Shown: in pieces, positions 1 to 54,309 of the stretch | Layout of the letters: each line of letters begins with the position of its first letter | Numbering within the stretch: position 1 is the stretch's first letter | Assembly: GCA_009695275.1 (NCBI GenBank) | Contig: SIBF01000002.1 | Span: 1-54,309, forward strand | From: Pedosphaera sp. | GTDB lineage: Bacteria; Verrucomicrobiota; Verrucomicrobiia; Limisphaerales; F1-12-MAGs170 | Length of the DNA stretch: 54,309 nucleotides | Direction: 5' to 3' | Made by a program: the position numbers and the translations under genes | The notes under the pieces: generated by a model | Told to the model about the DNA's origin: nothing | The model's input: the letters and a program-made list of their open reading frames with translations, nothing else | Databases searched by the model: none

Positions 1-210
1 CGCAAAACCACGCGCCCACTCCGGAAAAGTCCGACAAACGCGCGATCCCGGTCGCTTTGATCCCTCACCAGCACTCAAACCATCGTTCGCGAGAAATTTT
101 CCTCCAAAATTTCCGACCAACAAGTCCACTATGAATTTTGCAGGCTAGATCCAGTTTCACTGTCTGAGAAACGACCCAGACTGAACACAAGCACAATTAA
201 AAATAAACTT

Positions 211-786
211 ATGATAAACTTGAAAAACATATCCACCTTCCTGGCGATAATCGTCATGGCAGGCTCTGTTAGCGCAGTTCCGGTAACGCAGCTCACGCCA
301 AGTGGAACTACCGTTTACGGCTCGTACTATGCATTTCTGTCGTACTACATTGCTAAGAACGGAACCGGGGATGGCGGTAGCAATTCGAACAACTCCGAGC
401 ATAATCTGTATCGCCTCGAGACTTACTTCATTGATGTCGATAGTAATTGTCAGGGAATTGTTGCAGATTGGGAGAGCTATAAGCCTGCCACACAAACTGC
501 TAACTGGTTGGGCGGAGGGCTGGCTGGATGGGAGTACGCTGTCATTCACTATGGAAATGGTCTCAATATTGGGGCGCCCAACGGGCTTGGGGGGTTTGTT
601 ACAGCATACGCTCTCAATGGGAATGATTCTTTTCAATTTCCTAGTGAGAGTTTCTCCAGCATTGACCTCTATAGTTGCAATGGTGACCATCGAGTTCCAG
701 ACAACGGATCTTCCCTTGCGCTCCTTGGCATCGCCTTGACTTCCATCGCTGCCCTCTCACAAGGACGTTGGTTGGCAAAAGCCTGA
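211..786 (+). CDS. Exported protein with VPDSG-type (PEP-CTERM-like) sorting signal
   Basis: A 191-residue protein of unknown function. The first 22 residues form a signal peptide (hydrophobic run FLAIIVMAGSVSA). The C-terminus has the tripartite layout of a VPDSG/PEP-CTERM signal: the motif VPDNGSS near residue 164, a hydrophobic segment (LALLGIALTSIAAL), and a short tail containing one Arg and one Lys. That signal class is known from Verrucomicrobia and is processed by an exosortase, which is not encoded in this window. The central region is rich in Gly, Asn, Ser and Tyr with no recognisable enzyme motif, so a surface or matrix protein is inferred. The gene stands alone and ends in a strong intrinsic terminator. 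The start ATG follows an A-rich leader without a clear Shine-Dalgarno sequence. Confidence 0.8.
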   Translation: MINLKNISTFLAIIVMAGSVSAVPVTQLTPSGTTVYGSYYAFLSYYIAKNGTGDGGSNSNNSEHNLYRLETYFIDVDSNCQGIVADWESYKPATQTANWLGGGLAGWEYAVIHYGNGLNIGAPNGLGGFVTAYALNGNDSFQFPSESFSSIDLYSCNGDHRVPDNGSSLALLGIALTSIAALSQGRWLAKA

Positions 787-840
787 TATCGAGAACGAGC
801 AGGTGTAACAGCTGCGACTCGGGTTCACGAAGTTTGACCA

Positions 841-880
841 AAACAAGCCGCCATACCATGGCGGCTTGTTTCTATTTTGT
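841..880 (+). terminator. Intrinsic terminator after the VPDSG protein gene
   Basis: A perfect 14-bp inverted repeat (arms 841-854 and 858-871, loop ACC) with A residues before it and CTATTTTGT after it. It lies 55 bases past the stop codon. The arm symmetry suggests it could also work on the opposite strand. Confidence 0.85.
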
Positions 881-1419
881 CATGTGCCGGAGATCATAGG
901 CTGCCTGAGGAATAGGTTCATGTGGGGGTAAAGACTTTGGAATCGGGAAGCCAATTCTTAACCACTCGCTTGGAAGGTCAGCACTGGACTGGCGCAGTCC
1001 TCCCCTTGATTCACCGGTGCTTTCAGACCCGGTCGCTTTTAGAGGTCCGCCGGCTCAGGTTCTACTTCCTGTGGACTCTTTCGTCTTTCGGCAGGTGCGT
1101 TGCTCAGAATTGTGCCAGCACTTCCGACGAATCAGCACATAGCGAAATAGTCTCGGACTCACCATTAAAAAACCGCGATTGCCGGTGTGAACGAAATCTT
1201 GGGACGAGATGGAATTCAGGCATGGAAAACTCGACTCAATAGGGTTGCTTGGAGATCGAAGGCAGCTTTTTCTCGATGCCGGACAAAGCCTTTTTCCAAC
1301 TTGGGGACACCGTCGCATTCAGCTCGAAGGTCGGTCTGCACCGGCGGTGATCCAGGTTTTCAGACTCGAACATTGTCAAATTGTCATGGCTTTGGGTTTC
1401 TGTTATACCGTTGGGCACC
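872..1419. other. Intergenic region without a supported gene
   Basis: About 550 bases between the terminator and the FecR-barrel gene. Short open frames exist on both strands (for example 922-1242 plus), but their translations are Arg/Ser/Cys-rich and look like chance frames. I see no RNA gene. The last 40 bases hold a possible sigma-70 promoter. The rest may be an untranslated leader or decayed sequence. Confidence 0.5.
1381..1409 (+). promoter_or_regulatory. Possible sigma-70 promoter for the FecR-barrel gene
   Basis: TTGTCA (1381-1386) and TATACC (1404-1409) are separated by 17 bases. The match to consensus is 5/6 at -35 and 4/6 at -10. It would start transcription only a few bases before the ATG at 1420, giving an almost leaderless mRNA, consistent with the absence of a Shine-Dalgarno sequence there. 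Prediction from pattern only. Confidence 0.35.
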
Positions 1420-4400
1420 ATGCGAGTCCTGCATACCCATAAACCTATCTCCGAATTCATTCGCAGCCTGATCCTGTCGCTCGTCACCGCCTGCTTCATC
1501 GCGCAAACAGCGGTAGCCGCTGACGCTGCATCCGGTGCCGACACCAACAGTGTCCTTCTCACGATTGAAGGCAAAGTTGAGCTGCTCCCTGTCGGCGCGG
1601 CGGACTGGACTGCCGCGGAAACCAACAAAGTGCTCAAGGCGGGTGACCAGGTTCGCACTGCATTTCGCAGCCGCGCCACGCTGCGTTTATCCGACCTTAC
1701 CGTCATGCGGATGAACCAGCTCACGACACTCCTCATCCAGGCACCCAAAGGTCCCGGAGCCAAACCCGGCCTCGATCTGAAAGCCGGTGCCGCCTATTTC
1801 TTCGGTCGTGACAGACCCAGCGAGAGCGAATTCCGCACGCCTCAGACTTCCGGAGCCATCCTCGGGACTGAATTCGCCCTGGAAGTCACACCTGACGGGC
1901 GCACGATCGTCACTCTCATCGACGGCGTGGTTCAACTCAACGCCGACCAGGGGCAGCTTCAGTTGAACAGCGGCGAACAGGGCCTGGTGCAGGCAGGCCA
2001 GCCACCGCGCAAGACCGCCGTGATTGACGCCAACAGCATCATTCAGTGGTCGCTTTATTATCCTGCGATTCTCAATCCATCCGAACTGGGACTCTCCGCT
2101 GCCGAACAAAAGGCTCTTTCCGTCTCGCTCGACGCCTACGGTGCCGGAAGCCTGCCCGCCGCGCTTGCAAGTTATCCGGACGGTCGCACTCCGGCATCAC
2201 CACAGGAACGGATTTACCTCGCTCAACTAGTGCTGGCCGCCGGACAGGTCGTTCAGGCTGAGGAGCAACTCAATCAGATCAACGCGGGCGGCGACCAGAA
2301 CCAGCGACTAGGAGCGGCGCTACGCCTGATGATTGCCGCAGTCAAAGGACAGGAAGCATCGCAAAGCTCCGCGCTATCCGGCACTTTGGCCACCGAGCTT
2401 CTCGCCGCCTCCTACTACCACCAATCACGTTTCAAATTGACCGAAGCTCTCACCGCAGCTCGCGCCGCCACAGCCAGGTCTCCTGAGTTCGGTTATGCGT
2501 GGGAGCGGGTCGCGGAACTGGAATTTGGCCACGGCCGGTCGGACGCCACCGCCGCCGCGCTCGACAAAACACTCCAACTCTCACCCCGCAACGCCCAAGG
2601 CATCGCCCTGAAAGGCTTTGTTCTCGCCGCGCAGAACAAGATCGCCGCCGCTCAAGAAACGTTTGATGCCGCCATTGCCGCTGACGGCGCGCTCGGCAAC
2701 GCATGGCTCGGTCGTGGCTTGACCAGGATTCGCCAGGGCCGCGCCAACGAGGGCCGCCTTGATCTCCAGGTTGCTGCCACGCTCGAACCCCAACGTGCCT
2801 TGCTCCGCAGTTATCTCGGCAAGGCTTTCGGTAACGCGGGCGACCCGCGTAGAGCCATGCACGAACTCGAGCTAGCCAGGAAATTCGACCCCAACGATCC
2901 GACTGCGTGGCTTTACTCCGCATTGATCGCGCAACAACAGAACGAGATCAATCGCGGCGTGAGTGATCTCGAAAAATCCCAGGAGTTGAATGACAATCGC
3001 CGCCTCTTCCGCTCGCGCCTGTTGCTCGACCAGGACCGCGCGGTACGCGGTGCGAATCTAGCATCGCTTTACCGTGATGCGGGTATGAACGACCTCGCGC
3101 GACGCGAAGCCGCCCGGTCCGTCGATGCCAGTTACGCGAATTATTCCGCGCACCTTTTCCTCGCGGAAACCTACGATGCGTTGCGCGATCCGAACCAGGT
3201 GAATCTCCGTTATGAAGCTCCCTGGCTAAACGAGCTTCTCCTCGCGAACCTCCTCGCGCCCGTCGGCGCCGGGCCGCTTTCGCAGAATGTTTCCCAGCAG
3301 GAGTACTCACGCTTGCTCGAACGTGACCGCCTCGGCGTCAGCGCCAGCACCGAGTACTTGAGCCGTGGCGAGTGGAACCATTACAGCTCGCAATTCGGAA
3401 CCTTCGGCAACACCAGCTACGCCATCGACGCGGAGTATCACACATCACCCGGCCAGCGTTTGAACAATGATCGCGAGCAGCTCACGCTCTATGGAAAGTT
3501 CAAGCAGCAGCTCACACCGCAGGACTCGCTCCTCATCCAGACGATCTACTACGACGCCGAGGCTGGAGATCTCGCCCAGTATTACAATCCCGCCAGCGCG
3601 AGCCCCACGTTGCGCCTGAGGGAAAAGCAGGAGCCCAATGTCTTCGCCGGCTGGCATCACGAATGGGCGCCCGAAAGCCATACGATCCTGTTGGTTGGAA
3701 GATTGCATGATGATTTCCTGCTCTCCGACCCCAGCGGTTCCACTCTGACGTTTAACCGAAACACGAATGGAATTGTGACGAGCGTCGTGCCGCGCGGATT
3801 CTCACTGAATTTCGGGAGCCAGCTCGAAGCCTTCACCAGCGAACTCCAGCATATTCTCCAGAAGGGCAACCATACATTGATCGCTGGTGGACGAGCGCAA
3901 TTGGGCTCCTTCGACAACCAGGGTTCGCTTCAGATTCGCGGATTTCCAGGTCCGGATGTGTTCGCGCCGACGACGAACAACTTCGAATACCTTCTCCGCC
4001 GTTTCTCCGTGTATGTCTATGATCACTGGCAGATACTCGACTCGTTGCGGCTGACTGCGGGGCTGACGTTCGATCACTTGCAGCATCCGGGGAACAGTGA
4101 GATTCCACCGTTGTCCAAGGACGATAAGTTGAGCGAGGACAAGTTTTCTCCCAAAGCCGCCATCGAATGGTCGCCGACCCGGGAGATCACGGTTCGGGGC
4201 GCCTACACACGGTCACTGGGCGGCGTTTTCTTCGATCAGAGTGTGCGCCTGGAGCCAACGCAACTGGCCGGTTTCAACCAGACGTTTCGCAGCTTGATAC
4301 CGGAGTCCGTGGCAGGTCTGGTGCCAGGTACCGAGTTCGAGACAGGCGGGGCTGCCGTTGATCTCAAGCTCCCCACTCGAACTTACCTGAGTTTCGTGGG

Positions 4401-4962
4401 AGAGATTCTCACGTCGGATGGCGAGCGAACCGCTGGAACTTTCAATCGAGTTTCGGGCGTCTTGAAGGCAACTTCGTCCTCCGCTTCACAGACATTGGAG
4501 TACCGGGAGCGATCCGTTGGCGTGATCGCGAATCAACTGGCCGGCCAGAACTTCTCTTTTGGAGCGAGCTATCGGCTGAGCGTAGCTGAACTTCAGGATG
4601 CATTCACGGACGTTCCGACGACAGCGACCGCCACGGGAGGTTTCGCCGCCCGTCGTGATTTGACCGGCACCATGCATGAAGTCGTTCTCACGGCTCGATT
4701 TCATCATCGCTGCGGATTCTTCAGCGAAGCGGATGCACTTTGGCTCATGCAATCGAACTCTGGCTACACTCCCGCGTTGCCGGGTGACGATTTCTGGCAG
4801 GTGAACCTCTACGCCGGCTACCGCTTTCGCAACCGCATCGCTGAGGTAAGGCTCGGCCTGCTCAATGTCGCTGATCAAGACTACCGGCTGAACCCGCTCA
4901 ACCTTTACCGCGAACTGCCGCGCGAGCGCACTCTCGCTGCCAGTCTGAAACTGAATTTCTAA
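1420..4962 (+). CDS. FecR-domain / TPR / TonB-receptor-like outer-membrane barrel fusion
   Basis: A protein of about 1180 residues. The start is placed at the ATG at 1420, which begins directly before a signal peptide (IRSLILSLVTACFIAQTAVA); the frame is open further upstream only from a TTG. Residues ~44-195 resemble a FecR domain (GKVELLPVG..., SGAILGTEFALEV, ending in a Gly-rich hairpin with VQLNADQG). Residues ~215-590 are TPR-like helical repeats (for example AWERVAELEFGHGRSDATAA). From ~625 to the end are alternating amphipathic strands typical of TonB-dependent receptors, closing with a NVADQDYRLNPLNLY-type segment and a terminal Phe, as in outer-membrane barrels. No plug domain or TonB box is evident. 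FecR domains normally act as periplasmic signal transducers; here one is fused to a barrel. The gene is followed by a prepilin-like gene and a CHASE2 cyclase, suggesting an envelope-sensing role (inference). Confidence 0.8.
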   Translation: MRVLHTHKPISEFIRSLILSLVTACFIAQTAVAADAASGADTNSVLLTIEGKVELLPVGAADWTAAETNKVLKAGDQVRTAFRSRATLRLSDLTVMRMNQLTTLLIQAPKGPGAKPGLDLKAGAAYFFGRDRPSESEFRTPQTSGAILGTEFALEVTPDGRTIVTLIDGVVQLNADQGQLQLNSGEQGLVQAGQPPRKTAVIDANSIIQWSLYYPAILNPSELGLSAAEQKALSVSLDAYGAGSLPAALASYPDGRTPASPQERIYLAQLVLAAGQVVQAEEQLNQINAGGDQNQRLGAALRLMIAAVKGQEASQSSALSGTLATELLAASYYHQSRFKLTEALTAARAATARSPEFGYAWERVAELEFGHGRSDATAAALDKTLQLSPRNAQGIALKGFVLAAQNKIAAAQETFDAAIAADGALGNAWLGRGLTRIRQGRANEGRLDLQVAATLEPQRALLRSYLGKAFGNAGDPRRAMHELELARKFDPNDPTAWLYSALIAQQQNEINRGVSDLEKSQELNDNRRLFRSRLLLDQDRAVRGANLASLYRDAGMNDLARREAARSVDASYANYSAHLFLAETYDALRDPNQVNLRYEAPWLNELLLANLLAPVGAGPLSQNVSQQEYSRLLERDRLGVSASTEYLSRGEWNHYSSQFGTFGNTSYAIDAEYHTSPGQRLNNDREQLTLYGKFKQQLTPQDSLLIQTIYYDAEAGDLAQYYNPASASPTLRLREKQEPNVFAGWHHEWAPESHTILLVGRLHDDFLLSDPSGSTLTFNRNTNGIVTSVVPRGFSLNFGSQLEAFTSELQHILQKGNHTLIAGGRAQLGSFDNQGSLQIRGFPGPDVFAPTTNNFEYLLRRFSVYVYDHWQILDSLRLTAGLTFDHLQHPGNSEIPPLSKDDKLSEDKFSPKAAIEWSPTREITVRGAYTRSLGGVFFDQSVRLEPTQLAGFNQTFRSLIPESVAGLVPGTEFETGGAAVDLKLPTRTYLSFVGEILTSDGERTAGTFNRVSGVLKATSSSASQTLEYRERSVGVIANQLAGQNFSFGASYRLSVAELQDAFTDVPTTATATGGFAARRDLTGTMHEVVLTARFHHRCGFFSEADALWLMQSNSGYTPALPGDDFWQVNLYAGYRFRNRIAEVRLGLLNVADQDYRLNPLNLYRELPRERTLAASLKLNF

Positions 4963-5047
4963 GACACCTCGTAAGTCCGGGAATGCGCATTGGAATTCAA
5001 GCCTTGAATGGACAACTGGCCGTACTGCGCTTAACTAACTGCCAGCC

Positions 5048-5878
5048 ATGAACCATCGCCCCCCTCCCACTTCAAGTAGCAAACGCACGCCGCGTCGCGG
5101 CTTCACCCTGATCGAACTGCTCGTGGTCATCGCGATCATCGCCATCCTGGCGGGCATGTTGCTACCTGCGCTATCGAAGTCCAAGACCAAGGCGCAAGGG
5201 ATCAAGTGCATGGCCAGTGGTCGTCAGATGATGCTCGCATGGCGTCTTTACCTCGACGATTCACAGGACCGCGTGCCCCAGTCGTTCGGCCCGAACGAAT
5301 GGGTGCATGGCTCGCTCGATTTCAGCGGGGGCAATCGGAGCAATTGGGATATCAATCAGGACATCACCAAGAGTCTGCTTTGGTCCTACTGCGGTAACAG
5401 CGCCGACATCTGGAAATGTCCGGCTGACAACAGCACCGTGAAAGTCACAGGTGTGACCAAGACGCGCGTTCGCAGCATCGCCATGAATGCGTGGTTCAAT
5501 TCCACCGACGTCGAGGGCTTCACTGCCGGATTCAAGAACTTCAAAAACATGAGCGACCTCACCGATCCCGGACCGAGCGGCACCTGGGTGTTTCTCGATG
5601 AACGCGAGGACAGCATCAACGACGGCGAATTCGTCGTCGGAATGAATGGTTACCCGGACAAACCGCAGCAATGGTCGATCGTCGATTTCCCGGCCAGCTA
5701 CCACAACGGAGCCGCGGGCTTCTCCTTTGCCGATGGTCACTCTGAAATCAGAAAGTGGAAGGACGCGCGGACCAAGCCGGTTCTGAAGAAGGGGCAGCTC
5801 CTTTCATTGGGTGTTCCATCGCCGAATAACCCCGACGTTCTCTGGATGATGGAGCGCTCCACGCGGAAGGCGAAGTGA
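5048..5878 (+). CDS. Prepilin-type N-terminal cleavage/methylation domain protein with H-X9-DG motif
   Basis: A 276-residue protein with a type IV prepilin/pseudopilin leader: basic residues, then [20 protein letters not shown], where processing is expected between Gly and Phe and Glu5 is present. Near the C-terminus, H followed nine residues later by DG (YHNGAAGFSFADGHSE) is the H-X9-DG motif of prepilin-processing-associated proteins, which are very numerous in Verrucomicrobia and Planctomycetes. It is probably a surface-exposed or secretion-apparatus-associated protein with a beta-rich C-terminal domain; the exact role of the family is unknown. It sits 85 bases after the FecR-barrel gene and 43 bases before the CHASE2 cyclase, on the same strand, so co-transcription is likely. 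Confidence 0.88.
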   Translation: MNHRPPPTSSSKRTPRRGFTLIELLVVIAIIAILAGMLLPALSKSKTKAQGIKCMASGRQMMLAWRLYLDDSQDRVPQSFGPNEWVHGSLDFSGGNRSNWDINQDITKSLLWSYCGNSADIWKCPADNSTVKVTGVTKTRVRSIAMNAWFNSTDVEGFTAGFKNFKNMSDLTDPGPSGTWVFLDEREDSINDGEFVVGMNGYPDKPQQWSIVDFPASYHNGAAGFSFADGHSEIRKWKDARTKPVLKKGQLLSLGVPSPNNPDVLWMMERSTRKAK

Positions 5879-5912
5879 TGGAAGTGCCCTGGGAGAACTT
5901 CACGGGAAACTT

Positions 5913-5924
5913 GGAGACTCGGTG
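5913..5924 (+). promoter_or_regulatory. Ribosome binding site selecting the GTG start of the cyclase
   Basis: GGAG at 5913-5916 lies 5 bases before GTG at 5922, supporting GTG as the start. A later in-frame Met would remove the N-terminal membrane anchor. Confidence 0.6.
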
Positions 5925-7979
5925 CGCCTGAAATGGTCAAAGCTCTGGCCGGCGCTCATCGGTGCGCTCATCGCATCGGGCGTGGGTGTTGTCCTTGTGT
6001 ATTATCCCTTGGGGCGCGGGCTGGTGAATCTCAGTTACGACGTTCCCCTCGCGCTGCGGCAGCGTTTCCAACCGCCACCGGTTCCTCAAGATGCCGTCAT
6101 CATCTACATCGACGGCCAGTCAGCTGATCGGTTGAAGCAGGAAGTTTCGCGAACATGGGAACGCTCCCTGCACGCGAAACTCCTGAATCGACTCACCGCC
6201 GATGGAGCGAGGTCCGTCACCTATGATATTTTCTTCGCAGATCCGAGTCCGCCGGAGAAGAAAACCCAGGACGAGGAATTCGCCCAGTCGATCAAGCGCA
6301 ATGGACGCGTTGTGCTGGGTGCTGACTTTAGTCATCTGGGCTACGAAAAGGATGCCGGTGCCATCGGGATGCAGATCATGCCGCCATTGGACATCTTTTC
6401 AGAGTCAGCGGCGAACCTCGCCTCTGTGGAGACGAATCCGGACAACGATCTGGTCATCCGCCGCCACCTCCCGTTTTCCAAGCTAGACCTAGTGCCTCCC
6501 CTGGCCTGGGCCGCCGCTGAACTTGCGGGAGCCTCCTCCGCAACTTCCGCCGTGGTCCGCGCCACCGAGCGTTGGATCAACTATTACGGGCCACCTCGGA
6601 GCGTCCCGAGCTTTAGTTTTTACCGCGCGGTTTCCGAGGATCCGTTGGACCTGCCGCTGCCACCAGGATTCTTCAAGGACAAGTCCGTCTTCATCGGCGG
6701 TGGATTTGTGACCCGCCTCGCCAGCGACCGCAAAGATGAATTTGCCACTCCGTTCTGGTTGAATCGCGAGAAGTCCACCGACCTGCGGTTCATGGCCGGA
6801 GTCGAGATGCACGCCACGGTCTTCCTGAATCTGCTCCGCGGAGAATGGCTCACGCGGACCCCCGGCGGCACAGAATTCTGGCTGATGTTGGGCAGCGGCG
6901 CGGTTCTCGGTTTCAGCCTGACGAGGCTTCGCCCTGTGCTTGCAAGCATGCTTGCCGTGTCGGCCGCCGCGATGTTCGCGGTTATCGGATACGTTGCTGT
7001 GACGCATTATCTAACTTGGTACCCGTGGGCGATTCCGGTTCTTGCGATCATTCCCACAGCCTGGGGTTGGTCCGTTTTTTACAACTCGGTCAGCCTTTAT
7101 GTGCAGAAGCGAGTGCTCGAACAATCCCTCTCGCGCTACCTTTCTCCCAAGCTCGTGAGAATCTTCGCCAACCGGCCGGAGTTCCTGAAAACCGGGGCGG
7201 ACAAACAGCTCATCACCATCCTCTTCAGCGACATTGCCAACTTCACCAGCCTGTCCGAAGGCATGGATGGAGATCAACTGGCCAAATCGGTGAACTCCTA
7301 TTTTGATCGTGCCGTTCCCTCCTGCATTTTCAAAACCGATGGCACTGTCATGAAATTCATCGGCGATGCCATCTTCGCCATCTGGAACGCGCCCGAGACG
7401 CAGTCAGATCACCACCTTCGCGCCTGCCGCGCCGCGCTGTTGCTGCGCGACGAGATGAGTGACTTCAAACTGGCAGGTTCCGACATACCGCTTCGAACCC
7501 GCATCGGCCTTCATACTGGAATTGCCAACGTGGGCAACTTCGGCAGCGCGGAAAAGTTCGGCTACGACGCCATTGGCGAGAGCATCAACCTCGCCTCGCG
7601 CATGGAGGGCTTGAACAAGCACCTCGGCACTGACGTGCTGATCACAGGCGAGACACACCAGGCCATCGACGGCCAGTTGGTCAGCCGCCGTCTGGGATCT
7701 TTTCGCCTGAAGGGCTTTGAAAAGGCCGTGGAAGTTTTTGAACTCGTGAGCGAGCCGGAAAAGGCTGCTGAATCCAAAGCCTGGCGTGAAAACTTCGCCG
7801 AAGGCTTGAAGCGGTTCGTGCAGCGAGAATTCACCGAAGCCGAGACTGCCTTCCACCGCGTTCTGGAGCTCAAACCTGGCGACGGCCCTTCCAGCTATTA
7901 CCTCGAACGCATCACGGAATTGGAAACCTCACCACCCGGGCCCGACTGGACAGGAGTCATCGAGCTGAAGGAGAAGTGA
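5922..7979 (+). CDS. CHASE2-domain class III adenylate cyclase
   Basis: A 685-residue inner-membrane protein. An N-terminal membrane anchor (~residues 5-28) precedes an extracytoplasmic CHASE2 sensor (~35-315, with VIIYIDGQSADRL and SVTYDIFFADPS). Three membrane helices follow (~318-390), then a class III nucleotide cyclase domain from ~425 to 620. Catalytic residues look complete: metal-binding D437 (LFSDIANF) and D482 (KFIGDAIFAIW), transition-state N556 and R560 (SINLASR). K478 and D549 occupy the positions that bind adenine in adenylate cyclases, so cAMP rather than cGMP is predicted. A short TPR-like tail follows. CHASE2 cyclases often occur next to FecR-domain proteins, as here. No cAMP receptor protein is encoded in the window. 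Domain assignment is firm; the sensed signal is unknown. Confidence 0.92.
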   Translation: MRLKWSKLWPALIGALIASGVGVVLVYYPLGRGLVNLSYDVPLALRQRFQPPPVPQDAVIIYIDGQSADRLKQEVSRTWERSLHAKLLNRLTADGARSVTYDIFFADPSPPEKKTQDEEFAQSIKRNGRVVLGADFSHLGYEKDAGAIGMQIMPPLDIFSESAANLASVETNPDNDLVIRRHLPFSKLDLVPPLAWAAAELAGASSATSAVVRATERWINYYGPPRSVPSFSFYRAVSEDPLDLPLPPGFFKDKSVFIGGGFVTRLASDRKDEFATPFWLNREKSTDLRFMAGVEMHATVFLNLLRGEWLTRTPGGTEFWLMLGSGAVLGFSLTRLRPVLASMLAVSAAAMFAVIGYVAVTHYLTWYPWAIPVLAIIPTAWGWSVFYNSVSLYVQKRVLEQSLSRYLSPKLVRIFANRPEFLKTGADKQLITILFSDIANFTSLSEGMDGDQLAKSVNSYFDRAVPSCIFKTDGTVMKFIGDAIFAIWNAPETQSDHHLRACRAALLLRDEMSDFKLAGSDIPLRTRIGLHTGIANVGNFGSAEKFGYDAIGESINLASRMEGLNKHLGTDVLITGETHQAIDGQLVSRRLGSFRLKGFEKAVEVFELVSEPEKAAESKAWRENFAEGLKRFVQREFTEAETAFHRVLELKPGDGPSSYYLERITELETSPPGPDWTGVIELKEK

Positions 7980-8163
7980 TCAGCGGAGGTAATTGAGAAT
8001 TAGGAAGGCGGCGCATCCGGTCGGCTTGAGATGCAAACTGTTAGTGAACTCCCTTTTCCGACTTCACCTGCGTCCTGGAGTTTTGGTTTGCGCCGGACTT
8101 GACCTCCGGTAGTGTCGGGCCGCGAACGTGCGGGTGAGAGGCCGAATCCCAGTCGATCGTGAT

Positions 8164-9645
8164 ATGAAACCGCAGTCGAAGAAAACCAAGAAACCTTCTG
8201 ATTCAAAGAAGCTGTCCAAGCCCATCGCTGCCAAGCCCATCGCTGCCAAGCTCAAACCGGCCAGAGTTTCCAAATCGAAAACATCCAAAACCGTTGTCAA
8301 AGCCAAGTCTCCGGCAAAGGCTCGCAAACCAGCTTCAAAGACAGCCGCAAAGCCTGCCAAGCCGGCTCGAGGATCCGATGTCAAACTCAAGGCCGTGTCT
8401 CCTCCCCCGGTGCCTGGATCGCGACCGGTTCAACGCCGGCTGGCGATTCCGAAACTACTGCTCGAAGGAGACGCCCCGTCACAGGTTCTGCCCGTGCCGA
8501 GTGGGCCGGGCGAACGTTACGCGCTGGGGCCGGTAGCTCCGGCCTTTTCAGTTGCCGGTTGGGAGACGCCTGGCGAACTGCCGGAAGGCTACGGAACAAA
8601 AAAGCTTTTTCTGACAGCGCGCGACCCTCACTGGCTTTTCGCCTTTTGGGATCTCACCACGGAGCAGCGGCAGGAGTACAACAGGCAATCCGCGGAAGGA
8701 CACCTCGTGGTACGAATTTATCTGAATTCTTCCCGCAGAGAGATGGTCTCGGAAACTCAAGTTCATCCCGAGTCCCGCAGTTGGTTCATTTTTGTCGGGC
8801 AGGGAGGCGCTCGTTATGTCGCCGAGCTGGGCTACCTCTCGAAGAAGGGGAGCTGGCACTCGATCGCGATGTCGCCCGCAACGGTAACGCCTCCGGATCG
8901 TCAATCGGATGATGTTTCGGCGCAGTTCGTGACGCTTCCTCAGGCAGTGAAGTTTGAGGAAGTCGTGGTGGCGGCGCGCGAGGCTCTCGCGGAAAGTTTG
9001 CCTTTGGTGGAGATGATCGAGCAGTTACGTTCCGAAGGGCACGCTGGACTTCCCCGGATTCCCGAACCGCAGGTCGCGGGCACGAGCGAGGTCGCCGACA
9101 CTCCGGCTCCTCAGCCCGACTGGACGCCCGCACAGACGGAGGCGCTGGCCAAAGTGATCAAGCTGGACAGCCTGCGTCGCGTCTGGATGGGATCACTGGA
9201 AATCACGGAATTGATCCGCCGCCAGCTCCAGGTGGACGAGATCACAGGCGGAGCGGGTGGGATGGCCGCACTGGGCGCGGTTCTGAGCAATTTTGAACTC
9301 GGGGTTTCAAGCCCAACCCGCGCCGTGGATGCGAAGCGCGGAAAGAAGCGCTGTTTTTGGTTCAATATCAATGCGGAGCTGATCATCTACGGTTCCACGG
9401 AAAAGGATGCCGAGGTTACGATTGGCGGGCGTCACGTAAAACTGCGTCCAGACGGCAGCTTCAGTTTCAGGTTTGCATTGCCCGACGGCCAGTATGAACT
9501 TCCCGTGACGGCGGTCGCGTCGGACAAGGAAGAGGAGCGCCGGGCGTCCCTGACCTTCGCGCGCTCGACGGATTGCCTGGGGGACGTGGGAGCGCATCCG
9601 CAGGAATCCGGGCTGCGAGCGCCGGCGCCTGAAAACGTGCCATGA
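8164..9645 (+). CDS. DUF4912-domain protein with Lys/Ala/Pro-rich N-terminal tail
   Basis: About 493 residues from the ATG at 8164; the frame is also open from a GTG at 8128, so the exact start is uncertain. Residues ~1-85 are a low-complexity basic tail made of K, A, P and S (SKPIAAKPIAAK), resembling histone-H1-like or AlgP-like tails. The core matches the DUF4912 pattern (LFLTARDPHWLFAFWDLT, then HLVVRIY), a beta-sandwich thought to be related to carbohydrate-binding modules. A later beta-rich block contains AELIIYGSTEKDAEVTIGG. The gene ends 27 bases before a GH57 branching enzyme; this pairing is common and suggests a role in glycogen or alpha-glucan metabolism, perhaps as a scaffold. 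No catalytic residues are evident. Confidence 0.8.
   Translation: MKPQSKKTKKPSDSKKLSKPIAAKPIAAKLKPARVSKSKTSKTVVKAKSPAKARKPASKTAAKPAKPARGSDVKLKAVSPPPVPGSRPVQRRLAIPKLLLEGDAPSQVLPVPSGPGERYALGPVAPAFSVAGWETPGELPEGYGTKKLFLTARDPHWLFAFWDLTTEQRQEYNRQSAEGHLVVRIYLNSSRREMVSETQVHPESRSWFIFVGQGGARYVAELGYLSKKGSWHSIAMSPATVTPPDRQSDDVSAQFVTLPQAVKFEEVVVAAREALAESLPLVEMIEQLRSEGHAGLPRIPEPQVAGTSEVADTPAPQPDWTPAQTEALAKVIKLDSLRRVWMGSLEITELIRRQLQVDEITGGAGGMAALGAVLSNFELGVSSPTRAVDAKRGKKRCFWFNINAELIIYGSTEKDAEVTIGGRHVKLRPDGSFSFRFALPDGQYELPVTAVASDKEEERRASLTFARSTDCLGDVGAHPQESGLRAPAPENVP
8218..8247 (+). repeat. Exact 15-bp tandem duplication in the basic tail
   Basis: Two perfect copies of AAGCCCATCGCTGCC encode the repeated pentapeptide KPIAA. 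Being a multiple of three, the repeat can change tail length without a frameshift. Confidence 0.8.
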
Positions 9646-9672
9646 TCCGCATCAAGGCCCCTCGCTGAACTC

Positions 9673-11244
9673 ATGCAAGGTTACCTCGCACTCATTCTGC
9701 ACGCGCATCTGCCGTATGTCCGGCATCCGGATCACGACCGATTCCTGGAAGAGAACTGGTTGTTTGAGGCCATCACGGAATGTTATCTGCCGCTGCTTGA
9801 CGTGATGGAACGATGGGTTGCCGACGGCATCCAGGCCCGGCTCACGCTTACACTCACTCCGACCTTGTGCTCATTGTGGCAGGACCGGCTTCTGCAGGAT
9901 CGCTACGTGCGCTACCTCGATGGTTTGATCGATCTGGCCGACAAGGAGGTTCATCGCACCCATTGGGACAAGGCGCTGAATCCGATCGCTGAATTTTATC
10001 TGGCTCGTTTCCGTGCGGCGCGGGCGTCTTATTTCCGCCACAATCGGGATCTGGTGAGCGCCTTCCGGGGGCTCCAGGATGTTGGCCTGATCGAGATCAT
10101 CACTTCCGCCGCGACCCATGCGTTGCTGCCTTTGCTCCATGATTGCCCCGGGTCGATGCGTGCGCAGATACTCCTGGCTCGGGACCATTACCGCACGTGT
10201 TTCGGACGTGAACCGAGAGGCATCTGGTTGCCGGAATGCGCCTATGCCGACGAGTTGGAGGAGTTCCTGAAGGAGGCGAATATCCGTTGGTTCCTCTTGG
10301 AGTCGCATGGTCTGATGAATGCCTCGCCCCGTCCGCGCTACGGAACATTTGCTCCGGTCTTTACGCCCGATGGAGTCGCTGCGTTTGGCCGTGACTTCGA
10401 TTCAGCGCGCCAGGTCTGGAGCCGGAACGAGGGTTATCCCGGCGATCCGGCTTACCGGGATTTCTACCGCGATATTGGGTTCGACCTGGATTACGATTAC
10501 CTCAAGTCATACCTTCCCGCCCCGCCCAACCGCAGCTTTACCGGCATCAAGTACTGGGCAATCACGGGGGCGGATCCGAAACAAACTTACAATCGAGCCA
10601 TCGCACTCGATCGCGCAGCCGCACACGCGCAGCATTTTCTGGATGCGCGCGTTCAACAAGTGATGCAAGCAGCGGCAATCATGGACCGGCCACCGATCAT
10701 CATGGCCCCGTACGACGCGGAACTCTTCGGCCACTGGTGGTACGAGGGACCAGAATTCCTCGATTATTTCGTCCGCAAAACAGTCTTCGATCAGCAAGTT
10801 GTGAAACTCGCGACTCCCGAGGAATACCTGGGATGGCACACGACGCAGCAGGTCGCCCGTCCGAGCGCTTCCAGTTGGGGCGAGGAAGGCTACTGTAAGG
10901 TCTGGCTCAACCCCGCCAACGAGTGGATTTATCCCCATCTCCGCGTGGCTCACGAGCGGATGGTGGACCTGGTGCATCGGCATCAGAATCCGGAGCCGCT
11001 GACCGAGCGTGCTCTTAAACAAGCGGCGCGGGAGCTGTTGCTGGCTCAGGCGAGCGACTGGCCCTTCATTCTGCGCACCGGCACCAGCCCGGAATACGCG
11101 CGCCGCCGTATCAAAGCTCACCTGCTTCGTTTCCTCGCGCTCCACGAACAGCTCACGCTCACTCGCATCGACGAACCCTGGCTCGCTCACATTGAGTGGC
11201 TGGACAATCTCTTCCCGGACATAAATTACCGTTGCTGGGGTTGA
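9673..11244 (+). CDS. GH57 1,4-alpha-glucan branching enzyme
   Basis: A 523-residue cytoplasmic enzyme that transfers alpha-1,4-glucan segments to form alpha-1,6 branches in glycogen. It shows the conserved GH57 regions in order: ILHAHLPYVRHP near the N-terminus, GIWLPECAY with the catalytic nucleophile E188, and MAPYDAELFGHWW with the acid/base D348. Length matches bacterial and archaeal GH57 branching enzymes (about 520-560). A C-terminal helical domain (~400-523) holds DWPFILRTGTSPEYA, typical of the DUF1957-containing subgroup. It lies directly after the DUF4912 gene and probably shares its transcript. No other glycogen gene is in the window. Confidence 0.92.
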   Translation: MQGYLALILHAHLPYVRHPDHDRFLEENWLFEAITECYLPLLDVMERWVADGIQARLTLTLTPTLCSLWQDRLLQDRYVRYLDGLIDLADKEVHRTHWDKALNPIAEFYLARFRAARASYFRHNRDLVSAFRGLQDVGLIEIITSAATHALLPLLHDCPGSMRAQILLARDHYRTCFGREPRGIWLPECAYADELEEFLKEANIRWFLLESHGLMNASPRPRYGTFAPVFTPDGVAAFGRDFDSARQVWSRNEGYPGDPAYRDFYRDIGFDLDYDYLKSYLPAPPNRSFTGIKYWAITGADPKQTYNRAIALDRAAAHAQHFLDARVQQVMQAAAIMDRPPIIMAPYDAELFGHWWYEGPEFLDYFVRKTVFDQQVVKLATPEEYLGWHTTQQVARPSASSWGEEGYCKVWLNPANEWIYPHLRVAHERMVDLVHRHQNPEPLTERALKQAARELLLAQASDWPFILRTGTSPEYARRRIKAHLLRFLALHEQLTLTRIDEPWLAHIEWLDNLFPDINYRCWG

Positions 11245-11456
11245 GCAAGGCCAACTTAAACAACCGGCCAGATTGGTGAAACGTTCGCTCAATTTCGCGA
11301 CACAGAGCCGCAGTATTTGCCTGAAATTGAACCTTGGAGCGAAGATCAGGACAGGCAGAAAGTAGCACTTGATTTCGAGCACTCCTCGGGTAGCTTCCGC
11401 TTCCCGCTTGCGACCGTTCGATTTACCAGGATGGCAGGCGAAGGAACGAATTTTAT

Positions 11457-12014
11457 ATGGCAACAGCAAATGATATCCGCAAAGGAATGGCGATCAGCTA
11501 CAACGGCGATGTCGCCATTGTGCTCGACAGTCAGCACCGAACCCCAGGCAACCTCCGCGCCTTTGTTCAAGCCAGCATCCGCAGTATCAAGACCGGTAAA
11601 AGTTCCGATGTGCGATTCAGCTCCACGGAAAAGATCGAGGTCGTGCCGCTCCAGACCCGGCGCATGGAGTTCAGCTACCTGGATGGTGAAGATTACGTCT
11701 TCTCCGACCCCGAGAACTACGAAACCACCACCTTGCCAAAAGAGCTTGTCGGTGACGTCAAGAATTATCTTGTCGAGAACGCCTCGGTGCAGATGACCTT
11801 TGTCAGTGAAAAGGCGGTGCAGATCGAACTTCCGTCCAGTGTCATCCTGAAAGTGACCGATGCTCCAGAAGGCATTCGGGGAGACTCGGCCAACAACATG
11901 CAGAAAGCAGTGACCGTTGAAACCGGGATCACTGTTCAGGCCCCTCTCTTCATCAAGACGGGCGAGAAGATCAAGGTCGACACGCGAACGGGCAAGTACA
12001 TGGAACGCGCCTGA
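11457..12014 (+). CDS. efp: Elongation factor P (Asn at the loop tip)
   Basis: A 185-residue protein with the normal EF-P length and three beta domains: KOW-like N-domain, middle OB domain and C-terminal OB domain ending in GEKIKVDTRTGKYMERA, the EF-P signature. EF-P binds between the P and E sites and relieves ribosome stalling at polyproline. The loop reaching the peptidyl transferase centre reads TPGNLRAF; aligned to the E. coli VKPGKGQAF loop, the modified Lys34 is replaced by Asn32. Neither Lys nor Arg is at the tip, so known beta-lysylation, rhamnosylation or aminopentanol modification could not occur there. A GAAGGA Shine-Dalgarno-like sequence precedes the ATG by about 11 bases. An intrinsic terminator follows. 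Confidence 0.95.
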   Translation: MATANDIRKGMAISYNGDVAIVLDSQHRTPGNLRAFVQASIRSIKTGKSSDVRFSSTEKIEVVPLQTRRMEFSYLDGEDYVFSDPENYETTTLPKELVGDVKNYLVENASVQMTFVSEKAVQIELPSSVILKVTDAPEGIRGDSANNMQKAVTVETGITVQAPLFIKTGEKIKVDTRTGKYMERA

Positions 12015-12045
12015 GTCGCGGAACACGCATTTCATCCTTTGAGCG

Positions 12046-12074
12046 AAAGCCCGCCACGAGCGGGCTTTTTGTTT
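12046..12074 (+). terminator. Intrinsic terminator of efp
   Basis: AGCCCGC (12048-12054), a 5-base loop, GCGGGCT (12060-12066), then TTTTGTTT. This is a classic Rho-independent terminator 33 bases past the efp stop. Confidence 0.9.
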
Positions 12075-12170
12075 CGAGAGGTGCGGAAGATGGACTTGGG
12101 GGGTAACGCTCGAAGAGCATCGGCCAGATGATCGCAGCGACCGGACTTCGGCACCCACCAGATGCGCCCG

Positions 12171-13268
12171 TCAGAACCGCCGCGAAACACTGGCCAGGAT
12201 CAGAAAATCCCCAACCGCTGACGTGCCCAGGATCTGCCTGCCTGCGGCAGCGCTTAATTGCTTTTCCAACACGCTACGTTCCCGGTTGCGCACCAACCCA
12301 ACGGGCGCACTTAGCGCGAACGAATTCTTGCCCCAGGTTAAGTTCAATCCCGGCTCCACGGAGAGCGTATAACCGGGCCGTCGAAACCCATCATCGCCGC
12401 CGCCGATGAGGTCTCGAACTGGTTGTCCTTCAATCCGAGGTCCCAAACTGACCGACAGACCTTTTTGCGGCCATAGTGCGTAGGACAATCCCAGGCGTCC
12501 CAAGTATTGATCTGGCACGCCATTGATGTAATTGAAACCGGTTGGGTACCAGGGTACGAAGGTTTCTGTGCCGTTCTTCTTTCGGGGATTGATCAGGTAA
12601 TAAGCTGCCGCGTAGAGATCGGTGTTCTTGAAGATCCGTTGGAACGCTTTCATCTGCAGGATGATGCCCCAACCGCCATCACCAGGTTGTGTGGAAGTGT
12701 CAACCGGGCGCATCACGGGACCCGTAGGTTGGTAGGAGATGTCCTTCGCATTGTAGTCCCCGGTCGGGGCTTTCACTCCGAGACTCAAGGAGACATTGCC
12801 ATCGCGATGTTTGTCCGGGTCCAACAGCCACGCGTTGCCGACCAAGCTCACATCTCCCAAACCTCCGGCGGTCATGGAGTATGCGGTCACAAAGTCGTGT
12901 TCGTAAGCCCAGCGGTGCTCGCCATAGACGAAGGGCAAGTTGAATGTGAAGCTGATTCGCTTGGTGAATGCGTAGGTTGCACTAATCGCAACCGAATAAC
13001 TGTTGCCAAAGTCTTCCGGACTTTCGAACTGTGTTAGCTCGTGACTGCCGGCAAACACCCGGTCAGAATGCAGCCAGCTATAGGAGAGCGATCCTGCCCA
13101 TTGTTGGGCCTCCAAATAGGAACCGTCTGCGGCACCCAAACTGGACGCCATTTGCCGGACAGTTCAGAGTTGAGAAAAAGCTTTCGGCGCGGAAACCAGC
13201 AAGACGAAAACCATGGCCGAACCGCCGAACCAGGCTTGAGCCTGCTTGGATACTGGAACATTTCGCAT
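12171..13268 (-). pseudogene. Outer-membrane beta-barrel protein interrupted by an in-frame TGA after the signal peptide
   Basis: Read from the ATG at 13268, the frame encodes a signal peptide (MRNVPVSKQAQAWFGG, then a hydrophobic run ending VSAPKAFSQL), then TGA at 13166-13164, then continues in the same frame through TVRQMASSLGAADGSYLEAQ to a barrel ending VSRRF. Without the stop it would encode 365 residues. The mature part has alternating strands, aromatic girdles and a C-terminal Phe, as in outer-membrane transport-like barrels. Using the internal ATG at 13151 would give 326 residues without an export signal, which makes no sense for a barrel. It is therefore most simply a nonsense mutation, with sequencing error or stop readthrough as alternatives. 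Function is unknown; neighbours give no hint. Confidence 0.65.
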
Positions 13269-13406
13269 AAAAATCTTTCGTTCAAACACCATGAACATTT
13301 CCACGACCCAATCGGCGGGCGGAAGGTGGATGACAGGGCGGATTAGCTGCCCTTCAGGTCGTTCTGTCAATCGGCAAAGCGGAACTCCCTATGCAAATAA
13401 CCCTGT

Positions 13407-16400
13407 CTATCTGTTGCCGGCTCTTTTCCCGCCGGCCTCATACTTTGCCCAGTCCGCTTTCCGCTTTTCCCAAACTGTTTTCTGCTCTTGGAGGAAAGTA
13501 ATGAACCCGACGTCGGGATGCAGATTTTTTAGATTGGGGTCATCTCTAAATAGCGGATAACACGGAAATCCAGACTCAGCGGTTTGCTTCAACCACTTGA
13601 GCGCCGCCTGTGTCTCGTTCAAGCGCGCATAGGCGCAGGCGATGAAATAAGTGGCGTGATGGGTTTCCCCAAAGCTGACGTTAGTTTTCTGCTCGGCGAT
13701 CTTGAGTTGCCCGATGGATTCGGCCTTCTTACCTTCGGCCGCCAGCAGCACGGCCTTCATGGCGGTGAGCTCCCCGGGTTGGTCATCGGCGTTCGCATCA
13801 AAGTATTTTTGAAGCTTGGCGTTGGCCTCGTTCGTCCTGCCGAGGGCGAACAAAGCCCAGGCCCAGTGGGATCCGCAAAGCGAAGGAAGAATTCCGCTAT
13901 CAGGGCCGGGCCAGAGCGAGAGGGACTGCTCGTGCTCTCCCTTCCAGAGAAGTGAGCACGCCCGGCTCGCTGACTGGTACAGGCCCTGCCCCAGCGGATC
14001 GAGCATCTCCGCTTCATTCGCACAGGCCAGGGATCCGTCGAAGAACCCGGTGTGGTTGTAAACCCAACCCATCCAGTTCAGTGCCTCGCCTGAGCTAGGG
14101 TTTAACTTCAGCGCGTCGTGGAAGAGCTGAAGCGCTTTTTCGTGGTCGAAATTTCCTGGGTGCCAATAGAGTCGTCCATTCTGTGCCCACGCCTCGGCCA
14201 GCGTCGGATTGAGGGTAATTGCCTTCAATACCGCTTTCTCTGCATTGCCCTTCCACGGCTTGTCGGGTTCCGCCTCGTAGCGATAAAAACGAAAGATGTT
14301 AGCGCCGGCAAGAGCCGCCCAGGCGGGGGCAAAGTCCATATCGATGGCGACAGCGCGCTGGTACAATTTGATTTGCTCCTTGTTGGTCGTGTCACCGTCG
14401 CCGAGTCTTACGGCCTTCCCTTTGTAGTACAAATCCAATGCCTCTGGTTTGACCCGAAGAGCGCTGGCGAAACGAGCCTGTTCCTCCGGGTGCAACTTCA
14501 GTTTCATCTTTCTCACGATGGCCAGAGCGACTTCATTCTGCAAGGTGAACACGTCGCGCACGTCGCGCTCGTACTCTGCGGACCACAGCGGCCGATCAGT
14601 CGGCCCCTTGAACAACCGCACGCCGATCTGCACTTTGTCTGTCGCTCGCTTGAATGTCCCTTGGACCACGAAATCCACATTCAAGTTCCGCGCAATCTCC
14701 GGCACCGAGTTGGTCGTCTTCTGAAACTGCATCACCGTTGCGCGCCCGATGACCCGCAGTGCGCTGATCCGACCCAAATTGCTGATGAGGTCATCTGTCG
14801 TTTCGTTGGCGAAGTAATCCTCGTCCACGACACCGGAGAGATTCACCAGCGGCAAAACGGCCAGCTTCACGGGCGGAGCCTCCTTGTCTCCGCCTCTACC
14901 TTGTTTGAAGGCAAACAGCGCCAGCAACAAGACCGCCGTGACCAGGGCGAAGGCCACGGTCGTTCGCCGCAGGAGCCTGCCGCGAGTCGCCGCCCTTTCC
15001 CGCAGCGCCAAGTCGGCTCGTCGTTGGCCCAAGGCGCGGAGGTTCCTCGCCAACTGGCCGGCCTCGGCAAAGCGCTCCTGTGGATTGCCCGCGAAGCATT
15101 TCTGCAAATCCTCGCGTAACAACGGATCGTTGATCTCACGCGCCCAGTCCGTCGTCAGCGGGTGAGAAAAATCTCCTGCGAGAATTTGAAAGAGTACCAC
15201 GCCGAGCGAGTAGATGTCCGAGCGCGCCGATGCCGGTTTCCCAGCCAGAAGCTCCGGCGCCATGTAAAGCTGCGTCCCCGTGTGCGACGAAGAGCCGGAT
15301 CCCATCATCGTCTGCGTAAAACCCGCCTTCGTCAATCCCGCCAGCGCCTCCTGCGAAACCACCTGCCCGATGCCGAAGTCGGTCAGCTTGGCTCTTACCT
15401 CGTAGCAGCCGACGTGAGGAGGCTCATTCTTTTCGGCACCACCAGAAGGGACCGCAGTTAGAGCCTCGTTACCTCGGCTGCTACGAACAGTATGAACGAG
15501 GATGTTCGACGGCTTCACGTCCCGGTGGATCACGCCCGCTTCATGCGCCGCCTGCAACGCGTCCGCCACTTGCGCCACAATCTCCAGCCGCGTCGCCAGC
15601 GGCACCTTCTCCGCCCCGCCTTGCGCCTCCCACCATCCGCGCAAGTCCTGGCCCGCCTCGTAATCCATCACGATGTAAAACGGCGGCGCGTCGAAGAACA
15701 CTTCCTGAATGCCCACGATGTTCGGATGCTGCCCCACCTTTTCCTTCAACAACCGAAACAACGTCACTTCCCGTTTCAATGAGCGCACGCGATCCGCTCG
15801 AAAGCAAAACTTGAACACGCGCCGGTCTTTGAGCGTTTCATGCCGGCCCAGCCACACTTCACCAAACCCGCCTTCGCCCAACTTCTGTTCCAGCACCCAT
15901 TTTGTGTTCGGCACCGCCTGGCCCAGTGCCGGTCGCCACCCGAGCACTTGTTCCTCGCCGGGCGTCACCTGCCGTTGCGCTTTTACCGAGGTCGTCGGTG
16001 GACCACCAGTCTTCTGGCCCGCCTCCGCGATCTCACAAATCTCCACCGCCCCATCGACCCCTTCCAGGACGTATGGCCCGTGATTGAGCCACGAAAGCTG
16101 CCCCAGACCTTCCACCGCCTCCGTTCTCACCACTTGCCGCGCGCTGTCGAACACCGCACGGCTCATGAGAATCTGCCCGGGCCGCGCCACTTGCAGCAGC
16201 CGCTCGCACAGCACCAACTGCTCGCCGAACTGTTCGTGCGCTTTGTCCGCCTGCGCCTTCACCACTTCACCCAGATGAATGCCGATCCGGCATGTCAACG
16301 GCTTGGCCGTCGCCAACTGCATGCCCAAGGCGAACTGCACCGCGCTCGAAGGCCGGGCGAAACTCAACAGCGTCGCATTCCTTCCACGCTCCAGCACCAC

Positions 16401-17432
16401 CGACTGTGAAGACGCTCGCAGGCGTTGCTCGAACAGGGTCTGATGCGCCTGCAGCAGTTGCGTGGCTTCGCGCACTCCCAGCGATTTCTCCACCTCCTCG
16501 CCATTCGTGCTCAGAAACAGCAGCGTGACCACCTGCCCGGTGCCAGCCCAGGCCGGTGCCATTACCGCCGTCTTCACCGTCTCTGGCGCTCTCAGACTCT
16601 CCTTCAAACTCCGCAGGTCCACGATCAAGTCCCGCGCCGATTGATACCGCTCCTCCGGCGCTTTCCGCAGACACTTGAGGATCATCCGCTCCAACTCGGC
16701 GGGCACAGCGGGATTGAATCGCGCCAGTGCTTCCGGCGTGCTTTGTAAAATCTTGTCGAGCGTCTCACTCACATTCCGTCCCGCAAACGGGGCCCGTCCC
16801 GTCACCATCTCGTAAAGCACCGTTCCCAAAGCAAACAGGTCCGTCCGCGCATCCACTTCCCCGGCCAGCGCCTGCTCCGGACTCATGTAATTGGGAGTTC
16901 CCAACACTTGTCCCACTTGCGTCTGCACCAACGTCGCCGCTTCCTCCGTCGCGCTCTCGACCGCCAGCCGCTTCGCCAATCCAAAGTCGAGCACCTTCAC
17001 GCGTCCATCGCCGGTCACATGAAGGTTCGACGGCTTGATGTCGCGGTGAACGATTCCCTTGGCATGAGCGGCCGAGAGAGCTTCCACGATTTGCAACCCG
17101 ATCTCGATCAACTCGGGCATCTCCAGGTTCCCGCGCTTGAGCCGGGCTCCGAGAGTTTCTCCCTCCAACAATTCCATCGCGATGAAGGGGCGGCCGTCTT
17201 CCGCTTCGCCCACTTCGTAAATGGTGCAGATGTTCGGATGATTGAGGGCGGCCACGGCTTTGGCCTCGGTGAGAAAGCGCTGTCGATGACGGCTGTCCCC
17301 AGCGGATTCAGCCGGGAGGAACTTCAGCGCCACCGAACGGTCGAGCCGGGTGTCCTGCGCGAGAAACACTTCTCCCATCCCTCCGGCACCCAAAGACCGA
17401 ACCACCTGATAATGTCGGACGGTAGCGAGCAT
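13407..17432 (-). CDS. Dual Ser/Thr protein kinase with degenerate cyclase domain, membrane segment and TPRs
   Basis: A 1341-residue protein. Kinase 1 (~residues 8-275) has GAGGMGEV, K37, HRDIKPSN near 132, DFG and a SPEQ activation-segment end. Residues ~300-475 resemble a class III cyclase (CRIGIHLGEVVKA), but the metal-binding aspartates are missing (FLSTNGEEV where FTDI is usual), so it is probably regulatory. Kinase 2 (~507-800) has GEGGFGEVWLG, an FKF lysine, HRDVKPSN (D638), DFG (~685) and APE; both kinases appear catalytically intact. A ~30-residue insertion at ~649-678 comes from a palindromic repeat. One membrane helix (~822-841) precedes a TolB/adenylate-cyclase-associated-type domain (LAVLPLVNLSG) and TPRs to the end. 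The kinases should be cytoplasmic and the TPR part periplasmic. Substrates are unknown. Confidence 0.9.
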   Translation of the reverse strand: MLATVRHYQVVRSLGAGGMGEVFLAQDTRLDRSVALKFLPAESAGDSRHRQRFLTEAKAVAALNHPNICTIYEVGEAEDGRPFIAMELLEGETLGARLKRGNLEMPELIEIGLQIVEALSAAHAKGIVHRDIKPSNLHVTGDGRVKVLDFGLAKRLAVESATEEAATLVQTQVGQVLGTPNYMSPEQALAGEVDARTDLFALGTVLYEMVTGRAPFAGRNVSETLDKILQSTPEALARFNPAVPAELERMILKCLRKAPEERYQSARDLIVDLRSLKESLRAPETVKTAVMAPAWAGTGQVVTLLFLSTNGEEVEKSLGVREATQLLQAHQTLFEQRLRASSQSVVLERGRNATLLSFARPSSAVQFALGMQLATAKPLTCRIGIHLGEVVKAQADKAHEQFGEQLVLCERLLQVARPGQILMSRAVFDSARQVVRTEAVEGLGQLSWLNHGPYVLEGVDGAVEICEIAEAGQKTGGPPTTSVKAQRQVTPGEEQVLGWRPALGQAVPNTKWVLEQKLGEGGFGEVWLGRHETLKDRRVFKFCFRADRVRSLKREVTLFRLLKEKVGQHPNIVGIQEVFFDAPPFYIVMDYEAGQDLRGWWEAQGGAEKVPLATRLEIVAQVADALQAAHEAGVIHRDVKPSNILVHTVRSSRGNEALTAVPSGGAEKNEPPHVGCYEVRAKLTDFGIGQVVSQEALAGLTKAGFTQTMMGSGSSSHTGTQLYMAPELLAGKPASARSDIYSLGVVLFQILAGDFSHPLTTDWAREINDPLLREDLQKCFAGNPQERFAEAGQLARNLRALGQRRADLALRERAATRGRLLRRTTVAFALVTAVLLLALFAFKQGRGGDKEAPPVKLAVLPLVNLSGVVDEDYFANETTDDLISNLGRISALRVIGRATVMQFQKTTNSVPEIARNLNVDFVVQGTFKRATDKVQIGVRLFKGPTDRPLWSAEYERDVRDVFTLQNEVALAIVRKMKLKLHPEEQARFASALRVKPEALDLYYKGKAVRLGDGDTTNKEQIKLYQRAVAIDMDFAPAWAALAGANIFRFYRYEAEPDKPWKGNAEKAVLKAITLNPTLAEAWAQNGRLYWHPGNFDHEKALQLFHDALKLNPSSGEALNWMGWVYNHTGFFDGSLACANEAEMLDPLGQGLYQSASRACSLLWKGEHEQSLSLWPGPDSGILPSLCGSHWAWALFALGRTNEANAKLQKYFDANADDQPGELTAMKAVLLAAEGKKAESIGQLKIAEQKTNVSFGETHHATYFIACAYARLNETQAALKWLKQTAESGFPCYPLFRDDPNLKNLHPDVGFITFLQEQKTVWEKRKADWAKYEAGGKRAGNR
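15398..15487. repeat. Palindromic repeat element inside the kinase gene
   Basis: Arms at 15400-15429 and 15457-15486 match in 24 of 30 positions when one is reverse-complemented; the first 13 bases (TCGTAGCAGCCGA) are identical. The spacer is 27 bases. It lies in the second kinase domain between the catalytic loop and the DFG motif and keeps the frame open. Its shape is that of a mobile REP/MITE-like hairpin; whether it occurs elsewhere in the genome cannot be seen here. Confidence 0.75.
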
Positions 17433-17570
17433 GACACTGGAAGTTTTGCCTTATTCCACAGACTGGTTCAACCAATTCCGTCGGGCAAACCGCCTGGATT
17501 GCGCCTTCCGAGAAAGCGCTTCACGGCTTCATACCATCACCGAGGTGGCGAAGAAAAAGCCGTCTGTCCT

Positions 17571-18482
17571 TCAACTCGCAAAGATCTGATCCATCTCGGT
17601 CGAGAGTTTCGTCAGGCCTTCGAGCGAATCGCCGCCGCCCTGTTCCGCAATGCCCCAGCCGTCGAAACCGATTTCGTCGATGGCTTTCATTACTGCAGGC
17701 CAGTCGTTGTCGCCCTTGAGAAACTCGATGGCGAAACCCTTGCCGCGTCCCTGGGCATCCGCCTGCTTCCGGCTGAATTCCTTGATGTGGAGCGTGACAA
17801 TGCGTTTGCCAAGGATACGGGCCCATTGTTCGGGCCAGCCGTAGTGGATGACGTTTCCGATGTCGAAATGCCATCCCACCCACGGACTTTGAAAGTCATC
17901 AATGTAACGGGCGGCTTCCATCGGGCTGAGAAGAAAGTTGTTCCAGACATTCTCGATCGCGATCTTAACTTTTAGTTCTGCGGCAAGAGGCAGTGCTTTA
18001 CGGATTTGTTCCTGGGAGCGTGAGTAGGCATCAGCGTAGGAGACTTGCTTGTTCACGACGCCGGGAACCAGCAGGACCGAGCGAGCGCCATACTTGGCGG
18101 CGTCTTTCAACGAATGCTGCAGACCCTCCAGGCCACGCTCGCGAGTGCCGGGATTGGGATGCGTGAGAGTTTCATTCCAGTGAGTGGCGCAGCAGACGCT
18201 CGGCACCTTCAGCCCCGTTGCATCGCGCGCGGCGAGAACCTCCTCCTGATTCATGTGGCTCATTGCCTCGATTCCCTCGAAGCCTGCCTCCTTGCAAATC
18301 TTGAACTTTTCCATCACCGAACCCTTCGCGCCAACCGTGGACCACATGATGCCCTTGTGGATGTTCGGGCGCTTCTTTCCAGAATCGGCGGCGTGAACCG
18401 TTCCGGGGATCATGGCGGCTCCAATGGCGGCGCTGGCGGAGATCTTCAAGAAATCACGCCGGAGAAGTAAGTTGTTCATCAC
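17571..18482 (-). CDS. Tat-exported sugar phosphate isomerase/epimerase-like TIM-barrel protein
   Basis: A 303-residue protein with a twin-arginine leader (LLRRDFLKISASAAIGAAM) followed by a xylose-isomerase-like TIM barrel: GFEGIEAMSH, KIAIENVWNNF, WVGWHFDIGNVIHYG, IVTLHIKEFS. The E, D, H and E residues in these segments fit the metal-binding set of the family. It probably isomerises or epimerises a sugar or inositol derivative outside the cytoplasm; the substrate cannot be told. It follows the Gfo/Idh/MocA gene by 58 bases on the same strand, a common partnership in Verrucomicrobia and Planctomycetes, and likely shares its operon. Confidence 0.88.
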   Translation of the reverse strand: MMNNLLLRRDFLKISASAAIGAAMIPGTVHAADSGKKRPNIHKGIMWSTVGAKGSVMEKFKICKEAGFEGIEAMSHMNQEEVLAARDATGLKVPSVCCATHWNETLTHPNPGTRERGLEGLQHSLKDAAKYGARSVLLVPGVVNKQVSYADAYSRSQEQIRKALPLAAELKVKIAIENVWNNFLLSPMEAARYIDDFQSPWVGWHFDIGNVIHYGWPEQWARILGKRIVTLHIKEFSRKQADAQGRGKGFAIEFLKGDNDWPAVMKAIDEIGFDGWGIAEQGGGDSLEGLTKLSTEMDQIFAS

Positions 18483-18540
18483 AGGTCGAAGGTTGAGGTT
18501 ACTTTAATTTTAACAATGTTCGGTCGAATACGGTTCAGGC

Positions 18541-19857
18541 TCAGATCAGTTTTGTCCGGCCCGGCATCGCCATCTTTGCGATGGGCAGATTCATGTTCCA
18601 ATCGAGGTTCTCGGGCACGAGGCTCTCCTGGGAGTTGAGCGCCTGTTCCCACGTAACTTCCAATCCGGTGTAAGCCGCCATGCGGCCCATGATCGCCATC
18701 ATCGTGCTGTTGGCCATGCGCACGCCGTTGTTGATGGGCTGGCCGGCGCGAATGGAGGCAAAGAGTTCGTCGTGCTCCACCTGATACATGTCCGGTTTTT
18801 CGCCTTCGTAGGTCCAGGATGTTTCGCCGGAAATATCCACATCCCGCTTGCGGATGGCACCAATGGTTGCCGCTCCTTTTGAACCCATGATGAAATCAGC
18901 ATTTTGATTGTGGCAGCCCGTGGTCTGGCGCTGCCCCATGAAGGCGCGGATGCCATTCTCAAACTCGTAATTCACCTGGATGTGATCGTAAATGGTCCCC
19001 TCATGGTTTGGAATCTGGCGGCCGCCCACCGCCACAGCCTTGATCGGATGCGCGTCCCGCATCGCCCAGGCGATCTTGTCAATGCTATGCACCGCCTGTT
19101 CCACCAAGCCATCGCCGCAAAGCCAGACGAAGTTGTACCAGTTCCGCATCTGCCACTGGAGATCAGGCATCCCGGCCGGTCGTTCGCTGGGTGCCGGCAT
19201 GGGCTTGACCGGCCCGGTGTAGTAAGTGGAGTAAATGGCTCGAACGTCCCCAATCGCTCCGTCATGAACCCTCTTGAACAACTCGCGGCGCGCCAGATCG
19301 TAACGCCAGCAAAAGCCGGCCACGAGCGCCAGCTTCTTCTTCTTCGCCATTTCGACCGACTCGATCACCGACCGGACACCCGGGCCGTCGGTCGCCATCG
19401 GTTTCTCGCAGAAGATGTGCTTGCCCGCTTCGACCGCCGCTCGCAAATGTTGGGGCCGGAAGCCTGGTGGTGTGGCCAGAATTACCAGGTCCACTCCGCT
19501 CTTGAGCACGTTTTCGAAGGCATCGAGGCCAACGAACTTATGCTCCGGCGGCACCTGGACCTTGTCGCCCGCTTCCTTGCGGAGCGTGCTGAGACTTCGT
19601 TCAAGCTGGTCGCTGAACGCGTCGCCCATCGCGGTGAGGGCGACATTCGTGTCCGCCTTGAGAGCCTGGCCTGCGGCCCCGGAGCCGCGTCCCCCGCAGC
19701 CGATCAATCCGACCTTCAGGGTATCCCCATTGGCTGCCCGGGCGGTGTGGCTGAGATTGAGATTCGCCGCGAAGATGCCGCCGACGGCTGCGGACGATGA
19801 TGTTTTAAGAAACTCGCGACGAGTCGTCGGCAAGGATGAGATGGTCTGGTCGTTCAT
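18541..19857 (-). CDS. Tat-exported Gfo/Idh/MocA family oxidoreductase
   Basis: A 438-residue protein with a twin-arginine leader (TRREFLKTSSSAAVGG). The N-terminal Rossmann fold holds KVGLIGCGGRGSGAAG for NAD(P) binding, and IFCEKPMATDGPG contains the conserved catalytic EKP. The C-terminal alpha/beta domain (~205-438) includes VEQAVHSIDKIAWAM with the conserved His. Export of such enzymes with bound cofactor is typical of PVC bacteria. Likely acts on a sugar or sugar derivative; the substrate is unknown. It is the first gene of a minus-strand pair with the TIM-barrel protein. Confidence 0.92.
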   Translation of the reverse strand: MNDQTISSLPTTRREFLKTSSSAAVGGIFAANLNLSHTARAANGDTLKVGLIGCGGRGSGAAGQALKADTNVALTAMGDAFSDQLERSLSTLRKEAGDKVQVPPEHKFVGLDAFENVLKSGVDLVILATPPGFRPQHLRAAVEAGKHIFCEKPMATDGPGVRSVIESVEMAKKKKLALVAGFCWRYDLARRELFKRVHDGAIGDVRAIYSTYYTGPVKPMPAPSERPAGMPDLQWQMRNWYNFVWLCGDGLVEQAVHSIDKIAWAMRDAHPIKAVAVGGRQIPNHEGTIYDHIQVNYEFENGIRAFMGQRQTTGCHNQNADFIMGSKGAATIGAIRKRDVDISGETSWTYEGEKPDMYQVEHDELFASIRAGQPINNGVRMANSTMMAIMGRMAAYTGLEVTWEQALNSQESLVPENLDWNMNLPIAKMAMPGRTKLI

Positions 19858-20261
19858 TTGGAATTAGGGGTTGCGGAGTTAGAGATAAGTTTTGAGCTGG
19901 GGTGCGTCAAGGAATGATCCCTGCCTTTTGTCTGGTGGCCTGCCGGTGGTGGCTCGCCGAGCCGGGCTATCTCGTGAGTACATCGGAAGAGCCGGCGTTT
20001 GCCGCTGCGACGAAGAAATCGACTTGCTGTCATTCTGGATATGCGGATTTTTACCGCGCCAACTTCGACGGCGGTGAGCGGAGAATTATTTGAAAACTCT
20101 CCGATTTATCACGGAGTGCAATTTTTGGCGTGCATCGAACAGGAAATGCGCTTGCTGGCTCCCGGCTTTTTTCGTATCCAAAGGCTACCTTCGGTTGGTC
20201 GAACGGTTGAATTGTTCGTAAACATGGCCCTAAAAAAAACAATCATCTCCTGCCTGCATAT
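19858..20261. other. Divergent intergenic region between oxidoreductase and pyrophosphatase genes
   Basis: About 400 bases carrying the upstream regions of both divergent genes. A weak promoter-like pair for the pyrophosphatase is TTGAAT (20207-20212) and TAAAAA (20231-20236), 18 bases apart. Overlapping short frames here have no recognisable product. No RNA gene was seen. Confidence 0.45.
19882..19910 (-). promoter_or_regulatory. Possible promoter of the Gfo/Idh/MocA-TIM barrel pair
   Basis: On the minus strand, TTGACG (19910-19905) and TATCTC (19887-19882) are 17 bases apart and would start transcription about 18 bases before the ATG. The -35 match is good; the -10 match is poor (3/6). Confidence 0.3.
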
Positions 20262-22778
20262 ATGCGATGCCACAAAACCTTCCTTGTTCCACAACTCCTC
20301 ACATTGCTCCTGGCCACACTCAGTTGCGCCGCAGGCGAAGCTGATATCAAAATCCCGGACCTCTCCTCGGTGAAATTCGATGGTCTGGGAGGAATCAGTG
20401 GCATCGCGCTCATGTACCTCGGCATTATGCTGTGCGGCGTCGGGGCGCTGTTCGGTCTGATCCAGTACATGCAAACAAAGGCCTTGCCAGTGCATGTTTC
20501 CATGAGCCGGGTTTCCAACACCATCTGGGAAACCTGCAAGACCTATCTTTTCGCCCAGGGGAAATTCCTGGCGATTCTCTGGTTCCTGATCGCGGCGTGC
20601 ATGGTTTATTACTTCGGGTTCCTGACCGAGCACAAGGATGCCGCCGGCCAGCAGATGACCGGCGGCCATGTCGCGTCCAACGTGGTGGTGATTCTCGCGG
20701 CCTCCATTTTGGGAATCCTCGGTTCCTACGGCGTCGCCTGGTTCGGCATTCGCATCAACACCATCGCCAACTCCCGCACGGCTTTCTCCGCTCTGAGGGG
20801 CGACCCGCTGGCCACATTGAGCATCCCGCTTCGGTCAGGCATGAGCATCGGCTTGTTGCTCGTTTGCGTGGAACTGTTTTTCATGATCTGCATCCTGGTT
20901 TTCCTGCCTCGCGAACTGGTTGGCCCGTGCTTCATCGGCTTTGCCATCGGTGAATCGCTCGGCGCCTCCGTCCTCCGCATTTGCGGTGGCATCTTCACCA
21001 AGATCGCGGATATCGGCTCCGACCTCATGAAGATTGTCTTCAAGCTTCCCGAGGACGACCCGAGAAACCCCGGCGTGATCGCCGACTGCACCGGTGACAA
21101 CGCCGGCGACTCGGTCGGCCCGACGGCGGATGGCTTCGAGACTTACGGTGTGACCGGCGTGGCGCTGATTGCCTTTCTCGCCCTCGCGCTGGCGGCCACG
21201 CCGGGCATCGTGGCGACGCTCATCATCTGGCTGTTCGTCATGCGGGCGCTGATGATTGTGACTTCGCTCGTCTCGTACTTCGTGAACGAAGGCATCAGCA
21301 AGGCCAAGTTCGGCGGCCTGAAGGATTTTGATTTCGAAGCACCGCTCACGCATCTGGTGTGGATCACCTCGGCGGTGTCCATCGCCGTCACCTTCGTTGC
21401 GAGCAAAATGCTGCTGGGCGATTTCAAGGACGCGAGTGGCGCGGTGTTGCCCGATCTCTGGTGGGTGCTGTCGGTGATCATCAGTTGCGGCACGGTGGCG
21501 GGCGCGGTCATTCCCGAGTTCACGAAGGTCTTCGTCAGCACCAGTTGCAAGCATGTCCGCGAAGTGACCAACTGCTCCAGGCATGGCGGCGCATCGCTGA
21601 ACATCCTGTCCGGCCTGGTCGCGGGCAACTTCTCCGCCTTCTGGATGGGCCTCGTCATCATGTTGCTCATGGCCGTGTCATATTACTTCTCGCAGAATGC
21701 TGCGCTGCTCGCGCTCATGCCGGCCAAGTTCACTTTCGCCGCGCCCATCTTTGCCTTCGGACTCGTGGCCTTCGGCTTTCTGGGCATGGGACCCGTGACC
21801 ATCGCGGTGGACAGCTACGGTCCCGTGACCGACAACGCGCAGTCGGTTTATGAGTTGAGCCAGATCGAGGGGCACAAGGGCATCAAGGCCGAAATCAAGG
21901 ACGCCTTCGGCTTCGACCCCGACTTCGAGAACGCCAAGCATCAGCTCGAAAAGGGCGATGGCGCAGGAAACACCTTCAAGGCCACCGCCAAGCCCGTGCT
22001 CATCGGCACCGCCGTCGTCGGCGCGACCACGATGGTGTTCGGCATCATCATGCTGTTGCAAAGCATGTATGAGGCGCAGGTGGCTTCGGGCGTGGCCGGG
22101 CCGTTCAAACCCGTGGTGGACGCCTTGAGCATAGTGCAGCCGGAAATCATCCTCGGCCTGATCATGGGCGGGTCGGTCATTTACTGGTTCACCGGCGCGT
22201 CCTGCCAGGCCGTCGTCACCGGCGCGTATCGCGCGGTCGTGTACATCAAGGAGAACATGAACTTGAACGCGGTGACCGCATCAGAGAAGGACAGCAAGGA
22301 AGTCGTCCGCATCTGCACGGTCTATGCGCAGAAGGGGATGTGGAACATCTTCATCGTCGTGTTCTGCTTCGCGCTCGCCCTGCCCTTCTTCAACGCCTAC
22401 TTCTTCATCGGCTATCTGATCGGCATCGCCTTCTTTGGCCTGTTTCAGGCCATCTTCATGGCCAACGCCGGCGGCGCGTGGGACAACGCCAAGAAAATCG
22501 TCGAGGTCGATCTCCGCCAGAAAGGTACCGAGTTGCACGCTGCCACCGTCGTCGGCGACACGGTGGGCGATCCCTTCAAGGACACGAGTTCCGTGGCGCT
22601 GAACCCGGTGATCAAGTTTACGACGCTCTTCGGCCTGCTCGCCGTGGAAATCGCCGTGACCATGACGAACCAGACCGTCAAGACCGGCATTGGTGTGTTC
22701 TTCTTTCTCGTCGCGCTGATCTTCGTCCATCGCTCCTTCTACAGCATGAGGATTCCGGTCGAAACAATTGGCGACTGA
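20262..22778 (+). CDS. hppA: Membrane-bound ion-translocating pyrophosphatase, divergent K+-independent type
   Basis: An 838-residue polytopic protein with about 16 hydrophobic segments, including a signal-like N-terminus. It couples PPi hydrolysis to pumping of H+ (or Na+) across the membrane. The substrate site is recognisable at ~265-293: PEDDPRNPGVIADCTGDN, then GDSVGPTADGFETYG. This differs from the commoner NVGDNVGDCAGMAADLFE form and places it in a divergent subgroup. GNTFKAT has Lys573 where K+-dependent enzymes have Ala (GNTTAA), which by established family knowledge predicts K+ independence. A second acidic cluster GDTVGDPFKDTSS near the C-terminus is also present. The ion transported cannot be settled from sequence alone. 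No clear Shine-Dalgarno precedes the ATG. Confidence 0.93.
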   Translation: MRCHKTFLVPQLLTLLLATLSCAAGEADIKIPDLSSVKFDGLGGISGIALMYLGIMLCGVGALFGLIQYMQTKALPVHVSMSRVSNTIWETCKTYLFAQGKFLAILWFLIAACMVYYFGFLTEHKDAAGQQMTGGHVASNVVVILAASILGILGSYGVAWFGIRINTIANSRTAFSALRGDPLATLSIPLRSGMSIGLLLVCVELFFMICILVFLPRELVGPCFIGFAIGESLGASVLRICGGIFTKIADIGSDLMKIVFKLPEDDPRNPGVIADCTGDNAGDSVGPTADGFETYGVTGVALIAFLALALAATPGIVATLIIWLFVMRALMIVTSLVSYFVNEGISKAKFGGLKDFDFEAPLTHLVWITSAVSIAVTFVASKMLLGDFKDASGAVLPDLWWVLSVIISCGTVAGAVIPEFTKVFVSTSCKHVREVTNCSRHGGASLNILSGLVAGNFSAFWMGLVIMLLMAVSYYFSQNAALLALMPAKFTFAAPIFAFGLVAFGFLGMGPVTIAVDSYGPVTDNAQSVYELSQIEGHKGIKAEIKDAFGFDPDFENAKHQLEKGDGAGNTFKATAKPVLIGTAVVGATTMVFGIIMLLQSMYEAQVASGVAGPFKPVVDALSIVQPEIILGLIMGGSVIYWFTGASCQAVVTGAYRAVVYIKENMNLNAVTASEKDSKEVVRICTVYAQKGMWNIFIVVFCFALALPFFNAYFFIGYLIGIAFFGLFQAIFMANAGGAWDNAKKIVEVDLRQKGTELHAATVVGDTVGDPFKDTSSVALNPVIKFTTLFGLLAVEIAVTMTNQTVKTGIGVFFFLVALIFVHRSFYSMRIPVETIGD

Positions 22779-23094
22779 CGGACGAAACCCATCGCAAGCA
22801 ATGCATCAGAGATCTGGGATTTCGGCGAAGTTTTTGTTTCTGATGGTGGAGATTCCCCACAACGGTGGTTGGTCTCCCCCGGAGAGATAAGGCCGACGGT
22901 CCCCGCGTGAAGTCGTCCGCCTGAATCCGAGCCGGGTTGCAGCTTTGCCTTTTATCAATCATTCGTCGGAATGACGGGCCAGCAGTAGCGCATTTCAGCA
23001 ACTCCATAAATCCGTGGCTTGCCAATGTCAGCGCTGGCAACTTCGCACTTTTGTGGCACGTTGCTTGCGGTAATAACCCAGCTTCTGTACGATT
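22779..23094. other. Intergenic region with sigma-54 promoter and operator-like repeat
   Basis: 316 bases between the pyrophosphatase and beta-propeller genes. The right end holds a sigma-54 promoter match and, 13 bases upstream of it, an inverted repeat TTGCCA-N10-TGGCAA (23019-23040). I see no convincing intrinsic terminator for the pyrophosphatase and no gene. Confidence 0.5.
23054..23068 (+). promoter_or_regulatory. Sigma-54 (-24/-12) promoter
   Basis: TGGCACGTTGCTTGC matches the RpoN consensus TGGCACG-N4-TTGC at every fixed position with the correct GG-to-GC spacing. Transcription would start near 23080, about 15 bases before the ATG at 23095. It implies dependence on an activator ATPase not encoded in this window. 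Confidence 0.7.
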
Positions 23095-26000
23095 ATGAAA
23101 GGCCATACATTTTCAATAAGACGGTTTTGGGGAGTTTTGCTCACTCTCTGTTGCCTGGGTGCCACGCTTCTGTCTCACGCCGCTCTGACCGAGCCCGCAA
23201 TTACCTCCGTTCAGGTTCAAAAGACCAAGATTGTGGTGGTGGTGCAAGTGCCGGCCGGTTTGAAGAAAATCACCCTCGAAGGCCGCTCGAAGCTTGGCAG
23301 CGGCACCTGGTCTCCGCGAGCCGTCAGTCGCCTTGATGGTTCCGGTGGTGAAGTCAGTTTCACTCTTCAACCGTCAGCCGACATTGAACTCCTGCGTGTC
23401 CGTGCCGACAGCAGCGAGCCTCTTCCCACTTCCTTCTACAAAGGCACCAACTCCTTCGCCGGACCGGCGAACAGTGGTGGAATCATGGACCTTGCTGCCG
23501 GACCGGCTGCACCTCCTGCCGAAACTGCCCGCAACAGTTCGGGTGCGGCCAAGGCAACTCGGGATGTTGTCGAATCGGACATCTGGAAGATTCACGAGAA
23601 CACGCTCTACTTCTTCAACCAGTATCGCGGCTTGCAAGTGATCGATCTCACCCAACCGGACGCCCCGGTGATCCGCGGAACCCTCGAAATGCCCGCTGTC
23701 GGCGAGCAGATGTATCTTCTCGAAGGCGGCCACGTCGTGCTGCTGGCGCGTGACGGCTGCGGTTATGGAGCGGATGGCGACACCAGCCGCGTGCTGATCG
23801 TCAATCCTGCGTCTGCCGAGCCTTCCATCGTCGCCGAGCTCCCGGTCAAAGGCACAATCCAGGAAAGTCGCATGGTTGGAGACGCGCTCTACGTTGTTTC
23901 ACAAACTTACCGTCCTATCGCGGGATCCAAGGACAGCCAGTGGGAATGGGGATCGCTAGTGTCCTCTTTTGATCTGTTGAAGCCCGCTTCTCCTGTCGTG
24001 AAGGACACCCTCTGGTACTCCGGCTACGGCAATGTGATCAACGCCACCGACCGCTTTTTGTTTGTCGCCACGCAGGACACAACGAGCTGGTGGCGCTCGA
24101 TCGTCCGTTGCATCGACATCGCATCTCCAGACGGTGCCATGCATGCCCTTTCTTCGATCAAGACCTCCGGACGTGTGCCGGATAAATTCAAAATCAATCT
24201 CAACAGCGACACCCTCACGATCATCACGGAGAACTGGAACACAAGCGGTCGTGGCGTCTTCACGTTACTGGAAACCTTTTCGCTCACGAATCCGACGCTT
24301 CCCGCCAAGCTTGGCCAGCTTGAGCTGGCGCGCGGCGAGCAGCTCCACGCTTCGCGCTTCGATGGAGATCGCGTTTATGTCGTCACGTATTTCCGCACCG
24401 ATCCCCTCTGGGTTGTCGATCTCTCCGATGCCTCGAACCCGCACGTCGTTGGTGAACTCCACGTCCCAGGATGGTCCACTTTTATCCAACCCCTGGGCGA
24501 CCAGCTTGTGACCATCGGCATCGACGACACCAACAGTTGGAAGGTCGCGGTCTCCCTCTTCGACGTGCATGATCCAGCCAAGCCGGCGCTGCTGGACAAG
24601 GTGCCGCTGGGGGAAAACACCTCGTGGAGCGAGGCGAATTATGATGAGAAGGCATTCTCGATTCTTCCTGAAGCCGGCCTTCTTCTTGTTCCTTACCAAG
24701 GTTATTCTTCAAACGGCTACGCCAGCCGCGTGCAGCTTATCGACCTCAATGCCACCACGCTCAAGGCGCGTGGAACGATCGAGCACGAATTTCAACCGCG
24801 TCGCGCCACCGTTCATAAAGATCGCATCGTGTCCATTGATGGCCGGACACTGTTGATCGTTGATGCCGCCAATCGCGACAAGCCGGTTGTCACCGCCGAA
24901 ACCGAACTTGCCTGGCCGGTCAACAAAGTATTCGTTCAGGGCGATTTCTTGATCGAGATCGCCAACACTTCCTGGGGCTGGAACAACCAATCTAAAGGTT
25001 CGATCCGAATCGCAGCCTCATCCAATCCGGCCAAACTTTTCAATCACATCCAACTACCCAGCGACCTGCCAGTTCTCGGCAGCACCGTCAAAGACGGACG
25101 ACTCTACCTCGCCCAGGGTAAATCCGCCGAGATTATCGGGCCACTTTGGACTCCTTACGGGAAGGAAGTGACGGAGCCTGCGAAGACCAACAAAGGCTCA
25201 GTCACCGTCACCATTTTCGATCTCACACAACTTCCTGCCTTGAAGGTTCTGGGCAAGGCGGAAGGCGCGCATGAAGAGTTTATTGGCGGCAGTATGGAGC
25301 CTGTCTGGGTTCGACCTGGCGTGCTGACGTGGGTCGGCGGAGGATATTACTATCCGATGCTTTTTGCCAGAGGCGGTCCGGTGGCTGATGTGGCTTTCGG
25401 ACGTCCATGGTGGGGCGGTTCTGGAGGGGGCATGTTTTTCACGTTCGATGTAAGCGATCAAGCATCGCCCCAGTTCGCTTCCGTCGTTCACCTGACTCAG
25501 GATAATAACAACTGGTGGTCGTTCAGCTCCGCCTATCCTGCCGATGGAATGGTGTATATCAGCCATCAAAGTTCCGAGTACCTCGAAGGGGTGCTGCCTC
25601 CTGGACAGCCCAAACCCCAACCCACCATCAGCAAAGATCCTTCGACGGGAGAAATCATCTCTACACCGACGCCCTTTGGGATGTGGGCGACGAGATATTT
25701 TCTGGATGTCATCGATTTTGCCGATGTGAAATCTCCCACCGTTCGCAAGCCGGTGAACATTCCCGGCCTGTTGCGCGGACTCTCGCACAACGGAGCGCTG
25801 ATCTACACCGTGGGGGCGCATTGGGATGCCAATTGGAACACCGACTGGAGCGAATGGCTCGACGCGAGCGCTTACGATGGAGTCTCTGCTTCGCTCGTGA
25901 CCTCTCTTTCGCTCAAGGAATGGCCTCATCCGACCCTCGTCAAAGACAACCATGTCTTCATCGGCCGTGCCCCGGTGGGCGACGCGGTGCCGCGCCTGGA

Positions 26001-26298
26001 AGTTTGGAAAGTCGCCGACACCGGCAAATTTGAACTCGCGGGAAGCGCCGCGCTCGGCACGCCTGCAAACGACTTGGTGGCCTTTGGAAATCTATTGGCC
26101 GTTCAGCAAGATCGCCAGGTTGGTTTCTTCGACGCATCTAATCCTGCAGCACCGCTCTCTCGCGGTTCCGGTCAAGCCGATGGTTGTCTCTACTATGATC
26201 TGCGCGGTGCCGACGGCGGATTGTCCGGCGGCCTTTGGGTGCCGTTGAACGACTACGGCGTTGCGGTCATGCCGCTGAAGCCGGCTCCCACTCCATAA
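23095..26298 (+). CDS. Secreted beta-propeller domain protein
   Basis: A 1067-residue protein with a signal peptide (RRFWGVLLTLCCLGATLLSHA). An N-terminal beta domain (~25-110) is followed by repeats of the form LxVIDLTQPDAPVIRGTLEMP, VVDLSDASNPHVVGELHVPG and LFDVHDPAKPALLDKVPLG, which are propeller blades like those of the secreted beta-propeller (Beta_propel) family. The blades extend to ~760; the remainder continues with similar strands (VIDFADVKSPTVRKPVNI) up to a terminal VMPLKP. No enzyme motif was seen, so a binding or scaffold role outside the cell is inferred. It is preceded by a sigma-54 promoter, so its expression is probably conditional. Confidence 0.82.
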   Translation: MKGHTFSIRRFWGVLLTLCCLGATLLSHAALTEPAITSVQVQKTKIVVVVQVPAGLKKITLEGRSKLGSGTWSPRAVSRLDGSGGEVSFTLQPSADIELLRVRADSSEPLPTSFYKGTNSFAGPANSGGIMDLAAGPAAPPAETARNSSGAAKATRDVVESDIWKIHENTLYFFNQYRGLQVIDLTQPDAPVIRGTLEMPAVGEQMYLLEGGHVVLLARDGCGYGADGDTSRVLIVNPASAEPSIVAELPVKGTIQESRMVGDALYVVSQTYRPIAGSKDSQWEWGSLVSSFDLLKPASPVVKDTLWYSGYGNVINATDRFLFVATQDTTSWWRSIVRCIDIASPDGAMHALSSIKTSGRVPDKFKINLNSDTLTIITENWNTSGRGVFTLLETFSLTNPTLPAKLGQLELARGEQLHASRFDGDRVYVVTYFRTDPLWVVDLSDASNPHVVGELHVPGWSTFIQPLGDQLVTIGIDDTNSWKVAVSLFDVHDPAKPALLDKVPLGENTSWSEANYDEKAFSILPEAGLLLVPYQGYSSNGYASRVQLIDLNATTLKARGTIEHEFQPRRATVHKDRIVSIDGRTLLIVDAANRDKPVVTAETELAWPVNKVFVQGDFLIEIANTSWGWNNQSKGSIRIAASSNPAKLFNHIQLPSDLPVLGSTVKDGRLYLAQGKSAEIIGPLWTPYGKEVTEPAKTNKGSVTVTIFDLTQLPALKVLGKAEGAHEEFIGGSMEPVWVRPGVLTWVGGGYYYPMLFARGGPVADVAFGRPWWGGSGGGMFFTFDVSDQASPQFASVVHLTQDNNNWWSFSSAYPADGMVYISHQSSEYLEGVLPPGQPKPQPTISKDPSTGEIISTPTPFGMWATRYFLDVIDFADVKSPTVRKPVNIPGLLRGLSHNGALIYTVGAHWDANWNTDWSEWLDASAYDGVSASLVTSLSLKEWPHPTLVKDNHVFIGRAPVGDAVPRLEVWKVADTGKFELAGSAALGTPANDLVAFGNLLAVQQDRQVGFFDASNPAAPLSRGSGQADGCLYYDLRGADGGLSGGLWVPLNDYGVAVMPLKPAPTP

Positions 26299-26431
26299 GC
26301 ATCCACTTGTTCGGGCGGGAACATGATCATCAACCAGATTATCAGTCCCGTCCTCCCATTGCGGAGATAGCCCACACGAATTGTCACGGACAAATTCTTG
26401 CGCTAGCCAGCGCACGTCGCCAAGGTTGTCG

Positions 26432-26458
26432 CCCGCGACGGCTCGTAGCCGTCGCGGG
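26432..26458. repeat. Perfect 12-bp hairpin just before a start codon
   Basis: CCCGCGACGGCT (26432-26443), loop CGT, AGCCGTCGCGGG (26447-26458). It ends 5 bases before the ATG at 26464 and overlaps the alternative GTG at 26458. There is no T-run, so it is not a typical terminator; a translation-affecting hairpin or a dispersed palindromic repeat is more likely. Confidence 0.8.
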
Positions 26459-26463
26459 TGATT

Positions 26464-29400
26464 ATGAATCTGAGCAGAACCATCGGTTTGGGCGGCGAAC
26501 CTTCGGCTGAGTCAGAGCTGAGGCTCATCAATTACATCAACCTGAAACTGGCGGCACTTGGGTGCCCCACTGTTCGGACCCACGACGAACAGGAGTTCCT
26601 TGATCTCGCCAGCGCGCTCCTCTCACACCATCGCGAGACAGACCGGTTGCTCGCCAATTATCTCTGCCCCGCGGACTGGCGCATCCAACAGTTCCTGGAC
26701 GAGCATCTCTACGCGACCAGCATTCAACCCAAGCTGCCCGGCCATACATTCGCCCTTGACCGGCACGGCCTCGCCCGCGCCCTTTCGCTCCCTCCGAACC
26801 GCGACTTCTTCATTTCCGATATCGTCAGCTCCTACCGCGTCAAGCAGGGCGTCCTGCACAACCCGAAGAGCGACCGCCGCACAACCGAAGGCAGCTTCCA
26901 CATCGCTGAAGGCGGATTGCCCATCCCGGATGACAAACGTGCCGTTCCGAAGAACGTCTTCGCCAAGCTCCTCCTGCTTGCGCTGAACCCGCCCCGCGAA
27001 CTTCTCCGCCTCCCGTTCACCTCCGCGCAAGCCGAGCAGGCGGAGTGTTTCGTTTCGTTGCTGCTTCGTCCGGTGATCTGCCCGGAAGTGCCCGGATACA
27101 CGCCGGAGAAAACGATGGAGACCCGTTTCTTCGCACCAGGAAATCTCATCAGCAATCTCGACTTCGTGGAGAGCATCTTCGGCAACGCGGGCGATCCTGT
27201 ACTCCCGGAGAATGACGCCGGACTCGATACCGAGCATTGGAGCGGCCACACCGGCTGCGTCATCCTGGCACCTCATCTCACTCAGCAAACTAAAAAGGCC
27301 GTTGGACTGCCATCGTGGGACCGCGCGACGGAACGGCAACACCGCGACGGCATGTGCTGGCGCACGGCTGACGAACTCTACAACAACGGCGTCCCCTTCA
27401 AGATCACCTGCCGTGACGAGCATGGCGTCATCGTCACCATCATCGCGGACAATTATTTTGGTTACTGCAAAAAAGAGGTCAAAACACAGATCAGCTACGC
27501 GGCGAATCTATTCGGCTCTTGCGAAGAAGAACACGCCGGCGGCGCTCTGGTGTATCCGAGCTTTGATCTCGGAGAGGAATTCAGTGGCGACTTGCATGTG
27601 CGAAACCTCGGCTACTCCTTTGACCAGGCCATCGCGATGTTCGGCGGCCTGATGAACGTGCAACCCGGCGGCTATGGTGTGGACAAGCGTTTTCCTGAAG
27701 TCGTTTACGTTCATGAGGACGCGCATTTCGATCTCCATCAGCAAACCGTGTCGTGGCCCTACCAGGCTGGAATCACGACGATCCATCTTTCTCCGGAGAA
27801 AATTTACGTCCGCCCATCCGGCTACAAACTCCGTCTTGAAAAACCGCCCGGCTACAACCGCGCCTGGCGTCTCGTCGGAACCGTCGCAGAAGGAGTGCTC
27901 TGTCACAAACCATGCACTGTGTCCGGCGGCGGCAAGTCGGAAATCTCCAAGCCCATCACCGACGCGATTCTCACCGGACCGGTCTTCGTCTCGGATTTCA
28001 AGGATGACTTTGACCGAGTGGCTGAGTTGATCGACGGCGACTACAGCAAACGGTTCAAAGATTCCAGTAAACAGGACTCACGCGCGATCCTCAGCCAGGA
28101 ACGTTCCCTCGGATCGGTGATTAAACTCCTGACACCGGATGTTCGAGAATACACCGACGAGTATAACGCCAGGCTGAAGGCGATTCCGCAGTACATCAAG
28201 GAACTCGTCTTCGTCGTGAAGCGCTACTACAAGGCCGTTTGGGGTGAGGATTGGCGCGGCCACTTCAGCGTGGATATGATCAACGGCACTCCCGGAAATG
28301 AGCTGAAACTCGACAACCGCAAGCTGGTCACCACCTACCTCCGCGTCGGTTTCGCAGAGGATGGATCCTGGCGAACCTTTGGCATGAGGAAAGATTTTCA
28401 TCCCGCCTCGAAGCTCCAGGTGGAGGATGACATCACCGCCTCGGTCGTGGTGCCGGTCGAGCGCCTCGAAGCTTTGAACCCTAATTACCGGCAACTCGCG
28501 GTAAAATTCGTGAAGAACTGCGAATACCGGCTCTTTCAGCGCCCCGACGATGCCGTCCATCGCGGATATGACAAGGTCACCGAAGCCGACTTCGCGCGCC
28601 ACGGGAATTTCCTTTCGAATTACGAGCCGCTTACCGTGACACAGGCTCGCGAGATGATGGAGGACTTCATCGGGTTCGAACAGTTCACGCCAGCGATGAA
28701 CCAGTTCATTCGTGAAGTCGCTGCGACTGGCAGGCCAAGCTACTTCGTTTCATCCGCGCATCCGCGTATCGTGGATGGAAAGCCAACCAAAAATCCGCGC
28801 TACTTGCAGATCCGACCTGATCTGCTCAATCCCCGCGAATCGTACCTCGCTGAGATTGGCACGCGCTTCTACCGCCGCATCCCGCTCGGCCGACCGGTCC
28901 ACACGCCCGTCAATGCCGTGTTGCCGGGACGCCGCAACAGTCCTCCAGACACCGCCGGACGGATCCGGCCGCTGGCCGTTTACAACCCGATTCATTACAT
29001 GGAGCTGCCCGAGCTCTTCATGGAGTTTATTTGCAGCATGACGGGCAAGTCACCCTCGACCACTGGAGCGGGTTCCGAAGGTGCGCTCACCAAAGGGCCG
29101 TTCAACGCGCTGCCGCCGATTATAGATCTCAACGCCGCCCTCGTCTCATACCTCCTGACCGGCTGCGACGCCTTCCTGACTGCGGCCGCCTGCGTTGGCC
29201 CCAACGTGCGTGTGGATCACGATGTCAGCCTCTTGATGCCGGAACTTTGGAGCCGTATGTCCGTCGAAGAGCGTGATCCACGCAATCTGATTCGAGATGG
29301 GTTTCTCGAACGATGCCAGGATTTCCAGCACGACGGAAACAAAGTACTCGCCAGCCGTCTTGGTTACCGGATCACTGCCAAGTTTGTGCGTGGTTATTTC

Positions 29401-29919
29401 GGACGGATGTTCAACCACCCTCACATGGTATTCACCCCCGAAATGCTGCAGCCGGAATTGCAGGACATGACCGTTTTTGCCGACGGCATGGACAACATCG
29501 TGGCCACACAGAAACGAGTGGCACAGCACTACTTCAATGACGCCAGTGTGGACCTCGCCTGCCCGCCGATTCGTGCGTTGCTCCACATCATGCGTGACGA
29601 TCAGTTCGAGGGAAAAGACTTGAACCATCCTGACATCCGCTCGCTTTTCACACGCGAGAACATGCTCTCTAGCGATTGGTATGCGGCGCGCCTCAAAGCC
29701 AAGCAGGGCGTGGATGTCCGGCTCTGGCAGCGCCATGTCGCCGCTTTGGAAGCGTTTCTTGCAAAGCCCAGCTACGCCGATGAAGGGCGCCGGCTCGGTC
29801 TTCAATTCCGCCTCAATGAGGCACGCCGCACTCTCGACCGTGCGAAATCGTCCGACTGGCTGAAACTCTTGAATGGAACTTTGGGAGCCCAGCCTCTCGG
29901 CAAATGGAAAACCGGGTAA
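26464..29919 (+). CDS. Large cytoplasmic enzyme, candidate PPi-type phosphoenolpyruvate carboxykinase
   Basis: A protein of 1151 residues without signal peptide or membrane segment. Starts at ATG 26464 or GTG 26458. Its size and overall character fit the PPi-dependent PEP carboxykinases (about 1130-1150 residues, as in Propionibacterium and Entamoeba), which convert PEP, CO2 and phosphate to oxaloacetate and PPi. CTVSGGGKSEIS (~485-496) resembles the kinase-1a P-loop of ATP-type PEPCK (SGTGKTTLS). Other blocks likely to be conserved are VYVHEDAHFDLHQQT (~416), GAGSEGALTKGPFNALPP (~868) and VRVDHDVSLLMPELW (~917). The assignment rests on remembered family size and this motif, not on a search. 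A PPi-linked role fits the membrane pyrophosphatase gene 3.7 kb upstream. If wrong, it is a conserved large protein of unknown function. Confidence 0.55.
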   Translation: MNLSRTIGLGGEPSAESELRLINYINLKLAALGCPTVRTHDEQEFLDLASALLSHHRETDRLLANYLCPADWRIQQFLDEHLYATSIQPKLPGHTFALDRHGLARALSLPPNRDFFISDIVSSYRVKQGVLHNPKSDRRTTEGSFHIAEGGLPIPDDKRAVPKNVFAKLLLLALNPPRELLRLPFTSAQAEQAECFVSLLLRPVICPEVPGYTPEKTMETRFFAPGNLISNLDFVESIFGNAGDPVLPENDAGLDTEHWSGHTGCVILAPHLTQQTKKAVGLPSWDRATERQHRDGMCWRTADELYNNGVPFKITCRDEHGVIVTIIADNYFGYCKKEVKTQISYAANLFGSCEEEHAGGALVYPSFDLGEEFSGDLHVRNLGYSFDQAIAMFGGLMNVQPGGYGVDKRFPEVVYVHEDAHFDLHQQTVSWPYQAGITTIHLSPEKIYVRPSGYKLRLEKPPGYNRAWRLVGTVAEGVLCHKPCTVSGGGKSEISKPITDAILTGPVFVSDFKDDFDRVAELIDGDYSKRFKDSSKQDSRAILSQERSLGSVIKLLTPDVREYTDEYNARLKAIPQYIKELVFVVKRYYKAVWGEDWRGHFSVDMINGTPGNELKLDNRKLVTTYLRVGFAEDGSWRTFGMRKDFHPASKLQVEDDITASVVVPVERLEALNPNYRQLAVKFVKNCEYRLFQRPDDAVHRGYDKVTEADFARHGNFLSNYEPLTVTQAREMMEDFIGFEQFTPAMNQFIREVAATGRPSYFVSSAHPRIVDGKPTKNPRYLQIRPDLLNPRESYLAEIGTRFYRRIPLGRPVHTPVNAVLPGRRNSPPDTAGRIRPLAVYNPIHYMELPELFMEFICSMTGKSPSTTGAGSEGALTKGPFNALPPIIDLNAALVSYLLTGCDAFLTAAACVGPNVRVDHDVSLLMPELWSRMSVEERDPRNLIRDGFLERCQDFQHDGNKVLASRLGYRITAKFVRGYFGRMFNHPHMVFTPEMLQPELQDMTVFADGMDNIVATQKRVAQHYFNDASVDLACPPIRALLHIMRDDQFEGKDLNHPDIRSLFTRENMLSSDWYAARLKAKQGVDVRLWQRHVAALEAFLAKPSYADEGRRLGLQFRLNEARRTLDRAKSSDWLKLLNGTLGAQPLGKWKTG

Positions 29920-30089
29920 ACTCCGGCTTGCCCACCAGCGATTCCGAGGCGGCAAATCCGTCCGAAATCATGCCGCGCCATAGCGGTGGGGGCGCAGTGT
30001 GGTGATGGAACCGCAAAAAGGCCGAGGAAGACAGACTTCGTGCTTGCCGCTGTTCGGGGTTTTCGATCACGCTGGCCGCGCATTTTCCT

Positions 30090-31235
30090 ATGAAAAAACA
30101 AATCCGCATCGGTCTCATCGGTTACGGCTTCATGGGCCGGGCCCACTCGAACGCCTACTCCCAGGTCGGGCATTTCTTTCCGTCAAATCATCAACTCGTG
30201 CTCAAGGCCGTCTGCGGCCGCGACGAAGCCAAGGCGCGCGAGTTCGCTGACAAATGGGGCTACGCCTCCGTCGAGACAGACTGGAAGAAACTCATCGCGC
30301 GTGACGACATTGATCTCATCGACATCGCGGTGCCGAACAATCTCCACGCAGAGATGGCCATCGCCGCCGCCAGGGCCGGCAAAATGATTCTCTGCGAAAA
30401 GCCGCTGGCAATGAATCCGAAGCAAGCGGAGGAAATGGTCAAGGCCGTCCAGAAGGCGAAGGTGCCAAACATGGTTTGGTACAATTACCGCCGTTGCCCG
30501 GCAGTGGTACTCGCCAAGAACATCATCGATTCCGGAAGGCTCGGAAAAGTTTTCCATTATCGCGCGAATTTCCTTCAAGACTGGACGATCAGCGCGGACC
30601 TCCCTCAAGGTGGCACCGCTCTCTGGCGTCTCGACGTCAAGGCCGCCGGCTCCGGCGTCACCGGCGATTTGCTCGCGCATTGCATCGACACTGCGATCTG
30701 GCTCAATGGGGGCATCAAGGATGTGAACGCGATGACCGAGACATTCATCAAGGAACGCAAACACAACCTCACAGGCAAGGTCGAGAAGGTCGGCATTGAC
30801 GACGCGTGCATCTTCCATTGCCACTTCAACAACGGTTCGCTCGGACTGTTCGAGTCCACACGCTACGCGCGGGGGCACAAGGCTCTCTATACTCTTGAAA
30901 TCAATGGCGAGCACATGAGCCTCAAGTGGGATTTGCATGACCTGCACCGCCTCCAGATTTTTGATCACAGCGACGCGGGCATCGAGCGCGGCTGGAAATC
31001 CATCCATGTGAGCGATGGCGACCATCCGTATTGCGGCAACTGGTGGGTGCCCGGCCTGCAACTCGGCTACGAACACAGCTTCATTCATCATGTAGTCGAG
31101 TTCATCAAGGGCCTCGATAGTGGTAAACCCGCCCGTCCGGATTTCAAAGATGGCCTCGCCACCGACTACGTCGTCGATGCCGTGCTGACCTCGGCCAAGG
31201 CGAAGAAGTGGGCGAAGGTAAAGCAGGTCAAGTGA
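30090..31235 (+). CDS. Gfo/Idh/MocA family oxidoreductase (cytoplasmic)
   Basis: A 381-residue NAD(P)-dependent dehydrogenase. [19 protein letters not shown] is the Rossmann nucleotide-binding loop; [18 protein letters not shown] holds the conserved EKP; the C-terminal domain has [17 protein letters not shown] with the conserved His/Asp region. Unlike the paralogue at 18541-19857 it has no Tat leader and should act in the cytoplasm. Likely oxidises or reduces a sugar, inositol or related hydroxyl group. It follows the large PEPCK-like gene by 170 bases and ends before a repeat-rich convergent region. Confidence 0.93.
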
Positions 31236-31250
31236 CCTGATAATCTGGCA

Positions 31251-31323
31251 GTGTCCTAATCTTAATCCTGCTCATGCTCTTACTGAGGGATTATGATTAA
31301 GGTTACGAGCAAGATCAGGACAC
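31251..31323. repeat. Imperfect inverted repeat after the oxidoreductase gene
   Basis: GTGTCCTAATCTT (31251-31263) pairs with AAGATCAGGACAC (31311-31323), 12 of 13 positions. The interior includes further partly complementary AATC/GATT segments. It may serve as a 3' end structure or be a dispersed repeat. Confidence 0.6.
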
Positions 31324-31352
31324 CACCGATAATCTCCTGTGCTTCGGGCATT

Positions 31353-31380
31353 CATTCCTCCGCGCAGGGGCGGAGGAATG
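31353..31380. repeat. Perfect 11-bp hairpin in the convergent region
   Basis: CATTCCTCCGC (31353-31363) and GCGGAGGAATG (31370-31380) form a perfect stem with a 6-base loop. No T-run follows on either strand. Confidence 0.75.
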
Positions 31381-31396
31381 GGTGCCGGAGCGCTTC

Positions 31397-31718
31397 CCAT
31401 GAACCTCCCCGCCTCGGAGGGCCGAGTTACACGAGGCCCACTCTAACCACCACGTCCCATTCCAGTGGGGATTCGTGTCCCAGTTGGGGCCTCTGTAACT
31501 CGTCCTTCCGAGGCTCATGGTCTCAACTCGCGTCTGATTTTTGGAGGTAGTCCCTCCCCATGAACCTCCCCGCCTCGGAGTGCCGAGTTACACGAGGCCC
31601 ACTCTGACCACCACGTCCCATTCCAGTGGGGATTCGTGTTCCAGTTGGGGACTCGTGTAACTCGTCCTTCCGAGGTTCATGGCCTCAACTCGCGTCTGAT
31701 TTTTGGAGGTAGCCCCTT
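31397..31718. repeat. Tandem pair of ~161-bp palindromic repeat units
   Basis: Unit 1 (31397-31557) and unit 2 (31558-31718) are nearly identical, differing at roughly ten positions. Each unit folds on itself: the left part CCATGAACCTC...CGAGTTACA pairs with the right part TGTAACTCGTCCTTCCGAGG...CATGG with an internal bulge, and the centre holds smaller CCAC/GTGG-type pairings. Each ends in a shared tail CTCAACTCGCGTCTGATTTT. They fill the space between two convergent genes and contain no believable gene. The organisation is that of a duplicated REP/MITE-like element. Confidence 0.85.
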
Positions 31719-31727
31719 TCCGCAAAC

Positions 31728-33056
31728 TCACCCCGCCTGTTGGTACATCTCCAGGAACTTCCGCCTGTAGCTCGCTTCCTGCTCGGGAAGGCGTGTTCGC
31801 AGGCGTTCCTTCGATACCGCTCCGTGCTGGAAACGGCGCTTCTCAGATACCGGCATCTCCAAGCCTGTTATCGCGCGGACTCCGCGAGAAACGATCTCCC
31901 CCTTGAGTGAGTAGAGCCGCTCCACCGACATTTGCGTGATCTCGGTGAATGGAATTCCTTCCGATACATCGATGACATTGGGCCGTGTGAAGGGGCTGAA
32001 GCCTTTGAACCCAAAATGCCGCGCGGGCGCGTAAGTCCGGGTGTAACTCCGGCTGAGTCCGCCGCTGTATGTCAGGGAATGCTTGATCTTACCGACGCCC
32101 CATCCTTCCTGGTAAAGCATCAGGTTGCTCACCACCGAGCGGATGGTCAGTTCCGGATTTTCCTCGATCGGATAGTCCTTGAGATTCTCGTCGCCTCCGT
32201 CGCCATCCAGGAGATACCTCCAGTCGGGATAGCGAGCCCGGATCGAACGGCACAGCGTCATTCCCATCGACGCGGCTTCAATGTCCAGCGGCTTGTAATC
32301 TTCAACGACGCGGATCGTCTCGGCCACGTCGATCGAGGAAAGGTCCGCTTCCACTGGTTCCATGAACATTCCCAATCCCAGCTTCTCCAGGAATGAACGG
32401 GCCTGCTGGAGATCCGGTCCGTCACCGAACGAAAGCGTGAACGCTTTCAACCGGCTTGGATTCATCCCGAGCTTTCGCATCACGTGATACGTGGTGACGA
32501 ACACCGCGCCGCTGTCGATGCCGCCGGAGAAGCACACGCCGATGGGCTCACCCTCCGGCAACCGGCGAAGCCATTTGGAAACCTCATCTGCCAGCGCTCC
32601 GATGTAGGCCCGGCCGATCGCATCGAGATCCGTTGAGAGGCGATTGCGTTCGGGAGTGAAGAATCGTGTGTAAACCGGGTCCGGGTCAGGGCAGCCGATC
32701 AACTGGATTTCCACCACATGATGTGCCGGCACCATGCGCGTGTAGCTCGGATGAAACTGACTTCCGAACCCCTGCGACTCCAACCATGACCTGATCGCAT
32801 CAATCCGTTCCGCGACCACGAGCGCTGGTCCCTCTTGTCGCTTTGCCAGGAAGTAGCGCATCGGCCGGTCCATCGTCCGCGCCATGCGGACAGCCTTGCC
32901 GCGCTTCGCAATCAGCGCAAATGAACCGTCAATCTCGCGCACCTGTTCTGGAGTTCCCTCGAGCACGCGTCGGGCGGCGTCCTCCGGGCTCATGTTGAAA
33001 ATCTGGTTGTTGGCGGGATCAAGAAGATCAACCACTCGTTCGATATACTGGTGCAT
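31728..33056 (-). CDS. Asparagine-synthase-like ATP-dependent ligase lacking the glutaminase cysteine
   Basis: A 442-residue protein. The PP-loop VCFSGGIDSGAVF (~residues 172-184) and LLDGDGGDEN mark an asparagine-synthase-type ATP pyrophosphatase domain that adenylates a carboxylate. The N-terminal part (~60-115) resembles the end of a class II glutamine amidotransferase domain (REIDGSFALIA) but the catalytic Cys2 region is absent, and the whole protein is about 100 residues shorter than AsnB. It may use free ammonia or act on another substrate, as beta-lactam synthetases do. It is convergent with the oxidoreductase and divergent from the CotH gene. The start Met is uncertain, because an upstream extension could not be excluded. 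Confidence 0.8.
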   Translation of the reverse strand: MHQYIERVVDLLDPANNQIFNMSPEDAARRVLEGTPEQVREIDGSFALIAKRGKAVRMARTMDRPMRYFLAKRQEGPALVVAERIDAIRSWLESQGFGSQFHPSYTRMVPAHHVVEIQLIGCPDPDPVYTRFFTPERNRLSTDLDAIGRAYIGALADEVSKWLRRLPEGEPIGVCFSGGIDSGAVFVTTYHVMRKLGMNPSRLKAFTLSFGDGPDLQQARSFLEKLGLGMFMEPVEADLSSIDVAETIRVVEDYKPLDIEAASMGMTLCRSIRARYPDWRYLLDGDGGDENLKDYPIEENPELTIRSVVSNLMLYQEGWGVGKIKHSLTYSGGLSRSYTRTYAPARHFGFKGFSPFTRPNVIDVSEGIPFTEITQMSVERLYSLKGEIVSRGVRAITGLEMPVSEKRRFQHGAVSKERLRTRLPEQEASYRRKFLEMYQQAG

Positions 33057-33221
33057 AAGATAAATGTTGCGCGGTCGTTCTTAGCTGTTCACTTGGACGT
33101 TGCCGCCCCTCTTACTCCCCGGGGTCGTGACTGTCAAAGCGTCTGTTGACCATGCACCAAGTCGGTCACGTCCAATAATCGCGCTTGGCTCGCTTGGGAA
33201 TTTAGGTAAATTGCCCCATCC

Positions 33222-36200
33222 ATGTTAATGAAGTTGCTCCAATTGTTGCGCGTTTCCCTGCTGGTTGCCTTTACTTTGTGGCTGTCTGACTCCGGTGCTC
33301 GTGGGGAAGAAATCATTGCTCGCGGTGCGGAATGGGAGTTCTTCAAGGGCCGAGCCGAGGCTTCTTCTCCCGACACCACGGCGTGGCGCCGGCTTGGATT
33401 TGAGGACGCCGCCTGGGCATCGGGACAGACACCTCTCTTTTACGGCGAACCGTTGTTCGGCACCGAACTGACCGACATGCGCGGCAGTTACTCATCTGTA
33501 TTCCTGCGCAAGGAATTCGTGGTGACGAATCCGGCGGAGATCTCGTTGGTTCAATTGGGAGTCAGCATCGATGACGGCTTCATTGCCTGGATCAACGGCC
33601 ATGAAGTGGCGCGCTTCAATGTTCCGGAAGGCAACCTTGCTTTCAAAAGCCTGGCTTCCAGCGCCGTTACCGAACCAATCCCTTTTGAATTGTATGACAT
33701 CCCACGCCCCGTGGAGGTTCTCGTCGCTGGAACCAACATTGTGGCCATCCAGGCATTTAATGTGTCTCTCGCGGACAGCACCGACCTCGTTATCAATGCA
33801 TCGCTTTCACTCTTCATGGACACGGCGCCGCCGGTATTGGAAACCCTTGTACCCTCGCCGGGCAGCACGTTGCGGGAATTGATCACGGTCGAGGTCCACT
33901 TCGATGAAGCGGTCAAGGGTGTTGATCCGGGGGATCTTTTAATTAATGGCAAGGGAGCGACCAATGTCTTTGAAGCGGTGCAAGGCGCGTTTGTCTTCTC
34001 CTTTCCGCAGCCGGCGGATGGCGAGGTTACTGTGGCATGGCGGGCGAATCATGGAATCACAGACTTGGTGGGCGCGGCCCATCCGTTCGCTGGCGGGTCG
34101 TGGACATACAAGCTCGATGCCAAATCGCCCGCGCCGGGCGTTGTCATTTCCGAGTTCATGGCCGACAATGACCGGACGCTCAATGACGAGGACGGTGACA
34201 GTTCGGATTGGATTGAGATCTTCAATCCGAATGAGACACCCGCGAATCTGAATGGCTGGTTTCTCACGGATGAGGCTTCGAAGCTTACCAAGTGGCGTTT
34301 TCCCGATGTGACGATTCAACCCAACGACTATCTGGTTGTGTTCGCTTCGGAAAAAGATCGCACAAATGTCACCGGACGCCTGCACACGAATTTCAAGCTT
34401 GCTCCAAATGGAGAATTTCTCGCGTTGGTGACGCCTCTTGGGAAGTTTGCTTCCCAGTTCGCTCCCGTTTATCCGAAGCAGTTTACGGATGTCTCCTACG
34501 GACGTGTCGAGGGCGTCTCAGACACCACGGGTTACTTCACGAAGCCGACACCGGGAGCGCTCAATGTGTCCAGCGGCCCCGGCTTCGGCCCGGAGATACA
34601 GTATTCGCGGGCTACGGGAACCTTCATCGAGCCGTTCGACCTCGCTCTCAAGACCGCCGCCAATTCCGTCATCCGTTACACACTGGATGGCAATCTCCCG
34701 ACTAATGGTTCGCCCGTTTATCTTGCGCCGATCCGCATCAGCAACAGTGTCCAGATAAGAGCCCGCACATTTCAAGATGGGTTGCTCCCAGGGCCGCCGC
34801 GCACCGAGAGCTTTCTAATGTTGAGTAATAACGTCGCTGGTTTTGTTTCCGACCTTCCGGTGATGATTCTCCACACGATGGGGAAGGGCGCGCCGAACAC
34901 GAGCCGCCAGACTTTCGCAAGCGTCACGGTCTATGAACCAGTCGCTGGCCGGGCGGCATTGACGGATCCTCCGACCTTCTCGACGCGAGGGGCGCTTAAA
35001 ATTCGTGGGTCAAGCACGGAGGGGATTGCCAAAGCGAGTTTCGCAATGGAATTCTGGGATGAGTTCGGTGTGGATTCGAATCGTGGAATCCTCGGCATGC
35101 CCGCGGATGCGGATTGGGTTCTTTACGCGCCGAATGATTTCGAACCGGTGCTGATTCACAATCCTTTCATCCATCAACTCAGTCGTGACATGGGCCGGTA
35201 CTCGCCGCGAACGCGCTTTGTGGAGGTGTACCTGAACAAGACTGGCGGCCCGATCAGCGCGGCGCATTACAACGGCATCTACGTGCTCGAAGAGAAGATT
35301 TCCATCGGCAAGCACCGCATCGATATCGACAAGCTGAAGCCGGAAAACCTGTCTCCTCCCGAGGTGACCGGCGGCTTCTTGATGAAGGTGGACCGGCTCG
35401 ATCCGGGTGACGGCGGTTTCTCCGGCGCTGGCACCGGTGTCGGCTATATCGATCCCAAGGAACGCGAAATCGAACTTCCCCAGCGTGATCCGCAGGAGCA
35501 GTATATCCGGAAGTACTACTCAGATTTTGGAAAAGCATTGGCCAGCCCGAATTTTCGCGATCCAATCGTGGGCTATTCAGCCTTCATCGATGTGGATTCG
35601 TGGATCGATTTTCATGTTGTGGAGGTTCTCAGCGGCAATGTGGACGCGCTCGTCCTCAGCACCTACTTTCACAAGCCGCGCAACGCCAAGATCGTGTTCG
35701 GTCCACACTGGGATTTTGATCGCGCGCTAGGATCGACCGACGGCCGCGACTCCAACCCGCGCACGTGGAACACGGGGCCGTTCTTCGGTGCCGTGTGGTG
35801 GACAAAACTCTTTTCCGATCGAGATTTCTGGCAGAAATGGGTGGATCGATGGCAGAAGGCGCGGGCGGAACATTTCGCTAACGCCTACATCAATGCGTTG
35901 ATCGACCGGCAGGCCGGCGAATTGCGCGAGGCTCAGCCACGAGATCGTGCGCGCTGGCGCACCGTGCTTCGGGGAGGATCTTTCCAGTCGGAAGTGGACC
36001 GGATGAAGGGCTGGCTCTCGAACCGCATGGATTTCATTGACAAACAGCTCGCCCAACCGCCGTTGTTCAGCGCGGCTGGCGGGCAGGTCACGCCGGGATT
36101 CACGCTGCAGATCACTGCGGCGCCCAGCGCCATCGTCTATTACACTCTTGACGGTTCAGATCCGCGGCTTTCGCAGGGGGACATTTCACCCAAAGCCATC

Positions 36201-38225
36201 GCCTACACCGGACCGATCGTTCTCCAACAGAACTCCAGGGTGACAGCGCGGACACGTAACCCGACTGTAAGGCAGGCAGGCGGGCCGCCCGGTTCCTCCT
36301 CCACACCCTGGTCCAGCCCGGTGGCAGTTACGTTCACGGTGACGCCGCCGCCGCTGGCCATCACCGAGATCATGTTTCATCCCGAAAACCCTCCGAATGG
36401 CAGCCTGTTCGGCGATGAGAATTTTGAATTCGTCGAGATTAAAAACATCAGTGCCGGTCCGGTAAGTCTCGTGGGCTATCAATTCATGAGCGGCATCCGG
36501 TTTGCCTTTGCGCCGACGAACTCGATCACAACACTTGCGCCCGGCGAGCGAGCGTTGATTGTGAAAAATCGCGCGGCTTTTGAGTCACGTTATCCTGGAA
36601 TCACGAGCATCGTTGGCGAGTATCAAGGCACCTTGTCGAACTCAGGAAACCGCCTGACGCTCGTGGGTCCGCTGCTGGAGCCGGTCGCCGATCTGAGCTA
36701 CGTTGCGATTCGATTTCCGTTGGCGGATGGCCTTGGATTCTCCCTGGTACCAGTGGACGAAATACCATCTGTTGCGCAACCTGGCGACCTCTCGAACTGG
36801 CGCATCAGCGCCCGCCCTGGTGGTTCGCCTGGCCGTGTTGACCCGGAGCCGTTTAGTGTACCGTCGATCTATGTGAACGAGCTGCTGCCTGAAATCGGAC
36901 AGACACAGGATGGCAGGATCGAGCTGTTCAATCCCACTGCCGCGCCGGCGAATATCTCCGGCTGGTTCTTGACCGACACATTCAACAAACCAAAGAAGCA
37001 TCGTCTCCCGAATGGAACTTTTCTCCAGCCAAACGGCTATCTGGTCCTTTCTGAAAGCACGTTCACGTCAGCCGACGGATCGGTCTTTTCCTTCAACGCC
37101 AAAGGGGAGGGGATTTATATCTTCTCCGCCGATACCGCGGGCAACTTCACCGGTTGGATGCATGGATATGAGTACGGTGCCTCGGCGCGTGGCGCATCCA
37201 CGGGCCGACACGTCAGCAGTACGGGCGTGGAAAGTTTCGTCATTCAATCAAACCCCTCACTCGGCGTGGCGAATACGGGACCACGCGTCGGACCGATCGT
37301 CGTGAGTGAGATCCATTCTGATCCGAAATTCATCGGTGGGCAGAACAACACGGGCGACGAATTCATCGAACTGCAAAATATCACCGCACTTCCGGTCGCG
37401 CTGTTTGACCCAGGTTCTCCCTTTCAAACCTGGCAGTTGCGCGGACAGGTGGATTTTGATTTTCCGGCGGGCACCGTCGTTCCGGCCAGCGGCATCGTGC
37501 TGCTCGTAGGCTTTGATCCGCAGGCTCAACCCTGGGCAGCCGCCGCGTTCCGCGCGCGCCTGGGTGTCGATGCCCGCGCGATCATGCTCGGGCCCTGGTC
37601 AGGTCACCTTAACAACGCGGAAGGCTCCGTGCGTCTGTTGCGTCCTGCCCCGTCGGCTTTGTCGTCGTTGCCTGCCGATGGTGAAGTTCCGTTCGAGCTT
37701 GTGGACGAAATAGATTACTCCAACTCGCCGCCCTGGCCAATCCAGCCCGAGGGGAAGGGACTCTCATTCACACGACGGGATGTTCGCACCTATGGCTACG
37801 ATCCCGCGAACTGGCTGGCTACAGTCCCAACGCCGGGCGACGTTGATGCCGACGGAGATGGTTTGGGCGATCGATGGGAGCTGGCGAACGGGTTGAAGCC
37901 GGATTCAGCCACGGGCGACGACGGACGAGACGGCGATCCGGACGGAGACGGCCTGACCAACTTTCAGGAGATGCTCGCAGGAACGTCACCGCGCGATGCC
38001 CGGAGCCGGCTTGAATTGCGCGCCGAACCGGCTGAAGTAGGTACGATCAAACTGACCGTAGCGGTGCCGACAGGACGCAGCGCCACGATTCAAGTGACGG
38101 AGAACTTGAGCGCGGGCGTGTGGCAGAATGTTCGCAGTGTGCTCGGTTTACCCGATGGCGGGCCAATTTCGGTCGCCGACACATTCAGGACAACGACGCG
38201 GTACTATCGCCTGGTCATGCCGTAA
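33222..38225 (+). CDS. Giant secreted CotH-kinase / lamin-tail-domain protein
   Basis: A 1667-residue exported protein with a signal peptide (LLRVSLLVAFTLWLSDSGARG). Order of parts: N-terminal beta-sandwich region (~30-200), lamin tail domain (~306-420, VISEFMADNDRTLNDEDGD), chitobiase-type C-terminal fold (~458-530, VIRYTLDGNLPTN), CotH kinase-like domain (~545-930; HWDFDRALG with D831 and D833 as the D-x-D pair), second chitobiase-type fold (~956-1030), three more lamin tail domains (~1046, ~1216, ~1360), a Ca-binding thrombospondin-3-like stretch (DVDADGDGLGDRW, ~1540-1590) and a final beta domain. CotH proteins are atypical kinases known from spore coats and eukaryotes; this one should act outside the cytoplasm. 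Substrate unknown. No partner gene is obvious. Confidence 0.88.
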   Translation: MLMKLLQLLRVSLLVAFTLWLSDSGARGEEIIARGAEWEFFKGRAEASSPDTTAWRRLGFEDAAWASGQTPLFYGEPLFGTELTDMRGSYSSVFLRKEFVVTNPAEISLVQLGVSIDDGFIAWINGHEVARFNVPEGNLAFKSLASSAVTEPIPFELYDIPRPVEVLVAGTNIVAIQAFNVSLADSTDLVINASLSLFMDTAPPVLETLVPSPGSTLRELITVEVHFDEAVKGVDPGDLLINGKGATNVFEAVQGAFVFSFPQPADGEVTVAWRANHGITDLVGAAHPFAGGSWTYKLDAKSPAPGVVISEFMADNDRTLNDEDGDSSDWIEIFNPNETPANLNGWFLTDEASKLTKWRFPDVTIQPNDYLVVFASEKDRTNVTGRLHTNFKLAPNGEFLALVTPLGKFASQFAPVYPKQFTDVSYGRVEGVSDTTGYFTKPTPGALNVSSGPGFGPEIQYSRATGTFIEPFDLALKTAANSVIRYTLDGNLPTNGSPVYLAPIRISNSVQIRARTFQDGLLPGPPRTESFLMLSNNVAGFVSDLPVMILHTMGKGAPNTSRQTFASVTVYEPVAGRAALTDPPTFSTRGALKIRGSSTEGIAKASFAMEFWDEFGVDSNRGILGMPADADWVLYAPNDFEPVLIHNPFIHQLSRDMGRYSPRTRFVEVYLNKTGGPISAAHYNGIYVLEEKISIGKHRIDIDKLKPENLSPPEVTGGFLMKVDRLDPGDGGFSGAGTGVGYIDPKEREIELPQRDPQEQYIRKYYSDFGKALASPNFRDPIVGYSAFIDVDSWIDFHVVEVLSGNVDALVLSTYFHKPRNAKIVFGPHWDFDRALGSTDGRDSNPRTWNTGPFFGAVWWTKLFSDRDFWQKWVDRWQKARAEHFANAYINALIDRQAGELREAQPRDRARWRTVLRGGSFQSEVDRMKGWLSNRMDFIDKQLAQPPLFSAAGGQVTPGFTLQITAAPSAIVYYTLDGSDPRLSQGDISPKAIAYTGPIVLQQNSRVTARTRNPTVRQAGGPPGSSSTPWSSPVAVTFTVTPPPLAITEIMFHPENPPNGSLFGDENFEFVEIKNISAGPVSLVGYQFMSGIRFAFAPTNSITTLAPGERALIVKNRAAFESRYPGITSIVGEYQGTLSNSGNRLTLVGPLLEPVADLSYVAIRFPLADGLGFSLVPVDEIPSVAQPGDLSNWRISARPGGSPGRVDPEPFSVPSIYVNELLPEIGQTQDGRIELFNPTAAPANISGWFLTDTFNKPKKHRLPNGTFLQPNGYLVLSESTFTSADGSVFSFNAKGEGIYIFSADTAGNFTGWMHGYEYGASARGASTGRHVSSTGVESFVIQSNPSLGVANTGPRVGPIVVSEIHSDPKFIGGQNNTGDEFIELQNITALPVALFDPGSPFQTWQLRGQVDFDFPAGTVVPASGIVLLVGFDPQAQPWAAAAFRARLGVDARAIMLGPWSGHLNNAEGSVRLLRPAPSALSSLPADGEVPFELVDEIDYSNSPPWPIQPEGKGLSFTRRDVRTYGYDPANWLATVPTPGDVDADGDGLGDRWELANGLKPDSATGDDGRDGDPDGDGLTNFQEMLAGTSPRDARSRLELRAEPAEVGTIKLTVAVPTGRSATIQVTENLSAGVWQNVRSVLGLPDGGPISVADTFRTTTRYYRLVMP

Positions 38226-38288
38226 CGGGCCGGGTTCGCGGAACTTGTCCCGCAGCCGCGTGGCATGACCAACCGGGCTTATGTTGGA

Positions 38289-40274
38289 TCATGCCGAGGG
38301 CTTTGGCAACATCTTGGCGATCACTGCCAGAAGTCCAATCACTACTGCCGCAAGGATTCCCCAGAAGATCCAGCCTCGCACGCCGGAAAGCGGCTCGCCT
38401 TGGGACCAGTCCGCCTTTTTCAATGCTTGTTCCGCTCCCGGGGTCGCGGCTGATTTTCCGGCCGCCAATAGCTGACGCGCAACAAGCGCCACATCGTATC
38501 GGGGAGCGTTCACGTTCGCATTGCCATAGTAGAGAACCGGAGCGTCCGCCGCCTTGAATACAAGCCGGGTCGCTGGATAAACGAATTTGAACCCTTCGAG
38601 TTCAAGTGGCGGATTGTCGCCGTTGTCGGTTTCAAGGAAAAGAGTGCTGGTCTGTGGGTGGGCGTCAAATTTCACTGTGAATTGGGTCTCCTTCGATTCC
38701 GCAGTGCGTTGCCATTCTGTGCTTCCGAGGCTGCGTTCGTATTTCCCGCCGCGTCCATCTGAAGCGAGTTCGAAAACTCGAACGCTTCGTCTAAAAAGTG
38801 GCGTGCGCGGGCGGCACTCCAATCGCGTCAATGGCAGGTTGGCATGCGAGAGTGTCAGTTCCCAACGGGACACCGCCGGGCGCTTCTGGTCTTTCTCTTG
38901 TTTTACTGACGGCTCAATGCGCCGGCTCAATGATGGACGCTCCACCAGGTAGGGAATTTGTTGACCTTCACGCACCAGACGCAGATCAGCGAGATCAGCA
39001 CGCGCATGAGCCAGCACGTCCAGGTCGAGTTCTAGCTGTTGTACGCCCGGAAGCTGCAGGGAGATCGGCTTCCGGAATCCCCAGTCCTTCGGATCCAGGG
39101 GAGCGCCACTTTCAGCGAGGCCGGGCAAAGTGTCGGGTTTGCGATGATCAGGATTCGCCATTAAAATTCCAGATGTCGCGGTGGTGGATTGCGCCTTCTT
39201 CAACTGCACCGTCAACCCGCCCAAATCGTAGCGTGGTGGCGGGCATTGAGAGTTACCGGTGAAAACCGTGTGAGCGCCCGGTGATTTGGCTTGAAACAGC
39301 GCATGGATCGGACGACGAAACGCCCGCACCGCGCTCAACGGCAGCGGCGGGCTGTTGCCGTTAGCGATCACGATAATCAATTCGCGCGTTCGCACCCGAC
39401 GTTCGATGGGGATTTTTGTTCGTCTCGTGGCCGTCCCAACACCTGCATCCACGGCGTAGATCATTCCGCTCGCCAGTTCGTTCTCGCGCAATTCCTCCCC
39501 GACCAACTCCGCCACGCGCACGCTCACCTGGCGTTGAAAGAGCGGCTCGGTGGTGTCAAACTCCACTTCGGCCAGGGCAAGATTCGCGGCATCGAGATCC
39601 AGAACCAACCGCGTATCACCATCAGCTTCGTCTCGGGATTTGATGGTCGCCACTACAGGTTCGACAGGTAACACCTCCAGACGTGCAACATGAAGGAGCG
39701 CCCCGGTGAAAGGCACCGGTCGCGAGCGTTCGTCATCCACGGTCAGCCGAAGCCAGGGCCAGATCCCCGGAGGAACTCTGACGGTCAAATCACTTCCACC
39801 GCCCTGTCGAAACAAAGGCACGCCTTCGGCCAGTGGGGAAAATGTTCGTGCGTCCTTTGACCCTTCCAGCCGCACCGCCTTGATGAAAGTACGTTCCGGC
39901 GTCTCCAACGTGACGGCAGCGATAGCCATCTCCAGTCCAGTTTCGATCGTCAACGTGGTGGTGGAGCCGCGTAACTGTGGTCGAAACGATTTTGGAGCGC
40001 GCGCGGTTGCCCCTTCAGGTGATGGCCTTTGCAGGAGGAACGAAACTTCAGTGCCATTCGGATCGGCAAGGCGCAGATCCTCCAGGTCGTGACGGCTTGC
40101 ATCAAGGATTGCTGGTGACAGGGCGCGTCGGGTCAGTCCGGGCGTGGCAACTTCGACAGGCGCGCGTTGCTGCCATTCCGTGAACGATGCCCCAAACACT
40201 GTCCACGCGGAGAGGATCAGTGTGGTCAGGGCTGCGCCATTATGAACTCGGCTGGCTTGGAATCTATTTTTCAT
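38289..40274 (-). CDS. DUF3999 family membrane-anchored protein
   Basis: About 661 residues from the ATG at 40274; a longer frame exists from 40391, but only the later start gives an N-terminal signal segment (ALTTLILSAWTVFGASF) followed by FTEWQQRAPVEV. The bulk is beta-rich periplasmic sequence with a duplicated pattern (LEDLRLADPNGTEVSFLLQRP and LADLRLVREGQQIPYLVERP). A C-terminal membrane helix (GWIFWGILAAVVIGLLAVIAKML) closes it. DUF3999 proteins are regularly encoded with DUF2339 proteins. The ATG overlaps the end of the DUF2339 gene (ATGA...TAG), which indicates translational coupling. The molecular role is not known. Confidence 0.87.
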   Translation of the reverse strand: MKNRFQASRVHNGAALTTLILSAWTVFGASFTEWQQRAPVEVATPGLTRRALSPAILDASRHDLEDLRLADPNGTEVSFLLQRPSPEGATARAPKSFRPQLRGSTTTLTIETGLEMAIAAVTLETPERTFIKAVRLEGSKDARTFSPLAEGVPLFRQGGGSDLTVRVPPGIWPWLRLTVDDERSRPVPFTGALLHVARLEVLPVEPVVATIKSRDEADGDTRLVLDLDAANLALAEVEFDTTEPLFQRQVSVRVAELVGEELRENELASGMIYAVDAGVGTATRRTKIPIERRVRTRELIIVIANGNSPPLPLSAVRAFRRPIHALFQAKSPGAHTVFTGNSQCPPPRYDLGGLTVQLKKAQSTTATSGILMANPDHRKPDTLPGLAESGAPLDPKDWGFRKPISLQLPGVQQLELDLDVLAHARADLADLRLVREGQQIPYLVERPSLSRRIEPSVKQEKDQKRPAVSRWELTLSHANLPLTRLECRPRTPLFRRSVRVFELASDGRGGKYERSLGSTEWQRTAESKETQFTVKFDAHPQTSTLFLETDNGDNPPLELEGFKFVYPATRLVFKAADAPVLYYGNANVNAPRYDVALVARQLLAAGKSAATPGAEQALKKADWSQGEPLSGVRGWIFWGILAAVVIGLLAVIAKMLPKPSA

Positions 40275-43200
40275 CCGATTTTGCAGAATTGGAGATAAAC
40301 TTCTGGTAAAGGAAAGATGCGGCGAATGCGACAAACGCGACGGCCGCCAATGCGCCAACACGATAGGGAGTGTCCAGGCGTGAGAGATCATGGAAGAAGA
40401 GTTTGACGATGGTCACGCCTAGCAGGGCCAGTGCCGCGTAGCGAGCCGGAGCGAGCTGTCGCACAAGTCCCACCACCAGCATCGCCAGTGCGAACAATGC
40501 CCAGGCGATGCTGTAACTCATGTCGCGGGCAAAGTTGCCGGAAAATTGGAACGTCAACACCGCGGCGCCGGGCGCGGTAAAGAAATCCGCAATCTGGATG
40601 TTGAGGAGAAGGAAGGCGAGTATCGCGCCCAACGTGTTCAAAACACCAGGCGCGCTGTTCCCCAGCACCTGGTCACGTGGCGGTGCCAGAAGGCGCGCCG
40701 CCATGAAGAGCGCAACGGTGACCACGCCGTAACTGTAGAGGTACCAATTGAAAATCGGCGTCTCGCTGCGCGCGTGGTAACTGAGAACGGCGGGGTTCAG
40801 CGCCAGTCGCGCAAACGACGTGATCAGCAGGCCCACGGCGGTCAGGCGCAAGCCAGGGTGTGGCACGCGATGAAACAACCAGCACAACGCCGCGCCTTCC
40901 ACCGCCCATGAGATCGTGATCCATTGGCGGCTGAACTGGAGCGGGAAGATCAGCGTGATGAAGAACAAGGCTGCGCCGCCGTACAATGCCAGTTGCGTCT
41001 GTTTGGCGGAGTCCTTGTCATCAGAGGTCTTCAGGACGGCCACCAGGCTTGCGAGTGCCGGCACCGCAAACGCAGCCGCCAGCAGGCCCATCATGTTGTT
41101 CGGCCACGCTGACTTCACCAACTGATGCACGAGATAGAACTGTGCGGGACCGGCCAGCGCCGAGGCGATCCATGGGCCGGTCACATTCGCAAACTGTCTT
41201 TGCGACACGAAAGGAAACGCGGCGAACAAGGTGAAGAATGCGAGATACCAGAGCAGGGGCGTGGACGCAGTTTCCGGTTTGAAAAGGCGAAGGTGCCATG
41301 CGTACTCGAGCGCCGCTACGCACGTCAACCCGATCAACGGCAGCCACGGGAGCCGGAACATCCGCGTCACGGCAAACAACATTCCCACCAGCAGCAGCGC
41401 AAGGCCGAAAACCGGCGATGGATTCCACAGTTGCAGCCGACCCGCGATCATCACGAGAAGCACAAATGGCAGGACGATCGCGAAAGCCGGAATCTGTGCG
41501 GCGAACCGGGCATTCAATTCATCGCTGGCGGATAATGATTGAGTTCCAGTTGACGCTGGCCATTTACGCCGCAGCCAGATGCCCGCGACGGCGAAGAACA
41601 CCGCGCAAGCGGCAATGACGACCAGGAGCGTGGGCAGTCCTGTCAGTTCGGCTGGAACCTTGAACAACACTCCGACCGCAGCCAGCAGCGTCAGCAGAAG
41701 AGTTGCCGCCACCGGCAGCACTGAGAGCGTCATGGCGGCGAGCGCCACCGCAAGGACATCCACGAGCAGGATCACTGGCCAGATCAGAATGGTCAGTTCG
41801 GAAAGCCTGAAGACAGGGATCAGGAGCGCCAGCAACGCTACCGGTGGAAATAACATCGCCCACTTCGGTGGCGGCTCGGCGCCTCCGTTCAGCCGCTGCA
41901 GTGTGAGCGGAAGAAGCGTGTGCGCCAGGGCAAAAACGAGTGTGAATGTGAGGGCAGCGGGCAGGAGCGAGTTGGTGACGCTTGTGCTCATCCAGATGGA
42001 GAGGAAGATGAACACTGCCGCGCCTGCCATCGGATAAGCGTTCCGAAAGGCACGGTCGATTCGCGACAATGCCAGGATGATCAAATTCAAACCAAACACA
42101 AACCCGAGCAGCAGCCACGGTCGTTCCGCGATTCCGGCGAAGGATTGAAAGTAGAACGCGAACAAGAAAGCCACGAACCCAAGGCCTGCCGTCGAGCCGC
42201 TCATGAGATGATCCTGCTCATCGTTTCGGCGTGCGAGTTTCGTTGCTCCAAGCCAGATCAGATTGAAACTTAGCAACACCGCCATCGGGATCAGTGTCTT
42301 GCTGCCTTCGTAGTAGCCACCGACATTGAAGAACTTCGAAGCCCAGCCGATCTGCATGAACACCGTCCCGGCGGCGGCCAGCGGCGTGAGGAAGTTCCAG
42401 CGCTGCCGCAGTGCTACGGCGATCACACCCACATCCAGCAGCGCGATATAGGCGAAGAACCCCACGGGAGCATCCTGTCCGGTCGAGAGGAGGATGGGTG
42501 TGACGAACCCGCCGAGCATCCCGAGCACGGCAACCACCAGCGCCTCCAATCGAACCGCGAGCAGGAACGCAGTCGCCGTGACGAGCACCATGAGCGCGAA
42601 TGTTGGCCCTGGCCCGAAGAACGCGAAGTGATAGATCGCTCTACACGCGAAAGTTACTCCGTAGAGAATCAGGACACCGGTCGCGCAAAACGTGTGGGAC
42701 AGGATCGTGAATTCTTTCTGGCGCATCACCACGCCGCCTACGACGAGTCCCAAGCCAAGCAGGAAACCCATCGCGACGCGCACTTCAGGCGGCAGCCAGC
42801 CTCTGTCGAAAGAAAGCTTCACAAAGTAAGCGACGGCGAGGAACAGCGTGATGCCGCCAATCCATGCGTAGAGTTTCGCGCCCATGAACTGTTCCCAGTT
42901 CAAGCTGCCTTTGACCTGTTCGAAACTGAAGGCGGGGCGTCCTCTTGTCTGGCTCGCAGGTTCCGTCTGAGACGACGTCTTGGAAGCCCAATTCGGCATC
43001 GGCAAAGGTGGTGGCGTTGGTCGGAAAGGTTCGACGATCGGGGGTGCGGAAATCGGCTCCGGAGTTTGTTGAGCCGTCTCCTTGCTGATTTCCGGCTGTG
43101 CGATCAACTCGGTTTCCACTTCGGTCTGCGCTAAGATTTCCACGGCTGCTGTGGCAGATTCGCGATGAACTGGCGCCGGCTGTGGCGGGAGTTCTGAAAG

Positions 43201-43350
43201 CTCGGCCAGCCGCCTCTCGACCGAGTATAAGCGCAGGTTCAGACGCTCGGTTTCTTTTGTGGCCCGGTTCGCCTTGAGGACCGCGACGATGGGGAGGACA
43301 AGGACGATGACGATGATTCCGAGAACCAGCAATATAACGAAGCCTTCCAT
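40264..43350 (-). CDS. DUF2339 family polytopic membrane protein
   Basis: A 1028-residue protein with an N-terminal membrane helix (FVILLVLGIIVIVLVLPIVAVL), a short coiled-coil-like segment (~25-55), a Pro/Glu-rich linker (~55-135) and then more than twenty hydrophobic helices to the end. WEQFMGAKLYAWIGGITLFLA is the usual DUF2339 entry into the membrane region. No transport or enzyme motif is known. Overlaps the DUF3999 gene by 11 bases; the pair probably forms an envelope complex. Confidence 0.88.
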   Translation of the reverse strand: MEGFVILLVLGIIVIVLVLPIVAVLKANRATKETERLNLRLYSVERRLAELSELPPQPAPVHRESATAAVEILAQTEVETELIAQPEISKETAQQTPEPISAPPIVEPFRPTPPPLPMPNWASKTSSQTEPASQTRGRPAFSFEQVKGSLNWEQFMGAKLYAWIGGITLFLAVAYFVKLSFDRGWLPPEVRVAMGFLLGLGLVVGGVVMRQKEFTILSHTFCATGVLILYGVTFACRAIYHFAFFGPGPTFALMVLVTATAFLLAVRLEALVVAVLGMLGGFVTPILLSTGQDAPVGFFAYIALLDVGVIAVALRQRWNFLTPLAAAGTVFMQIGWASKFFNVGGYYEGSKTLIPMAVLLSFNLIWLGATKLARRNDEQDHLMSGSTAGLGFVAFLFAFYFQSFAGIAERPWLLLGFVFGLNLIILALSRIDRAFRNAYPMAGAAVFIFLSIWMSTSVTNSLLPAALTFTLVFALAHTLLPLTLQRLNGGAEPPPKWAMLFPPVALLALLIPVFRLSELTILIWPVILLVDVLAVALAAMTLSVLPVAATLLLTLLAAVGVLFKVPAELTGLPTLLVVIAACAVFFAVAGIWLRRKWPASTGTQSLSASDELNARFAAQIPAFAIVLPFVLLVMIAGRLQLWNPSPVFGLALLLVGMLFAVTRMFRLPWLPLIGLTCVAALEYAWHLRLFKPETASTPLLWYLAFFTLFAAFPFVSQRQFANVTGPWIASALAGPAQFYLVHQLVKSAWPNNMMGLLAAAFAVPALASLVAVLKTSDDKDSAKQTQLALYGGAALFFITLIFPLQFSRQWITISWAVEGAALCWLFHRVPHPGLRLTAVGLLITSFARLALNPAVLSYHARSETPIFNWYLYSYGVVTVALFMAARLLAPPRDQVLGNSAPGVLNTLGAILAFLLLNIQIADFFTAPGAAVLTFQFSGNFARDMSYSIAWALFALAMLVVGLVRQLAPARYAALALLGVTIVKLFFHDLSRLDTPYRVGALAAVAFVAFAASFLYQKFISNSAKSDEK

Positions 43351-43621
43351 AGCATTCTTTCAGTTATTCACGGTGAACCGTGATCCGTGGTTCGCTCGAC
43401 ACCCTTCGGAATGGGCTGTCAGTCTTCCATAACACCAGGCTTGCTCCTGCAAAATCCCGGAACCCGCCTTTTGCTTTGGCGCGCCATCCAGTGAGTGTCG
43501 GAATGAGCTTTACCTCTAATCTTCCAATGAAGCCACACTTGAATTGCCGATGTTCGCGAACATGCGCTTGCCAAACCGAAGGTCGCAGGTGTTTACTCAC
43601 GTCCAAGGTTTAAGACTCTTG

Positions 43622-44032
43622 ATGAGCTCCACAAATTCCAATCCGCAGGACGGCTCCACGCCACTGATCTATCTGGTGGACGATGAGCCTCTTTTGCTCG
43701 AACTCGCCGAGATGGTGCTCGATGGCAATGGCTATCGTTTTGAAAAGTTTCATGACCCTACCGAGGCCTGGAATACGTTTCGCGTTGCAGATCCTCAGCC
43801 GGCCTTGCTCATCACCGATTACGCGATGCACGGGATGAACGGCGTCGAGCTGATCATTAAATGCAAGGGCATGTGCCCCAACCTCAGAACGATCCTGATC
43901 AGCGGCACCGTGGACGAGGGGATTCTCCGGGACGCCCCCGTGAAGGTGGAGCACTTCATTCGCAAGCCCTACCGCACGACGGAGCTTGCTCAGGCTGTGC
44001 GCGATGTATTTACGCGGGCGGCGGGTGTTTAA
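43622..44032 (+). CDS. Single-domain response regulator (CheY-like receiver)
   Basis: About 136 residues from the ATG at 43622; the frame is open further upstream to 43544 but that part has no family character. The receiver fold is complete: acidic pair in YLVDDEPLLLE, phosphoacceptor D66 in LLITDYAMHGMNG, ILISG with the switch residue Ser, and K115 in FIRKPYRT. There is no output domain, so it signals through protein contact. No histidine kinase is encoded nearby, making it an orphan. Confidence 0.88.
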   Translation: MSSTNSNPQDGSTPLIYLVDDEPLLLELAEMVLDGNGYRFEKFHDPTEAWNTFRVADPQPALLITDYAMHGMNGVELIIKCKGMCPNLRTILISGTVDEGILRDAPVKVEHFIRKPYRTTELAQAVRDVFTRAAGV

Positions 44033-44173
44033 GACTTTCGGGTAGGACATCAACATCACCGGCTGGCCTGTTGCAATTCTTCAGATTTGGCCTCCATCCG
44101 ATTGAACTCTCCTTCGCGCAGCTATTGTGGTGCGGCTTGACTCTGTTAGATCTCCCGTGATCGTTGAGCCCAC

Positions 44174-44671
44174 ATGAAATCTGGAACCGGGAGACAGTTG
44201 CTGGTCGCCGCGCTCGTCGTGCTGGGCGCTTACGTTGCCGTTTTTCTTCTGATCGAACGATCAAGGCCGGGCAAGGGGCCTTGGAGCGTGACGTTTTCCA
44301 CGGATGTCACCGGACGGCCAACCGTGACGGCGACGCACGAGAAGCTGAACTTGAGGAAGATCGAGTTTCGCTTCGAGGGGGAACGGCTGCCACAAACCAA
44401 CCTCCAGAGCACCGTCATCTTTGACAAGCCGGTTACCAACACTCCGTTCGGCTCGGTGGTTTTCATCGACACGACGTTCCTGCCAGGGACGGTCGTTCTG
44501 GATCTGTTTGGGCACGAGATTCAACTGCTCCGTCGTGTGTTGAGTGTCAACAAACGCGAAGTGCCATGGCAGCCGGAGATGACGATTGATCTGAAACAGA
44601 CTGACAAGCTGGCCAGCGAGGGCAGGAATAAGCCGCGTCGCGTCGAGCCAAAAGGCGAGCCAGCGCGTTGA
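44174..44671 (+). CDS. Small membrane-anchored protein of unknown function
   Basis: A 165-residue protein with one N-terminal membrane helix (LLVAALVVLGAYVAVFLLI) and a predicted extracytoplasmic beta-rich domain (WSVTFSTDVTGRPTVTATHE, VVFIDTTFLPGTVVLDLFG). The C-terminus is basic and disordered. I do not recognise the family. It lies between a response regulator gene (141 bases upstream, same strand) and a convergent NDK gene 19 bases downstream. Confidence 0.7.
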   Translation: MKSGTGRQLLVAALVVLGAYVAVFLLIERSRPGKGPWSVTFSTDVTGRPTVTATHEKLNLRKIEFRFEGERLPQTNLQSTVIFDKPVTNTPFGSVVFIDTTFLPGTVVLDLFGHEIQLLRRVLSVNKREVPWQPEMTIDLKQTDKLASEGRNKPRRVEPKGEPAR

Positions 44672-44690
44672 CTTCTTCCCGGCTCCGCAA

Positions 44691-45866
44691 CTATCGAATG
44701 CTGCCGTAGGCTTCTTCGATCAACGCGCGGAAATTATTCTCGCCGACCTTGACGATCTTGAATTCCCGTTCGGCGCTCTCCTGGGAATCGCTGGCGTGCG
44801 CGGCGTTGACCATGATGGTCTGCCCGAATTCGCGCCGGATCGAGCCTGGTGGCGCCTTGGAGGGATCGGTGGGGCCGAGCACATCGCGGATTTTGGCCAC
44901 GGCTTCCGGGCCTTCGTAAATCAGCGCAATGCACTTCTCCGATCCGGGCTGATGGCGCTGCTTCTCGGGCGTTTCGGCGGGAGACTTCCCGGACATGAAG
45001 CGGACGATGTTGCCGAACTGGTAGTCTCCGAAAAGCGGGCAGAGAGTCTCGCCCAACTGCTTTTCCTCCGCAGCGGGAACTGAAAAGCCGAGTTCCTGCT
45101 CGATGGCGGCCTTGGCGCGCGCACCGACAACATCGGTCAACTTCGTGCGCAGAACTTCGAGCACTGGCCCGTAAAACTCCATGGCATCGGCCACGCTCAT
45201 GCGCAGAACCTTGATTCCGACGATGTAGAGGCCCGTGCGGGAGAAGAAATCGATGACGTTGCCGGGGCGGCCGGTCGGGAAGCGAAAGTTATCCGGCTTG
45301 ATCAGGACGAGCGTCCGCTGGGAATTTTCGTTGGGAGCGTAGTTGATGGTGTTCTCGAGGATGCCACCGTCGGAGTCCGAGTAACGCGCCCAAAGCTTGA
45401 GTTTCGATTCCGCTTCATCGGCGACCGGAGCTGCCAGGACCGCTGGTTCGAAGTAACGAACATGGCCATCTTCTCCGAGAATCAAATCGCCGTAGGTGTC
45501 CCGGATGGTTTCCCCGCTCGCGCGAGTGGTGCTGATGTTGCCCACCACGCCTCGTATTTTCCGGACCGCATCATCGCCCTTGAAGAGAAGCATCATCACC
45601 CGGCGCCGGCGGCCGGTCTTCGGATCGGGGGCGAGGTTTTCGAGGATGTAATCGCGAATGAGTTCCTGGATGTGCCGATCCTGCGGGTCCTGGGCTGAAA
45701 CAACCGCCTGGGAGTAAGCCGTCACCAGCTCCGCGCTCGGCGCGAACATCCGCGCCGCCACCAGATCCAGGCCGGTTCTGGTGATCAGACGCGCCAGAAT
45801 TCCGCCCGTCCGGGATTTGTAGAGGGAATACGGAGTAACAATGACGTAGGCGATCTGCTCCGGCAT
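44691..45866 (-). CDS. ndk: Tandem-domain nucleoside diphosphate kinase
   Basis: About 391 residues from the ATG at 45866; the TTG at 45881 would overlap the upstream gene. Two NDK-like domains are visible. The N-terminal copy (~1-165) begins EQIAYVIVTPYSL and lacks the catalytic His segment (GDLILGEDGH where NxxHGSDS is usual). The C-terminal copy (~195-391) has TLVLIKPDNF and NAAHASDSQESAEREF with catalytic His357, so it should be active in transferring phosphate between nucleoside tri- and diphosphates. It carries insertions relative to the usual 140-residue enzyme. The gene follows a DUF5679 zinc-ribbon gene by 11 bases and is likely co-transcribed. Confidence 0.88.
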   Translation of the reverse strand: MPEQIAYVIVTPYSLYKSRTGGILARLITRTGLDLVAARMFAPSAELVTAYSQAVVSAQDPQDRHIQELIRDYILENLAPDPKTGRRRRVMMLLFKGDDAVRKIRGVVGNISTTRASGETIRDTYGDLILGEDGHVRYFEPAVLAAPVADEAESKLKLWARYSDSDGGILENTINYAPNENSQRTLVLIKPDNFRFPTGRPGNVIDFFSRTGLYIVGIKVLRMSVADAMEFYGPVLEVLRTKLTDVVGARAKAAIEQELGFSVPAAEEKQLGETLCPLFGDYQFGNIVRFMSGKSPAETPEKQRHQPGSEKCIALIYEGPEAVAKIRDVLGPTDPSKAPPGSIRREFGQTIMVNAAHASDSQESAEREFKIVKVGENNFRALIEEAYGSIR

Positions 45867-45877
45867 AACAAGAGGGA

Positions 45878-46066
45878 TCAAGTGCCGGGCGCAGCAGGCG
45901 GCGGCACGACGGCGGGCGTCGCTTTACCGCCAAGGATCTTGAACATGACGACGCCGCAGGTGGGGCACTTGCCCTTGATTGCCTTGCGACCGTTCTTCAT
46001 GAGTTCCTCAACGGCGTCGGCAATCTCCTTCTTAGATTTACATTTGACGCAGTAGCCTTCGGACAT
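45878..46066 (-). CDS. DUF5679 small zinc-ribbon protein
   Basis: 62 residues. YCVKCKSKKEI and KGKCPTCGVVM provide two CxxC pairs, forming a zinc ribbon of the DUF5679 type. The tail is Pro/Ala-rich. Such proteins are found in actinobacteria and PVC bacteria, often near nucleic-acid-related genes; their role is unknown. It lies upstream of the tandem NDK in the same orientation, 11 bases apart. Confidence 0.85.
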   Translation of the reverse strand: MSEGYCVKCKSKKEIADAVEELMKNGRKAIKGKCPTCGVVMFKILGGKATPAVVPPPAAPGT

Positions 46067-46501
46067 AATCGGGTGCGCGGACGCCTCTGGCGGTGGCGCG
46101 GCAGCAGGTTACGGGTCGGCTGCGAGCAGCGTCAACAGGGAAACGGGCGGGTAAAAACCACCCAGGCGCAGCTCCGGAACAGGACAGGCACCGTGCCGAG
46201 TCGTTCCTTCCCTCCCTGAGAGCAACGAGCGGGAAGAGGTTTGAATAGAGGGGAAATCCGCGAATATCGACCACGAATAGCCACCAATCGCGGGGTGTGA
46301 TCAAAAGTGGATGAGGCAAGTGAGAGGTTGTGGCATCACCTATTGTTTCCCTCTCCCAGCGGAAGAGGGATTAAGGGTGAGGGCGAGTTCTCCCGGGATT
46401 CCACCAGCATTTTGGCGGGGGCCGGGGAGCCTGACTTGGTTAATTGCATCACTTTCACAGATCTGTTGTCGTGGGCAATAAAATCTCCTATTCCTCAATG
46501 C
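46067..46501. other. Intergenic region with a palindromic repeat
   Basis: 435 bases between the divergent DUF5679 and epimerase genes. At 46349-46387, CCCTCTCCCAGCGG...AGGGTGAGGG is an imperfect inverted repeat of a kind common in bacterial spacers; in frame it reads PSPSGRGIKGEGE, which is why the epimerase frame seems to extend upstream. The rest is GC-rich and unassigned; I looked for SRP, RNase P and tRNA signatures and saw none. Confidence 0.5.
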
Positions 46502-47572
46502 GTGCCTGATCTCCTCGCCAAAACGATTCAACAGGATTCCTCGACTCTTCCTGAACGTGTCCAGGATGAAACTGAACTCGATGATTTGCTGACCCGCCCG
46601 AGTCCTCGATTGATCGAATCGATCAAAGGGATTCCAAAACGCCTTCTGATACTTGGTGCCGGTGGCAAGATGGGACCGACGCTCGCTGTGCTCGCCAAGC
46701 GCGCTGCCACGCTCGCAGGCGTCGAGGTCGAGGTTGTTGCCGCCAGTCGCTTCTCCGACGCTCGATCCCGTCAATGGCTCGAATCCCATGAGGTTAACAC
46801 GTGCGTCACCGATCTCCTCGACCGCCGCAGCCTGGAGAACCTTCCTGACTCCACACACATCATTTATCTGGTCGGCCTGAAATTTGGCACCTCTGATAAT
46901 CCTTCGCTAACATGGGCGGCCAACACTCTCGCTCCGGCCCACGTTGCCGAAAGATTTCCAAAAGCCCGGATCGTCGCGTTGTCCACAGGAAATGTTTATC
47001 CATTCGTTCCGGTGGACTCTGGAGGCGCCACAGAAGATCACGCATTGACGCCGGTGGGCGAGTATCCGAATGCCGCCGTCGCCCGGGAGAGAATCTTCGA
47101 TTATTTCTCGCGTGAGAACGGCACTCGCATCGCCTTGCTCCGCCTTAACTACGCGGTGGAGCTTCGCTACGGCGTGCTCCTGGACATAGCGCAAAGGGTT
47201 TGGGCCGGACAACCGGTCGATCTGGCCGCAAGTCGCTTCAATAGCATCTGGCAAGGGGATGCCAACGACATGATCCTGCGGGCGTTTCCATTGACATCCA
47301 GTCCCGCGAGCAGTTGGAACCTGACCGGGCCTTGTCTCCGGGTTCGTGAAATCGCCTTCCAATTTGGAGAAATTCTTGGACGAGCACCGGTCTTTACCGG
47401 CGAGGAATCCAACACCGCCCTCCTGAGCAATCCTCAAAGGCTCTATTCCCATTTGGGTCCACCTTCCACACCGCTGGGCGACATCCTGCGTTGGACGGCG
47501 CATTGGGTTCAGTCTGGCGGACGTTGCTTGAACAAACCCACCCACTTCGAGGTGCGCGATGGCCAATACTGA
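46502..47572 (+). CDS. NAD-dependent epimerase/dehydratase-like protein
   Basis: About 356 residues from a GTG at 46502. The frame is open back to 46307, but that stretch is intergenic repeat, so the start is placed later; it remains uncertain. RLLILGAGGKMGPTLAVLAKRA is the Rossmann NAD(P) loop; IVALSTGNVYPFV and the downstream YPNAAVARERIFDYFS segment fit the extended SDR pattern, although the usual YxxxK is altered to YPNAAVAR. Probably acts on a sugar or sugar acid. Overlaps the next gene by 14 bases, the first of three overlapping genes. Confidence 0.75.
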   Translation: MPDLLAKTIQQDSSTLPERVQDETELDDLLTRPSPRLIESIKGIPKRLLILGAGGKMGPTLAVLAKRAATLAGVEVEVVAASRFSDARSRQWLESHEVNTCVTDLLDRRSLENLPDSTHIIYLVGLKFGTSDNPSLTWAANTLAPAHVAERFPKARIVALSTGNVYPFVPVDSGGATEDHALTPVGEYPNAAVARERIFDYFSRENGTRIALLRLNYAVELRYGVLLDIAQRVWAGQPVDLAASRFNSIWQGDANDMILRAFPLTSSPASSWNLTGPCLRVREIAFQFGEILGRAPVFTGEESNTALLSNPQRLYSHLGPPSTPLGDILRWTAHWVQSGGRCLNKPTHFEVRDGQY

Positions 47573-48620
47573 TCTGATCCGTAAGCGATTGCTGGAAGGC
47601 CTGGTCATCCCAGCACATCCCCTCGCGCTCACGCGCTCACGCCGATTGGACGAACGCCGACAACGGGCGTTGAGCCGCTACTACCATGCGGCTGGCGCAG
47701 GTGGACTCGCGGTCGGAGTTCACACCACACAGTTCGCCATACGTGCCAAGAAACACGGTCTCCTCAAACCGGTGCTCGAACTCGCCGCCACAACCGCTTC
47801 CGCCTGCGACGCCGCCACTGGACGTCACACCCTTCTCGTCGCCGGCATCTGCGGAAAGACGCAGCAGGCAAGCACCGAAGCGGAACTCGCGCGGAGCCTG
47901 GGTTACCACGCCGGCCTGCTTTCCCTCAGCGCACTGAAGAACGGAACCGTCTCCGAACTCATTTTTCACTGCCGGACTGTTGCCAGGGCGATTCCAATTT
48001 TTGGCTTCTATCTGCAACCTGCCGCTGGCGGACGCCTTCTGCCCTACGAGTTCTGGCGCCGTTTCGTTGAAATCGAGAACGTCGTTGGCATTAAGATCGC
48101 ACCATTCAATCGCTATCAAACCGTGGATGTCCTTCGCGCGGTCGCCAATTCCGGCCGCGCAGACATTGCTCTTTACACCGGCAATGATGACAACATCGTC
48201 ATGGATCTGCTCACGCCGCACCACCTCTCGACAGATCAAAACTCGCTACCGCTGCGGTTCGTCGGCGGGTTGCTCGGACATTGGGCGGTGTGGACGTGCA
48301 ACGCGGTGAAACTTCATGATGAGTGCCGCACTCTAGCGCGTTCGGGAAAATCCATTCCCCAGCAGATGCTCCGCCGGGCAATCGAAGTGACCGACTGCAA
48401 TGCCGCCTTTTTCGATGCTGCCAATCATTTCCACGGATGCATTCCCGGCATTCACGAAATTCTCCGGCGACAAGGTTTTCTTGAAGGAACCTGGTGCCTC
48501 GATCCAAAAGAGATTTTGAGCCCGGGCCAGAGCAAAGAAATCGACCGCGTCTGCCGGGCATATCCCCACCTGGCCGACGACGAGTTCGTCGCCAAACACA
48601 TCGACGAATGGCTCTGTTGA
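47559..48620 (+). CDS. Dihydrodipicolinate synthase (DapA) family aldolase/lyase
   Basis: A 353-residue TIM-barrel protein of the Schiff-base lyase family. NVVGIKIAPFN holds the expected Schiff-base Lys179. HTLLVAGICGKTQQASTEAEL fits the strand-loop segment that in DapA carries GTTGE, but is changed, and the YYN tyrosine motif reads FYLQP. It is longer than DapA (~290). The substrate is therefore probably a 2-keto sugar acid or similar, not aspartate semialdehyde. It lies between an epimerase gene (14-base overlap) and a hydrolase gene (13-base overlap), which points to a small catabolic operon. Confidence 0.85.
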   Translation: MANTDLIRKRLLEGLVIPAHPLALTRSRRLDERRQRALSRYYHAAGAGGLAVGVHTTQFAIRAKKHGLLKPVLELAATTASACDAATGRHTLLVAGICGKTQQASTEAELARSLGYHAGLLSLSALKNGTVSELIFHCRTVARAIPIFGFYLQPAAGGRLLPYEFWRRFVEIENVVGIKIAPFNRYQTVDVLRAVANSGRADIALYTGNDDNIVMDLLTPHHLSTDQNSLPLRFVGGLLGHWAVWTCNAVKLHDECRTLARSGKSIPQQMLRRAIEVTDCNAAFFDAANHFHGCIPGIHEILRRQGFLEGTWCLDPKEILSPGQSKEIDRVCRAYPHLADDEFVAKHIDEWLC

Positions 48621-49855
48621 AACATTTTTCCACCAGCAAGACGACTGCGGTGATGGCGCTGTTGAGCCTCATGCTGCCCGCACCAGCGCCGGCAGAAGCG
48701 CCGAGTGCCGTAGCAAAATCCGCAGATGGCAGACTGGCGTTGGTCGCTGAAACAGCCGGTGCCCGCCAGAATTCTGCATCACAAGTCACCACCAATTCTC
48801 CGCGCCAGCTCATCGAACCCTTCTTTCATCCACCGTCCGAACTGGCCACGAACTTCGGACGCTATCACTCTCCCCTGCTCTTCAACGACGGCAGGCGCGT
48901 CACAAGTGCCTCGGACTGGCCGGGACGCAGGGCGGAAATCTTCCGGGAGTGGATGGATTTAATGGGATCCTGGCCATCGGTGATCGAGAAACCACGGCTG
49001 GAGATTTTGAGCGCAATACGGCGCGACAACTTCACGCAGCAGCGTGTCCGCTTGGAAATCGCGCCGGCCCAATCTGGCGAAGGTTGGCTGTTGGTGCCCG
49101 ATGGGAAAGGCCCGTTTCCCGCAGTGCTCGTCGTCTATTACGAACCCGAAACCAGCGTCGGATTGAACGACAAACAACCGTTCCGCGATTTCGCTCTTCA
49201 GCTCACGCAACGAGGTTTTGTCACACTGAGCATTGGCACGCCAGGCGGCAATGCGTGGAAGCCGGAGACCGGGAGTGCGTCGTGCCAGCCTTTGTCCTTC
49301 CACGCTTACGTCGCCGCGAATTGCTGGCAGGCGCTCGCCAACATTCCGGAAGTGGATGCCCGCCGGATCGGCGTCACCGGCCACAGTTATGGCGGAAAAT
49401 GGGCGATGTTCGCCGCTGCATTGTGGGACAAGTTCGCCGCTGTCGCCGTAAGTGATCCTGGTATCGTGTTCGACGAGACCCGCTCGAACGTGAATTACTG
49501 GGAACCTTGGTATCTTGGATTCGATCCCGCACAGAAGCGCCCGAAAGCTGGAATCCCCTCTGCTGAAAACCCTCGCACCGGAGCTTACCGGACCATGATC
49601 GACCGGGGCCGGGATCTTCATGAGCTACACGCGCTTATTGCCCCTCGCCCGTTCCTCGTCAGCGGCGGCGCCGAAGATTCGGTGATCCGCTGGTCGGCTC
49701 TCAACCATCTTGTTCAAGTCAATCAACTGCTCGGACGCACCAATCGTGTAGCCATGACGACTCGCAAAGAACACACGCCCAATCCCGAGTCGAACGCACA
49801 ACTCTGCGCTTTCTTCGCACACTTTCTGTCATCAGCCCCGGCGCAATCGCATTGA
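48608..49855 (+). CDS. Secreted alpha/beta hydrolase (acetyl xylan esterase/dienelactone hydrolase-like)
   Basis: About 415 residues from the ATG at 48608; the frame extends to 48494, but only the later start gives a leader (KTTAVMALLSLMLPAPAPAEA). The nucleophile is S260 in VTGHSYGGKWAMFAA. Candidate acid and base residues are Asp in SGGAEDSVIRWS and His in RKEHTPNPES near the C-terminus. The family includes esterases acting on carbohydrate esters; the natural substrate is unknown. It is the last gene of the three-gene overlapping operon. Confidence 0.8.
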   Translation: MALLKHFSTSKTTAVMALLSLMLPAPAPAEAPSAVAKSADGRLALVAETAGARQNSASQVTTNSPRQLIEPFFHPPSELATNFGRYHSPLLFNDGRRVTSASDWPGRRAEIFREWMDLMGSWPSVIEKPRLEILSAIRRDNFTQQRVRLEIAPAQSGEGWLLVPDGKGPFPAVLVVYYEPETSVGLNDKQPFRDFALQLTQRGFVTLSIGTPGGNAWKPETGSASCQPLSFHAYVAANCWQALANIPEVDARRIGVTGHSYGGKWAMFAAALWDKFAAVAVSDPGIVFDETRSNVNYWEPWYLGFDPAQKRPKAGIPSAENPRTGAYRTMIDRGRDLHELHALIAPRPFLVSGGAEDSVIRWSALNHLVQVNQLLGRTNRVAMTTRKEHTPNPESNAQLCAFFAHFLSSAPAQSH

Positions 49856-49948
49856 GGGAACAACTGGACACTTGACCGGCCAGCCGCGTGTCGAAAAACA
49901 GTTCTTGAACCTTCGCGGTTGAACTGCTGTTTCTTTTTAATGCTCACA

Positions 49949-52000
49949 ATGAAACTCAAGCACGTTACGTCCCTGTTTTGCACTTCAGCACTTCTGGCTT
50001 CTGCTGGCTACACAAGCGGCGCTCAACCGTCCGCAAACCCCGGTGGCGTCGGGCCAGCCGCCGCGCGCGACAGTCTGAGAGGGCTTAAGACCCCCGATGG
50101 CGTCGAAGCAACCCTGTTTGCCTCCGAACCGATGGTTCGAAACCCGACTGACATGGACATCGATTCTCGGGGTCGCGTGTGGATCACGGAAGGAGTGAAT
50201 TACCGGCTGTTTCAGAAATGGGGAAAACTTCGCCCTGAGGGCGATCGCATCGTCATCCTAGAAGACACGAACGGCGACGGCACCGCCGACAAGGAGATCA
50301 CTTTTTACCAGGGCAACGAAATCAACGCTGCCCTCGGCATCTGCGTCCTGGGTGACAAGGTGATCGTCTCCTGCTCGCCCAATATCTTCATTTTCACCGA
50401 TGCCAATCACGATGACAAAGCGGACGGGCCACCCGTCAAGCTCTTCACCGGCATCAAGGGTGTAGATCACGATCACGGCGTCCACGCCTTTGTCTTCGGG
50501 CCCGACGGAAAACTTTACTTCAACATGGGCAACGACGGCCGCGAGCTTCACCGCCCGGACGGCAGCCTGGTGAAGGACGTGGAAGGCAACGAGATCATCA
50601 CGCGCGGCAAACCTTACCGGCAGGGGCTGGCCTTCCGATGCAACATGGATGGAAGCGAGTTTGAAGTGTTGGGGCACAATTTCCGGAACAACTACGAACT
50701 TGCCGTGGACTCCTTTGGTACTGTCTGGCAATCAGACAACGATGACGACGGCAATCGCGGCGTTCACATTAACTACGTCATGGAGCACGGGAATTTCGGT
50801 TACGTGGACGAGATGACCGGCGCTGGTTGGAGCGACGGTTGGAAAAAGGCCCAGGCAAAAGGAGCCAAAGAGGATGAGCGCCCCGCTTATCATTTCCATC
50901 AGTACGATCCAGGCGTCGTGCCGGCATTGCTTATGACGGGTGGCGGATCGCCCACAGGCATCCTGGTCTATGAAGGCAACCTCCTGCCCGGAGCTTTCCG
51001 CAACCAGGTTATCCATTGCGACGCGGGTCCCCGGGTCGTCCGTGCTTATCCGGCTGAAAAATCCGGTGCCGGCTACTCGGCACGAAGCGTTGATCTGCTT
51101 GCCGCGGACGATGCCGAGAAATGGTACCGTCCATCCGATGTTTGCGTAGCGCCAGATGGCTCCGTTTATATCGCTGACTGGAACGATTCGGGTGTTGGCG
51201 GACACTACATGGCCGATCAAAATGTCGAGACAATGACAGGCCGCGTGTACCGGGTCGCACCCAAAGGCAACAAGCCGTCCGTTCCGAAGCTTGATCTGAG
51301 CACCACCTCCGGCGCCGTTGCGGCTCTGCAGTCACCGAATCACGCCACGCGTTACCTCGCCTGGACAAAGCTCAACGAATTGCAAGGAAAGGCCCAGAAG
51401 GATTTGGAGAAACTCTGGAAAGGAAAGGATTCCCGTCAACGTGCCCGCGCTTTGCATCTGCTTGCCCGCATCAAAGGCAGCGAGAAGAAATACGTGGACC
51501 AGGGGCTCAAGGATGCTGACCCAGATATTCGCATCACCGCGCTGCGGATCGCCCGCGAACGCAAGCTGGATGTGATTCCCTATCTGAAAACGCTCTCAGG
51601 AGATTCTTCCGCTCAGGTTCGTCGTGAGTGTGCTCTGGCTCTTTTCCACAGTCAGTCCCCGGACGCCGCGAAGATTTGGGCTGACCTGGCAAAACAGCAT
51701 GACGGCAAGGACCGTTGGTACGTCGAAGCTCTGGGAATCGGGGCGGACGGACAATGGGACAAGTTCATGGATGCCTGGCTCGCGCAAACGGGCTCCAACA
51801 CCGCCAGCGCCTCGGCGCGCGACATTATCTGGCGGTCACGAGGCAAGAAGACCCCGGACCTCCTGGCGCGAATCATTACGGACAAGAACACTTCGGCTCC
51901 CGATCGCACGCGCTACATGCGTTCACTGGACTTCATCACCGGCCCAGAGAAGGACGCCGCGCTGCTGAAACTGTTGACCGCCGGAAGCGACTCGAAGTAA
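49949..52000 (+). CDS. PVC-type membrane-bound dehydrogenase domain protein (propeller plus HEAT repeats)
   Basis: About 683 residues from the ATG at 49949, with a signal peptide (HVTSLFCTSALLASAGYTSGA). The N-terminal part (LKTPDGVEATLFASEPMVRNPTDMDIDSRGRVWI split over ~35-75) is the Pirellula/Verrucomicrobium-type dehydrogenase propeller domain; ILEDTNGDGTADKEITF and DANHDDKADG are its Asp-rich, Ca-binding-like blades. Residues ~455-680 are HEAT-like helical repeats. In most relatives this is fused to a C-terminal CxxCH cytochrome domain; here the heme part is a separate downstream gene. The substrate is unknown, perhaps a sugar or alcohol. Confidence 0.87.
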   Translation: MKLKHVTSLFCTSALLASAGYTSGAQPSANPGGVGPAAARDSLRGLKTPDGVEATLFASEPMVRNPTDMDIDSRGRVWITEGVNYRLFQKWGKLRPEGDRIVILEDTNGDGTADKEITFYQGNEINAALGICVLGDKVIVSCSPNIFIFTDANHDDKADGPPVKLFTGIKGVDHDHGVHAFVFGPDGKLYFNMGNDGRELHRPDGSLVKDVEGNEIITRGKPYRQGLAFRCNMDGSEFEVLGHNFRNNYELAVDSFGTVWQSDNDDDGNRGVHINYVMEHGNFGYVDEMTGAGWSDGWKKAQAKGAKEDERPAYHFHQYDPGVVPALLMTGGGSPTGILVYEGNLLPGAFRNQVIHCDAGPRVVRAYPAEKSGAGYSARSVDLLAADDAEKWYRPSDVCVAPDGSVYIADWNDSGVGGHYMADQNVETMTGRVYRVAPKGNKPSVPKLDLSTTSGAVAALQSPNHATRYLAWTKLNELQGKAQKDLEKLWKGKDSRQRARALHLLARIKGSEKKYVDQGLKDADPDIRITALRIARERKLDVIPYLKTLSGDSSAQVRRECALALFHSQSPDAAKIWADLAKQHDGKDRWYVEALGIGADGQWDKFMDAWLAQTGSNTASASARDIIWRSRGKKTPDLLARIITDKNTSAPDRTRYMRSLDFITGPEKDAALLKLLTAGSDSK

Positions 52001-52025
52001 GCCAGTCCACCTGCGGAATATCAAT

Positions 52026-52053
52026 GAGCGGCCCACGGGCCGCTCTCTTTTTC
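52026..52053 (+). terminator. Intrinsic terminator between the dehydrogenase and cytochrome genes
   Basis: GAGCGGCC (52026-52033) pairs with GGCCGCTC (52038-52045) around a CACG loop, followed by TCTTTTTC. The next ATG (52054) comes directly after the T-run. Confidence 0.8.
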
Positions 52054-53163
52054 ATGAAGTGCCGTTTCTCGATCCTTCTTGCCGCGCTGACTGCGGCTAT
52101 TGCGACAGGTTCTCTGGCTGCCGACGACAACAACGCCGTGGCCATCGAAGCCTTGAGCCGACTCAAGGAAGTCGATCTCGACGCCAATCCAGCGATCAAG
52201 AGCGCGGTGCTACGCATCATCGAATCGACCAAGGGCACGGCACAGTTCGTGGAACTCGTTCGAGATTTCAAACTGAAGGGGCAGGACGCTGCACTCCTGG
52301 ACTACGCCCTGTCCCATCCCTCAGAATCCGCAGCAGCCGATGCTGTCCGGCTATTGATGGTGAACAAGAGCGACTCATTGATCGACAAGACACTCAAGAG
52401 CTCCGATGCGAACAAGCTGATCGAGCCCCTTGGCAACACTGGCGAACGACAGATCGTTCCTTTTCTGCTGCCGCTGTTGACAGATACTTCAAAGGATGTG
52501 GCCCTCCGCCAGCGGGTTTTGCGGGCGCTTGCTCAAGTCCAGGATGGCGCGGCGGAGATTCTCAAGCTGGCAAAGAATGAGAAGCTTCCCGCTGACCTCA
52601 AATTGGTTGCCAGTTCTGAATTGAACAACGTTCGTTGGGCTTCGATAAAGTCCGAGGCTGCCCAACTGTTGCCGCCGCCACAGAGCCAGAACTCGGAGCC
52701 GCTGCCGCCCATCTCGGAGCTCATGAAACGCACCGGTGACCCGCAGCGGGGAGCGGAGCTTTTCCAGAGCCCACAGGTTGCTTGTGCCAGTTGTCATCAA
52801 GTGAATAGCAAAGGCATCGATTTCGGCCCAAAACTTTCCGAGATCGGTACCAAGCTCGGCAAGGACGCTCTTTACGCCGCCATCCTTGATCCGAACGCAG
52901 GCATTTCGTTCGGCTACGAAACCTGGCAACTGGAACTCAAGAACGGTGATGAAGGCTACGGGTTGATCGCGAGTGAAACCGAATCCGAAGTGGCGATCAA
53001 GAGCGCTGGCGGAATCCTGACGAGATATAAGAAATCGGACATCGCCAAACGCGAAAAGCTTGCGACATCCACCATGCCTTCCGGCCTGCAACAAGCGATG
53101 ACCACTCAGCAGCTCGTCGATTTGGTCGAATATCTTTCAACTCTGAAGAAAGTGGCGGAGTAA
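52054..53163 (+). CDS. Heme-binding c-type cytochrome domain protein (PVC CxxCH type)
   Basis: 369 residues from the ATG at 52054, with a signal peptide (FSILLAALTAAIATGSLA). Residues ~25-225 are HEAT-like helices; the C-terminal domain holds CASCH (C244, C247, H248) followed by FGPKLSEIG and YAAILDPNAGISFGYETW, the conserved PVC heme-binding pattern (TIGR02603-type). It is expected to take electrons from the dehydrogenase encoded just upstream. The frame is open farther upstream, but that part lies across the terminator and overlaps the previous gene in another frame. Confidence 0.87.
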   Translation: MKCRFSILLAALTAAIATGSLAADDNNAVAIEALSRLKEVDLDANPAIKSAVLRIIESTKGTAQFVELVRDFKLKGQDAALLDYALSHPSESAAADAVRLLMVNKSDSLIDKTLKSSDANKLIEPLGNTGERQIVPFLLPLLTDTSKDVALRQRVLRALAQVQDGAAEILKLAKNEKLPADLKLVASSELNNVRWASIKSEAAQLLPPPQSQNSEPLPPISELMKRTGDPQRGAELFQSPQVACASCHQVNSKGIDFGPKLSEIGTKLGKDALYAAILDPNAGISFGYETWQLELKNGDEGYGLIASETESEVAIKSAGGILTRYKKSDIAKREKLATSTMPSGLQQAMTTQQLVDLVEYLSTLKKVAE

Positions 53164-53200
53164 AAATAAAAAGTTGGCGCCGCTTGCGCAGCGCCAACTT
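53163..53200 (-). terminator. Intrinsic terminator of the minus-strand prepilin-like gene
   Basis: A perfect 10-bp stem (53171-53180 and 53191-53200, loop of 10). Read on the minus strand it is followed by TTTATTTTTA; on the plus strand it is not followed by T residues. It lies 30 bases past the minus-strand stop. Confidence 0.8.
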
Positions 53201-53230
53201 AAAAGCCTTGAGACAATCGGACCGGATTGC

Positions 53231-54037
53231 TCACCACCAGAAGGCAGGACCGCCATCGGTGCGAACGCGCATCTTGGAAAACTTCCGCGATTCCACATGT
53301 GCATCCGCAAACGCGAGATTCCCGCCCTCGGGCATCTTCCCGTTCAAATGCGGTGATTGATGCCCCTTAAAGCCCCCGTCAACTTTCGTGTACTGGTTCT
53401 TAGTCCTGTCTGTTTCATTTTCCCCATTCGATAGTGTCGCGTCGGCTATAATCACTCGCTCCGATGAACCCGGATTGATCTCCGTCCCGTCCTTCATCTT
53501 CCATGCTATCGGATTGAGACTTTCGGTGATGTTTGTCTTCCGTACGCGCGCCGAATTCAGGAATGCAAATTGATACCCGACCACCCGGAAGCCAACATCC
53601 TTCAGCGTTGTTTCCCCCGCTCCGTTTTTGTTTGCGCCAGAGTCGGTGGTGAAACTCCACAAGGTATCGTTGTCCTGTTTCGCAAACCCTGGGCAATAAA
53701 GGATGTGCCTTTGCGCCCCATTTTCGGTCAGCCTGTTAGACACATACGCCGGCACGTCCCACGGCCAGTTGCCGACATCGCCATTGGGAGCCTTGAGATC
53801 AAGGAAACGATCCTTGTTGTCACCGGCGTACAACCAGGAGGCGAGCCCCAGTTGCTTGAGATTGCTGGCACATTTGATTTTAATGGCCTTGGACTTGGCC
53901 TTCGAGAGTGCCGGCAACAACATGCCGGCCAGAATGGCGATGATCGCAATGACCACCAACAATTCAATGAGGGTGAAAGCTCGACAGCGAATGCGGCTGC
54001 GACTGTAAAGAAACAATGACAGAATTTTTTTGTTCAT
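53231..54037 (-). CDS. Prepilin-type N-terminal cleavage/methylation domain protein
   Basis: A 268-residue protein. The leader [20 protein letters not shown] is a type IV prepilin/pseudopilin signal; the cleavage site is Ala-Phe rather than the usual Gly-Phe. The C-terminal domain has the [20 protein letters not shown] region, corresponding to the H-X9-DG motif but with DA in place of DG, and ends in GGPAFWW, a terminal Trp pair often seen in this group. Compared with the paralogue at 5048-5878 it shares the first ~45 residues and then diverges. It is a lone gene with its own terminator; its role is unknown. Confidence 0.87.
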
Positions 54038-54309
54038 AAGATTTTCTCAGCCGCCACACATGCGGCGGTTCGATTGGGAACTGGCACCAATGTAGCGCGG
54101 CCTGCCACGGTTTCCACTAGAATCTTTACCAGGCTTCAGATCGAGAGCACAGGACAGGATATCAGCAATTCTCATTATGGCTGAATCATTGGAAAAATGA
54201 GGGGTTTTCGAGCGTTGCATGGTCATCAGGGGGTGAAGCAATACGGCGCTAAAACCTCGGGCATCCATGAATTCTGAATGTTTCGGACGACTGCCTGCCG
54301 GATTTCCGC
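54038..54309. other. Upstream region of the prepilin-like gene, window edge
   Basis: 272 bases with no supported gene. A possible short inverted repeat (CCGCC/GGCGG, around 54052-54068) lies just before the start codon of the minus-strand gene. No promoter could be assigned with confidence. Confidence 0.4.

Follow-up and report, generated by a model that had tools for sequence, protein, structure and literature searches.

On the minus strand of the analysed stretch (the window, 54,309 nucleotides of Pedosphaera sp. DNA), positions 12171..13268 hold a predicted selenoprotein gene of 365 codons, including an internal TGA, for an outer-membrane channel resembling FapF and the COG4313 proteins. 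The frame opens with the ATG at 13268 and runs through MRNVPVSKQAQAWFGGSAMVFVLLVSAPKAFSQL to the in-frame TGA at 13164..13166, followed by codons for T, V, R and Q and a Met at 13151, from which the barrel frame stays open to ...SVSRRF and a further TGA, the true stop codon, at 12171..12173; homologues terminate at the same Phe. Residues 1–32 (13173..13268) make up a signal peptide for which the A-x-A rule predicts the cleavage AFS|QL-Sec, the internal TGA is the predicted selenocysteine codon 35 (residue 3 of the mature protein), and a predicted SECIS hairpin lies at 13131..13149. Positions 12174..13163 encode an N-terminal tail, possibly a plug, and a β-barrel, and a protein kinase-TPR gene, a possible operon partner, lies upstream on the same strand (13407..17432). 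The window's own genome (bin G000, 66% complete) contains one copy of the barrel. The first-pass annotation had described a signal peptide and a barrel in one frame, split by the TGA at 13166-13164 and four codons, with the barrel intact to its C-terminal Phe; all its coordinates were correct, and we verified the frame to ...VSRRF. It had offered a recent mutation, a miscalled base or readthrough of the stop as explanations.

AlphaFold2 returned a confident barrel (pLDDT 91, pTM 0.89) of the PF13557/COG4313/FapF type, for which the best PDB matches were FapF (E 8e-15) and the COG4313 channel 4rl8 (E 1e-11). FapF was likewise the best match in a profile search (E 2.5e-9), and Pfam PF13557 was matched by the window protein with 25.9 bits (gathering score 22) and by 16 of 65 family members at E ≤ 0.001. 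The mature N-terminus reads Q-G-[C/U]-x-x-x-R, with the Gln found in 101/101 members and the Gly in 100/101, and the invariant Gln is preceded by A, G, S or T in 101/101. We infer that signal peptidase I would cleave the window protein right before Q-L-Sec. Reading Q-G-C as a lipoprotein signal is less likely, as positions −3 and −2 of the supposed lipobox are occupied by A/G/S and Q, respectively, whereas A-x-A|Q fits signal peptidase I.

Family matches were present in 59 of 196 related genomes; a profile built from 20 members matched 24 of 384 genomes of the class and found 248 places in GTDB contigs, whereas a scan of the same contigs with the single protein gave no match. The closest homologues, at about 50% identity (G001 of the same genus, G177, G166 and G069), have TGA at the same point, as does G151. 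Among the 102 members in which the site could be resolved, the homologous codon was TGC in 42, TGT in 31 and TGA in 29, with no other codon and never TAA or TAG; thus the in-frame UGA stands where homologues have Cys (73 members), which is one of the criteria for a bacterial selenoprotein. The site motif A-x-A|Q-G-[C/U]-V-x-x-R directly follows the signal-peptidase site, the TGA homologues reading ...QG-TGA-V-[PA]-x-[RK]... and the other relatives ...AQG-C-V-A-x-R-G.... TGA members came from records named Verrucomicrobiota, Planctomycetota, Gemmatimonadota and Acidobacteriota, and one of the 29 TGA genes (G052, L007) is a single base out of frame with its own signal peptide. A tree calculated without the N-terminal columns requires three or more changes of the Cys/TGA trait and places the window in a clade of 15 rows, all with TGA. 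Such an exchange of Cys and TGA is the usual hallmark of selenocysteine.

Both sides of the TGA behave as parts of one protein. Between the window and the same-genus copy, dN was 0.37 and dS 2.2 for the barrel, and the signal peptide, which aligns in the same frame, was also constrained (dN 0.32, dS 1.13); barrel dN/dS was low in the pairs tested. A rival reading has ribosomes re-initiate after the TGA to make the barrel as a separate product, the signal peptide being a leader peptide. Such a scheme could draw on the Met four codons after the TGA in the window and on the TGAGTG or TGAATG found in many relatives, but no start codon directly follows the TGA in the window and several relatives (TGAACT, TGACCC, TGAGGG, TGATGT), several TGA relatives have no Met nearby, the Cys members are one continuous frame and the barrel alone would lack an export signal, so that re-initiation is very improbable. 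The related idea in the first-pass annotation, that homologues truly start at the internal Met, is refuted by the several TGA homologues that have no Met there; in addition, the stretch from TGA to Met shows conservation at the protein level.

Downstream of the TGA, the window sequence can form a hairpin (13149-13131) with the stem GGCGUCCA / UGGGUGCC and the loop GUU (A-GUU-U), 22 nt from UGA to loop, and the family shares a GGCGCUCA/UGGGCGCC-like stem with a GUU loop. The published bacterial SECIS model (bSECIS; PMC13188914) specifies a loop of 3–9 nt, a stem of 4–16 bp, G in the first two loop positions, a distance of 16–37 nt from the UGA and a minimum free energy ≤ −7.5. The window hairpin lies within these bounds (loop 3, stem 8–9, G at the first position, 22 nt from the UGA, −8.7 to −9.3 for the hairpin folded in isolation), and a bSECIS-fitting hairpin (dG ≤ −7.5) followed only 3.6% of the 1840 TGA triplets in the window; a CAGUUUG-type loop at the right distance followed 0.7% of them. 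Across the 29 TGA genes, 88.8% of cells were paired and covariation was 0.333 as compared with 0.198 (sd 0.020) after shuffling (0/500), with all shifted registers far lower; the outermost pair varied among GC, CG and UA and an inner one among CG, UG and UA, and an 18-gene version of the analysis also supported the hairpin. Further, at codons +7 to +9 after the TGA the third-base mismatch at four-fold sites fell to 0.045 in TGA members, compared with 0.48–0.70 (about 65%) elsewhere, and the Cys members showed no dip at these codons (0.576). Synonymous sites are thus frozen in TGA members and not in Cys members, which implies a constraint on the nucleotides themselves that is tied to the TGA. 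The window hairpin is among the weaker ones and, taken as a single sequence, does not stand out (z 0.16), with a rival fold competing, and because single-sequence z-scores are weak the case for the hairpin rests on covariation and the frozen synonymous sites. Two TGA members (L185, L203) have other loops; at L116 2491-2538 (G234) a GGUCU loop stands in place of AGUUU at the same stem position.

At the level of the family, the sharing of the TGA by 29 homologues from several phyla, with Cys otherwise, together with the conserved hairpin, excludes both the recent mutation and the base miscall considered in the first-pass annotation. For the window gene, a recent nonsense mutation or sequencing error would require a change of only one base (TGC to TGA) in draft-bin data; given that TGA is common to these homologues and never replaced by TAA or TAG, and that the hairpin is tied to it, an origin of this kind is scarcely credible. 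A contrast is provided by a same-genus barrel copy (L083 5187-6263, G001:C10), in which a second in-frame TGA at residue 296 of that stretch replaces an Arg of its relatives and is absent from them, and is probably a true nonsense change or an assembly error. The TGA in the window is almost certainly a conserved selenocysteine codon and not a mutation. The readthrough option of the first-pass annotation was therefore right in effect, the specific event, which it left unnamed, being UGA-to-selenocysteine recoding.

The distribution of the selenocysteine machinery agrees with this reading. Of 19 TGA genomes, 17 had a SelB scoring over its cut-off; the two without one were the least complete of those with a known figure (G000, the window's, 66%; G188, 60%). 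Among 22 Cys-only genomes that are at least 90% complete, 8 had SelB. With related genomes treated as independent, Fisher tests of TGA against Cys-only genomes gave p = 0.008 for the near-complete TGA genomes alone (6/6), 8e-5 with eight record-derived genomes added (14/14) and 6e-4 with all 19 TGA genomes. For tRNA-Sec, a search at the default E-value was uninformative because ordinary tRNAs matched in every genome; the evidence used was therefore limited to hits that exceeded the cut-off or to a SelB that exceeded its own. In the same-genus genome G001 a single contig carries tRNA-Sec (Rfam 65.5 bits), selD, selA and selB, followed directly after selB by a TGA barrel on the opposite strand (7114-8277, minus; L077 2377-10037, G001:C111) and, beyond it, a divergent vanadium-chloroperoxidase-like gene. 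The selD of G001 has an in-frame TGA of its own (Sec-type SelD), as has SelD of related TGA genomes. G041:C52 has a TGA barrel some 6 kb past selB. An in-frame TGA is also present in formate-dehydrogenase-like molybdopterin oxidoreductases at G001:C148:2516-3256, G166:C64:14852-15589 and G234:C4:19202-22225, which are probably additional selenoproteins of the respective genomes.

It could be argued that a residue other than selenocysteine is inserted at the UGA, whether the codon is reassigned across the genome or read through unspecifically, since Cys is found in all non-TGA homologues and UGA-to-Cys would also suit the protein alignment. TGA nevertheless ends 16 of 27 long frames in the window and the barrel gene itself, and is thus an ordinary stop there; the hairpin of bSECIS geometry, the co-occurrence with SelB and the TGA within SelD of related TGA genomes indicate selenocysteine instead and leave this explanation with only a minute probability. 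Cumulatively, the comparative evidence that UGA is decoded as selenocysteine is strong at the family level.

Confidence in the claim is greater for the family than for the window copy, because the latter is the odd one of its clade: judged from the alignment it is divergent, in that the Gly preceding Sec, invariant elsewhere, is replaced by Leu, the spacer from TGA to hairpin is shorter by one codon, and changes affect 11 of 63 conserved positions, one of the highest counts. The window gene might accordingly belong to a selenocysteine family and itself be decaying, or its species might have lost the machinery, so that TGA is a stop here. In keeping with such decay are the odd residues at and near the site, the weak hairpin, the decayed or frameshifted copies in the relatives G177 and G052, and the fact that none of SelA, SelB, SelD and tRNA-Sec was over cut-off in the window's own bin, in which we also found no other TGA-bearing gene, including formate dehydrogenase as a second selenoprotein, of which G001, G166 and G234 each have a TGA-bearing copy. 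Against it, the bin is just 66% complete, and the genes flanking the sel locus of G001 likewise had no orthologue in it (only a weak match at 30% identity for one, none for the other), so that the sel region of the window's species was probably left unassembled. Moreover, the frame is intact for 330 codons despite about 50% divergence, the barrel has the low dN relative to dS given above, and the hairpin stem has survived G-U and other changes. We consider decay of the window copy, or loss of the machinery from its species, quite unlikely. Frameshifted or decayed barrel copies were seen in multi-copy genomes, at L087 3150-3560 (G052:C101), L071 7712-7918 (G177:C23) and L076 (G052:C71).

Taken as a whole, the window gene very probably encodes an exported selenoprotein, a channel of predicted FapF/COG4313 fold with SECIS-directed selenocysteine at UGA codon 35. 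In this mechanism SelB and tRNA-Sec would decode the UGA, directed by the hairpin inside the coding sequence 22 nt downstream, and predicted cleavage right before Q-L-Sec would leave selenocysteine as residue 3 of the mature channel. Selenium shortage would stop translation just past the signal peptide and leave the cell without this channel. In FapF and COG4313 structures an N-terminal segment plugs the pore (PMC4493636, PMC5557850): the N-terminal ~14 residues of Pput2725 reach in from the periplasm and fold within the lumen (PMC4493636), and the FapF pore is gated by a helical plug (PMC5557850). By analogy, selenocysteine, or Cys in the relatives, may act on a plug through its redox state or metal binding, and a plug selenocysteine may gate the channel or contact an envelope partner; with the first 20 residues of the model poorly determined (pLDDT 55–62), this plug role is put forward as an inference. 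The mature window protein has no Cys besides the Sec position, so a selenol there would have to use an outside partner or another subunit. No cysteine at all occurs in the mature protein of 15 of 23 Sec members examined, and a second Cys in the N-terminal tail (mature positions 5–21) is found in 30 of 42 Cys members as compared with 6 of 23 Sec members, so that in most Sec members the selenol would be without an internal partner and Sec seems to take the place of two Cys residues. Our best guess is that a redox- or metal-dependent bond of selenocysteine with another subunit, an envelope partner or a small molecule controls the pore.

The neighbouring genes support, and do not decide, an envelope redox or signalling setting. 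Vanadium-chloroperoxidase/DUF6851-like genes stand beside members at 13 loci (L077, L134-L136, L152, L160, L182, L187, L196, L206-L208, L215), with both Cys and Sec forms, and UnbV/ASPIC FG-GAP proteins beside seven loci of Cys type or unclassified. Cyclase- or kinase-TPR proteins are present at 22 loci (some loci overlap), including the kinase upstream of the window gene. Within the window's clade, class III cyclase-TPR or kinase-TPR proteins lie beside most TGA members (L071, L073, L083-L085, L110, L116, L150, L151, L153, L162, L217). It is conceivable, though we regard it as speculative and rather doubtful, that the family consists of selenium-gated channels in which a plug selenocysteine acts as a switch responding to redox state or metal, with links to vanadium-peroxidase-like enzymes of the envelope and to signalling genes of the cyclase/kinase kind, and that it could be one reason why some soil and groundwater bacteria keep the selenocysteine machinery.

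If the selenoprotein reading is true, selenium chemistry takes place at the outer membrane and Sec-bearing chains pass the export machinery, and the three or more Cys/Sec swaps, with a SECIS accompanying TGA, amount to a natural experiment on the retention and loss of selenocysteine. Standard annotation would cut such a gene in two, losing the signal peptide and leaving a barrel that seems not to be exported. A 2026 catalogue lists 119 prokaryotic selenoprotein families, including the predicted outer-membrane GSU2204 barrel and a TonB receptor (PMC13188914), and has no entry of this Sec-channel type; no NCBIfam model (release of June 2026) was matched above its cut-off, and in the literature covered, mainly open-access journal papers, we found no such family. 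We therefore appear to be dealing with an uncatalogued family of exported bacterial channel proteins predicted to carry selenium at the front end.

Compared with known systems, the family shares the 12-stranded-type outer-membrane channel fold of FapF and the COG4313 channels (Pput2725, SphA, TcpY; Pfam PF13557) but differs from them in its short tail, the invariant Q-G-[Cys/Sec]-x-x-x-R and the absence of the FapF coiled coil; against the FapF equivalog NF058560 the score was 18.8 bits, far below the 700 cut-off. Like the GSU2204 family (MtrB/PioB-type, NF041027; listed in PMC13188914) it is a predicted outer-membrane barrel with selenocysteine, yet NF041027 did not match the window and gave relatives at most 17 bits against a cut-off of 350, over ~50 residues near the C-terminal end of the profile, so that GSU2204 is a different family. 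The TonB-dependent receptor of FCYXU type (NF049945; deep-Sep, PMC12013277) is also a predicted Sec-containing outer-membrane protein, but it has a CxxU motif and NF049945 found no match here, making it a separate family. The hairpin agrees with the bacterial SECIS of the bSECISearch model in its spacing, energy, stem length and loop size and in having, within the first two positions of the loop, a G with a U after it; it differs in its family-specific A-GUU-U loop at a nearly constant spacing of 25 nt to the loop (22 in the window). Finally, most catalogued selenoproteins are thiol-type redox proteins or redox enzymes, whereas here selenocysteine would be residue 3 of an exported channel.
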